Origin: Lentilactobacillus rapi DSM 19907 = JCM 15042
Lineage (GTDB): Bacteria > Bacillota > Bacilli > Lactobacillales > Lactobacillaceae
DNA: 56,255 nucleotides
Direction: 5' to 3'
Assembly: GCF_001436255.1 (NCBI RefSeq)
Contig: NZ_AZEI01000022.1
Coordinates: 63,557 to 119,811, forward strand
Under the pieces are notes generated by a model. That model was not told the origin of the DNA. It searched no databases and saw only the letters and a list, made by a program, of their open reading frames with translations. Positions 1 to 56,255 of this stretch are shown here, piece after piece. A program made the translations under genes and the position numbers. How positions within the stretch are numbered: position 1 is the first letter of the stretch; each line of letters starts with the position of its first letter.

Positions 1-2256
1 GGTGGCACTGATGCTCAGCATAATGCTTGGCTTCATGACAATGTCAATTCAGCCTGGACGACGCAAGAGGCTGCGGACGCCATTGATCCAACGGCCACCG
101 GTAAGATTGATGAATGGATGCCAGATAAGGACTTACAGGCGATTGTTTTGAAGCAATTGCAAAATGATAAAGTTGCTGTAACTTCCGTTGATCAAATTAC
201 AAAACAGATGTTAGAGGACCACCTAACTATCATCTATACGGCCGTTAATCCAAGTAGTCAAATGAACAGTAAAGACATATTTCAACATTTGTTGAATGTC
301 CAGTCATTAACTGGATTACAATATGCAAAGAATTTAACGTCAGTATCTTTCCATAGTTATCTTGGAGCATTTGAGCAACACGATTTACCATTCAGAAATG
401 GTTATTTGAGTGATATCAGTAGTTTAGGATTGTTAACCAAAATGAATAGTGTTGATATTCAGAGAAATAATGTTCATGATATTAGTGCTGTTTCCAATAT
501 GCAACTGGGATCTGGAAGCGGATTTAGCTGGAACTCAATTACGGATGTATCGCCACTTCAAAAGTCGAAGGATACTATCGGATCGGGTATATCTCTTACT
601 GCAATGATTTATATGCTACCAAGCATTACATTGAATGCAAGTGTTTCAAGTTATACGATGTCATCATTTATCATAAAAAATATTGATGGGGCTAACGTCC
701 CTATTACTCCCTATTACTATGATACCTATCAACAGTCTCTCAGCACAGCATTTGCGAAAAAATATATTAGTACAGCTGAGGGTGGGGCAAGTAATGAGCC
801 TGTCCAGGAAGTTAAATGGACAGATTTGGCCAAAGCTGGTAATTCTGGGTATTTAACAACTTATTGGAGGGACACTCTGTTTGGACTTCCTACCTCTCCA
901 TACGAGGGTGTAGTGGTTCAACCATACACACTTGATCCAAACGTTGGGAATCTGACTGTTAGATTCATTCAAAAGAACGTAGATGGTGATAGTGAAAAGG
1001 ACCTTTACCCACAGCAAACTTTATCCGGAGCTGATGGGGCGTCATTTAACTTGAAGACGAACACTGATATTCAAAACATTATCCAGTATCTTGAACAAAA
1101 GTATGGGTTCACTGGTTACACAGTTGATGGTAATGAGTCGGGTAATTACAGTAAGACAGCTACGCCAACTGTTAAATATATTTTTAATAAAGAACCTGCG
1201 GCTGCCCAACCAGTAACCGTCAATTACGTTGATGCCGCTAATGGAAATTCAATTGCGACAAGTAAGCAGTTTACCGGTAAAATTGGTGATTCTTATGATG
1301 TGGGGTTAACGTCAAGCTACAAGTTAGATGTTTCAGGTTACACTTTTAAAGATATTAAGACCGGATCTGATCCGGTTACAGGTAAATTAGATAATACTCC
1401 GAAGACGGTAACGTATGAATATACCAAGAATAGTACGCCAGTAAACCCGGTAAACCCAATCAACCCCGTTAACCCTGTAAATCCGGTTACCCCGGTTAGC
1501 CCAACACCGACTCCAACGCCGACTCCATCAACTCCAACAGTAACCACGCAGCCTTCAACCCCAGGCATTGCCAAAAAGGGTGAAGCCGTTTATGCTTTGA
1601 AGAAGATCTACATGTATAGTAATAAAGACTTCAAGCAGAGCGAACAAGTTGCGAGTTATGCCAAGAAGCCGCGGATTAATCGGCCGATGTTTGTGGTCAC
1701 CGATTATGCTAAATCTAAAGCTGGTAACTTACGGTATGTCGTTCGCGATGTCAACCACCACAGCAAGACCGCTGGCAAGAAGGGCTACATCACCGCTGAC
1801 TATGCCTTTGTTCGCCCAGTTTACTACCACAGTTCTCACAAGACATTGACAGTCATTAATCCACGTGGTGTCAATGAATATAAGAACAAGAACTTGACTG
1901 GTAAAGTTAAGAACTTCAAACAAGGCACGCAACTCAAGGTAAAGGGCTTTGTTAAGCATAACTTGACCACTCGTTATCTCTTGAGTAATGGTCATTACAT
2001 TACTGGAAACCGCAAACTTGTGATTGCTGGTAATCAGAAACAACCTAAGCAAATCAAAGTTAAGAAAGCCATTTACCGCTACAACAATGCTAACTTTGGC
2101 AAGCACAACAAACTTATCAAGAAGGGCACCGTGTTGAAAGTGAAGAAGTGGGAATACTCACATCCATACTCAACCACGACCTTTGGTGCTAAACGTTATG
2201 CAGTTGCTGGCGGTTATGTAACTGCCAATAGCAAGTATGTGAAAGTAATTAAATAG
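1..2256 (+). CDS. Cell-surface protein, 5' end outside the window (LRR-like, MucBP, DUF5776-like C-terminus)
   Basis: The reading frame is open from base 1, so the start and any signal peptide lie upstream; the ATG at 118 is internal. At least 751 residues are present. Window codons about 120-220 contain short leucine-rich repeats of internalin type (phrases such as LTSVSF, DISSL, MNSVDIQRN, ITDVSPL). Codons about 400-476 form a MucBP-like domain (VTVNYVDAANG ... YEYTKN). A spacer of repeated NPVNP and TPTPTP units follows at about 478-520. The last 225 residues are a basic, Tyr- and Lys-rich double module (LTGKVKNFKQGTQLKVKG, HNLTTRYLL, VAGGYVTANSKYV) of the DUF5776/SLAP-like type found at the C-terminus of lactobacillus surface proteins, presumably binding wall polymers non-covalently. 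There is no LPxTG. Inferred role: adhesion. The C-terminus closely resembles the orphan fragment at 7538-7962. Confidence 0.85.
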   Translation, partial: GGTDAQHNAWLHDNVNSAWTTQEAADAIDPTATGKIDEWMPDKDLQAIVLKQLQNDKVAVTSVDQITKQMLEDHLTIIYTAVNPSSQMNSKDIFQHLLNVQSLTGLQYAKNLTSVSFHSYLGAFEQHDLPFRNGYLSDISSLGLLTKMNSVDIQRNNVHDISAVSNMQLGSGSGFSWNSITDVSPLQKSKDTIGSGISLTAMIYMLPSITLNASVSSYTMSSFIIKNIDGANVPITPYYYDTYQQSLSTAFAKKYISTAEGGASNEPVQEVKWTDLAKAGNSGYLTTYWRDTLFGLPTSPYEGVVVQPYTLDPNVGNLTVRFIQKNVDGDSEKDLYPQQTLSGADGASFNLKTNTDIQNIIQYLEQKYGFTGYTVDGNESGNYSKTATPTVKYIFNKEPAAAQPVTVNYVDAANGNSIATSKQFTGKIGDSYDVGLTSSYKLDVSGYTFKDIKTGSDPVTGKLDNTPKTVTYEYTKNSTPVNPVNPINPVNPVNPVTPVSPTPTPTPTPSTPTVTTQPSTPGIAKKGEAVYALKKIYMYSNKDFKQSEQVASYAKKPRINRPMFVVTDYAKSKAGNLRYVVRDVNHHSKTAGKKGYITADYAFVRPVYYHSSHKTLTVINPRGVNEYKNKNLTGKVKNFKQGTQLKVKGFVKHNLTTRYLLSNGHYITGNRKLVIAGNQKQPKQIKVKKAIYRYNNANFGKHNKLIKKGTVLKVKKWEYSHPYSTTTFGAKRYAVAGGYVTANSKYVKVIK

Positions 2257-2269
2257 ACTCAATAGTCTT

Positions 2270-2304
2270 AAACCGACGGGCAAATTGCCTAGTCGGTTTT
2301 TGTT
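2270..2304 (+). terminator. Rho-independent terminator of the surface protein gene
   Basis: The arm AACCGAC (from 2271) pairs with GTCGGTT (from 2292) across a roughly 14-nt loop and is followed by a T-run, 14 nt after the stop codon. Confidence 0.8.
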
Positions 2305-2333
2305 AGAAAAAATCTAGAGGAGAAATGAGTTGT

Positions 2334-2609
2334 ATGCCAAAAACAGTAAAAATTGATAAGTATCCATGAATATACCGCTACTCCTAAAGATAAGGCTGAG
2401 TATGAGCAGGGAAAAGCTCGGCTTATGGCAGCTTATAAGTTCATGAAAGCTTGTGAGGACGCTGGTCTGACACAAAGAGAATTAGCTGCTGCCGCAGGAG
2501 TTCCCCAACGGACGGTTGCCCGAGTTGAGTTGGCAGATAATACTAGTTTGGACACTTTAGATAAATTAGCAACAACTTAGGTAAGAAATTAGACATCTCT
2601 TTAACCTAG
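2334..2609 (+). pseudogene. HigA-like XRE antitoxin relic with two frameshifts
   Basis: An ATG at 2334, seven bases after the SD-like AGAGGAG, starts MPKTVKIDKY and hits TGA at 2367. The remaining frame (2353-2580) encodes a helix-turn-helix of the HigA/XRE antitoxin type (GLTQRELAAAAGVPQRTVAR, then LDTLDKLATT) and stops at 2578. Reading past that stop after restoring one base gives LGKKLDISLT and a stop at 2607-2609, the usual C-terminus of this family. So two small indels, one near codon 10 (consistent with loss of 2 nt) and one near codon 85 (consistent with loss of 1 nt), split a gene of about 91 codons. No HigB/RelE toxin gene lies beside it. Inferred to be a non-functional remnant; the TTG at 2353 has no good SD. 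Confidence 0.75.
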
Positions 2610-2924
2610 TGTAGGCTGACTTATAAGCTTGAATTTGAGAATATGTCGCTACCGATAGCTGAAACTTGGTTATGGTGGCGATTTTTTTGCGTTAACATAA
2701 CCTATTTGATTCAAGGCTTTAATTTTTCATGGCAAGTGAGCAATATAATTAGCTAATTGCTTAACTTAGTCATTATAAATTAGTAGTTTACACATTAATC
2801 ACTAAAAAGTTATAAAAACAGTGCGTCAATGTTGCAACAAATTGAGTGGGTTGATATATTGATTGTGGTATCAAGGGGATGCCCAGAAAGTTTTATTGTC
2901 TCACGCAATTAAGGGGGAGGTACT
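2610..2924 (+). other. Intergenic region upstream of the LPxTG adhesin gene
   Basis: Contains a terminator hairpin at 2646-2688, then about 200 nt of AT-rich DNA without a credible gene. A 6-bp inverted repeat TTGATA/TATCAA (spacer 12 nt) lies near 2850-2875, and the strong SD GGGGGAGG precedes the ATG at 2925. No confident -35/-10 pair was identified. Confidence 0.5.
2646..2688 (+). terminator. Rho-independent terminator after the antitoxin relic
   Basis: The arm TCGCTACC (2646-2653) pairs with GGTGGCGA (2674-2681), one G-U pair, followed by TTTTTTT. Confidence 0.75.
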
Positions 2925-5915
2925 ATGAAAACCTTTTGTCAGCAGACCCAACGGATACGGCGTTTATTGATATCCGTTGGGGTTGCGATTGTGACATTGC
3001 TACTATTGTTAGGAGGGGGAATGACACTTGCCAGAGCTGAGCCGGTTGCTGAAACGACTCAGTCTAGCCAAGTGACAACTGGTGAACCGGCGGCCACACA
3101 GCAAGCCGTTGAGCAAACGGTGAATGAAACGAGCCCACCGGCAACTCAGCCGACAGCCGAGCCTCAAGTTGAAGCACAAGCATCGACGCCGGCTCAAGCT
3201 GAAACACCAGTCGTTCCGACCGAACAAACCAAAGAACAATCAGCTCCTGAAGCATCGGCAACACCAACCGCTCAACCAGCTGATCAGACAGACGTTTCTC
3301 AATCAGAAGCGCCAGTCGACGTTGAACCGGTCAGCGAAACGCCACAAGCCGCACCTAAGCAAGTGGTTAAAGAAGCAGCGGATCAAGTAACCAACCAATC
3401 AGCACCAACTGCGACTCAACCAACTCAGGATAAAAATACGGTTGGCAGCAGTGAAGTACCAACAGTGAAACCTGCAGCATCGCAGAAGGCACCGGCTGCT
3501 CCCGCAATGAAAGCCAAAGCAGCTCTTGCGGCAGCGGAAGTAACTGTTACGAACGAACAAGAATTAAATGATGCCTTGAATAACGCACCAATTGACGGCA
3601 CCGTTCAGACGATTACCCTTGGTAGTTCGTTCCAAACAGTTAAAGGATTTTTCATCAAACAGGGTCAAAATGTGACCTTTGTAAACCAAGGTGATCCCGT
3701 TCAAATCGATCTCGGGTCCCAGATTAAGGTTGAAAAGGGCGGAACATTGACCTTCAAGGGAAATCAAAAAGATGGCATTTTAATTGTGCCAGCTAAAGAT
3801 TTCCAGGTTCCTCGAAATAATAAGCTTGGTGCAACTTATGGCGCGCTTTGTATCGATGGCACCGTTGAAATGACCAACACCACCATCAAGAATTTTACGA
3901 TCACACCGCCACCACCATCTAGTAATGATGCGGTTGTGACCGTCAACGGCGGTAAGTTGACAATGAATGAAAATGCGATCATTACGCATAATCATTTATA
4001 CGTGGAGACTGACTCCGGTAGCTTGGGGGCTGGCGGCATTTCCGTTACTAATGGCGGCACGGTTATTATGAATAAAGACAGTTATGTAACTCATAATTCA
4101 ACCGAGTGGGGTATCCAGAATTCTGCAGGTGGGATTTCCGTCCATAAAGGATCCCAGTTAATCATCAACGGAGGCCATATTGACAATAATGCTGGTCCGG
4201 ACGCTGGCGGAATTGAAGTGGGCTACGTTAATGAACCTAAGTGGAATAGAGATACACTTTCCACCGTCATCATGAACGGTGGTTCTGTGGACGAAAATAT
4301 CTCTTGGAATCATTCTGGTGGTATTTTCATCAATGGCCATGCCGACGTGACAATTAATGGCGGTTCAATCAGCCGAAATCAAACCGGCTTGATTGGCCTT
4401 CAACCAAATCCATATGCCTCAGGAGGTGCCATTGTTGTCCATCAAGGCAATGTGCCAGACGGAAGATTAACGGCCGAAGAGTATAACAAGCTCAATCTTG
4501 CTAAATTAACTATCAACGATGCGATCATCGATGGGAACCACGCTGCAGCCGCAGGTGGCGGGATTTACGTTAATTCGAACAACGTCACAATCAATAAAGC
4601 CACGATTACCAATAACGTTGCCGATATTTATGGCGGCGGGATATATGTTAGTACCGCAGAATATACCCTGCATCTTGGTAACAGCTTAATTACCGGCAAC
4701 GAAGCAACTGACGGCTCACCCCGAGGAACAATGATCGCCGGCTCTGGTGGTGGCATTTGGTTCTGCCCAACTGGCGATGCCGAAATCTACGTAACAGACG
4801 GCACGGCAATCTATGGTAACAAGGCCCTCAACCAAGGCGATGAAGTGTTGAGCGAAGCGAAAGCTGAAGGCGAAGTGACCACACTTGCCAACAGAATGCT
4901 CGGTGGTGGCGGCGTTAAATGGTATCATGACCGGGATGGTCAATCAGAAACAGATCCAGTTAATGTTGACCACGAGACTGCCTTTATTGGCCTGAAAAAT
5001 GTCACCAGTGATGCCGCTAAAGCAATTGCTGCTAGTTTGGCAACTGTCCTGATCACAGGAAACAAATCACCTCGAGGCGGCGGGATTGGTTCCAATGGCT
5101 CAGTTATTTTCGGTAACCAGCTTGTTGGGACTAAGACGATTAAGGTGACTAAGGACTGGCAAATCGAAGGATCGACTACCAAGCCTGACAAAGTCATCAT
5201 CAACATTGTTCTAGACGATCCTAAGAGCCCACAAAATGGCGGGATTGTTGATTCGATTGAATTGGACGCAAACAGTCATTGGCAAGGTGCCTTTGAAGGG
5301 TTGCCAACCAATATTCAATATAAAGTGACTGAAAATGAAATTGAAGGATTTACACCGCTGTACGGTGAATTGAAGGACTTAGGTAATAATGTCTTTGAAA
5401 TAACTGTGACTAACAAGGCAGGCAAAAAAGACCCGACACCAGATAAGCCCGGCACACCTGACAAGCCAACGACACCACCAGACACACCAAATGTACCAAT
5501 CGTTCCGGGAACACCTCCAGTAACTCCCGAAACACCAGCAACACCAATTCCAACGCCAGTGAACCCAACCTCAGATACATCAACGCAAGTGACTGAGCCT
5601 AGTGATCCAGAGGTGACGGCAACTGAGAATAAAGTGGATGAACCAGCAAAAGTTGTTGATGAAAAAGATGATGCTGTCACACCAAAGCAACAAGTAACTG
5701 ACAATAAGGTGAATTCACCGGTTGATTTGAGTAAGGACCCTGTAGCAGTTGCGACACCTAAGCAAGCTGTTTCAACTGCCAACCCGGCAGCCAAACAGAC
5801 TGTTGCGACCTTACCACAGACGGGTGATCAAGAATCACTCAGCATCGTCTTACTGGGAATCTTGCTGCTCATGGTAGCCCTCGGCGGCATTGGCTTGAAT
5901 AAAAAGTTTAACTAG
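2925..5915 (+). CDS. LPxTG-anchored beta-helix adhesin (996 aa)
   Basis: A large wall-anchored surface protein. Residues 1-39 form a signal peptide (basic start, hydrophobic VAIVTLLLLLGGG core, cleavage near ARA/EPV). Residues about 40-205 are a low-complexity Ala/Pro/Thr/Gln/Glu stalk. Residues about 206-730 carry many short repeats such as GGISV, GGTVIMN and GGGIYVN, typical of a right-handed parallel beta-helix (polymorphic outer-membrane/pectate-lyase-like fold). Residues about 734-832 look like a CnaB-type domain (IKVTKDW ... YKVTENEI). A Pro/Thr-rich wall-spanning stretch leads to the sortase motif LPQTG at about 963-967, a hydrophobic segment and a short KKFN tail. The SD GGGGGAGG fixes the ATG. 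Monocistronic, with its own terminator. Inferred role is adhesion; the ligand is unknown. Confidence 0.88.
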   Translation: MKTFCQQTQRIRRLLISVGVAIVTLLLLLGGGMTLARAEPVAETTQSSQVTTGEPAATQQAVEQTVNETSPPATQPTAEPQVEAQASTPAQAETPVVPTEQTKEQSAPEASATPTAQPADQTDVSQSEAPVDVEPVSETPQAAPKQVVKEAADQVTNQSAPTATQPTQDKNTVGSSEVPTVKPAASQKAPAAPAMKAKAALAAAEVTVTNEQELNDALNNAPIDGTVQTITLGSSFQTVKGFFIKQGQNVTFVNQGDPVQIDLGSQIKVEKGGTLTFKGNQKDGILIVPAKDFQVPRNNKLGATYGALCIDGTVEMTNTTIKNFTITPPPPSSNDAVVTVNGGKLTMNENAIITHNHLYVETDSGSLGAGGISVTNGGTVIMNKDSYVTHNSTEWGIQNSAGGISVHKGSQLIINGGHIDNNAGPDAGGIEVGYVNEPKWNRDTLSTVIMNGGSVDENISWNHSGGIFINGHADVTINGGSISRNQTGLIGLQPNPYASGGAIVVHQGNVPDGRLTAEEYNKLNLAKLTINDAIIDGNHAAAAGGGIYVNSNNVTINKATITNNVADIYGGGIYVSTAEYTLHLGNSLITGNEATDGSPRGTMIAGSGGGIWFCPTGDAEIYVTDGTAIYGNKALNQGDEVLSEAKAEGEVTTLANRMLGGGGVKWYHDRDGQSETDPVNVDHETAFIGLKNVTSDAAKAIAASLATVLITGNKSPRGGGIGSNGSVIFGNQLVGTKTIKVTKDWQIEGSTTKPDKVIINIVLDDPKSPQNGGIVDSIELDANSHWQGAFEGLPTNIQYKVTENEIEGFTPLYGELKDLGNNVFEITVTNKAGKKDPTPDKPGTPDKPTTPPDTPNVPIVPGTPPVTPETPATPIPTPVNPTSDTSTQVTEPSDPEVTATENKVDEPAKVVDEKDDAVTPKQQVTDNKVNSPVDLSKDPVAVATPKQAVSTANPAAKQTVATLPQTGDQESLSIVLLGILLLMVALGGIGLNKKFN

Positions 5916-5958
5916 ATAGACGAAACAATATCCCTTCAGGATAAAATGAATTGAAATG

Positions 5959-6007
5959 CCCGCCAGTCGTAACAGATGATAACCATCACGACTGGTGGGT
6001 ATTTTTT
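5959..6007. terminator. Strong terminator hairpin after the LPxTG gene
   Basis: The 12-nt arm CCCGCCAGTCGT (5959-5970) pairs with ACGACTGGTGGG (5988-5999), followed by TATTTTTT. It sits directly outside the left end of the IS element. Confidence 0.8.
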
Positions 6008-6016
6008 CCAAAGTTA

Positions 6017-6037
6017 GTGTAAAGTTTAACTCGGTAA
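6017..6037 (+). repeat. Left terminal inverted repeat of the ISLre2 element
   Basis: Matches the reverse complement of 7517-7537 at 19 of 21 positions; the shared inner core is ACTCGGTAA. Confidence 0.8.
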
Positions 6038-6062
6038 GACCTCCGGCCTTAACAAAATAAAA

Positions 6063-6122
6063 GAAGACCGTTAATCTTCTAATTGAGTCACCACAAACAA
6101 TTAGGAAAGAGGAACGGTCTTC
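6063..6122 (+). promoter_or_regulatory. Long hairpin that buries the transposase start
   Basis: GAAGACCGTT (6063-6072) pairs perfectly with AACGGTCTTC (6113-6122), and inside it TCTT/AAGA and CTAATTG/CAATTAG pair as well, giving a nearly continuous helix whose 3' arm holds the purine-rich SD (GGAAAGAGG) and ends two bases before the ATG at 6124. In several IS families such a structure prevents translation from read-through transcripts that start outside the element; that role here is inferred. Confidence 0.6.
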
Positions 6123-6146
6123 CATGTCACAATTGTAGCAGTTATT

Positions 6147-7514
6147 TTGAATAGTTTAAAGTCTCATCAGTCATTTTTAGAAGCTGAACAAGATATTATG
6201 ATTCAGGTATCGCAGCTGTTTACGAAGGCTTTTGGGACAGCATTAGAAGAATTGGATCGAGAGCTTTGTTTGGAGCAGAGTGATCAACCGATCCTGCATC
6301 GAGATCAACGAACTATTCAGCTAGTTTGTGGCAACGTTAGTTACCGGCGGCGATTAGTTGAACAGGAGGATGGTCGTCACAGTTATTTACTTGATGAATA
6401 TCTAGGATTAAAACCGCGGGTTAGATATTCAGATTTATTGATTCAACGAGTTTCCCAGTTAGCTTCTAAGGGTGTCTTAAGGTCAGTGGCCGAGGCCGTT
6501 TCAGTCTTAACGCCAGTTTCAATGAGCCATCAGACGGTTTGGAAAATTACCCAGGTAGCGGGTCAAGCGATTGATGAGATTCGGATAGCGGAAGCCGATT
6601 ATCGAGAAACGACAGTGGCTGAACGGAAACAGTTACCTGTCCTTTTCGTTGAAGGCGATGCTTTTATGATTAAGGGTAAAGGTAAATTCCCTAAGCAGCT
6701 GATGGTCCACCGCTTTCAAGTTTATGAAGGGGTTAAACTCAATGGTCAGCGTCGTCGTTTGATCAATCGCCATGTGATTAGCAGTTTGAGCCATTCAACG
6801 GTGTTAAAGGAGCTTAAGGCATACTTGGATCAGCATTATGATTTAAGTAAAACTAAGTTAATTACCGGCAGCGATAACGGTAGTGGCTATACGCCGAGCG
6901 TGTTTGATGATATTGCCGGCATGGCCCAAAGTCACCAACATATTTTGGACCGTTATCACCTGAACCGTAAGATTCGAACGCGGCTAAGTACTTTGCCTAA
7001 GCAATTGGTCAATGGGTTAATCAAAACGATTAATCATGGTCATTTTAACCAGATTCCAGCTTATTTGGATACCGCTGAGAGTTTGGCAGTTGATCGGGAA
7101 GCGTTAGCGGACGTGCAACTGTTACGAGCTTATTTCAGGCGAAATTGGCCGTCGATTGAGCCATTAGGGAATCCAGGCTTTGCGCACGTCGTGCATAGCT
7201 TGGGGAGCTGTGAAAGCAATCATCGCCGGTATACTTACCGCTTGAAGCATCAGGGGCGTAGTTGGACTAAAGCTGGCCTAACGGCCATGCTTAGAGTGAT
7301 TGATGCGCAACAGAACAATGATTTAGAAGCCACGTTAATTAAGCGCCCAGATTTTGCCAAACCATTAGCACCGAAAATTCCGCGACTAATTCCCAAATTA
7401 TTAAAGCAAGTGAAAACGACTCATCAGGGAATTCACCACGGATCAATTGTCGCCGACGCGGCATATTCATCGCCCATTGGGCATTTGGCTCAGATTTTTA
7501 ACAACTCAATTTGA
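6147..7514 (+). CDS. ISLre2-family transposase, start probably damaged
   Basis: The 455-residue frame shows the conserved ISLre2/UPF0236 layout: an N-terminal segment (RTIQLVCGNVSYRRRLVE), a central helix-turn-helix-like SMSHQTVWKI, acidic-residue motifs VEGDAF and GSDNGSGY, and a C-terminal HHRRYTYRLKHQGRSWT region. Length matches the family. The only start in this frame is TTG at 6147, which lacks an SD. The well-placed ATG at 6124 (SD GGAAAGAGG) reads MSQL and stops at once; adding one base in its CAATT stretch would give MSQIVAVILNSLKS, fused into this frame. The simplest reading is that a 1-nt deletion separated start and body, so the copy may be inactive. Alternatives are TTG initiation or recoding. 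Confidence 0.75.
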   Translation: MNSLKSHQSFLEAEQDIMIQVSQLFTKAFGTALEELDRELCLEQSDQPILHRDQRTIQLVCGNVSYRRRLVEQEDGRHSYLLDEYLGLKPRVRYSDLLIQRVSQLASKGVLRSVAEAVSVLTPVSMSHQTVWKITQVAGQAIDEIRIAEADYRETTVAERKQLPVLFVEGDAFMIKGKGKFPKQLMVHRFQVYEGVKLNGQRRRLINRHVISSLSHSTVLKELKAYLDQHYDLSKTKLITGSDNGSGYTPSVFDDIAGMAQSHQHILDRYHLNRKIRTRLSTLPKQLVNGLIKTINHGHFNQIPAYLDTAESLAVDREALADVQLLRAYFRRNWPSIEPLGNPGFAHVVHSLGSCESNHRRYTYRLKHQGRSWTKAGLTAMLRVIDAQQNNDLEATLIKRPDFAKPLAPKIPRLIPKLLKQVKTTHQGIHHGSIVADAAYSSPIGHLAQIFNNSI

Positions 7515-7516
7515 AG

Positions 7517-7537
7517 TTACCGAGTAAAACTTGACAC
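7517..7537 (-). repeat. Right terminal inverted repeat of the ISLre2 element
   Basis: Reverse complement matches 6017-6037 at 19 of 21 positions. The orphan surface-protein fragment begins immediately outside. Confidence 0.8.
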
Positions 7538-7962
7538 ATACGCACGCGCAAGTGACCGTTATTTCTCCTAAGGGTGTTAATGCATACAACCATAAGAATC
7601 TAACGGGGAAGGTTGCCAACTACAAGCAAGGAACGGTGCTCAAGGTTAAGGGAATTGTTAAACATAATTTGACGACTCGCTACATTTTGACAAACGGCAA
7701 ATACGTCACGGCTAACCGCAAGCTCGTTAAGATGGGCCGCCACGCCCACGTCACAAAGGTGCGGGCTAAAGCGGCGATTAATCGCTACCAGGATGTTAAC
7801 TTGACCAAGCGCAACCGCCATCTTAAAAAAGGAACAACCTTGAAAGTTCACCGGTATGAGTATTCCCAACCCACTAATCTGAGCCAACATGGGACGCTCC
7901 GATATCGGGTTGCTGGCGGCTATATTACTGGTAATGCGAAGTATGTAAAGGCGATTCGATAA
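7538..7962 (+). pseudogene. Orphan C-terminal DUF5776-like fragment of a surface protein
   Basis: About 141 codons encode a double wall-binding module (VTVISPKGVNAY, LTGKVANYKQGT, HNLTTRYILTNGKYVTANR, VAGGYITGNAKYVKAIR) that aligns almost line for line with the C-terminus of the gene at 1-2256. The first in-frame start (TTG at 7531) lies within the IS terminal repeat and has no SD, and there is no signal peptide or N-terminal region. It is therefore read as the stump of a larger surface-protein gene whose 5' part was lost at the IS junction. Codon use is normal for the neighbourhood. Confidence 0.8.
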
Positions 7963-7980
7963 TAATCAACAAATAATTTG

Positions 7981-8026
7981 AGGAATCCCCCTAAAGCTTT
8001 TGATTCTGGCTTTGGGGGGATTCCTC
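7981..8026. terminator. Hairpin between the surface-protein stump and the MFS gene
   Basis: AGGAATCCCCCTAAAG (7981-7996) pairs with CTTTGGGGGGATTCCT (8010-8025) with one wobble pair. It lies between two convergent genes; the T-tracts are weak on both strands. Confidence 0.6.
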
Positions 8027-8062
8027 ATTATGGCTTTGCACTTGTTAATGAAATTGAATCAC

Positions 8063-9271
8063 TTATTTATCGACTACGGGATTAACATCAGTAGATTTGG
8101 CAGTATGATGTCGTTTGATCGCTCGGTTCGTCAGCATCACAAACAGCATTGCCAAGGCTGCGTAAACGGCACCGCCCAAGCTGATCTTATCTAAGCCAAC
8201 CAGGCCGGTCATGCTGGAAGCGGTGGCGGATCCAAGCGAAATGCCGAAATTGAAGAAGATGGAACTGAGGGATGACGCCAATACCAATGATTGCGGGTAA
8301 TCCGATTCTGCCGTATTCAGAAAATGAATCTGGATTGGAGAGTTCATAATCGTGACAATTAAGGTTAAGACGAGCAGGATGCCAAAGCCGGAAACCTTGT
8401 TGAGGAGGGCAAACGGCATGAGCAGCAACAAAATAATGTCCACCGTGTAAAATCTGGGCATCAGCCGTAACCCATTCGGCCGGGCAGCGACTGCCCCAGA
8501 GAGTCGGTTGCCAAAGATGCTGACAATTCCAAGGACAAACAGCAGCCAATTTAAGCTGGTAGTACTGAAACCAAGCAAGGTGGTTAATAGCGGCCGAACA
8601 TACGTGTAGTAAGCGTACATCGTTGCGGCCATGAACAGCGTGGAAAAGATAGCAAAATAAATGCGGGGATCCAGCAGGAGGGTCAGCTGATTTTTGATTG
8701 AACCTTGAGTTTGTTTGAGGTTGCGGGGCAAGATGAAGACTAACAGGATAAAGGTAATGATGGTTAGCACGGAAATAACATAAAAGGCATAACGCCAACC
8801 GAGACTGGTACTGACAGTTACCCCAATTGGGACACCAAAGACCGAAGCGATGCTGAAGCCGGCGAAAATCCAGGAGACTAAGCCAGCTCGTTTATCACGC
8901 GGAGCAATCGTGCTGGCAAAGGTCATGACCAGAGAGATGATTGAACCAGCTGTCGTAGCGGTGATCATCCGCGAAATGACCATAAATAGATAATTAGGGG
9001 CCAAGCCACTCAGCGTATTACCAATAAAGAAGACGACAATCAATGATAATAAGGTCTTATAGCGACTGTAGCGGCTGGTCAAAACGGTTACGAAGGGGGT
9101 GCTGATTGCGTAAACTGTCGCAAAGATGGTGACCAAGTAACCGATTGTTGACAACTTGACGTCAAAGGTGCGGGAGAGATCAGATAACACCCCGACAACA
9201 ATAAACTCGTTGCAGCCCAGCATAAAAGCAACGAGGACGAAAATGATTGATTGTAATTTGAAACGGCTCAT
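8063..9271 (-). CDS. MFS drug/metabolite exporter, DHA1 type (402 aa)
   Basis: A 12-helix major facilitator protein. The opening SIIFVLVAFMLGCNEFIVVGVLSDL matches the first-helix signature of the DHA1 exporters related to AraJ/YdhP/PbuE, and hydrophobic segments alternate with short basic loops such as TSRYSRYKTL (loop 2-3). Length is typical. The SD AAGGAGAG is well placed before the ATG. Divergent from the ABC exporter at 9594, with repeat element A between them. Inferred to pump a small organic compound out of the cell using the proton gradient; substrate not predictable. No regulator lies beside it. Confidence 0.85.
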   Translation of the reverse strand: MSRFKLQSIIFVLVAFMLGCNEFIVVGVLSDLSRTFDVKLSTIGYLVTIFATVYAISTPFVTVLTSRYSRYKTLLSLIVVFFIGNTLSGLAPNYLFMVISRMITATTAGSIISLVMTFASTIAPRDKRAGLVSWIFAGFSIASVFGVPIGVTVSTSLGWRYAFYVISVLTIITFILLVFILPRNLKQTQGSIKNQLTLLLDPRIYFAIFSTLFMAATMYAYYTYVRPLLTTLLGFSTTSLNWLLFVLGIVSIFGNRLSGAVAARPNGLRLMPRFYTVDIILLLLMPFALLNKVSGFGILLVLTLIVTIMNSPIQIHFLNTAESDYPQSLVLASSLSSIFFNFGISLGSATASSMTGLVGLDKISLGGAVYAALAMLFVMLTNRAIKRHHTAKSTDVNPVVDK

Positions 9272-9384
9272 ATGTAAATTTCTCTCCTTATGTTAGCTAT
9301 AAAACGAATTGCACACCGTATTAAATATTAGCATAGAAGATGAGGACAGGGAAGATTAGTTTTTGATGTGAACTAACGATAAAA

Positions 9385-9500
9385 TGAGCGGATCAAAGCG
9401 ATTAGAGATCGGAGTGTAAGTCGCCTCGAACGGAAATTCCGGTTTGGGGAATTTTTGTTCGAGGTGCTTGCATGCAGATCTCTGCTTTGAGGAGCTGTCC
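9385..9500 (+). repeat. Structured dispersed repeat, copy A
   Basis: A 116-bp element that matches 28219-28333 almost end to end (shared blocks TGAGCGGATC, ATCGGA, TAAGTC, GGTGCT, CATGCAGAT and GAGGAGCTGTCC). Helices: TCAAAGC (9393-9399) with GCTTTGA (9484-9490), AGAGATC (9404-9410) with GATCTCT (9477-9483), and an inner hairpin CCTCGAAC (9424-9431) with GTTCGAGG (9457-9464). Copy B differs in each helix but keeps pairing. No clear target duplication was seen here. Lies in the divergent MFS/ABC intergenic region. Confidence 0.8.
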
Positions 9501-9517
9501 TAACTTGAGCAATTCCT

Positions 9518-9547
9518 TTGACAGAGTACCTATAACCGTGATGTAAT
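9518..9547 (+). promoter_or_regulatory. Probable promoter of the ABC exporter gene
   Basis: A perfect -35 TTGACA (9518-9523), an 18-nt spacer and -10 TGTAAT (9542-9547), starting 18 nt after repeat element A. Confidence 0.55.
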
Positions 9548-9593
9548 TGATTGTCTTAAAGTTTATCGAATTGTTCATTAAGGGGGCGGGGGC

Positions 9594-11384
9594 GTGCAAA
9601 CTAAATCAAAAGCCGCAACAACCAACGATGATAATGCCATCACGATGACAGCGATGTTCAAATTTGTCTTCGGGACCGTTCTCAAACGGCCGTGGATCTT
9701 GGCACTCAATGTTGTTGTCCTAACGGTGTTATCGTTTATGGACTTCTTGTTGCCGCAATTTAACCAGTACATTATTGATCATGTCATCCCGAATAAGGAT
9801 ACGGGGCGGTTGGTCATTGTCGTTGGGTTATTACTATTAACCGTGACGATTTCAGGAATTTTCACGTACCTTTCAACATATTTTATGGGGGTGATGAGTC
9901 AAGGGGCCATCACGAATCTAAGAAATCAGTTGTACCAATATCTGATTCGGTTGGATACGCACTTCTTTGAATCCAGTAAGACTGGTGATCTCATGGTGCG
10001 GCTCACTTCTGATATCAATAACCTGCAAAATTTGATTTCGCCCAACATGCTGTCACTGATTGGGAGCTTATTTACCTTTATCGGCGTGTTGGTCTTCATT
10101 TTCTACGTCAATTGGATCATGGCACTGGCGGTCAGTTTAACCTTCCCGTTGATTTTTCTAGTGGTGCGGATTTTTCGGACCCGAATTCGAAATTCTTACC
10201 AGAAAGCTCGGCAATCCCAAGCATTGATGACCAATCAGCTGCAAAATACCTTGACCCAAATTCAATTGATTAAGAGTTACACAACTGAAGACTTGGAATC
10301 CAGCCGCTTTAGTAAATTGGCTAACCAGAATAAGGATAATATCATTGAAGCAACCCGCAATCAGGCGATTTTCTCGCCACTCATTACTTTTATTCAGTAT
10401 TTGGGAACGGCGATTGTCTTGCTGCTGGGAACGCTGTTTGTTTTCAAAAGTCAGTTGACAATTGGTCAGTTGGTGGCGTACTTGAGCTATGTGAGCATCC
10501 TGCAAAGCCCAATCAGTGCCTTCTCCAGATTACTGAATCAATTCCAGCAATCACTTGTGTCATATGGGCGGATTGTCCATATTATTGGACTGAAACCAGA
10601 GATTGTTGACGCGCCGGATGCAGTTAGTTTTCCAACAATCAAGGCTGGCGTCAAGTTTGATCACGTGACCTTCGCGTATGCCTCGGAGGATGCTGAAGAT
10701 CCGCATAAGGCAGCAATCCAGGACGTGACGTTTGATGTTCCCTTTGGTAAACAGACCGCGTTGGTTGGCCATTCAGGAGCTGGTAAGTCGACGATCACTG
10801 ACCTGCTTGATCGCTTGTATGACGTGACTAGCGGCCAGATCTACTTTGATGGGGTACCAATTAATCACATTAAATTAAAGTCGTTGCGGCAAAATATTGC
10901 CATCGTATCTCAGGACATTTTCATTATCGACGGGACGATTGCGGATAATATTCGGTATGGGACGCCCGGAGCGAGCGATGAAAAAATATGGGATGTTGCC
11001 AAGTTGGCCGATATCGATGACTTTATCCATGGCCTGCCAGAACAGTTGCAGACCCAAGTGGGTGAACGGGGAATCAAATTATCCGGCGGCCAAAAACAAC
11101 GAATCGCAATTGCCCGGGCACTACTAAAAGACGCCCAGATTGTCGTTTTGGATGAAGCCACTGCCTCACTGGACAATGAATCCGAAAAGACCATCCAGCA
11201 CGCCCTAGAAAATCTGATGGAACAACGAACGTCACTCGTGATTGCCCACCGGTTGTCCACGATTCATAATGCCGACCAGATCCTCGTCGTCGATAATGGC
11301 AAGATTGTCGAACGGGGAACGCACGATGAACTGATGCAGATGAATGGGTATTATAAGCAGTTGTATGAGGCGCAGTTTGAGTAG
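9594..11384 (+). CDS. ABC-type exporter, fused membrane and ATPase domains (596 aa)
   Basis: A half-size type IV exporter that should work as a dimer. Residues about 35-330 contain six membrane helices. The ATPase domain carries Walker A GHSGAGKST (about 392-400), the Q-loop region IVSQDIF, the signature LSGGQKQR (about 496), Walker B IVVLDEAT (about 515-522) and the H-loop VIAHRLST. Start is GTG at 9594 behind a G-rich SD (AAGGGGGCGGGGG). There is no second half-transporter beside it, so a homodimer is likely. Family members export drugs, lipids or peptides; the substrate is not visible, and no peptidase or bacteriocin gene is adjacent. A terminator follows. Confidence 0.87.
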   Translation: MQTKSKAATTNDDNAITMTAMFKFVFGTVLKRPWILALNVVVLTVLSFMDFLLPQFNQYIIDHVIPNKDTGRLVIVVGLLLLTVTISGIFTYLSTYFMGVMSQGAITNLRNQLYQYLIRLDTHFFESSKTGDLMVRLTSDINNLQNLISPNMLSLIGSLFTFIGVLVFIFYVNWIMALAVSLTFPLIFLVVRIFRTRIRNSYQKARQSQALMTNQLQNTLTQIQLIKSYTTEDLESSRFSKLANQNKDNIIEATRNQAIFSPLITFIQYLGTAIVLLLGTLFVFKSQLTIGQLVAYLSYVSILQSPISAFSRLLNQFQQSLVSYGRIVHIIGLKPEIVDAPDAVSFPTIKAGVKFDHVTFAYASEDAEDPHKAAIQDVTFDVPFGKQTALVGHSGAGKSTITDLLDRLYDVTSGQIYFDGVPINHIKLKSLRQNIAIVSQDIFIIDGTIADNIRYGTPGASDEKIWDVAKLADIDDFIHGLPEQLQTQVGERGIKLSGGQKQRIAIARALLKDAQIVVLDEATASLDNESEKTIQHALENLMEQRTSLVIAHRLSTIHNADQILVVDNGKIVERGTHDELMQMNGYYKQLYEAQFE

Positions 11385-11440
11385 GGGTGCGTGCAATGTA
11401 GTATTCTCGTACGGAATTCAATTGAACTAGATGTTCTGAA

Positions 11441-11484
11441 AAAAGCCCCAGAGTTGCACTAGTTGCGGCTTTAGGGCTTTTAAC
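11441..11484 (+). terminator. Terminator of the ABC exporter gene
   Basis: AAAGCCC (11442-11448) pairs with GGGCTTT (11474-11480), with a T-rich tail. The rest of 11385-11640 holds an 8-bp inverted repeat GATAATCA/TGATTATC around 11490-11518 and AT-rich DNA. Confidence 0.65.
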
Positions 11485-11619
11485 TTTAGATAATCAATCT
11501 TGGATAGACTGATTATCGCATGTGAATTTCTAATTAAATAATTGAAATTTAGAAGTATCTGGATCTCAATTATAAGAGTGGATAAGATGTGATGGCGGAC
11601 TTTTGTGAAATATGCAAAT

Positions 11620-11637
11620 TGTCCATTACTGTGGACA
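11620..11637 (+). promoter_or_regulatory. Candidate operator before the allulose PTS operon
   Basis: An inverted repeat TGTCCA (11620-11625) and TGGACA (11632-11637) with a 6-nt spacer, about 65 nt before the regulator start. It may be the target of the PRD regulator encoded at 11700. No confident promoter hexamers were found around it. Confidence 0.4.
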
Positions 11638-11644
11638 CAAGACG

Positions 11645-11658
11645 AGAAAACGGTTACA
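11645..11658 (+). promoter_or_regulatory. Candidate catabolite-responsive element (cre)
   Basis: AGAAAACGGTTACA differs from the CcpA-site consensus TGWNANCGNTNWCA only at its first base. Its position 42 nt before the first gene fits carbon catabolite repression of the operon. Confidence 0.55.
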
Positions 11659-11699
11659 TTGAAATGAGCTAAACTTATTAAGTGAAGGGAGGGATAAAG

Positions 11700-13190
11700 A
11701 TGGTAAAGGTAAAATTAGATCGTGAAATATTGAATTTGCTGGAGCAAACAGCAAATTTTATGACAGCCAAGGAACTATCAACTAAATTAAATGTTTCGAC
11801 CAAAACGATTTATAGAGCAATTAATCAAATTAACGATAAAGTTGGAGATCCCAAATTAATTGTCGCTTCAAAAGGAAAAGGAATCCAATTGAATCAAGAT
11901 CGTTCAACTGATCAATTAACTCAGATGCCAAGTGCCAATTTATCCGCAATGAATTCGTTATCCCCTAGTCGCCGGAGGGAACAAGTTCTCCTACGATTAC
12001 TATATGTATCATCGCGTGCAATCAAAATTAGTTCAATTTATGAACGATTTTATGTAAGCGATTCCGTAATTAATAATGATGAGAAGGTGATGGAGGACTG
12101 GCTTAAGAAGTTCAATTTGACATTGAGAAGAGCTAATAGGGAAATATCAATTTTAGGTGCAGAAGCTGATGTAAGGCGTGCCATTTCAGCCTTAACTGAT
12201 GTTAGTGGTGTTATTGATTTTAACAATATATTTAGCAAATCAAATGTCTCTTTGAACCAACGAGATGTCAACTTCGTTATTAGGTTGGTCAGAGAGGCAG
12301 AAAAAGACTTGGGAGTAGATATTCCTTATCCGTATGATATTAATATTTTTTCTCATATTTATATTTTGATTAATAGGTATAAGAACGTTGGCCATAATGG
12401 TGCGATGCCCGAGGGAATGCAAGAGTCAAAACAAAATTACAATTTTGATTTATTGCACTGTGCCCAAAATATCACTCGAAAGATTGAAAAATATGCAAAC
12501 ATTAAATTGCCGTTGTCTGAAACATTATATATTTACGAATATTTAGAGTCTTCTAGAATTTATAATTTTGATGAAACTACCGAAAAAATTCCCTTTAAGG
12601 TGTTATCAATTGCTGAGGAATATATTTCAAACGTTTCAAGAATTCTAGATCAGAATATTGAAAAAGGTGATATTCTACTGGACCTTGTAAAACACATCAG
12701 GCCAATGCTTAACCGACTTACGAACGGTATCTACGCTAACAATGAATTACTTGGACAAATCAAGAATGAATATCCAAAAATTTTTGACGCCGTTCAGCAT
12801 ACTTCTCACCTCATTTCGAATAAATTTGACCTACCCGAGATTCCTGATGGCGAGAGTGGATTTATCTCGATTTACTTTGCACGAGAGATTGAGGACAAGC
12901 GTCAACCAACCCGAGTGTTAATTACCTGTACAACGGGCGTTGGAACTGCTCAACTGCTCAAAGTTAAGGTTAATAAATCATTCCCGAATTTTATTATTGA
13001 TGATGTTCTCTCGATTGGTCAGTATGAAGAGAATAAGTTCAACTATAAAGATGTGGACTTCATTATTTCAACCGTTCCTTTTAAAAGTGATTCTAAAATT
13101 CCAATTATTGTTGTGAGTGCGCTATTCACACAACGTGATCAAAACGCAATTCGGGAAACGATTAACTCGTTAAAAGGGGCAAAGGTATGA
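11700..13190 (+). CDS. PRD-domain transcription regulator, BglG/LicR type, lacking an EIIA domain (496 aa)
   Basis: A PTS-controlled regulator. An N-terminal helix-turn-helix (residues about 8-55, with FMTAKELSTKLNVSTKTIYR) is followed by two PRD domains (about 90-390) and an EIIB-like domain at the end with the phospho-cysteine loop ITCTTGVGTAQLL (about 406-418). Unlike LicR/MtlR proteins it has no EIIA domain, but the next gene, overlapping by 4 nt, encodes just such a domain. ATG at 11700 is chosen because the SD AAGGGAGGG lies between the alternative GTG at 11682 and this ATG. First gene of an operon for a fructose-type PTS and AlsE; inferred to activate it, switched by phosphorylation of its PRDs and EIIB. 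Confidence 0.85.
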   Translation: MVKVKLDREILNLLEQTANFMTAKELSTKLNVSTKTIYRAINQINDKVGDPKLIVASKGKGIQLNQDRSTDQLTQMPSANLSAMNSLSPSRRREQVLLRLLYVSSRAIKISSIYERFYVSDSVINNDEKVMEDWLKKFNLTLRRANREISILGAEADVRRAISALTDVSGVIDFNNIFSKSNVSLNQRDVNFVIRLVREAEKDLGVDIPYPYDINIFSHIYILINRYKNVGHNGAMPEGMQESKQNYNFDLLHCAQNITRKIEKYANIKLPLSETLYIYEYLESSRIYNFDETTEKIPFKVLSIAEEYISNVSRILDQNIEKGDILLDLVKHIRPMLNRLTNGIYANNELLGQIKNEYPKIFDAVQHTSHLISNKFDLPEIPDGESGFISIYFAREIEDKRQPTRVLITCTTGVGTAQLLKVKVNKSFPNFIIDDVLSIGQYEENKFNYKDVDFIISTVPFKSDSKIPIIVVSALFTQRDQNAIRETINSLKGAKV

Positions 13191-13630
13191 AACTAATGAA
13201 CGAAGATTCTGTTATCTTTGCTGAAAAACAATACACCAAGCGGGAATTGTTCGAATCTGTTTGTAATCAGTTAGCTAAATCCAGGGTATTATCTGATGCT
13301 TCTGAAGTGGTCAAACAATTACTTGAACGAGAAGAAATATCGGATACCCGAATTGATGATTTAATTGCGATGCCTCATTGTGAGAGTTCAGCCGTTATTT
13401 TTCCCAAAATCATATTAGTGAATTGCAGAAAATTTCCGATTTTTTGGGATCATGACGTGATGGTTACCGGGATTGTGTTCTTGTTTATCCCCACGAGCGA
13501 TTCCGATGAAATTAAGGAAATACCACATTTTGTTAAAAAGTTAGCGGATCCAAATGTCACAAAAGAATTGTTTGAATCTAACAACCGAACACAATTTATC
13601 GCAGATGTACACTTATTTGAAAGAAGATGA
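13187..13630 (+). CDS. Detached EIIA-like domain, probable partner of the PRD regulator (147 aa)
   Basis: A fructose/mannitol-type PTS EIIA fold with the phosphohistidine in IAMPHCES (about residue 66). Its ATG overlaps the regulator stop (ATGA). It is more divergent than the EIIA encoded next, and it sits exactly where LicR/MtlR-type regulators carry their EIIA domain, so it is likely the regulator's EIIA domain on a separate chain; serving as a second transport EIIA is the alternative. Cytoplasmic. Confidence 0.7.
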   Translation: MKLMNEDSVIFAEKQYTKRELFESVCNQLAKSRVLSDASEVVKQLLEREEISDTRIDDLIAMPHCESSAVIFPKIILVNCRKFPIFWDHDVMVTGIVFLFIPTSDSDEIKEIPHFVKKLADPNVTKELFESNNRTQFIADVHLFERR

Positions 13631-13636
13631 TCATTG

Positions 13637-14086
13637 ATGGATGTTAAAAGCTCAATCAATCCAAAAACAATTGTTGTAAATAGTAATGCACAATCAAAAG
13701 ATGAAGTATTAAAAGAAATTGTCCATTATTTGTATGAAGCGGGAAATGTGAATGATGAATCCGAATTTTTGAAAGCTGTTTATAAGCGTGAATCTCAAGG
13801 AGTAACTGGTATTGGTAATGGAGTCGCAATTCCTCATGGACAGAGCAGCAGTGTTATTGATCCTGGTGTTGCGATTGTTACTTTGAAGCATCCAATTGCT
13901 TGGGAAAGTTTGGATGATCAAAAAATTAAAATTGTTGTATTATTCGCAGTTTCGGATAATTCAGAGGGTGCTAAATTACACCTGCAACTTTTAGCGCAAT
14001 TTGCGAAAAAGCTTGGAAATGACGATGTTTTAGAATCGCTGAAGTCAGCCGAAGATGTTCAAGAAATCACTGAAGCATTTGAATAG
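13637..14086 (+). CDS. PTS EIIA component, fructose type (149 aa)
   Basis: A classic PTS_EIIA type-2 domain with the active histidine in GVAIPHGQSS (about residue 67) and the family pattern KRESQGVTGIGNG just before it. It accepts phosphate from HPr and passes it to EIIB (14101). ATG at 13637 is preferred over TTG at 13634. Lies 6 nt after the preceding stop and 14 nt before EIIB in one operon with EIIB, EIIC and AlsE. Confidence 0.85.
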   Translation: MDVKSSINPKTIVVNSNAQSKDEVLKEIVHYLYEAGNVNDESEFLKAVYKRESQGVTGIGNGVAIPHGQSSSVIDPGVAIVTLKHPIAWESLDDQKIKIVVLFAVSDNSEGAKLHLQLLAQFAKKLGNDDVLESLKSAEDVQEITEAFE

Positions 14087-14100
14087 AGGAGGAAATTAAA

Positions 14101-14433
14101 ATGAAAATTGTTGGTGTATGTGCTTGTACTGTTGGGATTGCCCACACTTATATTGCTCAAGAGAAGCTCGAAAAAGCAGCTGAAAAGCTAGGCTATGATA
14201 TCCATTTGGAAACACAAGGAACAATTGGGACTGAAAATCCATTAACTCAAGAAGAAATTGATAGCGCTGACATTGCAATCTTAGCCATTGACGTAAAAAT
14301 CAAGGGAATGGAACGATTCCAGAATATCACTAAATTAACCGTTCCAACTGATATAGCTATCAAATCGCCAACTAAACTGATTGAAAAGTCAGTTGAAGTT
14401 GCCAAATCACGAATGAGTGGTACGAAAGCATAA
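14101..14433 (+). CDS. PTS EIIB component, fructose type (110 aa)
   Basis: A fructose-family EIIB: the N-terminal loop MKIVGVCACTVGIAHTYIAQ holds the phospho-cysteine (CACTVGIAHT, about residues 8-17), followed by the ETQGTIGTEN motif characteristic of EIIB-Fru. The SD GAGGAGG precedes the ATG. It transfers phosphate from EIIA to the sugar as EIIC transports it. Confidence 0.88.
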   Translation: MKIVGVCACTVGIAHTYIAQEKLEKAAEKLGYDIHLETQGTIGTENPLTQEEIDSADIAILAIDVKIKGMERFQNITKLTVPTDIAIKSPTKLIEKSVEVAKSRMSGTKA

Positions 14434-14447
14434 TGGAGGAATGAGCT

Positions 14448-15548
14448 ATGAAGAGTTTTGTTAAGTCATTGCGATTAAAAAATCATTTGTTAACAGCCAT
14501 TTCGTTCTTAATCCCGGTTGTGTGTGGAGCAGGATTTATGATAGCCATTGGGTTAGCTATGGGTGGCAACTCATCAGCAGATTTAACCAAGAGTTTCACT
14601 TTCTGGGATGCTTTGGCTAAGCTTGGGGGAACAGGGCTTGGAATGCTTCCAATGATTATTTCGACTGGGATTGCTTTTTCCATTGCTGATAAGCCTGGTA
14701 TTGCACCCGGACTAGTTGTTGGTCTTGCTGCTGAAGCGATTGGTGCAGGATTTATTGGTGGACTGATTGGTGGATACATGGCCGGCTGGCTCGTTTTAGC
14801 AACAATCAAGTATGTAAAATTACCAAGTTGGGCTAATGGCTTAATGCCGATGCTGATTGTGCCATTCATTGCATCCTTTATTGGAAGTATCATCATGGTA
14901 TACGTCATTGGAAGCCCAATTGGCTGGCTCACAGCAGGATTGACCCACTATCTTAGCACGCTTAACGGAACTTCTAAATTGTTCTATGGCCTGATGATTG
15001 GCGTCTTAGCAAGTGTTGATTATGGTGGCCCGATTAATAAGACAGTGTTTGCCTTTGTATTAACAATGCAAGCTTCAGGCGTTAATGAACCCATCACTGC
15101 ATTAATTCTTGTAAATATGGCCACCCCTCTTGGTTTTACGGCGGCATACTTCTTTGGAAAAATGTTCAGAAAGACTATCTACACGAAGGTTGAAGTTGAG
15201 ACCATCAAGACCGCATTTCCAATGGGAATCTTTGAAATTGTCGAAGGAGTTCTCCCGATTGTATTAAATGACATTGTTCGTTGTGTTGTTGCGACAGGAA
15301 TTGGTGGAGCAGTCGGTGGTGCAATTTCAATGTACTTTAGTGCAAATAGCAAAGTTCCATTTGGTGGATTATTAGCAATTCCAACAATGACAAGACCAAT
15401 TGGATTTATCATTGGCTTGGTCGCAAATGTCATCGTAACTGGCCTTGCATTAGCATTACTCAAGAAACGAGTAACGGCAGAAGATGAAGAAAAAGAAGAT
15501 ACAGCGACAGAAGCTGATCTGAACATGGATGACATTCAAATTTCTTAG
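14448..15548 (+). CDS. PTS EIIC permease, fructose type (366 aa)
   Basis: A membrane transporter with about nine hydrophobic segments and the EIIC-Fru signatures GFIGGLIGGYMAG (about residues 102-114) and DYGGPINKTVFAF (about 191-203). A short acidic tail ends the protein. Separate IIA, IIB and IIC chains are all in this operon. The neighbouring epimerase (15563) acts on allulose 6-phosphate, so the imported sugar is inferred to be D-allulose (psicose) or a related ketose rather than fructose itself. Confidence 0.85.
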   Translation: MKSFVKSLRLKNHLLTAISFLIPVVCGAGFMIAIGLAMGGNSSADLTKSFTFWDALAKLGGTGLGMLPMIISTGIAFSIADKPGIAPGLVVGLAAEAIGAGFIGGLIGGYMAGWLVLATIKYVKLPSWANGLMPMLIVPFIASFIGSIIMVYVIGSPIGWLTAGLTHYLSTLNGTSKLFYGLMIGVLASVDYGGPINKTVFAFVLTMQASGVNEPITALILVNMATPLGFTAAYFFGKMFRKTIYTKVEVETIKTAFPMGIFEIVEGVLPIVLNDIVRCVVATGIGGAVGGAISMYFSANSKVPFGGLLAIPTMTRPIGFIIGLVANVIVTGLALALLKKRVTAEDEEKEDTATEADLNMDDIQIS

Positions 15549-15562
15549 TGGAGGGATAATTT

Positions 15563-16252
15563 ATGAACGTAAAATTTTCACCATCGTTGATGACAATGGA
15601 CTTGGATGATTTTAAAAATCAAATTGACTTTTTAAGTGATAAAGTAGATTCATTTCATGTAGACATTATGGATGGCCATTTTGTCCCCAATTTGACCCTT
15701 TCACCCTGGTTTATTGAACAAGTTAAAAAGATTTCTGACACCCCAATCTCCTCTCATTTGATGGTTGAGGACCCATCGTTTTGGGTAGACGAATTAATCA
15801 AAGTTCATAGTGAATACATCTGTTTCCCTGCTGAACGGGCAAACGGGATTGCATTCCGATTGATTAACAAAATTCATGCAGCGGGCTTGAAAGCAGGGGT
15901 TGTGTTAAATCCTGAAACTCAAATTGATCAGATTAAGCCGTACTTAGAGGCCCTCGATAAGGTCACAGTCATGACAGTGGATCCAGGATTTGCTGGTGAA
16001 AAGTTCATTCAAAGCAGCCTTCAAAAGATTCGCGATTTACGAACCGTTAGAGAAGAGGGCGGCTATAACTACCTGATTGAAATGGATGGATCATCAAATC
16101 GACGATCATTTAAGCGTATCTTTGATGCTCAACCAGATATTTATATTGTTGGAAGAAGTGGCTTGTTCGGCCTAAGTGATGATATTGAAACATCTTGGAA
16201 TATGATGACACAAAACTTCCTCGATGCAACCGGTGTGAGTGTAATGCAATAG
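15563..16252 (+). CDS. alsE: D-allulose-6-phosphate 3-epimerase (229 aa)
   Basis: A TIM-barrel epimerase of the ribulose-phosphate 3-epimerase superfamily. Signature stretches are FSPSLMTMDL, FHVDIMDGHFVPNLTLSP, SSHLMVEDP, VMTVDPGFAGEKFI and the phosphate-binding IVGRSGLF. The NLTLSP and AFRLI wording follows E. coli AlsE more closely than Rpe. It would convert D-allulose 6-phosphate to fructose 6-phosphate, linking the upstream PTS to central metabolism. Last gene of the operon; SD GGAGGG, 14 nt after the EIIC stop; followed by a strong terminator. Rpe activity on ribulose 5-phosphate is the main alternative. Confidence 0.82.
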   Translation: MNVKFSPSLMTMDLDDFKNQIDFLSDKVDSFHVDIMDGHFVPNLTLSPWFIEQVKKISDTPISSHLMVEDPSFWVDELIKVHSEYICFPAERANGIAFRLINKIHAAGLKAGVVLNPETQIDQIKPYLEALDKVTVMTVDPGFAGEKFIQSSLQKIRDLRTVREEGGYNYLIEMDGSSNRRSFKRIFDAQPDIYIVGRSGLFGLSDDIETSWNMMTQNFLDATGVSVMQ

Positions 16253-16281
16253 TTGTAGGCAAAAAGGTAAGTTGAGTGATC

Positions 16282-16357
16282 AAAAAAGTGATCCGCCATT
16301 ATAAATCCCTGAAATACAACTTTATTCCCGGGATTACTAATGATAGATCACTTTTTT
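16282..16357. terminator. Bidirectional terminator between convergent operons
   Basis: AAAAAAGTGATC (from 16282) pairs with GATCACTTTTTT (ending 16356), with further pairing inside (AATCCC/GGGATT). It has A- and T-tracts on both sides, so it serves the alsE operon and the minus-strand regulator gene. Confidence 0.85.
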
Positions 16358-16384
16358 GCGTTCTCGGAGTGTCTTTTTAGCCCA

Positions 16385-18436
16385 CTATTTATTGGCTGTT
16401 TCCAAAAGATCACTTTGCTTTAGAATTTTGATGAGTTCCGTTTCACTTGAAGCCTCATACAAGTTATCTAGCCATTTTTTATCCTGTAATTTTTTCATTA
16501 ATAATCCTAAATAGGACAGATGCCGTTGCTCGTCAATTGGGGCTAGACCAATTATGAGTTTGATTTTTTTACTTGGATCCACCAAATCAAAAGGCTGCTT
16601 GAACATAGTGAAACTAATTCCCAATTTATTCACTCCATCATTTGGGGATGCATGAGCTAACATAATGCCATTTCCTAGAGCCATATATGGACCGTGCTTT
16701 TTTGTTAAGGTAATAATTTTATTAACATACTTCGGTTCAATCTGACCATCTTTTTGCAGAGGGGCCATTGAGTACTTAATGGCTTGACCCCAATCCGCAT
16801 TTTGATCAACAAGTTGAACATCATTTGGAAATAAGACAGTTGAATCTTCTGTATTGTTCTTAATGCTTTGATCTTTATGGCTGACGCGTGAGATATAAGT
16901 TTTTAAAGCATCTTTTAACCCATCTGGGTCAACGATTCTCGAATATGTGGAAATAATATCCATCAATGTACCAACATTTATTTGGGGGAGCGTATCGTCA
17001 GTGATTAGATTCGTGCGAACTAATGCTTGATTAATGGTATTCCATTCCGTATCGGATGGGAGTGCTGATACGTGAATAATGGGAATTTCTTTCTTGGGGT
17101 GCAAATGAATGGTACTAATCACGAGTTGAACTTTATCAAGGGTACTATTTTCGTATTGAATCACATTCATTGGGCCAGAGAAATTGACGGTTGGGTAGGT
17201 TGTTTTGAGCTTTCTTAATAGCAATTGGGACGTTCCAATTCCACTTGAGCACACAACAAGAACTTGTCCGGAGCTTGAAACCGTTGAATATGCATTTCTC
17301 AAGACACCACCAAAGTACAATGCAATTAAGGCAACTTCATCGTCAGAAATTTTTTTCTTGAGAAATGCTTCAAATGGTTGAACGGCAATCCTTGTTAGAT
17401 CAAAGGTTTCTTGATAACTCACTTTAATTTGATCAAGACTGGGATGGCGGTAATTAATATTGAATTTAGCTCGATAATAAGTCGAAAGTAAGTGGACAGT
17501 TAAATTGCTTACTAACGAATTCTCGTTTGGATTAATAGAAACACCTGCTACCTCGTTAAACCTTTGAATAATCGAATTTGTAATTGGCTTTAGGGTTTTA
17601 ATCAATGGATCGTCCCAATTTACAAATGAAAATTGGCGTGAATTTACAATCCGGGTTAAATACTCTGCTTCAGAACGATTATGAACACCACTATCTTGGA
17701 GTAAGCTGTTGGCCCAAGTAAATGCAAGTGAAAAATGGGAGTCTGGATTTTTATCAACCAAGTTCATACTTGGATTTTTGACGCGTTTCAAATACCAAGT
17801 GAGATAACATTTAAGCATCACTTTTGCATCATCAGTTAATGAATTGCCAGTTATTTTCTCCAGTAGTTCCAACTGCTTCGGCACAATAGGATTAATTGCG
17901 ATTTTGGTCTGTTGTTCATATATCTGAATAAGATCATCTGAGTTTTCATAGACCCATCGTCTTTTGTCCAGTTCTTCACCTTTGACGGTTTTCCCTTTAT
18001 TGGTGTTAATAATTTCCAAGTGTTGTTTCTTTAAAGTATCTTCAACTGACGACAAGTCTCTGATGATTGTATTTTTTGAGACTGATAAATATGATGAGAG
18101 GTAGGATAAAGACGAATAATTCCGAGAAATTAAAATGAACGGAATGATTAAGGTTCGCTGAACAAGCGTCAAGCCATTAAATACCGGTGCTTCTCGAACG
18201 GTTTGGAGTTCCTTTGCGGTTTCTTCAGGAAGATAATAACCCATATTTTGAATATTCGTAATGCCAAATAACTCATGACTATCCAATTCCTTATTGACTT
18301 TATTAATTAAATAAAAAACACTTCGTCGTGATAAGTGCAACTTATCCATCAAATCGGTTGCTGGGATGAAGGAATCAGATTCCTCTAAAATATTTAAAAG
18401 CTCGTTACCATGTTTGTACTTACTAAATTTAATCAT
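16385..18436 (-). CDS. PRD regulator of MtlR/LicR type (683 aa)
   Basis: A five-module PTS-controlled activator: N-terminal HTH (about 10-60, with LSRRSVFYLINKVNKEL), a second HTH-like part (SKNTIIRDLSSVEDTL near 120-150), two PRD domains (about 170-380), an EIIB-like domain (VVCSSGIGTSQLLL, about 394-407) and a C-terminal EIIA-like domain (about 530-680) with the histidine in GIMLAHASPND. The SD GGAGATT precedes the ATG. Divergent from the ascorbate-type PTS operon at 18587, whose promoter is bracketed by an inverted repeat; inferred to control that operon according to its phosphorylation state. Confidence 0.87.
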   Translation of the reverse strand: MIKFSKYKHGNELLNILEESDSFIPATDLMDKLHLSRRSVFYLINKVNKELDSHELFGITNIQNMGYYLPEETAKELQTVREAPVFNGLTLVQRTLIIPFILISRNYSSLSYLSSYLSVSKNTIIRDLSSVEDTLKKQHLEIINTNKGKTVKGEELDKRRWVYENSDDLIQIYEQQTKIAINPIVPKQLELLEKITGNSLTDDAKVMLKCYLTWYLKRVKNPSMNLVDKNPDSHFSLAFTWANSLLQDSGVHNRSEAEYLTRIVNSRQFSFVNWDDPLIKTLKPITNSIIQRFNEVAGVSINPNENSLVSNLTVHLLSTYYRAKFNINYRHPSLDQIKVSYQETFDLTRIAVQPFEAFLKKKISDDEVALIALYFGGVLRNAYSTVSSSGQVLVVCSSGIGTSQLLLRKLKTTYPTVNFSGPMNVIQYENSTLDKVQLVISTIHLHPKKEIPIIHVSALPSDTEWNTINQALVRTNLITDDTLPQINVGTLMDIISTYSRIVDPDGLKDALKTYISRVSHKDQSIKNNTEDSTVLFPNDVQLVDQNADWGQAIKYSMAPLQKDGQIEPKYVNKIITLTKKHGPYMALGNGIMLAHASPNDGVNKLGISFTMFKQPFDLVDPSKKIKLIIGLAPIDEQRHLSYLGLLMKKLQDKKWLDNLYEASSETELIKILKQSDLLETANK

Positions 18437-18504
18437 TGTTATAATCTCCGCTCAAATAAATTAGCTGTTACAATCTTGCACTTTTTATGATGCTATTATT
18501 GCAC

Positions 18505-18538
18505 TTGTGAAGAGATGAATCAACAGATATACTCTTCA
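18505..18538 (+). promoter_or_regulatory. Promoter and flanking operator of the first ascorbate-type PTS operon
   Basis: -35 TTGTGA (18505-18510), 17-nt spacer, -10 TATACT (18528-18533). An inverted repeat TGAAGAG (18508-18514) / CTCTTCA (18532-18538) overlaps both hexamers, a likely binding site for a repressor or regulator. Confidence 0.6.
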
Positions 18539-18586
18539 TTGTAATCAAGTAAAGATTTAGACGACTATTTTTTGGAGGTGAGAAGT

Positions 18587-19045
18587 TTGCTATCCGATTT
18601 ATTGAATGCGCATACAATACAGGTTGAAGATGGAAGCGCATATACTTGGGAAGATGCTATTCGCAAGGCGGCCCAGCCATTAATTGATCTGAAATTTGTA
18701 GAAACTGCTTATGTTGATTCAATGATTGACGTTGTTAAAGAAGAAGGCCCATATATCAATATTGGACCCCAAGTTGCACTTGCTCATGCGAGACCAAATG
18801 ATAGTGTTCACAAAATTGGATTGTCACTATTAAAGACGAATTCATCAGTAGATTTAGTAAGTGAAGATCATCCTGTGAAACTCTGGTTTGTTTTAGCTGC
18901 AACTGATAGTAATAGCCATTTGAGCGTGATACAACAATTGATGACCGTACTGACCAACAACGATATTCTTAATAAGCTGTTGGAAGCACCAACTGTAGAT
19001 GCTGTGATGGATGCCTTAGATGAGGCTGACGAAGCAGAACAGTAA
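18587..19045 (+). CDS. PTS EIIA component, ascorbate/mannitol type (152 aa)
   Basis: A PTS_EIIA type-2 domain with the active histidine in QVALAHARPNDSV (about residue 66) and the NWED/TWEDAIRKAAQPL opening typical of UlaC-like proteins. TTG at 18587 is chosen because the SD GGAGGTG (18574-18580) lies 6 nt before it; the farther TTG at 18572 overlaps that SD. First gene of an operon with EIIB, EIIC, transketolase, Enzyme I and RpiA. It phosphorylates EIIB at 19085. Confidence 0.85.
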   Translation: MLSDLLNAHTIQVEDGSAYTWEDAIRKAAQPLIDLKFVETAYVDSMIDVVKEEGPYINIGPQVALAHARPNDSVHKIGLSLLKTNSSVDLVSEDHPVKLWFVLAATDSNSHLSVIQQLMTVLTNNDILNKLLEAPTVDAVMDALDEADEAEQ

Positions 19046-19084
19046 TTGATAATTTGATACTTGATAAATTTAGGAGGAACAATT

Positions 19085-19390
19085 ATGAAAATTTTAGCTG
19101 TTTGCCAAAGTGGTTTAGGAACAAGCTTTATGGTTCAGATGAATATCCAATCAATATTGAAAGATGAAAACGTTGATACCAGTGATATCCAAGTAGATCA
19201 TTCTGATGTTGGTAGTGCTTCAGCTAACGCAGCCGACTATTTCTTTGTAGAATCAACACTTGCTAATGCTGTAGGTTCACTTCCAAAAGATAAAGTTGTT
19301 CTACTGAAGAGCTTAATTGACAAGAATGAAACTAAAGAACATGTTAACGATATTTTAGATAGAGAAAACATTAAATACGATGCTAAGTAG
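19085..19390 (+). CDS. PTS EIIB component, ascorbate type (101 aa)
   Basis: A small EIIB with the phospho-cysteine loop MKILAVCQSGLGTSFMVQMN (cysteine at residue 7), a hallmark of the UlaB/SgaB family. ATG at 19085 follows the SD AGGAGG; an upstream TTG would place that SD inside the gene. Functions with the UlaA-like EIIC at 19420. Confidence 0.88.
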   Translation: MKILAVCQSGLGTSFMVQMNIQSILKDENVDTSDIQVDHSDVGSASANAADYFFVESTLANAVGSLPKDKVVLLKSLIDKNETKEHVNDILDRENIKYDAK

Positions 19391-19419
19391 GCTGGCAGTC
19401 GTTATGGGGGTCCTAAGTT

Positions 19420-20793
19420 ATGAAGGCAATATTAAATTTATTTGTTAGTATTGCGACTCAACCAGCCATTCTGGTTGCCTTGATCGCGATGCTAGGATTA
19501 TTACTTCAAAAGAAAAAGAGTACAGAAGTTATTCAAGGAACAATCAAAACATTTGCAGGTTTCCTTGTTCTGATCGGTGGTGCTGGAATTTTAAGTAATT
19601 CCCTAACACCTTTTGCCTCAATGTTCAAGTTTGCACTGCATGTTCAAGGGGTTGTACCAAGTAATGAAGCCGTGGTTGCCATTGCTTTAGTAAAGTACGG
19701 AACAACAACTGCATTGATTATGTTAGTAGGTATGATCGTTAATGTCTTGTTGGCAAGATTTACACGATTCAAGTACATTTTCTTGACTGGACAAGCAATG
19801 CTTTATGTTTCATGTTTGACAGCCGTTATCTTAGTAAGCGCACACCTTGGCCGAGGATGGGAAACGATCGTATTAGGTGGAATTTTCGAAGGTACTTTGC
19901 TTACTGTAACACCAGCTCTATGTCAGCCATTTATGCGTAAAATTACCGGTGGTGATGAAGTTGCCATGGGGCATACAGGTAACATTGGCTATGCTATTTC
20001 TGGATTGATGGGCAAGTGGTTCGGAGATCCTAAGAAGAGTACAGAAGACCTAAACATTCCAAAGAGCTTAGGGTTCTTACGTGATTCAACCGTTTCAATC
20101 ACATTGTTGATGGGAATTGTTTATATTATTTTAGCTATTATAGCTGGTCCACAATTTGTTGAGAAAAACTTGAGTGCCGGAAATAACTATATTATTTACG
20201 CGATCATTCAAGCTGGTACATTCGCAGCCGGATTTGTTGTTGTGCTTCAAGGTGTACGTATGATTTTGGGCGAAATCATTCCAGCATTTCAAGGAATTGC
20301 TCAAAAACTTGTACCAAACTCAAAACCAGCTCTTGATGTTCCTATCATTTTCCCATACGCACCAAATGCTGTTTTATTGGGATTCTTCGTTAGTTTCATT
20401 GTTGGTACCTTATCAATGTTTGGCATGATTGCCATGGGAACTACTGTTATTATTCCTGGAGTTGTAGGTCATTTCTTCTGTGGCGCCGCAGCCGGTATTT
20501 ACGGGAACGCTGCTGGTGGTCGTCGTGGAGCGATCATCGGTGCAACTGTTAACAGTTTGATTATTAGCTGGTTGCCATTGTTTATTCTTCCAGTTCTTGG
20601 TGGGTTGAAACTAGCAGCATCGACGTTTGCCGATACAGATTACTTGATCCCAGGGATTTTACTAGGAAACTTAGGTGGATTCGGTAAAATTGCGGTTGTT
20701 GTTGGAATTTTAGGCTTCTTCGCTTGCGTTCTTATCCTCAGCGCAATTCTTACTCAGAGAGCAAAATCTAAAGCAAAACAAGCACAAGATTAA
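19420..20793 (+). CDS. PTS EIIC permease, UlaA/SgaT ascorbate family (457 aa)
   Basis: A polytopic membrane protein with about ten to eleven hydrophobic segments. UlaA hallmarks: LLLQKKKSTEVIQGTIKT near the N-terminus (about 27-44), MGHTGNIGYAISGLMGKWFGD (about 182-201, quoted in part) and FPYAPNAVLLGF (about 308-319). The family imports L-ascorbate and, in some bacteria, pentitols or other C5/C6 acids, phosphorylating them on entry. The operon adds transketolase and RpiA rather than UlaD/E/F, so ascorbate is possible but a pentose-type substrate should also be considered. Confidence 0.87.
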   Translation: MKAILNLFVSIATQPAILVALIAMLGLLLQKKKSTEVIQGTIKTFAGFLVLIGGAGILSNSLTPFASMFKFALHVQGVVPSNEAVVAIALVKYGTTTALIMLVGMIVNVLLARFTRFKYIFLTGQAMLYVSCLTAVILVSAHLGRGWETIVLGGIFEGTLLTVTPALCQPFMRKITGGDEVAMGHTGNIGYAISGLMGKWFGDPKKSTEDLNIPKSLGFLRDSTVSITLLMGIVYIILAIIAGPQFVEKNLSAGNNYIIYAIIQAGTFAAGFVVVLQGVRMILGEIIPAFQGIAQKLVPNSKPALDVPIIFPYAPNAVLLGFFVSFIVGTLSMFGMIAMGTTVIIPGVVGHFFCGAAAGIYGNAAGGRRGAIIGATVNSLIISWLPLFILPVLGGLKLAASTFADTDYLIPGILLGNLGGFGKIAVVVGILGFFACVLILSAILTQRAKSKAKQAQD

Positions 20794-20827
20794 TGCACCA
20801 ACATAACGGACAATAGGAGGTAATTTA

Positions 20828-22801
20828 ATGAATTCGTCGAATGAAATGAAAGCGGTGAATGCAATACGGTTCTTAAGTATTGACATGATTGAAAAGGCCA
20901 AGAGTGGTCATCCGGGGTTGCCCATTGATGCCGCCCCAATGGCATATGTCCTTTGGGAGAAGCTGATGAACTTTAATCCCAAAGATCCTCAATGGTTAAA
21001 CCGTGATCGATTCGTACTTTCAGCAGGACATGGTTCAGCTTTGCTCTACAGTTTGTTATATTTCAATCAATATCATGTTTCTATTGATGATATTAAGCAA
21101 TTCCGTCAGCTAGGTTCACTAACTCCAGGACATCCAGAATATGGTCATACTGAAGGGGTGGATGCTACCACTGGCCCGTTAGCCCAAGGGCTTGGGATGG
21201 CTGTTGGAATGGCAATTGCCGAACGTCATCTGGCCAACTTGTACAATCGTCCAAGTTATAAAATTATTGATCATTATACCTATGCATTGGTAGGTGATGG
21301 TGACTTGATGGAAGGCCTGAGTCATGAAGCTTTGAATATTGCTGGAGATAAAAAGCTTGGCAAGTTGATTGTCCTTTATGATTCAAACGACATTTCATTA
21401 GATGGCCCATTAAGCCTAAGTACTGAAGAAAATGTTGAAGAACGCGTTAAGGCAGCCGGTTGGGATTATAGCTATGTGAAAGATGGCAATGATTTGGAAG
21501 CGCTTGAAGCTGCGATTAAATCTGCAAAGCGAACTGACCAGCCTTCGTTCATTGAAGTTAAAACGATCATTGGTTATGGAACACCACTTGCTGGAACCAA
21601 TAAAGTTCATGGTGCGGCAATGGGGCCTGAAAACGTTGAAAAAACGCGAGAAAACTATGGTTGGGATTTAGCACCCTTTGAATTCTCTCAGGATATCTAT
21701 GATATCTATGATAATTATGTCAACTTAAAGAGTGTTAACTACAGTGACTGGAAAGACTTATTTGATAAGTATTCTTATGAGTACCCGGCAGAAGCCGGCC
21801 AACTCAAGGCCAAAAAGCTCGATACCAAGAGCATTGAAACATCTTACAAACCAGGAAATGAAATCGCTACCCGGGTTGCTAGCTCAGAATTACTGCAACA
21901 GATTGCTGATAAGAACCCGCAATTCTGGGGTGGCGCAGCCGACCTATCTTCATCCAATAAGACTTATCTGACGGATGATGGCGATTTTACAGATGAGAAT
22001 CCTAGCGGACGAAATATTTTCTTTGGTGTTCGGGAGTTCGGAATGGGGGCTGCAGTTAATGGAATTAACCTCCATGGGGGAAGCCGGGCATTTGGAAGCA
22101 CTTTCTTCGTATTTAGTGATTACATGAAAGCTGCCATTCGACTGGCCGCTATTCAACACTTACCATCGATCTTCATCTATTCTCACGATTCGTTAGCTGT
22201 TGGTGAAGATGGTCCAACTCATGAACCAATTGAACAATTAGTTGGTTTACGAGCCATCCCGAATGTTAATGTGATCCGGCCAGCAGATGCCAACGAGACG
22301 GTGGCTGCTTGGAAGGTCATTGGGGACACCACGGATAAACCCAATATATTGGTAACATCACGGCAGAAGTTACCTGTATTAAAAGAAACGCTTAATGCAC
22401 CAGTTGATAAGGGTGGTTATATCCTGTCAGATTCGAACAGCACCACTCCAGATGGGATCTTAATTGCCAGTGGCTCCGAGGTTCACCTTGCATTAGAAGC
22501 CCAAGACAAATTGAACGAACAAAACTTTGATGTTCGAGTTGTTTCGATGCCAAGTATTGAGCTATTTAATCGTCAGTCACAAGATTATAAGGATTCGGTT
22601 CTGCCGCCAGATGTTGAACATCGGGTTGCGATTGAAATGGGAACCAGCTTCGTTTGGTCACAATTTACCGGCCTTAAAGGTGCAATTATAGGTGTTGATC
22701 GATTCGGAGCTAGTGGAAAAGGCCCACAAGTTGTTGATAGCTATGGCTTTAACACTGAAAATATTGTTAAAACGTTCAAAAAACTATGGAATAAATTTTA
22801 A
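20828..22801 (+). CDS. tkt: Transketolase (657 aa)
   Basis: A full-length thiamine-diphosphate enzyme of the pentose phosphate pathway: N-terminal KSGHPGLPIDAAPMAYVLW, thiamine-binding GDGDLMEGLSHEALNIAG (about 157-174), and the C-terminal VFSDYMKAAIRLAAIQHLP and YSHDSLAVGEDGPTHEP regions. The SD AGGAGG precedes the ATG, 34 nt after the EIIC stop. It interconverts pentose phosphates with fructose 6-phosphate, glyceraldehyde 3-phosphate and erythrose 4-phosphate. Placement inside a PTS operon implies that the imported sugar enters metabolism as a pentose phosphate. In a phosphoketolase-using organism this copy may be dedicated to this pathway. Confidence 0.92.
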   Translation: MNSSNEMKAVNAIRFLSIDMIEKAKSGHPGLPIDAAPMAYVLWEKLMNFNPKDPQWLNRDRFVLSAGHGSALLYSLLYFNQYHVSIDDIKQFRQLGSLTPGHPEYGHTEGVDATTGPLAQGLGMAVGMAIAERHLANLYNRPSYKIIDHYTYALVGDGDLMEGLSHEALNIAGDKKLGKLIVLYDSNDISLDGPLSLSTEENVEERVKAAGWDYSYVKDGNDLEALEAAIKSAKRTDQPSFIEVKTIIGYGTPLAGTNKVHGAAMGPENVEKTRENYGWDLAPFEFSQDIYDIYDNYVNLKSVNYSDWKDLFDKYSYEYPAEAGQLKAKKLDTKSIETSYKPGNEIATRVASSELLQQIADKNPQFWGGAADLSSSNKTYLTDDGDFTDENPSGRNIFFGVREFGMGAAVNGINLHGGSRAFGSTFFVFSDYMKAAIRLAAIQHLPSIFIYSHDSLAVGEDGPTHEPIEQLVGLRAIPNVNVIRPADANETVAAWKVIGDTTDKPNILVTSRQKLPVLKETLNAPVDKGGYILSDSNSTTPDGILIASGSEVHLALEAQDKLNEQNFDVRVVSMPSIELFNRQSQDYKDSVLPPDVEHRVAIEMGTSFVWSQFTGLKGAIIGVDRFGASGKGPQVVDSYGFNTENIVKTFKKLWNKF

Positions 22802-22827
22802 ATAATAGCTTAGAAAGGGGGATCATT

Positions 22828-24561
22828 ATGTCTAAGACAATTAGTGGCATTGCTGCCAGTGATGGAATTGGTATTGCTAAAGCTTACCTGTTAGTTGACC
22901 CGGATTTAAGTTTTGAAAAGCAGACGATTTCCGATGTTGATGCTGAGATCAAACGAATTCATGATTCCTTTAATGCATCAACCGCGGAATTACAAAAGAT
23001 TAAAGAAAATGCGAAAGCAAGTCTTGGCGATGAAGAAGTCGCCGTATTCGACGCCCACATCGCCATGTTATCCGACCCAGACATGATCAAACAAATTGAA
23101 GATGAGATCAAAAATGATAAGGTGAATGCAGAACAGGCCTTGACTGATGTCACGACTAATTTTGCTGAAACTTTAGCAGCCATGAAGGATAACAAGTATA
23201 TGCAGGAACGGGCGGCTGACGTCAAAGACGTTGCCAAACGAGCTTTGAGCCACTTGCTGGGTAAGGAATTACCCAACTTGGCCTCGATTAACAGCCCTGT
23301 AATCATCGTTGCCCATGAAATTACGCCTTCGGATACATCACAGATGAACAAGAAGTACATCAAAGGAATGATCACTGATATGGGTGGTCGAACGAGTCAT
23401 TCGGCAATCATGTCACGAACCTTGGAGATTCCAGCTGTTGTCGGTTCTGAAACCGCAACTTCAGAAATTTCCAATGGTGACCAACTCATTCTTGACGGTC
23501 TGAACGGGGTTGCGATTGTTGCTCCTTCTCAAGAAGAAGTAAATGATTATGAGCAAAAGGCTAAGCACTTCGCTGCTCAACGGGCAGAATGGGCTAAGTT
23601 AGTTGATGCCCCATCCGTTTCTAAAGATGGCAAAGAGTTTGAAATTGCTGCTAATATTGGGACTCCGGCAGATATGGACGATGTCCACAAAGCTGGTGCT
23701 GATGCAGTTGGGTTGTTCCGAACCGAGTTTCTTTATATGGATAGCGATGCGTTACCAACCGAAGATCAGCAATTTAATGCCTATAAAACAGTTGCTGAAT
23801 CCATGAATGGCAAGCCGGTCGTTATTCGAACGATGGATATTGGTGGTGACAAACCATTGCCATACCTGCCATTACCAGAAGAAATGAACCCATTTTTGGG
23901 CTACCGGGCCATTCGGATTTCCTTGGATCGGCAGAATATCTTCCGAACTCAGTTGCGTGCTTTAATTCGGGCATCCAAGTATGGCCAAATCCGAATTATG
24001 TTCCCAATGATTGCAACGCTTGACGAATTCCGAAAAGCCAAGAAAGTCTTTATGGAAGAGAAACAAAACCTTCAAAAAGATGATCCTAAAATTGGTGACG
24101 ATATCAAGCTTGGTATCATGATTGAAATTCCAGCGGCAGCGATCTTTGCTGATCAATTTGCCAAGGAAGTTGATTTCTTCAGTATTGGAACCAATGATTT
24201 GATTCAGTATTCATTTGCTGCCGACCGTGGTAATGATGCAGTGTCATATCTGTATCAACCATTGAATCCAGCATTATTGAGATTAATCAAGCACGTCATT
24301 GATTCAGCTCATGCAGAAGGTAAAATTGCTGCAATGTGTGGTGAAATGGCCGGCGACCAACGGGCATTGCCACTCTTGCTGGGCATGGGGCTTGATGAAT
24401 ACTCAATGAGTGCCAGTTCCATTTTAAGGTCTCGAAGCCAGATGAGAGGCCTGACGACAGACGAATGCGCCGCAATTGTTGACGAAGTCCTCGCTAAGTG
24501 CCAAACAGCGGACGAAGTTGAAACACTTGTGAACAGCCGCCTATCGGGTGTTACCCAGTAA
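22828..24561 (+). CDS. ptsI: PTS Enzyme I (577 aa)
   Basis: Phosphoenolpyruvate-protein phosphotransferase, the first enzyme of every PTS cascade. The phosphohistidine lies in GGRTSHSAIMSR (His at about 191), the PEP-binding barrel has FRTEFLYMD and IRTMDIGGDKPL, and the C-terminal dimer domain has the active-site loop AMCGEMAGD. Full length. Normally ptsI follows ptsH (HPr), but here no ptsH is present: the gene is in an ascorbate-type PTS operon between transketolase and rpiA. Either this is a second EI or the genome's only one was recruited to this operon. SD AAAGGGGG. Confidence 0.93.
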   Translation: MSKTISGIAASDGIGIAKAYLLVDPDLSFEKQTISDVDAEIKRIHDSFNASTAELQKIKENAKASLGDEEVAVFDAHIAMLSDPDMIKQIEDEIKNDKVNAEQALTDVTTNFAETLAAMKDNKYMQERAADVKDVAKRALSHLLGKELPNLASINSPVIIVAHEITPSDTSQMNKKYIKGMITDMGGRTSHSAIMSRTLEIPAVVGSETATSEISNGDQLILDGLNGVAIVAPSQEEVNDYEQKAKHFAAQRAEWAKLVDAPSVSKDGKEFEIAANIGTPADMDDVHKAGADAVGLFRTEFLYMDSDALPTEDQQFNAYKTVAESMNGKPVVIRTMDIGGDKPLPYLPLPEEMNPFLGYRAIRISLDRQNIFRTQLRALIRASKYGQIRIMFPMIATLDEFRKAKKVFMEEKQNLQKDDPKIGDDIKLGIMIEIPAAAIFADQFAKEVDFFSIGTNDLIQYSFAADRGNDAVSYLYQPLNPALLRLIKHVIDSAHAEGKIAAMCGEMAGDQRALPLLLGMGLDEYSMSASSILRSRSQMRGLTTDECAAIVDEVLAKCQTADEVETLVNSRLSGVTQ

Positions 24562-24583
24562 TATTCAGCAACAGTCATACCAG

Positions 24584-24634
24584 CAAGAGGTTGAAACAAA
24601 TTTGAATTCAATTAGAATTTGTTTCAACCTCTTG
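24584..24634. repeat. Perfect 19-bp inverted repeat between ptsI and rpiA
   Basis: Arms 24584-24602 and 24616-24634 are exact reverse complements around a 13-nt loop (sequence begins CAAGAGGTTGAAACAAATT). There is no T-run downstream, so it is not a classical terminator; it may act as an mRNA stabiliser or attenuator, lowering rpiA relative to ptsI. Confidence 0.8.
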
Positions 24635-24666
24635 TTGTACATAAAAAAGCAAAGGAGAGGTTCAAG

Positions 24667-25350
24667 ATGACTCATCAAGATGAATTAAAAAAATTAGTTG
24701 GTGAAGAAGCTGTCAAATTTATTGAAAATAATACGGTAGTTGGATTAGGCACGGGATCAACTGTTAAATTCATGGTTGATGCACTGGGCAAACGAGTAAA
24801 AGATGAAGGGTTATCAATCATTGGAGTTCCGACCTCTGAACGGACTAAACAGCAAGCAAACAGCTTAGGAATCATAACTAAGGGAATTGATGAAGTCGAC
24901 CACATCGATTTAACCATCGACGGTGCCGATCAGATTGACAAGAATTTCCAGGGAATTAAAGGTGGTGGCGGCGCTCATTTGTGGGAAAAAATTGTTGCCA
25001 TCAATTCTGATAAAAATATGTGGATCGTTGATGAAAGTAAAATGGCTGATCACTTGGGTTCGTTTCCGCTGCCACTTGAAGTAATTCCTTATGGTAGTCA
25101 GCAGCTCTTTAAGCGCTTAAAAGACAAGGGTTATTCCCCTGAGTTTCGGATAAAGGATGGTCATCACGTCAAAACTGATTCAGATAATGATATTATTGAT
25201 TTGCACCTGCATGAAATTGATCATCCTCAAGAAATTGCCAACACTTTAGATCACATGACAGGGATTGTGGAACATGGTCTGTTCCTGGACATAGTGAATA
25301 CAGTAATTGTCGGGCATGAAGATGGACCAGAGGTTTTACATGCAAGGTAG
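24667..25350 (+). CDS. rpiA: Ribose-5-phosphate isomerase A (227 aa)
   Basis: Interconverts ribose 5-phosphate and ribulose 5-phosphate. RpiA motifs: [13 protein letters not shown] (phosphate loop, about 28-40), [21 protein letters not shown] (about 81-91), [11 protein letters not shown] and [10 protein letters not shown]. The SD AAAGGAGAGG precedes ATG 24667. Last gene of the ascorbate-type PTS operon, behind the 19-bp inverted repeat. With transketolase it feeds pentose phosphates into central metabolism. Two features may be variant: HL in the [10 protein letters not shown] loop, where other RpiA proteins often have AL. Confidence 0.92.
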
Positions 25351-25482
25351 TGGGATAAAACTTACAATAAGTTCAGCGCTCAATTAACCCCAAACGCATC
25401 AAATAACATTTATCAAGAGGTCAGTAATCATGACCAAAATCGGCTCAAAGATTTTGCTAACCATAATGCAGAAGTCAAATAA
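25351..25482 (+). pseudogene. Possible coding remnant after rpiA
   Basis: In the same frame as rpiA, directly after its stop, 43 codons stay open and end at TAA 25480-25482, with protein-like composition (ending NRLKDFANHNAEVK). There is no start or SD. It may be the tail of a decayed gene, or chance. Nothing else is seen between rpiA and the antitoxin RNA promoter. Confidence 0.25.
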
Positions 25483-25535
25483 CCAATGCCAGAATCTGAT
25501 CTAGGCATGAAACGTTAGCCAGTTTTAATTAGGTA

Positions 25536-25544
25536 TGCTACAAT
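25536..25544 (+). promoter_or_regulatory. Extended -10 promoter of the antisense RNA
   Basis: TGC followed by TACAAT (25539-25544), an extended -10; the -35 is weak (TTAGCC at 25515-25520). The predicted transcript starts near 25551. Confidence 0.45.
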
Positions 25545-25550
25545 AAAGAA

Positions 25551-25674
25551 GAAAAAGGAAGCCTTGGATTAACAGGGCTTCCTATACAAGCCGCTTCAAA
25601 GGCGGTGGCATTAGCTAACTAAACGATACTGTCGTCCCGTAACTCGCCAAAGTTATGATCGGGGCGGCTTTTTT
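25551..25674 (+). ncRNA. Predicted antisense antitoxin RNA of a type I toxin-antitoxin system
   Basis: A plus-strand RNA of about 124 nt is inferred from the extended -10 at 25536-25544 and a strong terminator: GTCGTCCC (25631-25638) pairs with GGGGCGGC (25661-25668), with an inner TAACT/AGTTA helix, then TTTTTT. The RNA is complementary to the 3' untranslated region and last codon of the toxin on the opposite strand, the arrangement seen in TxpA/RatA and other Gram-positive type I systems. It also contains GGCGGTGGC (25601-25609), whose complement is present in the toxin mRNA 3' region and whose identical copy is near the toxin mRNA 5' end. Confidence 0.6.
25552..25582 (-). terminator. Terminator of the toxin mRNA
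   Basis: On the minus strand GGAAGCC pairs with GGCTTCC (plus coordinates 25576-25582 and 25557-25563) and is followed by TTTTT. The toxin transcript would therefore overlap the antisense RNA over its full length. Confidence 0.65.
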
Positions 25675-25762
25675 ATTTGTGGTGCTTGTCGATATAGCTG
25701 AGTAGCGCGATTAAAAACGTGCCAAACAGCAACATCAATGAGAGTGTCTGGAAGACGCTCAT
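25673..25762 (-). CDS. Holin-like small toxin peptide (29 aa), type I TA
   Basis: A 29-residue peptide: MSVFQTLSLML, then the hydrophobic span LFGTFLIALLSYI and the charged tail DKHHK. This is the pattern of the putative holin-like toxin family (Hol-Tox) of lactobacilli and other Firmicutes, which insert in the membrane. The SD AGGAAGG precedes the ATG by 10 nt. The mRNA has a 12-nt segment near its 5' end (complement of 25830-25841) that can pair with its own 3' region (complement of 25598-25609), as expected when type I toxin mRNAs are kept untranslated. An overlapping 49-codon frame (25653-25802, minus) starts upstream with its own SD (GAGGTGAG) and may modulate translation. Opposed by the antisense RNA. 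Confidence 0.75.
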   Translation of the reverse strand: MSVFQTLSLMLLFGTFLIALLSYIDKHHK

Positions 25763-25860
25763 TGACTGTGAAACCTTCCTGAAGATTATTCCATGTTCCC
25801 ATGGGCCTCACCTCGCAAGGGAAAAGACAGCCACCGCCCTTAAAACTTCCTGCTTGATTT

Positions 25861-25866
25861 ATTATA
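25861..25866 (-). promoter_or_regulatory. -10 hexamer of the toxin promoter
   Basis: TATAAT on the minus strand, about 20 nt before the 5' pairing segment of the toxin mRNA; the -35 candidate is weak. Confidence 0.4.
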
Positions 25867-26002
25867 CAGAGGATTCATCACATTAACCATCCTAATCAAC
25901 GACGCAATACTCATACCAACCAATTAATATCTAGATGTTTAATATAATAATTAAAAAAAGATAACCAACTATATATAATCAAGTGATATTCCAGATACGA
26001 AG

Positions 26003-26160
26003 TGGCTAAGACATTAGTCAGCAAACCGTCTATAAATACAACTTAATTGATCATTCTTATATCGACCAAGCTTGCGATAAATAGCTGATCCCAGAATTTA
26101 AGCAAAAACGGCAATGCATCCAAGACTAGAGGATACATTGCCGTTTTCACTTAAATTAGA
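26003..26160. repeat. Gene-end hairpin repeat family, copy 1 (also terminator of the minus-strand ula operon)
   Basis: The leader (ACATTAGTCAGC, TATAAATACAACTT, TTCTTATAT, TTGCGATAAATAGCTGATCC) matches copies 2 and 3. Outer arms TGATCCCAGAATTTAAG and CACTTAAATT flank an inner stem, ACGGCAATG.ATCC with GGAT.CATTGCCGT (about 26108-26144), which has T-runs on both strands. It lies just past the UlaD-like stop. Confidence 0.75.
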
Positions 26161-26169
26161 TTTAAATAG

Positions 26170-26790
26170 TTACTTAACAATATTTAAGAATTGTTTCAAT
26201 TTTTCTTCTGGATCAGGATCGTTGGTGATCGAGCCACCAACGATAATCGTTTCAACAATTCCTTGTTTCTTTAAGTTTGCAGCAGCTTCCAAATCAATCC
26301 CACCTGCTATTGCAATGTGTTTAACTTTTGGATGATTTTGGACAAATGTCGATACCATTGCAGTTGCATCAATGGGAACGCCGAGATCGTTGTTATGGTG
26401 TAACAAGTAGATTGCAGAATTGAATTGATCAATTTTTGCGATTTGTGATTCAGATACATCGGTTAAGTCAATTACCATTCTTTGATGTAATGAGGTTTCA
26501 TTCGAACAAAGCTGAATTGTTTTTGGAGAAGCAGACCCCATTACTGTTAAATAGTCAGCACCAAATTGAAACCCGGACTTAAATTCATACTGCCCTTCAT
26601 CAACAGTCTTAGTGTCATATAGAATCTGACTGGAACTAATCTGTCGAACGATTGGCTGAATATCATTAAATCCAAAATCTTTAATAAGAGAAGTTCCAAA
26701 CTCAATGATATTTGCGAGCCCGTCAAATAACGATATGAATCTCTTGGTATCATCTAAAGATTTTCTGTCTATGGCAACTTGAATTTTCAT
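26170..26790 (-). CDS. Orotidine-decarboxylase-superfamily enzyme, UlaD/HPS-like (206 aa)
   Basis: A TIM barrel of the OMP decarboxylase (HUMPS) superfamily: IQVAIDRKSLDD at strand 1, IIEFGTSLI, the catalytic LYDTKTVDEGQYE segment (Asp-x-Lys-x-x-Asp), and phosphate-binding IAIAGGIDLEAA and TIIVGGSIT. UlaD (3-keto-L-gulonate-6-phosphate decarboxylase) and hexulose-6-phosphate synthase share this layout. Context after UlaG favours UlaD, which would release CO2 and yield L-xylulose 5-phosphate. The active loop reads DTKTVDEG rather than the DAKIADAG of E. coli UlaD, closer to HPS (DTKTMDAG), so specificity is uncertain. Last gene of the minus-strand operon; SD GAAGGTGA, 24 nt after ulaG. Confidence 0.75.
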   Translation of the reverse strand: MKIQVAIDRKSLDDTKRFISLFDGLANIIEFGTSLIKDFGFNDIQPIVRQISSSQILYDTKTVDEGQYEFKSGFQFGADYLTVMGSASPKTIQLCSNETSLHQRMVIDLTDVSESQIAKIDQFNSAIYLLHHNNDLGVPIDATAMVSTFVQNHPKVKHIAIAGGIDLEAAANLKKQGIVETIIVGGSITNDPDPEEKLKQFLNIVK

Positions 26791-26814
26791 GATAGTTCAC
26801 CTTCGTCCCAGTTA

Positions 26815-27888
26815 CTACAGGAATGACTTGTACGGGAGGTTAATTGGATGGGTGTAGCGATCCTCAAATCCTCTGTCATGATAGTATTGTAACTTCGTTC
26901 GGTCATCTGGAAAGGTGAATCGTCCTCCAGGAAGCCAGAGAAATGGGTAAAATTGATAGTTAAAACGCTCTCGGCGCAATTTCCATAGCGCTTCGATCTC
27001 ATTAGGATCTCCAAGCATATTACTCCAAACATCCCAGTGGAGGGGAATAACAACTTTTGTGTTCAAACTTTCTGCGGCTCGTAGCACGTCAACCGAAGTC
27101 ATTTTATCCTGGACACCAATCGGATTTTCTCCATATGCAACGAGTGCAACATCGATATTAAAGTCTTTACCGTGTTTTGCAAAATAAGCAGAATAATGGG
27201 AGTCAGCGGCGTCATAGATGGTACCAGCATCTGTTTTGATGACAAAGTTGACTGCCCGATCATCCATGTCGGGAACAGTTGAGTCAGCTGGTAGCTCTTT
27301 AGAATCTGGATCTGTAATTAATACTGATCGATCAAAACTATCTGTTGCTTCAATTTCAATGTCCTTTATTTTGATCACATCTCCAGGCTTCACAACGTGA
27401 CAACGGTCTTTTGGAACTCCCCAGTCGAGCCACTGCTGTACGACATATTTTGGCCCAATAAATGGAACGGTATCAGGAGTATTTTGTAGTACGGCTGCGG
27501 CGACGTTCATGTCAATATGATCGTGATGGAAATGGGTGACTAACAATGCATCCAAGTGATGAATTGCAAACGGATTAATGACCATCGGCTGATTTCTGAG
27601 ATTTGGTTGGATTTTCCGTCCACCCGTGAGTCTAGACCATTGATGCCGAGGTGACATATCCGGCTTATCATGAGTTGTCTTTCCAGTTCCACACCATAAA
27701 TCAATTGCAAGATTTGTTTGTTGATCTGATTTGATCCAGACCCCCATGTTAACAAGCCACCACATCATAAATTTATGACTTGGAACTGTGGTCCGATCTA
27801 TCTCTTCGTTTAACCAAGTTCCCCATTCAGGGAAAACTTCATCTTTCCATGTTTGTTCAGTTACTTCGTTAACATTTTTTGCTCCCAT
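26815..27888 (-). CDS. ulaG: L-ascorbate-6-phosphate lactonase (357 aa)
   Basis: A metallo-beta-lactamase-fold hydrolase that opens the lactone of ascorbate 6-phosphate. Metal-ligand motif VTHFHHDHIDM (about residues 119-129), plus the UlaG-specific stretches WWLVNMGVWIKS, NLAIDLWCGTGK, MSPRHQWSRLTGG and VIPLHWDVWSNM. Length is that of UlaG, longer than generic lactonases. SD GGGAAGG; 21 nt after EIIB. Its presence is the best evidence that this operon handles ascorbate or a close analogue. Confidence 0.9.
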   Translation of the reverse strand: MGAKNVNEVTEQTWKDEVFPEWGTWLNEEIDRTTVPSHKFMMWWLVNMGVWIKSDQQTNLAIDLWCGTGKTTHDKPDMSPRHQWSRLTGGRKIQPNLRNQPMVINPFAIHHLDALLVTHFHHDHIDMNVAAAVLQNTPDTVPFIGPKYVVQQWLDWGVPKDRCHVVKPGDVIKIKDIEIEATDSFDRSVLITDPDSKELPADSTVPDMDDRAVNFVIKTDAGTIYDAADSHYSAYFAKHGKDFNIDVALVAYGENPIGVQDKMTSVDVLRAAESLNTKVVIPLHWDVWSNMLGDPNEIEALWKLRRERFNYQFYPFLWLPGGRFTFPDDRTKLQYYHDRGFEDRYTHPINLPYKSFL

Positions 27889-27909
27889 TGTTAAAACCTT
27901 CCCAGATGT

Positions 27910-28194
27910 TTATTTGTCGAGTTCTTCTAATTTTGGATCAAGATGTGCTTTGATATCGTTTTTATCCACAAAGTTTGTCAATACAATGGTTTTGTCTCGA
28001 TCTTCATCCGGAAATCCTTCAAATAGTTCTCTAGTCGTAACATAAATATCAGCAGGAGCGCTTGTAATACTTCCCAAATCTACAGTATCAACATCAATGT
28101 CATCGCGTTTTTCTTCTGATAAAATACTCTCAATGTTCATCTTAGCAATAACGCTTGAACCAACGCCTAAGCCACATACTGCTACAATTTTCAT
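27910..28194 (-). CDS. ulaB: PTS EIIB component, ascorbate type (94 aa)
   Basis: UlaB-like: phospho-cysteine loop MKIVAVCGLGVGSSVIAKMN with Cys at residue 7. ATG 28194 is preceded by SD GGAGG; a farther upstream ATG would place the SD inside the gene. The gene is separated from EIIC by 154 nt because repeat element B is inserted there; without the element and its 9-bp duplication the gap would be about 29 nt. Confidence 0.87.
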   Translation of the reverse strand: MKIVAVCGLGVGSSVIAKMNIESILSEEKRDDIDVDTVDLGSITSAPADIYVTTRELFEGFPDEDRDKTIVLTNFVDKNDIKAHLDPKLEELDK

Positions 28195-28208
28195 AATAAT
28201 TTCCTCCA

Positions 28209-28217
28209 TAAAAGTAA
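28209..28217 (+). repeat. Left 9-bp direct repeat flanking element B
   Basis: TAAAAGTAA, identical to 28334-28342; interpreted as a target-site duplication. Confidence 0.7.
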
Positions 28218-28218
28218 G

Positions 28219-28333
28219 TGAGCGGATCCAAGCGGGAATAATCGGAATATAAGTCTCCTTCTGTGAAAATTTCGGATTGGGTGATTCCCACAGAAGGTGC
28301 TCACATGCAGATTATCGCTTGGAGGAGCTGTCC
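28219..28333 (+). repeat. Structured dispersed repeat, copy B, with target duplication
   Basis: A 115-bp relative of 9385-9500. Helices: TCCAAGCG (28227-28234) with CGCTTGGA (28316-28323), ATAATC (28238-28243) with GATTAT (28310-28315), and inner hairpin CCTTCTGTG (28257-28265) with CACAGAAGG (28289-28297). All three differ from copy A by paired changes. The 9-bp direct repeat TAAAAGTAA on both sides marks insertion. It sits between the EIIC and EIIB genes of a minus-strand operon, ending about 15 nt before the EIIB SD. Confidence 0.85.
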
Positions 28334-28342
28334 TAAAAGTAA
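28334..28342 (+). repeat. Right 9-bp direct repeat flanking element B
   Basis: TAAAAGTAA, identical to 28209-28217. Confidence 0.7.
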
Positions 28343-28348
28343 TTTTCA

Positions 28349-29671
28349 TTAAATAAATGCAAGGATTAATGTTCGTAAGAACTTTAATAGATACATTAAA
28401 GGCATCCAAACGATTGCGTAATCAATGTTCGACCATGTGAGCCCACTTCCGTAAACGGCTCCAGTTAATGGATAGAATAGGATTACGGCTGCAGATGAAA
28501 TGATACCGGTGATTAACCCAGCAGCGATTGCGCCGCGCCATCCACCTGCCTTGTTACCAAATACACCCATGACATTACCATCAAAATACATAATAATTGG
28601 ACTAGGGAAAACAATAACTGGGGAGTGAAATACGATTGTCAAGAAAGTAACCAGAATACAGCCGACAGTTGATCCTAAGAAGCCGAACATACCTCCCATC
28701 GGTGAATACGGAAAGATTGTTGGGGCATCTAAAGCTGGAATTGCACCCGGCAAGAATTTATCTGAAATTCCTTTAAATGCTGGAACAATTGAGCCAATAA
28801 ACATCCGAACACCAGCAAGTAGGACAACGATACCTGCGGTGAAAGTAAATCCTTGGAGAATGAGCCACAGAATCCAATTAACGGCTCCTGCACCAGTCCC
28901 TGCAAGTGATTCAATGCCGGTTTTACCAACTGCAATCCCGATGCCAACGAATATTATAGGCATCAAGAAAAATAATACAATTGTATTGTCTCGGAACATG
29001 GATGCCCACTTTGGAAGCTTCATATTATCGGCATCCTGATTAGGATCACTGCTACCGAACCATTTTCCGATAAAGTGGGCTAGTATCGATCCAACTTGAT
29101 CCATAAAGCCGAGTGTCGAAACGTCATGCATCCACGGACGAGATATCACTCGAGGGATCGCTGGTGAATAGGTGTAGTAAAGTGCATTTAAAATTGTCCC
29201 GACAGTCACTGTCCAGAAACTTCCAGTATGAAGAACAACTGGCAAGGTGACATTCATGAAGGCAGCGTGGTAAAGCATTAAATGTGCTGTTAAGTAAGCA
29301 TTTTTAAAATTCTTACCAGGTGTCAATCGAACGAGTAATAAGTGCAGAAAAAAGGCTAAAAGAAAAGTGATAACAGTATCTTTTGCAATGGTATTAAATC
29401 TTAAGACAACCCCAAACACCGCATCGTTCGTTGGTAAAACACCCCGAACGTGAAGCGTCTCATTTAACTTTGTTACAACGGGTGATAGGGAATTGATTAG
29501 GATTCCGGCACCTGACGCAAGAATTGTGAGACCAATAACAGTCTTAACAGTGCCATCAATAACTTTTGGAAACGACTTTCTTTGGAGCAGCAAACCAAGG
29601 AGAGCAACCAATCCAAGGAAAATAGTTTCATTGCTTAAAATCTGGAAAACAAAAAAATTAAGAACTTTCAT
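28349..29671 (-). CDS. ulaA: PTS EIIC permease, UlaA family (440 aa)
   Basis: A second UlaA-type permease, clearly related to the one at 19420 (LLLQRKSFPKVIDGTVKT, FMDQVGSILAHFIGKWFG, FPYSPMGGMFGFLGS). About ten membrane segments. ATG 29671 is preceded by GGGGGC and overlaps the EIIA gene end by 14 nt, implying translational coupling. With UlaG in the same operon, L-ascorbate is the likely substrate, delivered as ascorbate 6-phosphate. Confidence 0.87.
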   Translation of the reverse strand: MKVLNFFVFQILSNETIFLGLVALLGLLLQRKSFPKVIDGTVKTVIGLTILASGAGILINSLSPVVTKLNETLHVRGVLPTNDAVFGVVLRFNTIAKDTVITFLLAFFLHLLLVRLTPGKNFKNAYLTAHLMLYHAAFMNVTLPVVLHTGSFWTVTVGTILNALYYTYSPAIPRVISRPWMHDVSTLGFMDQVGSILAHFIGKWFGSSDPNQDADNMKLPKWASMFRDNTIVLFFLMPIIFVGIGIAVGKTGIESLAGTGAGAVNWILWLILQGFTFTAGIVVLLAGVRMFIGSIVPAFKGISDKFLPGAIPALDAPTIFPYSPMGGMFGFLGSTVGCILVTFLTIVFHSPVIVFPSPIIMYFDGNVMGVFGNKAGGWRGAIAAGLITGIISSAAVILFYPLTGAVYGSGLTWSNIDYAIVWMPLMYLLKFLRTLILAFI

Positions 29672-30131
29672 GCTGATTGCCCCCGTTAATCTTATTCGCA
29701 ATTAGAACAGCGTCTGCATGGGTTGTTGCCCCTCGTAAAGTATCCAAGTTTTTGCTGTCATTTAGAAATGTAACAATTTTTTGAAGCAGTGACAGGTGAG
29801 CGGTATCACTCGTCGAGGCCAGAATGACAACAAGGTCAACTGGATCGTTGTCTTTATTTCCAAATTTAATGCCATTCTGGAACGTTGTTATCGCAAACGA
29901 TGTTTCTTTGACAGCTTCTGAAGGCCTTGCGTGGCCTAATGCTAACCCTGGAGCTATGACGATATAGGGACCAAGCTTTTTGACTGATTCAATCATGTTG
30001 TTCACGTAAGCATCGGTTATGCGGTTACTATCAACTAAGGGTTTAGAAGCTACTTTGATTGCATCTTCCCAATTGCTTGCAGTTGCATTGAGCTGTATTT
30101 CTTGCGGTGTTATCTCTAAAGTGTCAGACAT
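29658..30131 (-). CDS. ulaC: PTS EIIA component, ascorbate type (157 aa)
   Basis: PTS_EIIA type-2 domain, active histidine in GLALGHARPSEAV (about residue 72), opening ASNWEDAIKVASKPL as in the paralogue at 18587. ATG 30131 is chosen because the SD TGGAGGTGA lies just upstream, inside the alternative longer frame. First gene of the minus-strand ula operon; its promoter carries a cre site. Confidence 0.86.
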   Translation of the reverse strand: MSDTLEITPQEIQLNATASNWEDAIKVASKPLVDSNRITDAYVNNMIESVKKLGPYIVIAPGLALGHARPSEAVKETSFAITTFQNGIKFGNKDNDPVDLVVILASTSDTAHLSLLQKIVTFLNDSKNLDTLRGATTHADAVLIANKINGGNQHESS

Positions 30132-30200
30132 ATTTATCACCTCCAATGTAAAAACATGTCATAATATCTATAAAATTAATGATCGATGTTTACAATGATT

Positions 30201-30228
30201 ATTATATCCGAAACCGTTTTCATTTCAA
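30201..30228 (-). promoter_or_regulatory. Promoter of the ula operon with cre between -35 and -10
   Basis: On the minus strand: -35 TTGAAA (30223-30228), 16-nt spacer, -10 TATAAT (30201-30206). The spacer contains TGAAAACGGTTTCG (30209-30222), one base off the CcpA cre consensus; CcpA binding here would block RNA polymerase directly. Confidence 0.7.
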
Positions 30229-30309
30229 CTATAAATACTTGGAAGGATCATTTTTTATTGTGGTATGATGCAATATAAAGGACTTAAGAACAAGGGAGTT
30301 ATAAAATCA

Positions 30310-31158
30310 ATGGATTTAGATATTTCAAAAAGGATTAAACACTTATATCCTCAACTGGGAAAACAAAGTAAAAAACTTGCTGATTATATCATTGAGAATG
30401 GATCGAAGTTATCAGCGATTACGGTTTCTGAACTTGCAAATCAAAGTGACGTGTCGATTGCAACGGTGTCTCGGTTCCCACAACAACTTGGTTATTCAAG
30501 CTTTTCACAGTTCAAGTGGTCGATGGTAAATGATTTAGCAGCTACGTCGAGCGTGCAAGAAGTTGAGGCGGAGGATGCCCCAAAGGTAGTTGCGAAGAAG
30601 ACGTTGGAATCGAATATAGAAACCCTCAATGGTACATTTAATTTGATGCAGGGAAAGGATTTGGAAAATGCCCGTGATTTACTAGTTCATGCTAAAAACA
30701 TTGAGTTCTTTGGCCTTGGGGGTTCAAATATCGTAGCGCTGGATGCTTATCACAAATTTTTGCGAGTCCCATTGAATGTGTTACATGACTCGGAATATCA
30801 TATGGCGCTAATGCAATCCACCAGGATGGATAAAAACGATTGTGCGGTTGTGATTTCTCATACTGGTAACGACAGTGATACTTTGCTGTTGGCTGAGTCA
30901 TTAAAAAACAACCATGTCCCAATGATTGTGATCACAAGCTTTCCAGAATCACCCCTGGCAAGCTATGGAGATGTAAAATTCTTCTCAATTTCCGAGGACT
31001 CTAAGTTCAGATCTGAAGCCTTATTATCACTCACGTCACAATTAGCGATCAATGATTGTCTATATATGCTTACAGCGCAATATTTTGGCAAAAAAGCCGA
31101 TAAAGTATTGGCAAATATGCGAAAGACAATCTTAAAGAAACATCCGGAGAATAATTAA
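30310..31158 (+). CDS. RpiR-family regulator with SIS domain (282 aa)
   Basis: An N-terminal helix-turn-helix of RpiR type (residues about 5-75; VSELANQSDVSIATVSRF) is joined to a C-terminal sugar-isomerase (SIS) domain (about 120-250; FGLGGSNIVALDAY and VVISHTGNDSDTLLLAE) that binds a phosphosugar. ATG 30310 is preferred (upstream AAGGGAG) to the farther ATG. Divergent from the ula operon, so it is inferred to control it in response to a phosphorylated intermediate. A terminator follows. Confidence 0.86.
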   Translation: MDLDISKRIKHLYPQLGKQSKKLADYIIENGSKLSAITVSELANQSDVSIATVSRFPQQLGYSSFSQFKWSMVNDLAATSSVQEVEAEDAPKVVAKKTLESNIETLNGTFNLMQGKDLENARDLLVHAKNIEFFGLGGSNIVALDAYHKFLRVPLNVLHDSEYHMALMQSTRMDKNDCAVVISHTGNDSDTLLLAESLKNNHVPMIVITSFPESPLASYGDVKFFSISEDSKFRSEALLSLTSQLAINDCLYMLTAQYFGKKADKVLANMRKTILKKHPENN

Positions 31159-31230
31159 GTACATCTGAGAATGGAGGCTTAATTTTAAACCAGTAATCAT
31201 GAATTTGGATTACTACCGATATTTGGACTG

Positions 31231-31269
31231 AAGCTGTGATGAATGGTTGCTCCAAGTCACGGCTTTTTT
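31231..31269 (+). terminator. Terminator of the RpiR gene
   Basis: AAGCTGTGA (31231-31239) pairs with TCACGGCTT (31257-31265), one wobble, then TTTTT. Confidence 0.7.
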
Positions 31270-31346
31270 CTACATACCCCGGTTCCGTTTTCCCTTCACA
31301 TAAGCTACACTCAATATATAAACTAAAAATAAGACAGGTGACCCCA

Positions 31347-31832
31347 ATGACTTCAATTTATGATTTTTCTGAACAAGAAATGAACGGTACGCCGATTGAC
31401 CTCAAGCAGTTCAAAGATAAAGTCGTGCTGATCGTCAATACGGCAAGTAAATGTGGCTTGGCCCCACAACTTGAAGGGTTGGAATCGCTATACAAGAAAT
31501 ATAAGGATCAAGGCTTCGTCGTTCTTGGCCTGCCATCAAATCAATTTCATCAAGAATTGGCGACCGACGAAGAAGCTGACGATTACTGTCGGCTCCATTA
31601 CGGCGTGACTTTCCCAATGACCAAACGCGTGGTTGTCAATGGTGAAGGCGAAGATCCGCTCTTTGCCTACCTGAAACAACAGTCTGGTCACGGCCGCATC
31701 AAGTGGAACTACACCAAATTTTTAATTGGCAAAGACGGTCAGTTGATTCACCGATTTGCGCCGATTACCAAGCCTGATGCAATGGAGGAAGAAATCTATT
31801 CTGCCTTGAACAAAAAAGAAATTTTGAAATAG
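31347..31832 (+). CDS. Glutathione peroxidase-like thiol peroxidase (161 aa)
   Basis: A thioredoxin-fold peroxidase. The peroxidatic Cys36 is in VNTASKCGLAPQ, the conserved Gln in LGLPSNQF (about 71) and the Trp in IKWNYTKFLI. The family reduces hydrogen and organic peroxides, in bacteria usually with thioredoxin. ATG 31347 follows the SD ACAGGTGA. The stop lies 15 nt before the large permease gene, so the two may be cotranscribed, though no functional link is known. Confidence 0.87.
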   Translation: MTSIYDFSEQEMNGTPIDLKQFKDKVVLIVNTASKCGLAPQLEGLESLYKKYKDQGFVVLGLPSNQFHQELATDEEADDYCRLHYGVTFPMTKRVVVNGEGEDPLFAYLKQQSGHGRIKWNYTKFLIGKDGQLIHRFAPITKPDAMEEEIYSALNKKEILK

Positions 31833-31847
31833 CAGGTGATGGATTAA

Positions 31848-34415
31848 ATGAATACGACCTATTTTAAAGCGACTTTGCGAGAGATTACCTATTCTTGGGG
31901 CAAGTTTATTTCGATTGTCCTGATTATTTTGTTGGGATCTTTGCTATACGTCGGTATCCGGGCAACTGGCCCTGACTTGGACAATTCGGCGGCTCGATAT
32001 TTCAATCAACATAACCTGGGAGATTTGACTGTCACCTCAACCCTTGGCCTCACTGGGAAAGACTTACGACTCATCAAAAATGCGCCGCATGTTGCAACGG
32101 CGGAAGCCAATCACATGGTTGTGACCAAGAAATCTCAAGATGAGGTCGTTTCAGTGTCGTCATTTTCTCAATCGACCAAGCTGAATCGACTCAAGCTGGT
32201 GTCGGGCCATTTGCCACGATCCCGTGACCAAATTGTATTGGATTCAAAGGCCAAACAGCGTGGTTACAAACTTGGGCAAGCCTATCGTGTCCCAAAAACA
32301 GCAGGACTTCGCCAGCAAACGTACAAAATTGTCGGCTTCGTTAATTCGCCATTATTTGTGAGTTCGACCGATCGGGGAACGACAAATCTAGGTAGTGGGG
32401 AGATTGACTATTTCGCTTACTTGCCGAAGCAGGCATTTAATCAAAGTACTTATGGCTCAATCGCTGTCAAATTTAACAATACCGCCGGCTTAGCTGCAGG
32501 AACTGACAAGTATAATGAGCGGGTACAAAGTGACCAAGCCCAATTGGAAAAGCGACTCAAACAGCGTCCTGAACAACGTCAAAAAGAGATCGTTCAACCT
32601 CAACTAGCAACAATCAATTCAAAGCTTAACCAACTCGACAAACAAACCAGCCAGTTATCGCAAGTGCCGGCAGCTTATCAAACAACTCAAATGAAGACGG
32701 CTGCTAACAAGCTGAAAGCGGGTCGGCAACAGCTCGTTTCTGCCAAGACAAAGCTTCTTAAGACGCCTACTGCAGTCTATATGTATGGTGATCGGACGAC
32801 CAACGTTGGTTATCAGGATTACTTTGACGAATCGAAGAGTATCGCGGCGATTGCGGTTATTTTCCCAGGCTTTTTCCTGTTCATTGCCGTGCTAATTACC
32901 TTTACAACAATTTCTAGAATGATTGAAAAAAATCGGCGGGAGATTGGGCTGATGCGCGCTCTTGGCTATACAAAGGGTGTCATTTCGATGAAGTATGTGA
33001 TCTATTCACTTCTCGCGGGCATTTTAGGCTCGTTAATCGGCGGGGTAGCGGGAATGCTGACGTTGCCAAAGTTTATTTTCAGCATGCTGAGTAATAACAA
33101 TCTGACCCACTATGTTGGGGTTATTCCGTGGGGCTATTTAGTCGAAGCCCTCGTTGCCGGACTGATTGCCACGCTCGGCAGCGCAGCCGTTGTGCTCATC
33201 ATCAACCTGCGAGAAAAGCCAATGGATCTGATGCGCGAACGGGCACCCAAGGCTGGAAAGCGCATTTTGCTGGAGCGGATTAAGCCCCTTTGGCGACGCT
33301 TGAGCTTTAATCAAAAAGTCAGCTACCGGAATTTGTTCAGGTACAAGGGCCGCATGATCATGACAATCGTTGGAATTGCCGGGTGTACTGGGTTAATGCT
33401 GGCGGGATTTGGCATTCGTAATTCAGTGAACGATTTACTGCCAGATCAATTTAGCCAAGTTCAGCATTATCAAGGGATTGTGACCTTGTCGGCTGCCAAT
33501 AAACGGATCCACGACAAGAATATTAGTGCCCAAAAGCAAGCCCTCGTTAAATCTGTGACGGTCTCGCCAACCAAGGGAACCAAGCGGAATGCGACGGTGA
33601 CGATGATTTCGCCGAAGTCCAACACTAATTTTGACAAGTACGTGACATTGACAAACCCCCATACGAATCGCAAAGAGCACCTCACAAATGACGGTGTGAT
33701 CATTACCGAAAAATTGGCAACTGATATGAATGCCAAAAAGGGCAGTCACTTGTCAGTCAAGGTTGGTAATAAATTGGTGAAAGTAAAAGTAAGTGGGATA
33801 ACCAAAAACTACGCCGGTCATTACCTTTATCTGACGCCAAAGTATTATGAACAGGCGGCCAATGCCAACTACCAGCCAACTTCCCGACTGATTAAAATTA
33901 AAGATGGCAATGCAACTGCCCGCCATGATACGAATCAGCGCTTGTTCAAACAAGCTGGCGTGTTAAATGTCAGCTATCCGAGGTATGCCGGCGGTTCGCT
34001 GACGACCGGTGGGCTGAGTTCAGTTGTTCTAATCTTCATTGCATTATCGGGTGCCCTAGGATTAGTGGTTCTTTATAATTTGACCAACGTTAATATTTCC
34101 GAACGAATGCGGGAACTATCAACGGTTAAAGTGTTGGGATTTTATGACAACGAAGTCACGGCCTACGTTGCGAGAGAAAATGTTATTTTGACAATTTTGG
34201 GCATCATTTTTGGCTGGTTCATTGGAATTGTGCTGCATCATTTCATTATGATTAAGGCACAAACCGGGGCAATCCTCTTCCCACTGACCATTCATTATCC
34301 CAGTTATATTTGGTCGGCCATCTTGACGATTGTGTTCAGCTTGATCGTGGGAGTCATTACCCATTACAAGTTAAAAAACATCGATATGATGGATTCGCTG
34401 GCTGCGCAGGAATAG
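31848..34415 (+). CDS. FtsX-like ABC transporter permease (855 aa)
   Basis: A large permease with a MacB/FtsX layout: a first helix (residues about 18-36, ISIVLIILLGSLLYVG), a large extracellular part with a short Gln-rich coiled coil (about 255-300), three helices in the first FtsX domain (about 335-460; MIEKNRREIGLMRALGYTKG), then a second helix-extracellular-three-helix unit (about 505-850; ERMRELSTVKVLGFYDNEV). Such proteins normally pair with an ATPase, but none is adjacent; the ATPase at 38754 belongs to another operon. Function in envelope processes is inferred. SD AGGTGATGG. Confidence 0.82.
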   Translation: MNTTYFKATLREITYSWGKFISIVLIILLGSLLYVGIRATGPDLDNSAARYFNQHNLGDLTVTSTLGLTGKDLRLIKNAPHVATAEANHMVVTKKSQDEVVSVSSFSQSTKLNRLKLVSGHLPRSRDQIVLDSKAKQRGYKLGQAYRVPKTAGLRQQTYKIVGFVNSPLFVSSTDRGTTNLGSGEIDYFAYLPKQAFNQSTYGSIAVKFNNTAGLAAGTDKYNERVQSDQAQLEKRLKQRPEQRQKEIVQPQLATINSKLNQLDKQTSQLSQVPAAYQTTQMKTAANKLKAGRQQLVSAKTKLLKTPTAVYMYGDRTTNVGYQDYFDESKSIAAIAVIFPGFFLFIAVLITFTTISRMIEKNRREIGLMRALGYTKGVISMKYVIYSLLAGILGSLIGGVAGMLTLPKFIFSMLSNNNLTHYVGVIPWGYLVEALVAGLIATLGSAAVVLIINLREKPMDLMRERAPKAGKRILLERIKPLWRRLSFNQKVSYRNLFRYKGRMIMTIVGIAGCTGLMLAGFGIRNSVNDLLPDQFSQVQHYQGIVTLSAANKRIHDKNISAQKQALVKSVTVSPTKGTKRNATVTMISPKSNTNFDKYVTLTNPHTNRKEHLTNDGVIITEKLATDMNAKKGSHLSVKVGNKLVKVKVSGITKNYAGHYLYLTPKYYEQAANANYQPTSRLIKIKDGNATARHDTNQRLFKQAGVLNVSYPRYAGGSLTTGGLSSVVLIFIALSGALGLVVLYNLTNVNISERMRELSTVKVLGFYDNEVTAYVARENVILTILGIIFGWFIGIVLHHFIMIKAQTGAILFPLTIHYPSYIWSAILTIVFSLIVGVITHYKLKNIDMMDSLAAQE

Positions 34416-34501
34416 CGTGAGCGGAGTGGTTTGACCAAGTTTGAACGACAAATCATGTTTCAAGATACCCCCTGCTTTATAATCTAATAAGCATTAAGGC
34501 T

Positions 34502-34537
34502 TGACGCCGACTCATCTTTGAGAGTTGGCGTCATTTT
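34502..34537 (+). terminator. Terminator of the peroxidase-permease operon
   Basis: TGACGCCGACTC pairs with GAGTTGGCGTCA (one wobble), followed by TTTT. Confidence 0.7.
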
Positions 34538-34630
34538 GCTGTTTACAACGGTTTAGTATTGTCATAACATATAACTATTGACTTATTTTATAAAATCTTA
34601 ATATTTTCATACCTGAGGGGGTATTGTTCC

Positions 34631-35731
34631 ATGAAGTTCCTTAAAACATTTCTTTGCTTTGTATTGGCGATGGCGCTGGGGGCGCCGATTGTTGCTCACG
34701 CCAAATACAAGGTTTATTATCAGCGGTCATCAGGGCTGTATCGAGGCCGTTTACGCACATTGAACAATAAAAAAGTTCATTACGTTAAAGTTCCCCATAA
34801 GTATTACCACGTTGCCCATACTTCCAAAGTGCATAAAATCAAGTCGGAGCGGGGTAAGAAAGTGACATTTACCACTCGATATATTTTGCCGTCACCTGGA
34901 AAAAACGGCCAGCACTGGGGTAACCCTCAGTCTATTGCCATGACTGGGAAAAAGTATATGTATATCGTTTATTGCCCAACTCATTTGCGCAACAAGGGTC
35001 GGATTGTTCGATTTAATACGCAAATGTTGGACGAAATAGGGGTTCGATTACATCCAAAGGAGTTGCGGGATGCCTACGTGAAGCATCACAATAAGTATTC
35101 GACAACTCAAAAACGCGTTCAAAAGGCCATCAAAGTGGGGCCAATTTTCACAACTGGTCACGGTCAATCGTTGGCATATAACTGGAAGAACAAGGGTCTT
35201 TATATGTGGCGTGACAAGGAAAAGGCCCCAAGAGTGCCTGTCAGCAATTGGGGTTATATCCAGCACATTAAGACGAAAACATTACGTCCCGATCACTCAA
35301 TTCGGTTTTCACTACACAGTCACGGGACCCATGTTCCTGGTGGTCATGACCTAACGTTTGATCGTTCTGGAAATGCCTATTTTTGGTCATTTCCAGGTTG
35401 GGGCGCTTACATCTTCAAAGGTAAGATTCACAAGCGCTCGGTTAAGTTCCGATTGACGCACCAAGTGCTGAAACACCTGCCCGGAACCCGAATCCAAAGT
35501 ATGGGGTATAACCCAGTCCGCAAGCGCCTGCTGATGTTGTCAGATGCTTCAATTGCCAGTTTCCCAGCCAAGGGATTACGGGGTCATGGGCATTTGACCA
35601 ACCACAGTTTTGAATGGACCCAATTCGGCCCGAAACGGGAATTTGAAGGAATCGCCTATGATGGCAGTTCACGTGGAAATTTACTGGTTAACCATTGTCC
35701 AGAGGTATTACAAGCGGATCGGTCGTATTAG
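34631..35731 (+). CDS. Secreted protein of unknown function, propeller-like repeats (366 aa)
   Basis: Not assigned to a named family. Residues 1-24 are a signal peptide (FLCFVLAMALGAPIVAHA/K); the mature protein is very basic and His-, Lys-, Tyr-rich. Recurrent motif spacing suggests a beta-propeller: NPQSIAMTGKKYMYIVY, GHGQSLAYNWKNKGLYMW, GGHDLTFDRSGNAYFW, QSMGYNPVRKRLLML and REFEGIAYDGSSRGNLLV all share a short polar turn, then a 'Y/F-D/N' and a hydrophobic strand. It has no anchor motif, so it is secreted or held by charge. The next gene is a paralogue with the same motifs in the same order. SD GAGGGGG. Confidence 0.75.
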   Translation: MKFLKTFLCFVLAMALGAPIVAHAKYKVYYQRSSGLYRGRLRTLNNKKVHYVKVPHKYYHVAHTSKVHKIKSERGKKVTFTTRYILPSPGKNGQHWGNPQSIAMTGKKYMYIVYCPTHLRNKGRIVRFNTQMLDEIGVRLHPKELRDAYVKHHNKYSTTQKRVQKAIKVGPIFTTGHGQSLAYNWKNKGLYMWRDKEKAPRVPVSNWGYIQHIKTKTLRPDHSIRFSLHSHGTHVPGGHDLTFDRSGNAYFWSFPGWGAYIFKGKIHKRSVKFRLTHQVLKHLPGTRIQSMGYNPVRKRLLMLSDASIASFPAKGLRGHGHLTNHSFEWTQFGPKREFEGIAYDGSSRGNLLVNHCPEVLQADRSY

Positions 35732-35872
35732 GTCGTGAACGGCTGCTATAAGAGCTTCCATGTTATCCTGATGGCCCAAAATGACTTTAAAAAAATTAGC
35801 AGCAAGCTATAGTATTTTCTGATAATAATAGTACAATTTAGTTATTCTAAAAAATATATCTGGAGGGGTATT

Positions 35873-36928
35873 ATGAAATTTAGAAATCTATTATTGGGGG
35901 TAGCTGCCAGCCTATCTTTGGCTGCAGTTGCTGGTACCACGGCCAATGCGGCTACATATGTCCAGCATAGCAATGCTATCAGTCGTTATTCTGGCTTGCG
36001 GGTTGTGAATAACAGCAAGGTTAAGTTTGTCAAAGCCAATCCGAACTACGGCTGGTCTAAAAATCCAACCGGCGTCGATACAATTAAAAGTGTCAGTGGG
36101 ACTAAATGGACTTTGAAGACCAAGTATCTATTGCCGAACACTCACATGGCATTGGGAAAGTCGAGTCGTGATTTGACCAACCCACAGGCGGCAGCATTCG
36201 CAGGTAAGTATTTATTTGTGCTGTATGCGCCACACCAATTTCATGGTAAGGGATTCGTTGTCCGATATAACAAGAGTACCCTGAACAATTGGAGCCTTTC
36301 AAAAGTTCAAGGATCGCTCATTAAGAGCACGCCGGGGATGAAAGTGGGGCCAATGTTCAACGTCGGTCATGGTCAATCACTAGCATACAACAAGAAGCAG
36401 CACGCAATTTGGATGTGGCGTGATCGGGCTGATATGAAGCCAACGACCTGGTCAACGATTCAACGGATCAGCATGTCATCATTGAAGCCTAATCGGGCAA
36501 TCAAGTTCCACATGAGTAATGGTGGAGCCAACGTTCCTGCCGGCCATGATTTGACATTTGATAACTCGGGTTATGCCTATTGGTGGGGCATTTCAGGTGG
36601 AATGGTTAAGATTTATAAAGCTAAACTGGGTTCTAAATCGATTCATGTTACCTTGGCTAAGCAGATGTTGAGACACCGGACGGGAACTCACGAACAGTCA
36701 ATGGGTTATAACCCACACAACGGTCGGCTGTACTTGGTCTCAGATGATTCAATCCAAACCTTGCCGGCAAGGAAATTGAATGGCCGCGGCAGTTTACGAC
36801 CAAGTGACATCAAGTATACCAAGTTCCGGTCTCACCGAGAATTTGAAAGTATGATTTTCGATGGCGGTCACGCATTTTTGTTGAGTAACCGAAATCCTGA
36901 ATTACTTCGTTCGACAACTGCGTATTAA
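35873..36928 (+). CDS. Secreted paralogue of the preceding protein (351 aa)
   Basis: Signal peptide at residues 1-27 (LLLGVAASLSLAAVAGTTANA/A). Motifs run parallel to the 34631 protein: NPQAAAFAGKYLFVLY, GHGQSLAYNKKQHAIWMW, AGHDLTFDNSGYAYWW, EQSMGYNPHNGRLYLVS and REFESMIFDGGHAFLL, and both end in a similar short tail (RSTTAY / ADRSY). Identity seems moderate, so the duplication is old. Function unknown; a carbohydrate- or wall-binding propeller is a guess. It has its own SD (GGAGGGG), 141 nt from the upstream gene, and a terminator follows. Confidence 0.75.
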   Translation: MKFRNLLLGVAASLSLAAVAGTTANAATYVQHSNAISRYSGLRVVNNSKVKFVKANPNYGWSKNPTGVDTIKSVSGTKWTLKTKYLLPNTHMALGKSSRDLTNPQAAAFAGKYLFVLYAPHQFHGKGFVVRYNKSTLNNWSLSKVQGSLIKSTPGMKVGPMFNVGHGQSLAYNKKQHAIWMWRDRADMKPTTWSTIQRISMSSLKPNRAIKFHMSNGGANVPAGHDLTFDNSGYAYWWGISGGMVKIYKAKLGSKSIHVTLAKQMLRHRTGTHEQSMGYNPHNGRLYLVSDDSIQTLPARKLNGRGSLRPSDIKYTKFRSHREFESMIFDGGHAFLLSNRNPELLRSTTAY

Positions 36929-37033
36929 CTTGAACTAATTTCAAATGTTTGGTTGTTTGGAGAAGCTGTTTCAAGCGAAGTATCAGTTGCGGCTGAGTGA
37001 TTTTCGATGTCGAGAATAATCAAATAAACTAAG

Positions 37034-37078
37034 AGAGGTTGCCCTAAACCTGGCGTTTTGCGGGTCAACCTCTTTTTT
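37034..37078 (+). terminator. Terminator of the secreted-protein genes
   Basis: AGAGGTTGCCC pairs with GGGTCAACCTCT with one bulged base, then TTTTTT. Confidence 0.75.
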
Positions 37079-37089
37079 GTTCTAAAGGG

Positions 37090-37141
37090 TTGACACGGTG
37101 TCAGTCACCATGTATACTTTAGAAAAAGTGACGCGATGTCA
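37090..37141 (+). promoter_or_regulatory. hrtRBA-like promoter with two operators
   Basis: -35 TTGACA (37090-37095), 17-nt spacer, -10 TATACT (37113-37118). Palindromes TGACACGGTGTCA (37091-37103) and TGACGCGATGTCA (37129-37141) overlap the -35 and lie past the -10. From memory, the HrtR operator of Lactococcus lactis is a palindrome of the form ATGACACAGTGTCAT, which these closely resemble. Confidence 0.75.
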
Positions 37142-37157
37142 TTAGAAGGAGAAACTC

Positions 37158-37688
37158 ATGGTAACAACAACATTTTTAAATCTCAACCCCGAAAAACGGA
37201 CCAAAATTCAAGAAGCATTGTTAACAGAATTTAGCACTCACCCGCTAGCCGAGGCCCAAGTCGCCCCGATCGTGAAGGGAGCCAGAATTGCCCGGGGAGC
37301 GTTTTACAAGTATTTTGATGATCTCACCGATGCCTATCGATATATTTATGGAGTGGCGATGAAGGATATCCATACACGGATCGATCAAGAGGTCGCTACC
37401 CAAACATTTAATCCCGAAGTTTACGTGCAACAGGTCAGCTCATTTGTGGATGGTGTCATGAGCAGTCATTACCGCCAGTTGATCGAAATGCACCTCACCC
37501 GAAATGAGTCACTGGTCGGCAACAATGATGACTCGCAGGCAGATCGACTCAGCAGTCGGGAATGGGCGGCCATGATTTTAAGCCACGAAGCCATTAAGCA
37601 AATTTTGATCAATCCCGATCGCAGAGAAATGGTTCTCAGCCGATTTAGAGACGCACTGAACTTATTAGCAGGAAAGGGGAACATCTAA
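37158..37688 (+). CDS. hrtR: TetR-family regulator, HrtR-like heme sensor (176 aa)
   Basis: A TetR repressor: an N-terminal HTH (residues about 10-55; VAPIVKGARIARGAFYKYFDD) and an all-helical ligand domain. It is the first gene of an operon with an HrtB-like permease and an ATPase, exactly the hrtRBA order of lactic acid bacteria, where HrtR releases DNA on binding heme and so induces heme efflux. L. lactis HrtR binds heme through His72 and His149; here His72 is at the same number and His143 (in ILSHEAIKQIL) could be the second ligand. Two palindromic operators overlap its promoter, indicating autoregulation. SD AAGGAGAAA. Confidence 0.82.
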   Translation: MVTTTFLNLNPEKRTKIQEALLTEFSTHPLAEAQVAPIVKGARIARGAFYKYFDDLTDAYRYIYGVAMKDIHTRIDQEVATQTFNPEVYVQQVSSFVDGVMSSHYRQLIEMHLTRNESLVGNNDDSQADRLSSREWAAMILSHEAIKQILINPDRREMVLSRFRDALNLLAGKGNI

Positions 37689-38752
37689 TGTATCTTGCAC
37701 TAAAAGAAATTCGGCACGAAAAGCTCAGATATGGGTTAATCATTTCAATGATTGTCTTAATTGCCTACTTGATTTTCATTTTGACGGGGTTGGCGTTTGG
37801 CCTTGCCGGTGAGAACAGTCAGGCAGTTGATTCTTGGCATGCGAAAAGTATTGTGTTAAACAAAGATTCGAATGTCAGCCTTACCCAATCAGTCATTACC
37901 ACTGATCAGGCAAAGGACGCTAAACTGTCTTCTAAAGAAGCAGTGATTGGCTCGACGCCGGTGGTTGCTAAACACAAAGGTAAAGAGAAAGTTTCTGCAT
38001 CATTCATTGGTGCCAAGAAAAGCCAATTTATTATTAATGATTTAAAAATTTCAGCTGGTCGCAAGGCTCGTGGTAATCATGAAGTCGTCGTTGATCAAAA
38101 GTTCAAGGACGATGGCTACAAGTTAGGTGATAAGGTCACGTTAAACTCGTTTAATGATCAATATCAAATTGTCGGGTTCACTAAAAATGCCAAATTAAAC
38201 GTTGCCCCGGTTATTTATGGAACGATCCCAAGCTGGAAACATTTACGGGCAATGGAAGGTGTGCCGGTTGTTGGGAGTGCAATTGTGTCTAAGAATGCCA
38301 AGTATCATGCCAAAGATGGCCACTTGAAGACCTATTCAATTTCGTACTTTATTTCGAAACTACCGGGCTATTCTGCTGAAAATACCACCTTTGGATTCAT
38401 GATCGGCTTCTTGATGATTATTTCACTTATCATCATCGCGGTGTTCCTGTATATTTTGACGATGCAGGCCTTGCCGATTTACGCGGTTCTGCGGGCGCAG
38501 GGGATTCCTGCCAGAACGCTTGTGTCGACCATTACCAGCCAATCGCTGATTCTCATGGTCGCCGGGTTAGTGATCGGAGCGGTCTTAACCGCCGCAACTG
38601 CCAGCGTGATTCCAATTGGAGTACCAATGTCGTTTAATTTACCCGTCTTAACTTGGATCTCGATTGGCCTGCTGATTATGGGCTTCATTGGATCGGCCAT
38701 CCCCGCCCAGAAGATTGCCACCGTTGATCCCGTTAAAGTGATTGGAGGATAA
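37688..38752 (+). CDS. hrtB: HrtB-like heme efflux ABC permease (354 aa)
   Basis: FtsX-type permease with an N-terminal helix (residues about 18-40, ISMIVLIAYLIFILTGLAFG), a large extracellular domain (about 45-235) and three C-terminal helices. It begins ALKEIRHEKLRYGLI and ends ATVDPVKVIGG, both close to the HrtB pattern of Staphylococcus and Lactococcus (from memory). It overlaps the regulator stop by one base (TAATG) and ends 1 nt before the ATPase. Inferred to expel heme from the membrane, protecting a cell that takes heme from its surroundings. Confidence 0.82.
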   Translation: MYLALKEIRHEKLRYGLIISMIVLIAYLIFILTGLAFGLAGENSQAVDSWHAKSIVLNKDSNVSLTQSVITTDQAKDAKLSSKEAVIGSTPVVAKHKGKEKVSASFIGAKKSQFIINDLKISAGRKARGNHEVVVDQKFKDDGYKLGDKVTLNSFNDQYQIVGFTKNAKLNVAPVIYGTIPSWKHLRAMEGVPVVGSAIVSKNAKYHAKDGHLKTYSISYFISKLPGYSAENTTFGFMIGFLMIISLIIIAVFLYILTMQALPIYAVLRAQGIPARTLVSTITSQSLILMVAGLVIGAVLTAATASVIPIGVPMSFNLPVLTWISIGLLIMGFIGSAIPAQKIATVDPVKVIGG

Positions 38753-38753
38753 C

Positions 38754-39446
38754 ATGTCAGTAATTGAACTTAACAATATTAACAAATACTTTGGATCAGG
38801 CGTCAGTAAGGTTCACGTGCTCCACGATATCAATTTTTCCGCCGATCGCGGTGAGTTAATCTTGGTGGTGGGCCCATCTGGATCCGGGAAAAGTACGTTC
38901 TTGACGATTGCCGGTGGCCTGCAGACGCCGACCTCAGGCGAAGTTTCAGTTGAAGGAAAATCGATGGCCAAATTGTCCACTGCTCAACGAGATAAGCTGC
39001 GGTTAAACCAAATTGGCTTCGTGTTGCAATCATACAGCTTAGTGCCCTACCTGAAAGTCAAGGAGCAGTTTGACTTCGTGAACAAGGTCAAGCGGCAAGG
39101 CAATCTTAATCAGGCTGAATTAAAAGAATTGCTAGTGCAACTGGGTATCGAAAATTTGACCAACAAATTTCCTGGCGAGTTGTCAGGTGGCCAAACACAG
39201 CGGGTCGCCATTGCCCGGGCGTTGTTTGCCAACCCAGATATTGTCTTGGCAGACGAACCGACGGCTGCTTTGGATAGTGCCAGGGTGGCTGAAGTTGGTA
39301 AGTTGTTCAAAGAGTTGGCCAAAACTCGTGATAAAGCCGTGGTCGTGGTCACTCATGATGTCCGATTGATGGAATTTGCCGATAAAACGTATCAAATTAT
39401 GGATGGTAAAATGACCCAAGCCACTAATAAGCAACCGGCCAAATAA
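38754..39446 (+). CDS. hrtA: HrtA-like ABC transporter ATPase (230 aa)
   Basis: A LolD/MacB-class ATPase: Walker A GPSGSGKST (about 38-46), Q-loop FVLQSYSL, signature LSGGQTQR (about 142), Walker B VLADEPTAALD (about 162-172) and H-loop VVTHD. ATG 38754 follows the SD GGAGG; an upstream TTG would include that SD. It powers the HrtB-like permease encoded before it. Confidence 0.85.
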   Translation: MSVIELNNINKYFGSGVSKVHVLHDINFSADRGELILVVGPSGSGKSTFLTIAGGLQTPTSGEVSVEGKSMAKLSTAQRDKLRLNQIGFVLQSYSLVPYLKVKEQFDFVNKVKRQGNLNQAELKELLVQLGIENLTNKFPGELSGGQTQRVAIARALFANPDIVLADEPTAALDSARVAEVGKLFKELAKTRDKAVVVVTHDVRLMEFADKTYQIMDGKMTQATNKQPAK

Positions 39447-39470
39447 GCGTTATTGGAAGAACGGATTCCT

Positions 39471-39498
39471 TTGTTAGCCATGGGGAATTTGGTATAAT
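39471..39498 (+). promoter_or_regulatory. Promoter of the agmatine deiminase gene
   Basis: TTGTTA (39471-39476), 16-nt spacer, TATAAT (39493-39498). Confidence 0.55.
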
Positions 39499-39544
39499 TT
39501 TGCCAACTAAGAAATTGCTGACCAGCCGGAAGGGATGACAACTA

Positions 39545-40639
39545 TTGCGAACTTTACAAACAATGCCAACTGCAGACGGCTTTAGAATGCCCGCTGAATT
39601 TGAAGCACACCAAGGGGTTTATATGCTTTGGCCACAGCGCCCGGATAATTGGCGAAACGGGGCCAGACCGGCGCAACGAACCTTTGCCAATGTCGCCAAG
39701 TCAATTGCCAAATTTGAGCATGTGACAATGGGGGTTTCTGATGATCAGTACCTAAATGCCCGCCATTTGTTACCACCAGAGGTTGAAGTGGTGGAACTTT
39801 CTACCAATGATGCCTGGGTACGGGATTGCGGCCCGACATTTGTGAAGAACGATGAAGGTGAGCTAAGAGGCGTTGATTGGCAGTTCAATGCTTGGGGCGG
39901 CCTCGTGGATGGCTTGTATTTCCCTTGGGACAAGGACGATCGCGTTGCCCAGAAGATCACCGAATTGGCGCAGGTCGACCGGTATCGATTGGCTGACTTC
40001 GTTTTGGAAGGCGGGTCAATCCACGTTGATGGCCAAGGCACCTTGATCACGACCGAGGAGTGTCTGCTCTCAAAGGGTCGCAATCCGGAATTGTCTAAAG
40101 GGCAGATTGAAACGATTTTGAAGCAATCTTTAGGGGTGACCAAGGTGATTTGGTTAAAGCGTGGTATTTATCACGACGAAACCAACGGCCACGTTGATAA
40201 CATTGCCAACTTTGTGAAGCCCGGTGTCGTGGCTTTGGCGTGGACGGATGATCCTACTGATCCCCAATATGAAATTTCAAAGGAAAACGCCGATATTTTA
40301 GCTCATTCAACGGATGCCCAGGGCCGGCGAATTCAAGTGGAGAAGCTTTATTTACCCACCCCAGTGACGATTACTGAAGCCGAAAGTGAGGGCGTTGATG
40401 CAGTGGCCGGAACCCTCCCGAGAAAGGCCGGTGATCGCTTAGCTGCCAGTTATGTGAATTACTATACGGCCAATGGTGGGCTTGTCTTCCCAATGTTTGA
40501 TGACCCAAACGATCAGCGAGCCAAGGAGACCCTGCAGCGCTTGTATCCTGATCGAGAAGTGGTTGGGGTGGCAGCCAGGGAAATTATTCTTGGCGGTGGC
40601 AACATTCACTGCATCACCCAACAGGTACCAGAGCGTTGA
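39545..40639 (+). CDS. aguA: Agmatine deiminase (364 aa)
   Basis: A guanidino-group-modifying enzyme that turns agmatine into N-carbamoylputrescine and ammonia. Signature stretches: [34 protein letters not shown] (about 86-99), [29 protein letters not shown] and the catalytic Cys356 in [13 protein letters not shown] at 39545 is chosen since family members have a similar lead before DGFRMP and an AGGG SD lies before it; ATG 39563 is possible. Its usual partners (putrescine carbamoyltransferase, antiporter, carbamate kinase, regulator) are absent here. Own promoter; a repeat-type hairpin follows. Confidence 0.9.
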
Positions 40640-40640
40640 G

Positions 40641-40902
40641 CCATTAGTCAGCAAATTGGTTTTACATTAATAAAACTTGCGCCAAACGGCTGGTCCCTGC
40701 CATTTAAGCCAAAAAGTAATGCAAGATATTAAGAAAAGCGTTTATAAATGCAGCTTGGCTTGCCCTTCTTACATTGATAAAACCTGCGACAAACGGCTGA
40801 TCCCTGCCATTTAAGCAAAAAAAGTAATGCATTCCACAAACCAGAATGCATTACTTTTTTCACTTAAATTCTGGGATCAAAACGCCTTTCGTCCCAATCT
40901 CC
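40641..40902. repeat. Gene-end hairpin repeat family, copy 2 with a partial second unit
   Basis: A full unit (about 40735-40902) is preceded by a shortened one (40641-40722) that repeats CATTAGTCAGC, AATAAAACTTGCG, CAAACGGCTG, TCCCTGCCATTTAAG and AAAAAGTAATGCA. In the full unit, AAAAAAGTAATGCATTC (to 40834) pairs with GAATGCATTACTTTTTT (40844-40860) inside arms matching TGATCCC...GGGATCA. It lies between convergent aguA and the metal ATPase gene and provides terminators for both. Confidence 0.8.
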
Positions 40903-40907
40903 GACGA

Positions 40908-42746
40908 CTAACCAAAGGCTTGGGATGTCCCACTCGGCTTCATCTTCACGGTTCGTTTATCGCTACGAGCTCGTAATGCCCAAAGGATTGTGACCGTATC
41001 AACAACTTCCTGGAAAAGAGCCCCGATGATTGCCGGAATCACCCCAAAGCTGGCAATCAACATTAGGATTGTACAGATTGCAATCCCAATCAATACGGAT
41101 TCTTTGGCAACTGTCATGGTCCCCTTGGAGATGTTAACGGCTTTACTAACTAAGCTTAAATCGTCTTTCAGAACAACGGCGTCCGCGGATTCACTTGCTG
41201 CGGTTGCTCCGTGAGCCCCCATGGCAATGCCCACATCTGCCAATGCGAGGGATGGCGCGTCGTTAACGCCGTCGCCAACCATGACAACTGGGCGTAATTT
41301 TTTCTCAACTTTTTTGATCACATCAATTTTTTCCTGGGGGAGCCGATCAGCATAAACCTTGTCGATCCCCACTCGTTTGGCAATGTCTTCTGCGATGGAT
41401 TGCCGATCTCCAGAGATCATCATAATTTGACTAGCTCCCATGCCGTGCAATTCGTCCATCACAGTCTTAGCTTCTGGGCGCAATTCATCCGAGAAGGACA
41501 CGGAGCCGACGTAATGGCCGTCAACGGACACGTAGACGGTCGTTTTGTCGATTGCCTTAATTGGGTCATTGGAAACGAACGCTGGTTTTCCAGCTCTGAT
41601 GAGTTTGCCATCAATGGTTGCTTGGACGCCTTCAGCAGTGGTCTCCTCCACGTTGGTTGCGGTGGGGATGTTATCCGGGGTGGCGGCAACTAATGACCGC
41701 GCCAAAATATGACTGGATTGCTGTTCAGCTCCGGCCGCCAATGAGAGCACTTGATCTTTGGTGTAACCGGCTGTTGCAAAAACCTCATCAACGGTTAAAT
41801 GTCCCTTGGTGATGGTGCCGGTCTTATCAAAGGCAAAGGTTCTGGCATTCGCGAGTTTTTCGATAATTGTCCCACTTTTAACGATAATGCCGTTTCGACT
41901 GGCACGGCTCATCCCTGACACTAAAGCAATTGGCGCCGCTAAAATCAGCGGGCAGGGGGAGGCGACAACCAGCACTTCGGCAAAGCGAACCGGATCCTTT
42001 GAAACGTACCAGGCAATTCCGGCAATTAAGTAAGCCAGAATCGTGAACGGAACTGCATAACGGTCAGCCATTCTCACAAAATGAGCGGGCGTACTTTCCG
42101 CTTGTTTAACCAGTCGAATAATATTCTGATATTGACTTTCATCCGCGGTCTTATCAGCAATCATGTCAAATGAATGATCACCGTTGACGGCACCGGACAT
42201 GACCGCCTCACCGACTGCTTTGTCAATTGGCCGGGATTCCCCGGTTAGAGAAGCTTCGTCAACGGTCGTGGTTCCTTGAGTAATCGTCCCATCAACTGGG
42301 ATCACTTCACCGGGCTTCACCACGATGCGATCGCCAACTTTGACTTGGTCAATTTTAACATCCACGATTTTGTCACCCTGCATCAAATGTGCGGATTGCG
42401 GCGAATTTTCAAGCAATGATTGTAATTCAGAATTTGCCTTGTTGGCAGCATAATCTTCCAGGGTATCGCCACCTGTCAGCATCAACAGCACGATTAAGGC
42501 TGCCCAATACTCGCCAACGGCAATGGTCGCGATAACGGCTGTGATTGCCAGCAGATCAACACCGAATTTACCAGACCGGAGCGTTTTCACCATGTCGATA
42601 AACATCAAGAGTGCGATCAGTGAGCCCATCGTTGAAATGACAATTTGTGAATAAAGCGGCAATTTTAGGCCAAATTCAAGGATGAGCGAAATCAAGCCAA
42701 CGACGAGGACGCTGGTCAATCGCATATAATTTGTTAATTTACTCAT
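40908..42746 (-). CDS. P1B-type heavy-metal ATPase with SPC motif (612 aa)
   Basis: A metal-exporting P-type ATPase. The phosphorylated Asp307 is in FDKTGTITKG; the actuator has LTGESRP; the hinge has MVGDGVNDAPSLALADVGIAMG. The metal-site helix reads SPC (Cys265) instead of CPC, and there is no N-terminal metal-binding domain; both features mark the P1B-4 group (Co, Zn or Fe(II) efflux). Six to seven membrane helices. ATG 42746 follows the SD GGGAGG; a farther ATG overlaps that SD. No ArsR/Fur-like regulator is adjacent. Confidence 0.87.
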   Translation of the reverse strand: MSKLTNYMRLTSVLVVGLISLILEFGLKLPLYSQIVISTMGSLIALLMFIDMVKTLRSGKFGVDLLAITAVIATIAVGEYWAALIVLLMLTGGDTLEDYAANKANSELQSLLENSPQSAHLMQGDKIVDVKIDQVKVGDRIVVKPGEVIPVDGTITQGTTTVDEASLTGESRPIDKAVGEAVMSGAVNGDHSFDMIADKTADESQYQNIIRLVKQAESTPAHFVRMADRYAVPFTILAYLIAGIAWYVSKDPVRFAEVLVVASPCPLILAAPIALVSGMSRASRNGIIVKSGTIIEKLANARTFAFDKTGTITKGHLTVDEVFATAGYTKDQVLSLAAGAEQQSSHILARSLVAATPDNIPTATNVEETTAEGVQATIDGKLIRAGKPAFVSNDPIKAIDKTTVYVSVDGHYVGSVSFSDELRPEAKTVMDELHGMGASQIMMISGDRQSIAEDIAKRVGIDKVYADRLPQEKIDVIKKVEKKLRPVVMVGDGVNDAPSLALADVGIAMGAHGATAASESADAVVLKDDLSLVSKAVNISKGTMTVAKESVLIGIAICTILMLIASFGVIPAIIGALFQEVVDTVTILWALRARSDKRTVKMKPSGTSQAFG

Positions 42747-42777
42747 AGCGAAACCTCCCATTTTTCTTCTTATCTAG

Positions 42778-42807
42778 ATTATAACAATTCTAAACTAGAG
42801 AGTCCAA
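42778..42807 (-). promoter_or_regulatory. Promoter of the metal ATPase gene
   Basis: Minus strand: TTGGAC (42802-42807), 18-nt spacer, TATAAT (42778-42783). Confidence 0.6.
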
Positions 42808-42842
42808 TTAAGGGACTGACTTTGAAATTAAATGAGCATACT

Positions 42843-42895
42843 AAAACAAGCAACTTGCTGGCCATGTTACTTTTGGCCATCAAGCTGCTTGTTTT
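42843..42895. terminator. Strong hairpin terminator of the aldo/keto reductase gene
   Basis: AAAACAAGCA...TGGCCA pairs with TGGCCA...TGCTTGTTTT over about 20 bp with small internal mismatches; a T-run is present on each strand. Confidence 0.75.
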
Positions 42896-42921
42896 AAGTG
42901 ATGTTAAATCATGCTACTGAC

Positions 42922-43785
42922 TCACAATTGACTGAGTTGGTTGAAATCTGCGTCACTCAAATCAACGTTGGCTGCCGCCACATTATCTTCCAAATGTTGA
43001 ATTGAACTGGTTCCTGGAATTGGAAGAATATTTGGTGAGCGTTTTAACAACCAAGCTAAGGCAATCTGGGCTTCAGAAACATTGTATTTCTTAGCGATGT
43101 TGCTGAGTGGGCTGTTAGCGCCGACTAGTTTACCGGTGTTGAGCGGGAACCAAGGAACGAAGGCCATATGCTGGGATTCACAGTAGTCCACCACATCGTC
43201 GTCTTTGTGGTTGGCGACATTATAGAGGTTCTCAACCGCATCAATCTTAGCGTATTTCTGCGCTTCTTTGATCTCTTCAACGGTGACTTGGCTGAGGCCG
43301 ATGTGCTTAATTTTGCCTTCATCCTGCATCTTTTTGAGTTCCCCAACTTGTTCAGCTACTGGGAAATGCGAATCAATTCGATGCAAGAACAGCAGGTCTT
43401 CATGGTCAAGCCCCAACGTCATCATTGAAACTTCAACTTGTTGACGAAGGTAGCCAGGCTCACCATGGGGCGTCCAAATGCTTGGGCCTTGCCGAGTTTG
43501 ACCAACTTTATCCGAAATGAAAATTTGATCGCGGTTGGCTGCCTTCTTCAGGCCAGCTGCCAAGTAGTGGTCAGCAAACCACGGGCCGTAAGAATCAGCG
43601 GTATCAAAGAAATTAACCCCAAGTTCAGTCGCGTGTTCAACGACACTCACGGCTTGATTCCAATCCTTGTATGGCCCCCAGGTTCCCGGCCCGGTGAGTT
43701 GCATGGTGCCGTATCCTAACCGATTAATTTTAAACTGATCATCAAATTGATAAGTACCAGAATTTGCTGCATTCAGTTCTGCCAT
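42922..43785 (-). CDS. Aldo/keto reductase (287 aa)
   Basis: An NADPH-dependent oxidoreductase. The catalytic tetrad is visible: Asp and Tyr in FFDTADSYGPW, Lys in ISDKVGQTR and His in LLFLHRIDS. The C-terminal coenzyme-binding stretch LPIPGTSSIQHLEDN is typical. The layout resembles E. coli YdbC and plant pyridoxal reductases; the substrate is unknown. ATG 43785 is preferred (upstream AAGAAGTGG); a farther ATG adds 14 residues without homology support. Monocistronic. Confidence 0.87.
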   Translation of the reverse strand: MAELNAANSGTYQFDDQFKINRLGYGTMQLTGPGTWGPYKDWNQAVSVVEHATELGVNFFDTADSYGPWFADHYLAAGLKKAANRDQIFISDKVGQTRQGPSIWTPHGEPGYLRQQVEVSMMTLGLDHEDLLFLHRIDSHFPVAEQVGELKKMQDEGKIKHIGLSQVTVEEIKEAQKYAKIDAVENLYNVANHKDDDVVDYCESQHMAFVPWFPLNTGKLVGANSPLSNIAKKYNVSEAQIALAWLLKRSPNILPIPGTSSIQHLEDNVAAANVDLSDADFNQLSQL

Positions 43786-43825
43786 TATTTCCACTTCTTT
43801 CATGTAAAGAGTATGATCCATCTCC

Positions 43826-43854
43826 ATTATAGTCAGAAATTAAATTAAATTTAA
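43826..43854 (-). promoter_or_regulatory. Promoter of the aldo/keto reductase gene
   Basis: Minus strand: TTAAAT (43849-43854), 17-nt spacer, TATAAT (43826-43831), in a very AT-rich stretch. Confidence 0.5.
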
Positions 43855-44001
43855 TTTTAAATCGTTTCACTTTGTAAAAGTTTTGTAAACTTCAAAAACA
43901 GACGCGCTTAGCAAACCTGACCATTAGAATTATTGTATACTAGCTTTGATAATAATATTGGCGGCCCCACAACCGTGGTAACGCGTGTAGAGGATGATAA
44001 T

Positions 44002-45543
44002 ATGGCAGGCAAATACTTTGGAGCAATTATTGTAAATGTTTCCGGCTTGGAACTATTGATTGTGAATTTGAAGAATTTCAAGGCTTTGGAACGAGTGAAG
44101 AAAGATATCAATCTCGGTGACGATGTGTATCAAGATAAACCAGTGAGTTTTGATTCAGTCGAGCGGGTATCCGAGGCTTTAACCGGTTTTGTGCAGATTT
44201 TAAACGATTATGGGGTAACCAATTATAAACTATGGGGCAGTCAAGCCTTGTCAGAGTCGATTAACGCCGATTTCATTGCTGATCAATTGTTTCTCCATAC
44301 GGGCTTGAATATCCAATGGCTTTCAACCAGTGAAGAAACATATTATCGCAATCAGAAGATCTCCGTTAAGTTAACTCAGGATGAAGATAATCATCAGAAA
44401 ACTGTTTTTTTGGTTGGGATTACCTCGGGAAATACGGCCATTACAGAATTTGATAGCGGCCAATTTGTGTCGTCCACTAATTTTGCCTTGGGACCAATTA
44501 AAATTGCCGAAGACCTGCAAAGCCTCCGCCAAACGGCCCCTAACTCAATTGGGCTCTTGAATGATTATATCGATAGTAAATTAAATGATTTTTATATCGG
44601 CAATCCATCCAGTGTTGTTCAAGATCCAGCTCCCAGTAAGATTATTTTACTGGGAACCTTGCCGCTTAAGCAGATGATTGACAATTACTTGGGGGATCCC
44701 CGAAAAAATTTGACCGTTGATGAATTCAATGAGTTGATTGATAAGTTGGTGGACTCTTCGGATCAATACGTCGTTGAAGAATTACATGTTGATGAAGAAT
44801 ACGTCCCGCTTATTTTACCGGAGTTGTTGTTAATTCGGCGGGTTATTCGGCTAACCAACGCAACCGAAATTGGCTTTTCCAATTCCAGTGTCGTTGACGG
44901 CTTGGTTAACAGTGAGGCGGTTCGGGAAGGCTATTCCAAGCTTGACTTTGTCCCACAAACAATCATCATGGCCAACAATTTGGCGATTCATTATGGTGTT
45001 GAACCGGTGCATCAGCAATTGGTTACCAAGTTTGCCCTACACCTGTTTGATCAGCTGAAGCCGTTGCATAAGTTAGGCAATCGCGAGCGGGTATTACTCC
45101 AAGTGGCGTCGATTTTACATGATGTTGGTAACTACATTGGCATTCATGAGCATTATTTACATTCTGAATATATCATTCAGCACTCCGATATCATTGGCCT
45201 GTCAGACATTGAACGGCGCACCATCGCGGCAATTGCCCGTTACCACAGCTCGACGACCCCGAGTGAAGATCTTAGTCACTTTCAGCACATTTCTGCCGAA
45301 AATCGGCGACTGATTTCCAAGTTGGCTGCAATTTTGCGGCTGGCTGATGCCTTGGACGATGACCGCCAGCAAAAGATCAAGAAGATCTCGGTCTCCGTTC
45401 GGGCACCAAAGGTCATTATTACCGTTTATAGCAATTCAAACCTGGCCTATGAAAATTGGATATTTAATTCAAAGAGCCAATTCTTCACGGAAGCCTATGG
45501 ATTTAAAGCTATCTTGAAACAAAGGAGCGTGAAAACGAAATGA
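44002..45543 (+). CDS. Degenerate Ppx/GppA-like protein fused to an HD domain (513 aa)
   Basis: The N-terminal 300 residues follow the exopolyphosphatase actin-like fold but lack its catalytic signatures: where the Ppx at 47720 has IDLGSNSVRMTI and IDTGGASAEIIL, this protein has IIVNVSGLELLIV and VGITSGNTAITEF. The C-terminal part (about 310-500) is HD-type, with ILHDVGNYIGIHEH (His373-Asp374) and ARYHSS intact. ATG 44002 follows the SD GAGGAT. It overlaps ppk by 4 nt (ATGA). In lactobacilli a ppx-ppk-ppx operon is common; this member is inferred to bind rather than hydrolyse polyphosphate in its N-terminal part, with hydrolysis, if any, by the HD domain. Confidence 0.8.
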   Translation: MAGKYFGAIIVNVSGLELLIVNLKNFKALERVKKDINLGDDVYQDKPVSFDSVERVSEALTGFVQILNDYGVTNYKLWGSQALSESINADFIADQLFLHTGLNIQWLSTSEETYYRNQKISVKLTQDEDNHQKTVFLVGITSGNTAITEFDSGQFVSSTNFALGPIKIAEDLQSLRQTAPNSIGLLNDYIDSKLNDFYIGNPSSVVQDPAPSKIILLGTLPLKQMIDNYLGDPRKNLTVDEFNELIDKLVDSSDQYVVEELHVDEEYVPLILPELLLIRRVIRLTNATEIGFSNSSVVDGLVNSEAVREGYSKLDFVPQTIIMANNLAIHYGVEPVHQQLVTKFALHLFDQLKPLHKLGNRERVLLQVASILHDVGNYIGIHEHYLHSEYIIQHSDIIGLSDIERRTIAAIARYHSSTTPSEDLSHFQHISAENRRLISKLAAILRLADALDDDRQQKIKKISVSVRAPKVIITVYSNSNLAYENWIFNSKSQFFTEAYGFKAILKQRSVKTK

Positions 45544-47720
45544 GTTCAAAAGTAGATTTCAAAGATCCCCATTATTATACAAACCGCGAACTCAGCTGGT
45601 TGGATTTTAATTACCGAGTATTAGATGAAGCTCGAGATAAGGTAAATCCGTTGCTGGAACGAGTGAAATTCCTAGGGATCACCCAGAGTAATCTTGATGA
45701 ATTTTTCATGGTTCGGGTGGCGTCACTTGCTAAGCTAACTGAGGTTAAGTATGAAGGCACCGATGCTTCAGGATTAACGCCAGCCCAACAATTGAAGGCC
45801 GTTAACGACAAATCACATGATATGCTGATTAAGCAGTACAGTACTTTAAATCGATCCTTATTGCCTGCCATTAACCAAGTTGGCATTCATCTGCTTAGTC
45901 TTGATGAGCTCAATGACAAGCAGTTTCAATTCATCAAGGGCTACTTTCATGATGAACTCTATCCAGTGTTGACGCCGATGGCTGATGACAGTTCACGGCC
46001 GTTTCCATTTATCAGTAATGATTCTCTGAACTTGTCCTTGAGAATTACTAAAAATGACGATGAGGATGGCAAAACGCTTTATGCTACTCTGCAGGTACCA
46101 AGCATCTTTCCGCGGGTGGTTCGTTTGCCGGGTGCGCCAAATGACTTTATCTTGATTGAAGAAATCATTAAACGCTTCGTCAATCAGCTGTTCATCAACT
46201 ATGACATTAAGGAAGTTTCCACGTTCCGGGTCATTCGAGATATGGATTTGGATGTGGCCGAGGAAGATACTTCGGACTTGCTTAAAAAAGTCCAGCAACA
46301 GCTTAAACTTCGGGAACACGGTCAAGTCATCCGCTTGGAAGTGGATTCGAATATCAGCAAGAAACTCCGTAAACGGCTCGTCAAAGAACTCCAAACCGAA
46401 GAAGATTCCGTTTATGAGGTTAATGGACCCATTGACTTGACGTTCCTGAATAAATTGGCCAGTGCTGTGGTTGGTCACGACGACTTGAAGTATCCGCCAT
46501 TTACGGCTTATCAACCAGAAGAACTCAATTCCGATCATAATATTTTTGATGCCATCAAGGAACACGATTGGCTGATGCAACACCCTTATGATAAATTTGA
46601 TTCGGTCGTGGAATTCATCCGTCAGGCATCAATTGACAAAGAAGTTTTGGCCATTAAAATGACCCTGTATCGGGTATCGGGCGATTCACCAATCATCAAA
46701 TACTTGGGTCGAGCTGCTCAAAACGGCAAACAAGTGACTGTATTGGTTGAAGTAAAGGCTCGATTCGATGAGGAAAACAACGTTCATTGGGCTCGGCAGC
46801 TTGAAAAAATGGGGTGTCATGTTATTTATGGCCTGGTTGGGTTAAAAACCCACTCCAAATTATCGCTGGTCGTTCGCCGGGAAGAAAATGGCATCCGGCG
46901 CTACATTCATATGGGAACCGGTAACTATAACGACGTGACTGCTCATTTCTATACGGACTTAGGCTTGCTAACCTGCAACAATGACATCGGGATTGATGTC
47001 ACGAATATCTTTAATATGTTATCCGGGTATTCCAGACCGCCATATTTCCATCAACTGCACATTTCCCCTCATGGCATTCGTGACTTTATCATGGATCGCT
47101 TGGATGAGGCAATTAAGTACGTTAAAGCTGACCGCCCCGTCCACATTCAAATGAAAATGAACTCTTTGTCTGATCAAGATATGATTGCTAAACTTTATGA
47201 GGCTTCTGCAGCCGGCGTGGCAATTGATCTGATTGTTCGAGGGATTTGCTGCCTGAAGACGGGAATTCCCGGGGTCAGCGAGAACATTACGGTTCATTCG
47301 ATTGTTGGCCGTTTCTTGGAACACAGTCGGATTTATTTGTTTAACTTTGACGGCGATCAGCAGGTCTATCTTTCCAGCGCCGATTTGATGACTCGGAATC
47401 TGAACCGGCGGGTTGAACAGCTCTTTCCAGTGCTGCAGCCAGACTTGGCTAAGCGGGTTGTCGCGATTTATGAGACAATGTGGACGGATAATGTTAAGAC
47501 GCGAACGTTGGATAAAGATGGTGTTTATAACCGCGTTGATCGTCGGGGCCGCGCACCACTTGATTCTCAGGAATACTTTGCAGCTCAAGCAACTAAGCTC
47601 GCTAAAGCGCAACAGAGTTCTCACCGACCTAAAGGTGGCGCTCAGTTCCAACCAATGTTAAGTCCTCAAAACCAACCCGATCCATTTAACGATGACGATG
47701 ATGGGAGTGACAATCAGTAA
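45540..47720 (+). CDS. ppk: Polyphosphate kinase 1 (726 aa)
   Basis: Makes inorganic polyphosphate from ATP. Order of features: the N-terminal helical domain with NRELSWLDFNYRVLDEA, the head domain, and two phospholipase D-like domains with the autophosphorylated histidine in YIHMGTGNYND (about His457) and the second-site IRGICCLKTGIPG and SRIYLF stretches. A Gln/Asp-rich tail of about 40 residues follows the conserved core. Flanked and overlapped on both sides by Ppx-type genes, so synthesis and breakdown are co-expressed. Confidence 0.93.
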   Translation: MSSKVDFKDPHYYTNRELSWLDFNYRVLDEARDKVNPLLERVKFLGITQSNLDEFFMVRVASLAKLTEVKYEGTDASGLTPAQQLKAVNDKSHDMLIKQYSTLNRSLLPAINQVGIHLLSLDELNDKQFQFIKGYFHDELYPVLTPMADDSSRPFPFISNDSLNLSLRITKNDDEDGKTLYATLQVPSIFPRVVRLPGAPNDFILIEEIIKRFVNQLFINYDIKEVSTFRVIRDMDLDVAEEDTSDLLKKVQQQLKLREHGQVIRLEVDSNISKKLRKRLVKELQTEEDSVYEVNGPIDLTFLNKLASAVVGHDDLKYPPFTAYQPEELNSDHNIFDAIKEHDWLMQHPYDKFDSVVEFIRQASIDKEVLAIKMTLYRVSGDSPIIKYLGRAAQNGKQVTVLVEVKARFDEENNVHWARQLEKMGCHVIYGLVGLKTHSKLSLVVRREENGIRRYIHMGTGNYNDVTAHFYTDLGLLTCNNDIGIDVTNIFNMLSGYSRPPYFHQLHISPHGIRDFIMDRLDEAIKYVKADRPVHIQMKMNSLSDQDMIAKLYEASAAGVAIDLIVRGICCLKTGIPGVSENITVHSIVGRFLEHSRIYLFNFDGDQQVYLSSADLMTRNLNRRVEQLFPVLQPDLAKRVVAIYETMWTDNVKTRTLDKDGVYNRVDRRGRAPLDSQEYFAAQATKLAKAQQSSHRPKGGAQFQPMLSPQNQPDPFNDDDDGSDNQ

Positions 47721-48667
47721 TGGAAAATTTTGCTGTAATCGATTTAGGCTCCAACTCGGTGCGGATGACAATCAGTCAAATTGGTAAAGATGCGACCTAC
47801 CAAACTGTTACGCAAATGAAAGACTACGTCCGCCTTTCTGAAAATATGGGAGTTGAGAAGATTCTCCAGCCTGATGCGATTGAACGGACAATGGCTGCCT
47901 TAAAGGGATTTAAGGACGTTTATTCCAAATTGGACCATTTAACGATTAAGGCGGTTGCCACCGCGGCAGTTCGGCAAGCCACTAACCAGAAGCAATTTTT
48001 GAAACGTGTTAAGAATGATCTCGGCATTGATCTTGAAGTGATCTCGGGTTCACAAGAGGCCTATTATGATTATGTGGGCGTCAGTGAAACCTTGCCAGCC
48101 ACGAACTCGGTCATTATCGATACGGGTGGTGCCAGCGCAGAAATTATTCTCGTTCAAAATGGGCGGGTCACCAACTTGATTAGCATTCCGGTTGGGTCAG
48201 TAACTTTATCATCCAAATTTGCATTAGCTGATGAAGTATCTGCCCAAGAATTCTTTAAAGCAGTCATGTATGTCGAGAAAATGTTTCAGAATGTTTGGTG
48301 GCTGAAAAACGGGATTAATTTACCAATTATTGGTTTGGGTGGCAGTAATCGGACCCTTGCCAAGATTAATCGGCGTTACAACAATTTATTGGATACTGAT
48401 GACATTCATGGTTATCAACTGAGGGATGACCAAGTCAACGATACCTTCCAACGAATGCTCGGCGAGAATCTCGAAGAGCGCAAAAAGGTGCCTGGCATCA
48501 GCAAGGACCGGGCAGACATCATTATTGGTGGCTTGATCCCAGCAGTGTTGTTGATGAATTACTTGGATTCCGATCGAATTACATTCTCAACAAGTGGCTT
48601 GCGGGAAGGAATTCTATTTGAGAAGCTCCACAGTTTGATTAAGGAAAATGTTGAAAAAAGTGAGTGA
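47720..48667 (+). CDS. ppx: Exopolyphosphatase (315 aa)
   Basis: A Ppx/GppA phosphatase with intact phosphate loops IDLGSNSVRMTI (about 5-16), AVATAAVRQATN, SGSQEAYYDYVG, IDTGGASAEIIL (about 133-144) and GLGGSNRTLAK. It hydrolyses the terminal phosphate of polyphosphate or pppGpp. Its start overlaps the ppk stop (TAATG). It ends with a classic short Ppx form (about 315 aa), without the HD domain seen in the first gene. A terminator follows at 48755. Confidence 0.9.
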   Translation: MENFAVIDLGSNSVRMTISQIGKDATYQTVTQMKDYVRLSENMGVEKILQPDAIERTMAALKGFKDVYSKLDHLTIKAVATAAVRQATNQKQFLKRVKNDLGIDLEVISGSQEAYYDYVGVSETLPATNSVIIDTGGASAEIILVQNGRVTNLISIPVGSVTLSSKFALADEVSAQEFFKAVMYVEKMFQNVWWLKNGINLPIIGLGGSNRTLAKINRRYNNLLDTDDIHGYQLRDDQVNDTFQRMLGENLEERKKVPGISKDRADIIIGGLIPAVLLMNYLDSDRITFSTSGLREGILFEKLHSLIKENVEKSE

Positions 48668-48754
48668 AGCGGAAACGTCGGAAGTCAAAATGTCGAAGGG
48701 GAAACCCCGTCTCCGCGTGACGATTTAAGAAACGGTTCCAATCTCACCATCACC

Positions 48755-48795
48755 AAAAAAGGAAGTTGGACAAAAATGTCTAACCTCCTTTTTTG
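48755..48795. terminator. Terminator between the ppx operon and the YhgE gene
   Basis: AAAAAAGGAAGTTGGACA pairs with TGTCTAACCTCCTTTTTT with two small mismatches; it can serve both convergent genes. Confidence 0.8.
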
Positions 48796-48807
48796 ATTGA
48801 CGTTCAC

Positions 48808-50970
48808 TTACAGCTTGGAACTATGGAAGCCTTCTTCCAATTCGCTGATTGGCTTCTGGAACACTCGTCTCAATGGCGCGATCAGCAAGAACCCAACTGC
48901 AAACAGTGCCAGGATCAGCAACGAATGCCAGAAAACCGCCGGGATTGGGCCGGCAATGGCTTCACGGAATCCTTGGATTGCATACGTAAATGGCAGGTAA
49001 GGCGCTAAAGCAGCCAGGTATGGCGGAATGGTTTCCAATGGGTAAATGCCACCTGTTCCAAATAATTGGACGATCATCAACAAGACGCTAATGACCTTAC
49101 CGACATTGCCAAACATGTAAACCAACGTGAACATGATGATTGTAAAGACGATTGTTGCAGTATAGGCGGTTGCCAACATCGCCAAAACGCTGACCGGCCT
49201 GATGCCAAGAATCAGTAGCTCCCCAATCATGGTGAAGCTGGTTTGGGTGAGTGAAATTGAAAGGTAGAGCAATAATTTGCCCACGTATTTCTCAATCATA
49301 TTAGCTTTCGGGAATCGCTCATTCTTAGGGGTTCGATATTTCCAGGAAACAATCGTTGTCAGCAACAAAATTCCGATCCAAATTGATAGGGTCGTGTAAA
49401 ATGGGGTGACACCATACCCAAACTTGCTCATGTTATAAAGATCTGCTTGTTTGAGGGTAATGGGCGATGACAAGAGACTTGCTGCTTTAGGATTTTCGCC
49501 CAGTAAATTAATCAGGCGGTTCAAATTTTGTTCATTGATAAATTTAGTTTGGTCATTCAGATTGGTTAACTTGTCCTGAATTTCAGCCAATCTGCTGTGA
49601 ATTTGGTTGACTCGCGAAATTGATAGTTTACTAATCGAATTACCGGCAGTTGCCAGCGCGTTGAGTTGGGGCACTAGGCTGCGCAATGATTCTAGAACTT
49701 GATCATCACCGGTCATGCCAGTATCAAGCGTGTTACCCAGGTCGTCCAGGTTCTGACTGAGGGTATCATTGAACGCTGAATTTGCGTCATCAATGTTATC
49801 AGCGAGTTGGTCGCCGGTCTTTGACAGCTGAGCAACCAAGTGATTAAGGGACTTTTTAGAAGCACCCGAGTTAGCAGCGGATTTCAACGAGGAGAGGCTT
49901 CGTTGTTGTTGGCGAATATTTTTCTTGGCGTTACTCAGTGAGCGGATGAGTGACGTGGTTTGGTTGCTTGGCAAGATATTATTCACCACATCAATCACTC
50001 GTAATGCGTTGTTGATGTGGTCAACGGTGGTATTTCCAAGACTTTGCATTTGGTTGATTTCAGTTTTGAGCAGCCCATTAGTTGAAGTATCGCCAGTGCC
50101 AAGATTAGTCGCGAGTGATTGGAGCCGCTCGCCATCTGATTGGAGTTGGGTTAAGCCGTTTGCTAAATCACTGCGAGCGTTATCCAAAGTGGTTTTTGTT
50201 GATCGGGTTAAAGCTTTACCATGATTGACGACTCGCTGAAGATCGGTGATTTGCGCAGAAATTTTCGGCAAGTCGGTTTTGACGGTCTTCAAATACTGTT
50301 GCATGTCTTTTGAATCGCCATTGACCCGTCCAAGGTAGCCTTGAGTTTTCTTAATAGTCTTAATCGCATTGAGTAAGGATGATCGAATTTCCAAAATTTG
50401 CGGTTTGTGGGTATCCAGCTTTTCGCCGGCAGCATTCATTTCTTTCAAAGCCGCCTTACTGCTGATCTTGATAAAATTATCCCGAACCTGCTCAGTCAAT
50501 GTGTCTTTGGCTTGACCAGTGATCTTAGTGGCTGCCGGGTTCAACTTCTCATTTGATTTGTAAACGATATTTGGCTTTTGGGGATTCGTGGTGACCAGCG
50601 TTCCTAATTTACTTGAAAAATCGGTTGGAATCTCGATTAGGGCATAATATTTTCCTTGGTCAAGGCCGTTATTGCCTTGCCAGCTGTTGGTGATGACCCA
50701 ATGGATGTCTTGACTCTTCTTGAGTTGACCGACAATTTGTTTCCCAACATCAATTGATCGACCATTAACGGTGCTGCCTTCGTCGCCGTTGACCACAGCG
50801 ATCGGGAGTCGACTGGTATTTGCTTTGGAGTATGGATCCCAGGAAGCTTTGATATTAGGAATCGCGTAAATCGCTGGGATCAGACAAAAAGCCAGCAGGG
50901 TAATCCATACCGGCCGGCTGTGAAAAATTCGTTTAAAGTCACGTGTAATTAAGGTCAATATTGTTCTCAT
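48808..50970 (-). CDS. YhgE/Pip family membrane protein (720 aa)
   Basis: An ABC-2-like membrane protein of the family that includes lactococcal Pip (phage infection protein), B. subtilis YhgE and the type VII secretion protein EsaA. A first helix (residues about 18-38) leads to the signature LPIAVVNGDEGSTVNG (about 55-70), a long extracellular coiled-coil region (about 170-500, Gln/Asn/Leu-rich) and five to six C-terminal helices (about 535-705; RFPKANMIEKYVGKLLLYLS, IQLFGTGGIYPLETIP). Second gene after a small secreted protein (gap 18 nt); paralogous to the divergent 51811 gene. The transported or bound partner is unknown; no EsxA-type (WXG) gene was found here. Confidence 0.83.
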   Translation of the reverse strand: MRTILTLITRDFKRIFHSRPVWITLLAFCLIPAIYAIPNIKASWDPYSKANTSRLPIAVVNGDEGSTVNGRSIDVGKQIVGQLKKSQDIHWVITNSWQGNNGLDQGKYYALIEIPTDFSSKLGTLVTTNPQKPNIVYKSNEKLNPAATKITGQAKDTLTEQVRDNFIKISSKAALKEMNAAGEKLDTHKPQILEIRSSLLNAIKTIKKTQGYLGRVNGDSKDMQQYLKTVKTDLPKISAQITDLQRVVNHGKALTRSTKTTLDNARSDLANGLTQLQSDGERLQSLATNLGTGDTSTNGLLKTEINQMQSLGNTTVDHINNALRVIDVVNNILPSNQTTSLIRSLSNAKKNIRQQQRSLSSLKSAANSGASKKSLNHLVAQLSKTGDQLADNIDDANSAFNDTLSQNLDDLGNTLDTGMTGDDQVLESLRSLVPQLNALATAGNSISKLSISRVNQIHSRLAEIQDKLTNLNDQTKFINEQNLNRLINLLGENPKAASLLSSPITLKQADLYNMSKFGYGVTPFYTTLSIWIGILLLTTIVSWKYRTPKNERFPKANMIEKYVGKLLLYLSISLTQTSFTMIGELLILGIRPVSVLAMLATAYTATIVFTIIMFTLVYMFGNVGKVISVLLMIVQLFGTGGIYPLETIPPYLAALAPYLPFTYAIQGFREAIAGPIPAVFWHSLLILALFAVGFLLIAPLRRVFQKPISELEEGFHSSKL

Positions 50971-50988
50971 AGAAAAATTGAGTCCTCA

Positions 50989-51681
50989 TTAATTCAGACG
51001 ATCGAGCAATCCTTGGGCGAGGGCAAACACCTTGTCATTCAGGTTGTGAATGGCCACGACCTTTGGATAGAGTTTATTAATCCCTTGGCTAAATAAATAG
51101 TTGAGTTCCTGCCCGTCAGACTTGATCATCTGGATGATTTCATTGAGCTTGGCAATGTCGTCGTTGTTACTAATCGAATTCTTGAGATCACTCAGTTGAT
51201 TGAGTAAATCAGTGATGGTATTTGTCCGGTTCATGGATTCGAGAATTGAAATCAACTGATTCTTGTTGTTAATTGATAGCGTGTCAATCAGGCCAATGAT
51301 TTGGTTGACTTGTTGGCGTTGCTTGGACACATTCAGCATCCGAACTAAATGACCCCGCCAAATCCAGCCCTTGACCTTGCCATTACCATTCTTCACATAA
51401 TAATAAACTGCTTTGTTGCCATTTGCACGGGTAATGTTTGCTGACTTATAGGTATAAAATGTGGTCAATGGGTAATTGTCGGCATTGTGAGCTTTTTTCG
51501 TTAATTTGGCAGAGGTATACATATAACCGCTGACTGCCCGGTACGGATCCTTGGTCAAAGTTTTGGAACTGGTTACTTTGGCGGCTTTGGATTTGGCAGC
51601 AGTGGGAGTCGACTGTGATAGGCTGATCCCGGCAATAACGAGCAGGCCGATCAGCAATGATTTGATTAATGAACGTTTCAT
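50989..51681 (-). CDS. Secreted SH3-like/coiled-coil protein (230 aa)
   Basis: Signal peptide at residues 1-29 (LLIGLLVIAGISLSQSTPTAAK). Residues about 48-115 resemble a wall-binding SH3/GW-type module (SGYMYTSAKLTKKAHN, TTFYTYKSANIT, VYYYVKNGNGKVKGWIWRGHL). Residues about 118-225 are predicted helical, with heptad-like Leu/Ile (IIGLIDTLSINNKNQLISIL). No named family recognised beyond the module. SD AAGGAG. First gene of a minus-strand operon with a YhgE/Pip protein, suggesting that the two act together at the cell surface. Confidence 0.72.
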   Translation of the reverse strand: MKRSLIKSLLIGLLVIAGISLSQSTPTAAKSKAAKVTSSKTLTKDPYRAVSGYMYTSAKLTKKAHNADNYPLTTFYTYKSANITRANGNKAVYYYVKNGNGKVKGWIWRGHLVRMLNVSKQRQQVNQIIGLIDTLSINNKNQLISILESMNRTNTITDLLNQLSDLKNSISNNDDIAKLNEIIQMIKSDGQELNYLFSQGINKLYPKVVAIHNLNDKVFALAQGLLDRLN

Positions 51682-51722
51682 CTGTAAAATCTCCTTGGAA
51701 GTAAAAATGTATTGGTTAACTA

Positions 51723-51751
51723 TTGTTAATGGTTAATAGACGCGTTATTAT
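51723..51751 (+). promoter_or_regulatory. Promoter of the second YhgE/Pip gene
   Basis: TTGTTA (51723-51728), 17-nt spacer, TATTAT (51746-51751), within a region of GGTTAA/GTTAAT repeats that may hold an operator shared with the divergent operon. Confidence 0.5.
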
Positions 51752-51810
51752 CATTGTAATGCATTTTCGTGAAGAAAAAAACCGGTTATTCAGATTTTGG
51801 GGTACAAATT

Positions 51811-53976
51811 ATGGTTAAGAACATCAAGCTTATTTATCAACGGGACTTAAAATCAATTTTCAAATACAAGGCGGCATTGCTGACAATTACGGCGCTCTGT
51901 GTGCTCCCGTGTCTGTATACACTGGTCAACGTCAAGGCACTCTGGAACCCATACAATACCCAAGAGGTTAGCCGAATTCCAGTGGCGGTGGTGAATAACG
52001 ATCAGGGCGCTAAGCTGCAGGGAAAGCAGTTTAACTTTGGTGATAAAATTGTCGCGAATATGAAACAAAATCACCAAATTGGTTGGCGCTTCGTTGATTC
52101 CAAGACAGCCAAAACCAAGTTGCGGGCTGGCAAATACTATGCGGAAGTCGAAATTCCCAGCAATTTTTCTGCAGATCTGACGAGTATCACGTCCAGTAAC
52201 CCAACAAAGGCTCAAATCAATTATACTGCCAATACCAAATCCAGCCCAATGGGAGATAAGATTACTGAAACAGCAGCCAAAACACTGGTTAGTACGGTCA
52301 AAAAGCAGTTTGTGTATCAAGTCAACGCGACCATCTTTTCCTATTTAAATGTGGCGGGTGATAAAGCCAGCAGCAAGCAAGCTGAAATTTTGAACCTGAA
52401 GGATTTGATCATTTCTCTTGGTGACAGCATGGAATTGGCAACCGGGTCTCTTGGGGATATCAGTGATACCTCCAACAGTTTGGCGATGGCTTTTTCAGAA
52501 TTAAAGCCGGTGATTTCTGCCTCACAGAACGTCAATGTGGCCGGGACAATCGGCTCAACCAATGGCGAACTGATCAACTCAATTGATCAATCGGTGAATC
52601 GGTCATTTAATAACGTTGGCACAGAATTAAAAGGTGCCCAGGCCAATGCCAAGCGATTGGCTACCTTATCGAAACAATTGAGTGCGGCCAGCGCAGCTCA
52701 TAACCGCAGCCAGGTTAACAATTTGGCCGGCAAGATGGTTGCCCAAATTAATTTGGTGCGAGGACAGCTAACCCCGTTGATATCGTACTTAAAGACGGTT
52801 AACAAAAGTCACCCAACAACTTCAGTCACTAACTTGATTAACAGCTTAACCAGTGTTGAACAGCTGTTGAATACGCAACATCAACAGGTCACGGCATTGA
52901 AGCGAGGGTTGAATTCTGGGAGTACGGTCAATGCTGGTGCTCAACAACGCGTTGTGAACCATGCTTATTCGACAATGGCGAAGCTCAATGGCTCATTGCA
53001 GCAATACAATAATCACGTTCATAATGATCTGAACGCCATTCAGCGGCAATTGAATTCAACTACCAATCGGACGGCCGGCATCTTGAGTGATGTTAAAAAA
53101 GTCCGCAATTTAAACGAAAAATCTTTGGATACCGTTATTCGGGGTAATCAGCTGATTGGTGATTCGACTGGCAAGCTGGAGAATCAGTTGTTGCAGTACA
53201 AAGACGTGATTCTGAATGCCAGCAATCAATTGAAGCTGACCTCGGACAATAATATTGCGGATATCATCAGTGTTTTGCAAAACAACCCCAAGTTGATGGG
53301 AAATGCCTTGGCTGAACCCTTTAATGTGAAGGATGAAAATATCTATCCGGTGAGCACATTTGGATCTGCCTTTTCGCCGACTTATATGGCTTTGTCAATT
53401 TGGGTTGGGTGTGCCATGTTGGTGGCGGTCCTCCATACCAGCGTGCCCAAATACCATAAGTTTAAGAATTTAAAGCCTCGAGAAGAATATATTGGTAAAA
53501 TGTTACTGTTTAACACCTTATCAATGATTCAAACAGTCATTATTATTTTGACGACCGTCTTTATCCTGCACGTTCACGTGGAAAGTTTGTTCTTAATGCT
53601 GATGGTCGGGGTGGTGACATCACTGACGTTCTCGGTGATTGTTTACACGATGGCGTCGGTGTTTGGCAACCTGGGAAAGGCCCTAGCAGTCATGATGGTG
53701 GCCGTTCAGTTGGCCGGCAGTGGCGCCATGTATCCAGTCCAGTTGAACCCACTGATTTTTAGGATCATGCAGCCAATTTTTCCGTTTTCATATAGCGTCA
53801 GCGGCTTCCGGGAAGCGATCGGTGGTCCAAATGTTGGAACGGTTATTGTCGACTTTTCGGTCTTGATATGTATGCTGATCGGCGGATTGTTAATCGGTTT
53901 GTTCCTCAAGAAGTCACTAAAACGAGTGACCGATCGACTGTTAGGCGATTTTGTGAGAAGCGGAATTGGCCAATGA
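51811..53976 (+). CDS. YhgE/Pip family membrane protein, divergent paralogue (721 aa)
   Basis: Same layout as the 48808 gene product: first helix (residues about 20-38), the signature IPVAVVNNDQGAKLQG (about 54-69), an Asn/Gln-rich extracellular region with long helices (about 170-510), then five to six helices (about 530-700; AVQLAGSGAMYPVQLNPL). ATG 51811 behind GGGG is preferred: it aligns with the paralogue start; a GTG at 51769 would add 14 residues. The pair has nearly equal lengths (720 and 721) but has diverged widely, so a heteromeric complex is conceivable. Confidence 0.82.
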   Translation: MVKNIKLIYQRDLKSIFKYKAALLTITALCVLPCLYTLVNVKALWNPYNTQEVSRIPVAVVNNDQGAKLQGKQFNFGDKIVANMKQNHQIGWRFVDSKTAKTKLRAGKYYAEVEIPSNFSADLTSITSSNPTKAQINYTANTKSSPMGDKITETAAKTLVSTVKKQFVYQVNATIFSYLNVAGDKASSKQAEILNLKDLIISLGDSMELATGSLGDISDTSNSLAMAFSELKPVISASQNVNVAGTIGSTNGELINSIDQSVNRSFNNVGTELKGAQANAKRLATLSKQLSAASAAHNRSQVNNLAGKMVAQINLVRGQLTPLISYLKTVNKSHPTTSVTNLINSLTSVEQLLNTQHQQVTALKRGLNSGSTVNAGAQQRVVNHAYSTMAKLNGSLQQYNNHVHNDLNAIQRQLNSTTNRTAGILSDVKKVRNLNEKSLDTVIRGNQLIGDSTGKLENQLLQYKDVILNASNQLKLTSDNNIADIISVLQNNPKLMGNALAEPFNVKDENIYPVSTFGSAFSPTYMALSIWVGCAMLVAVLHTSVPKYHKFKNLKPREEYIGKMLLFNTLSMIQTVIIILTTVFILHVHVESLFLMLMVGVVTSLTFSVIVYTMASVFGNLGKALAVMMVAVQLAGSGAMYPVQLNPLIFRIMQPIFPFSYSVSGFREAIGGPNVGTVIVDFSVLICMLIGGLLIGLFLKKSLKRVTDRLLGDFVRSGIGQ

Positions 53977-54035
53977 CCTTATCGAAGCAGGTCTAACCTG
54001 TAGGCGGCCAAATTAAACTAAAGCCTTGATTATTT

Positions 54036-54232
54036 AAGTGAAAGCGGCTGGGAAATTAGTTGGTAAAGAGTTTATAAGGGTAACTTGGTTTTTTCTTTCT
54101 TATATTGATAAAATTTGCGACAAACGGCTGATCCCGGCCATTTAAGCAAAAAAGTAATGCATTCCAAAACCAGAATGCATTACTTTTTTCACTTAAATTC
54201 TGGGATCAAATCGCCTATTGTTCCAATCTCTG
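54036..54232. repeat. Gene-end hairpin repeat family, copy 3
   Basis: Very close to the full unit of copy 2: TTTATAA, AACTTGG, TTCTTATATTGATAAAA, TTGCGACAAACGGCTGATCC, then AAAAAAGTAATGCATTC paired with GAATGCATTACTTTTTT inside TGATCCC...GGGATCA arms, followed by TCGCC. Lies between convergent YhgE and spx-like genes. Confidence 0.8.
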
Positions 54233-54301
54233 AAATTAAAAGCCTTCTCAATCTTTTCAACAGCAACTCGTTTATTCATTCCACACCCAATAATGATCGA
54301 A

Positions 54302-54709
54302 CTACACTTGCGCGCCAACCTGATTATTCATCAATGCCTTGAGATTTTCTCTTCTTACTTCACGTGGTAAAAAGCTTCTGATATCATCCTCGCTGAAGCC
54401 AACTTGAAGTTGTTCATCGTTGTACATCATTGGGCGGCGGATTAGATCCTGATTTTTTACCATTAGATCGACTAACTGTGATACAGTTAAATCATCGATA
54501 TCAACTTTTAATTTGTGGTAAGCGTTACAACGGGTGGAAATGAGGTCCATCGTCCCGTTTTCTGTTAATCGAAGAAGTTTCTTAATCTCATCGGCGTTTA
54601 GCGGCCTGCGGGCAAGGTTTCTTTCCTTGAACTCGATCCCATGGTCGATAAGCCATTGGCGAGCCTGACGACTAGAAGAGCTGCTAGGTGCTACCAGTAA
54701 GTTCAACAT
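54302..54709 (-). CDS. Spx-family regulator without the CxxC switch (135 aa)
   Basis: An ArsC/Spx-fold protein that would bind the alpha C-terminal domain of RNA polymerase. Family motifs: ARRPLNADEIKKLLRLTENGT, DLISTR, IRRPMMYNDEQLQVGF and IRSFLPREVRRE. Spx normally senses disulfide stress with Cys10 and Cys13 in SPSCTSCR; here the same positions read APSSSSSR, so both cysteines are serine. The single remaining cysteine (in STRCNAYH) is elsewhere. ATG 54709 fits the 131-137 aa family length and has the SD GGGAGATGG. Likely a redox-independent Spx paralogue, perhaps regulated by level or proteolysis. Confidence 0.83.
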   Translation of the reverse strand: MLNLLVAPSSSSSRQARQWLIDHGIEFKERNLARRPLNADEIKKLLRLTENGTMDLISTRCNAYHKLKVDIDDLTVSQLVDLMVKNQDLIRRPMMYNDEQLQVGFSEDDIRSFLPREVRRENLKALMNNQVGAQV

Positions 54710-55053
54710 AAGAACCATCTCCCTTGGCAAACCGGTGAGAGTGTGGCAAAGGGTGCTGTGATCTCGGAGGGTAACTGACTTGAATAGTAAAGCGAGTTGG
54801 TTACACGGTAAGAATCAGCCCTTTGGAACACGTTTCAACAATATAGAGGCAGTGAATCATGTGACAAGTTTAGCCTCTATCCCCACATTTATCTTATCAT
54901 GAATATAAGAAAAAATAAATATGAAGGATTCTGGTATGGGTTTGATAACCCTTGATATAACTGGTATTTTGACGAGTAAAAGTTGTACCGTAAATTTAAG
55001 AATTTCATAATAAATACTGACAAAAAGTGACTTTAGTAAGGAGCAAAAATGAT
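54710..55053 (-). other. Intergenic region with a possible long leader of the spx-like gene
   Basis: No gene is seen. A hairpin with perfect 8-bp arms ATAGAGGC/GCCTCTAT lies around 54841-54880 and could be a terminator or leader structure; there is no T-run on either strand. AT-rich DNA at 54890-55030 probably holds divergent promoters, but no convincing hexamer pair was found. Confidence 0.4.
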
Positions 55054-56172
55054 ATGAAAATCGCTGGTTTTGGTGTTGAAGAATGGTTAAATAAGTGGGA
55101 AAAGTCGGCCACTTATGATATTTCGCAAAGTACAATTTCGTCAATGACGATGGCAGAAGCCCTGGCCCTTGATGGCAATGATGGCGCGAGTTTTTATGAC
55201 CTGCTGAACAGCCAAAAAATGAATTACGGTTGGATTGAAGGCTCACCTGATTTTAAGGCTGAAGTCAGTAAATTATACAAACACGTTGATCCGGATAATG
55301 TTTTGCAAACTAATGGGGCCACGGGGGCAAACCACTTAGCGTTGTATGCGCTGGTGGAACCTGGTGACCATGTTATTTCAGAATATCCATCTTATCAGCA
55401 GTTATATGACATTCCGAAGTCATTGGGCGCAGAGGTGGACTTCTGGCATATTCGTGAAGATAAGGATTGGTATCCGGATATTGCCGAACTTAAATCATTA
55501 ATTCGTCCGGATACGAAGCTGATTTGCTTGAATAATGCCAACAATCCAACCGGCACCCTGCTCGATGAGGCCTTCTTAAAACAGGTAGTCGCGCTTGCCG
55601 AGGAGGTTGGGGCTTATGTATTGGTTGATGAGGTTTATTTGCCATTGGATCACCCCGAAAACTTCACTTCGATTGTCGATCTTTACGATAAAGGGATCGC
55701 GACAAATTCGCTTTCGAAGACGTATTCGATGCCCGGCATTCGAGTGGGCTGGACGGCCAGCAATCATGAACTCGCCGATCGATTCCGAAAGTATCGGGAC
55801 TACACAATGATCTGCTGTGGGGTATTTAATGACTTGATGGCGACTTACATTTTGAAACATCGTGATAAAGTCTTAGCCCGCAATCGCCAGCTTGTCCTGA
55901 ATAATTTGAATATCTATAAAGACTGGATTGATTCTGAACCACGGGCAAGTGTTGTGATGCCCCAAGCGGTGTCAACCTCATTTCCAAAGCTGGATATTCC
56001 AGAAGACATTGAATCGTTTTGTGTCCAATTGTTGCAGGAGCAGGGCGTCTTACTGGTTCCCGGAAGCCGCTTTGATATGCCTGGCCATGTGCGTTTGGGA
56101 TATTGCGCTGATGAGGCAACCTTGAAAGAGGGGTTGAAGCGATTGTCTGAATTTTTGAGGCAATACGATTAG
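55054..56172 (+). CDS. PLP-dependent aminotransferase, class I/II (372 aa)
   Basis: A fold-type I aminotransferase: TNGATGANHLALYAL (cofactor phosphate region, about 86-100), NNANNPTGTL (about 161-170), DEVYLPL and the Schiff-base Lys222 in NSLSKTYSMPGIRVGW, with the C-terminal Arg in HVRLGY. ATG 55054 follows the SD AAGGAG. The substrate cannot be told from sequence; this subgroup includes aspartate- and related amino-acid aminotransferases. Monocistronic; an inverted copy of the gene-end repeat follows. Confidence 0.85.
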   Translation: MKIAGFGVEEWLNKWEKSATYDISQSTISSMTMAEALALDGNDGASFYDLLNSQKMNYGWIEGSPDFKAEVSKLYKHVDPDNVLQTNGATGANHLALYALVEPGDHVISEYPSYQQLYDIPKSLGAEVDFWHIREDKDWYPDIAELKSLIRPDTKLICLNNANNPTGTLLDEAFLKQVVALAEEVGAYVLVDEVYLPLDHPENFTSIVDLYDKGIATNSLSKTYSMPGIRVGWTASNHELADRFRKYRDYTMICCGVFNDLMATYILKHRDKVLARNRQLVLNNLNIYKDWIDSEPRASVVMPQAVSTSFPKLDIPEDIESFCVQLLQEQGVLLVPGSRFDMPGHVRLGYCADEATLKEGLKRLSEFLRQYD

Positions 56173-56177
56173 GCAGT

Positions 56178-56255
56178 TTGAGACTGGGAATAGGCGTTTT
56201 GATCCCAGAATTTAACGAAAAGAACCAATTATTCCAAAATCAGGAATAATTGGTT
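56178..56255. repeat. Gene-end hairpin repeat family, copy 4, opposite orientation, cut by the window end
   Basis: GAGACTGGGA, GGCGTTTTGATCCCAGAATTTAA and a hairpin AACCAATTATTCC / GGAATAATTGGTT (56223-56255). It is the reverse complement of the 3' half of copies 2 and 3, with a different inner stem; the rest lies beyond base 56255. Confidence 0.7.

Follow-up and report, generated by a model that had tools for sequence, protein, structure and literature searches.

A 119-bp structured repeat of Lactobacillales forms tandem arrays docked by their 5' ends at Shine-Dalgarno sequences and stop codons

What is the structured element that lies between two genes of a PTS operon in Lentilactobacillus rapi, and how did it come to be there? 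We analyzed a 56,255-nucleotide stretch of L. rapi DSM 19907 (contig NZ_AZEI01000022.1; hereafter, the window), which carries two copies of the element, A and B (Table 1). Copy B lies between the EIIC-like and EIIB-like genes of an ascorbate-type PTS operon on the minus strand; an ascorbate-6-phosphate lactonase gene, above its NCBIfam cut-off, adjoins these two genes. Copy B itself is on the plus strand and is therefore antisense to the operon. The original prediction held that the two copies represent a mobile 115-bp element with a selected fold, inserted with a 9-bp target duplication. Sequence and alignment bear out the conserved blocks that it saw in both copies, and the covariance model lengthens the element to approximately 119 bp. 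Taking out copy B with one of its flanking 9-bp repeats leaves 29 nt between the ulaB start codon and the ulaA stop, as had been calculated, and the empty site anticipated there exists: the ulaA-ulaB gap of one relative (G302; 84% identity over 1256 bases) lacks the element. At the place of copy A, L. dabitei has three units.

Table 1. Positions of the two copies and their surroundings in the window
Feature	Position	Strand	Evidence and remarks
Copy A, full hairpin unit	9385..9503	+	cmsearch 127.3 bits; undocked by the criteria used
ulaB-like EIIB gene, start at 28194	27910..28194	-	NCBIfam 39.7 bits, far below cut-off
Shine-Dalgarno-like GGAGG of ulaB (CCTCC on +), docking site of the copy B 5' end	28203..28207	-	sequence; docking statistics
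A-rich leader ATAAAAGTAAG, from anti-Shine-Dalgarno to copy B; resembles array spacers	28208..28218	+	junction comparison
TAAAAGTAA, first copy	28209..28217		sequence
Copy B, full hairpin unit TGAGC...GTCCTAA	28219..28337	+	cmsearch (model R1) 103.7 bits, E 3e-26 at 28219-28336; alignment
Conserved GTCCTAA(A) at the 3' end, proposed to mimic the docking sequence CTCCTAA	28330..28337	+	consensus, flanks, junctions
TAAAAGTAA, second copy, immediately after GTCC of copy B	28334..28342		sequence; not a general feature of the family
ulaA-like EIIC gene	28349..29701	-	NCBIfam PTS ascorbate IIC 336.6 bits, cut-off 380

The fold of the unit is under selection

By eye, the plus strand of the window forms an imperfect hairpin with two conserved GGA/GCA-type internal loops, a TAAG/CTTA helix, and a conserved apical loop; the outermost helix has just 2-3 bp. 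The original prediction had pointed to paired changes in the helices of the two copies. These are real and general: in an alignment of 61 sense copies, from which the fold itself was derived, 92.2% of cells pair and 30 of 38 pairs change on both sides. The fold was also scored on 71 distinct copies from other genera, in an alignment that was fitted to the model and has one antisense match among its rows, giving 96.0% of cells paired and 32 of 38 pairs changed on both sides. None of 500 shuffled alignments matched either set (on any of five measures for the 61 copies), with the qualification that the shuffles do not preserve relatedness among copies. Slid structures fared far worse, with 41-49% of cells paired for the 61 copies and 36-44% for the 71. 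We excluded a separate 150-row alignment as evidence, as an estimated 40 of its rows are antisense matches of the same units. We note that copy B is atypical as RNA, in that its minus strand, transcribed with the operon, is slightly more stable than its plus strand (-43.4 versus -39.7 kcal/mol); the corresponding values for copy A are -43.2 and -63.3 kcal/mol.

Copy number, arrays, and distribution

The repeat is present in high copy number. BLAST with copy B returned 87 matches in its own genome, and the covariance model R1, built from 61 units, matched all 150 of the own-genome candidates scored (E <= 3.3e-22), for at least 150 copies. Copy numbers are lower bounds throughout, since the candidates scored per genome were up to 12 (family and order surveys) or 150. 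Using nhmmer on the fetched own-genome stretches, we resolved 191 non-overlapping full units, 188 of them at 40 bits or more, at 98 sites: 44 single units, 30 pairs, 13 triples, 7 groups of four, and 4 of five. Thus 54 of the 98 sites are head-to-tail arrays of two to five units, separated by 93 spacers of 2-8 nt (mode 6). The array units examined are full hairpins of a single type, accompanied by some truncated remnants. The consensus unit is 119 nt long and has the ends TGAGC and GTCCTAA. Over 123 sites, the last base ahead of the unit is G in 94% and the next-to-last is A in 96%; most 3' flanks carry TAA, which leaves the exact 3' end uncertain. By crude ORF calling, 4 of 264 sites fall within a called ORF, and hence nearly all are intergenic.

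Arrays appear to grow mainly by acquiring units from elsewhere, because only 7 of 147 array units have their closest relative within their own array (1.6 expected by chance), a count that rules out local tandem duplication as the main source. Some local duplication does occur, as neighboring units are at least 95% alike more often (3.2% of 93 pairs) than units of different arrays (0.3%).

A family-wide survey found matches in 100 of 301 genomes and 21 of 40 genera (E <= 0.001), and an order-wide draw found them in 20 of 295 genomes (E <= 1e-6), eight of which lie outside the family. We examined loci from seven of these eight, and four genomes show neighboring tandem units. Copies in other genera keep the fold and differ in their ends, with CCCGATTCGGC, CACGTTTCGG, and GCGCGTTATAGG in place of GTCCTAA. 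The exact 3' pattern occurs in 73 stretches, nearly all from L. kisonensis, L. dabitei, and five other Lentilactobacillus species; the remainder are two from Pediococcus ethanolidurans and one each from Dyadobacter and Yanshouia, the last two probably chance matches. Plasmids carry the repeat as well. The unit of one other genus (g12) matches 21 plasmid records from Pediococcus, Lacticaseibacillus, and Lactiplantibacillus, and that of another (g20) matches five from Lactiplantibacillus and Lentilactobacillus; carriers include Lacticaseibacillus rhamnosus, L. paracasei, and Pediococcus acidilactici, and we examined seven plasmid places in sequence. BLAST with copy B against plasmids and phages gave no match, nor did the g12 unit against phages, and no viral contig had the exact 3' pattern or encoded a relative of the EIIC.

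We compared the repeat with described families. Rfam (4227 families, gathering score) gave no match for the window and eight other-genus loci, and at E <= 1 three own-genome arrays hit only miRNA models far below threshold. A structured repeat without an Rfam match can exceed a hundred copies in a lactic-acid bacterial genome. In the PMC full-text literature, we found no description of it. The available part of a stem-loop survey (PMC2267715) lists one family for Lactobacillus johnsonii, Lac-1, which at 231 nt and within coding sequence is not the 119-bp repeat. The part available of another survey (PMC2864571) lists RNA motifs of Lactobacillales, among them Lacto-int, which it gives for Lactobacillales and phages; this motif has no Rfam number and so falls outside the Rfam scan, and our phage and viral searches turned up no copy of the present repeat.

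The 5' end docks at translation signals, and units turn over in place

We sorted array starts into two crude classes: (i) SD, with a CCTCC-like word (a few words were allowed) 5-22 nt upstream, i.e., the strand opposite a Shine-Dalgarno sequence; and (ii) STOP, with the stop of an open frame (60 codons or longer) located between -14 and +2 of the unit. At the 89 own-genome sites that remain after setting aside nine of the 98 for a short flank or N, the 5' end has an anti-Shine-Dalgarno word at 44 and an open-frame end at 26, and is docked at one or the other at 66. The 3' end is docked at only 8 of the 89, and random positions 30-200 nt away are docked in 6.9%. The same polarity is seen in a wider set (113 of 143 at the 5' end versus 12 of 143 at the 3' end), which mixes orthologous sites of several species and is limited to arrays with both ends found. 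Neither class accommodates 47 of 200 array starts, copy A among them. Of 57 stop sites, 14 use the TGA of the unit itself as the stop codon. Within one genome, dozens of genes have such hairpins beside their translation signals. The tandem arrays, the polar docking at both kinds of signal, and the wide distribution all go beyond what the original prediction had observed.

Junctions within arrays resemble those at SD sites. The commonest distance from TCC to TGAGC is 10 nt at SD junctions; between array units it is 9 nt (41 of 77 junctions). The leaders at both are A-rich and end in AG, the commonest being TAAAAATAAG at SD sites (10 cases) and TAATACAAG between units (5 cases). From the matching spacing and leaders, GTCCTAA at the 3' end of a unit seems to present the following unit with a docking sequence very like CTCCTAA of the anti-Shine-Dalgarno strand. 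We infer that GTCCTAA mimics the anti-Shine-Dalgarno docking site, an account that leaves out stop-codon sites and those of neither class. Stop-codon sites have no YTCC upstream, and no one sequence motif accounts for both classes.

Several local observations bear on where units sit. A longer 3' tail, TAnTCnATR, is found in 16 of 44 stop-docked and 1 of 72 SD-docked Lentilactobacillus arrays, hinting at two subfamilies with different docking. In a mannose-type PTS operon on L. paracasei plasmids (L274, L275), the element again separates two PTS genes, here IIC and IIB, and points its 5' end at the start of IIC; copy B in the window's ula operon has its 5' end facing the EIIB start. Docking at a tRNA 3' end, suspected by eye at one locus (L286), was discarded, as ARAGORN found no tRNA there.

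Beyond ulaA-ulaB, we looked for empty sites by seeking the genes flanking 18 arrays in four relatives; presence or absence was judged from hand-worked gap lengths and, for part of them, also from sequence, with 18 stretches examined. Both flanks were on one contig for 14 arrays in L. dabitei, of which three lack the array (L016, L027, L173), and for nine in L. kisonensis, where there is no array at L010 and what seems to be a deletion remnant at L018. Relative G303 is empty at L007, L018, L025, and L117, and relative G301 at L025. Judged by gap lengths, most positions are shared with the sister species L. dabitei (11 of the 14 that could be tested). The join is clearest at L010, where the filled site reads CTCCT-ATGAAAAG-(two units)-GTCCT-CAACCC and the empty site CCTCCT-CAAGTT, with neither duplication nor loss. 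At L173, the more distant L. kisonensis has the array and the nearer L. dabitei does not, which reads as a loss. At the L016 stop codon, L. dabitei has what by eye appears to be a second hairpin family in place of the first.

Arrays keep their place between sister species, and their units often differ. At shared sites, the flanking sequence is for the most part 90-97% identical to that of L. dabitei and about 75-90% to that of L. kisonensis. Three orthologous pairs of single copies (L014, L110, L109) agree at 97-99%; at L004, a one-unit site with a remnant behind, the ortholog is just 77% alike. Where seven arrays were paired with their L. dabitei counterparts (L002, L003, L005, L023, L111, L117, L128), the best partner of any unit did not exceed 88%. 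Two plasmid loci have arrays that vary by whole units from record to record (whole-query identities of the compared records 82.9-99.0%). Four L. plantarum plasmid records lack approximately 109 bp, and the one examined had lost a hairpin between short GAGCG repeats; an L. paracasei plasmid locus comes in three forms, with two units and a remnant, with a single unit, or with just the remnant. These recent plasmid differences are best read as losses. Such variable arrays could serve as strain markers.

How the repeat may move, and competing explanations

We consider it about an even bet, at a probability slightly below one half (roughly 0.48), that the repeat is a non-autonomous mobile hairpin of Lactobacillales, 119 bp long and with no gene of its own, that docks with polarity. 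The moving form would be a folded single strand of DNA, or RNA that is copied back; it would be cut by a trans-acting enzyme and joined 3' of a YTCC-type sequence. Such a sequence could come from the anti-Shine-Dalgarno strand (CTCC-T) as well as from the 3' end of the unit itself (GTCC-T), and new units would then be added behind old ones to give head-to-tail arrays. Stop-codon sites would have to obey a second rule, distinct from joining at YTCC. In a stricter version, which we hold only tentatively and think somewhat doubtful, the hairpin targets the translation signal itself (3' of CTCCT) and its GTCCTAA copies that target; each insertion would then make a new target, and arrays would build themselves at gene edges; we know of no bacterial repeat that chooses its target in this way. 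As a way of selecting targets, polar docking at Shine-Dalgarno sequences and stop codons would be new. No mobile enzyme was found for the repeat. A replication-strand bias, which single-strand transposition would favor, was weak in one complete genome (p 0.048) and absent in the other (p 0.36), with the origin assumed at the sequence start; the want of a firm bias counts against such transposition. Further points against the mobile reading are the plasmid and L173 differences that look like losses, the sharing of most positions with L. dabitei, the occasional local duplication, the lack of YTCC upstream of stop-codon sites, and the uncertain 3' end. On the G217 chromosome, the first and last tenths have few matches, with one array each of 66.

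Selection on survivors might instead produce the pattern. If units inserted anywhere between genes, by whatever way of moving, and persisted only where they spared promoter, leader, Shine-Dalgarno sequence, gene, and terminator, the windows left would lie beside Shine-Dalgarno sequences and stop codons, each of which marks an edge of selected sequence. We regard this explanation as unlikely on its own, though a serious contender: it accommodates both the near-absence of sites from ORFs and the lack of a motif common to the two docking classes. It leaves unexplained the polarity of docking, is hard to reconcile with the tight SD spacing, and would not predict that the L010 units join exactly at CTCCT when the empty site goes on to offer about 50 nt of free intergenic sequence.

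The units could also be kept as structured RNA that stabilizes, terminates, or processes transcripts in untranslated regions. The strong covariation would suit such a role, as would the many sites directly after stop codons and the folding of copies A and B as RNA, far better than shuffles on either strand. Five pairs are, moreover, G.T (G.U in RNA) in more than a quarter of copies. In first units, G.T exceeds A.C by 403 to 31 cells at SD-docked sites and by 230 to 39 at stop-docked sites; leaving out the five commonly G.T pairs reduces this to 105 versus 29 and 49 versus 38, so that outside these pairs the preference at stop sites is slight. The neighboring gene is antisense to the element at SD sites and runs in the same direction at stop sites. 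That the folding strand stays constant regardless of gene direction argues for a property of the element rather than of a host transcript, and at SD-docked sites the strand that keeps G.T is antisense to the neighboring gene, contrary to an RNA role. The 49-to-38 ratio at stop sites makes the mobile reading slightly weaker and the RNA alternative slightly stronger. A scan of copy B found nothing resembling a terminator, and its promoter-like sites did not exceed the shuffles; we rejected a promoter or terminator role there. With the lack of an Rfam match also against it, we judge selection as RNA to be quite unlikely.

Less likely still is a REP/REPIN-type element moved by a REP-associated Y1 tyrosine transposase. 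REP, BIME, and REPIN sequences with their RAYT transposases are, as far as the available portions of three papers describe them (PMC3116915, PMC8266576, PMC3733652), likewise non-coding, high-copy, extragenic hairpins that are often clustered, and they too are thought to move as single strands, as we propose here; many of our units likewise lie behind stop codons. TnpAREP cleaves between C and T (PMC8266576, in the part available), and our junctions read CTCC-T and GTCC-T, a likeness in sequence only. By the same portions of these papers, REP/REPIN units are 20-40 bp palindromes with a GTAG or CGTC tag, in contrast to a 119-nt unit with internal loops and untagged ends; REP/BIME units alternate in orientation whereas our arrays run head to tail; and docking at Shine-Dalgarno sequences as well as stop codons also sets the present repeat apart. 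By this analogy, Y1 would be the enzyme to expect. The L. rapi genome has one Y1 gene without an inner stop, and Y1 occurs in 7 of 24 genomes of the genus. Across the 301 family genomes, Y1 is present in 33 of 100 element-positive and 59 of 201 negative genomes (Fisher p 0.60), which speaks against Y1 as the mover and leaves room for a lost or unlike enzyme. Y1 is likewise missing from 19 of the 35 copy-rich genomes (all 12 scored candidates matching), the other 16 having it.

A classical MITE of a DDE insertion sequence with a 9-bp target duplication, as originally predicted, is very improbable: TAAAAGTAA does stand on either side of copy B, but A-rich strings like it are the usual spacers between array units, the outermost helix is only 2-3 bp, and at 121 sites (123 minus two with N) end repeats of at least 6 bp (10 sites; shuffle mean 4.8, maximum 10) or at least 8 bp (3 sites; mean 0.8, maximum 3) do not exceed shuffles. 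What stands of the predicted transposable element is a multi-copy, non-coding, presumably mobile unit with a selected fold; the further copies expected of it are there in number, and the 9-bp duplication that would make it a conventional element is not a feature of its sites in general.

Integron attC sites are sequence-variable, structure-conserved single-strand hairpins in head-to-tail arrays, recombined by the integrase at a GTTRRRY-type box. They are like the present repeat in hairpin length, conserved structure, and array orientation, and differ in having cassettes; we saw none in the arrays examined, which are scattered over about 98 sites. BOX of Streptococcus pneumoniae is likewise a structured, interspersed Gram-positive repeat with a variable number of tandem modules and, in the part of the source available (PMC3049150), a composite boxA-boxB(n)-boxC, as opposed to our array unit, a full hairpin of one type. 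The 119-bp repeat is akin to small structured interspersed repeats, somewhat like REP/BIME and BOX without their defining features (tags, lengths, modular order, and transposase link).

The window also contains a second hairpin family, at 26095-26157, 40741-40900, and 54046-54232. It has a long stem, a loop of TGGTTTTG or similar, flanks ATTTAAG/CTTAAAT, and a further conserved flank of approximately 110 nt. Two of its copies match model R1 at 47 bits, and the family is perhaps a distant relative of the 119-bp repeat. The copies at 26095 and 40741-40900 closely follow the stops of ORFs at 26170 and 40908.
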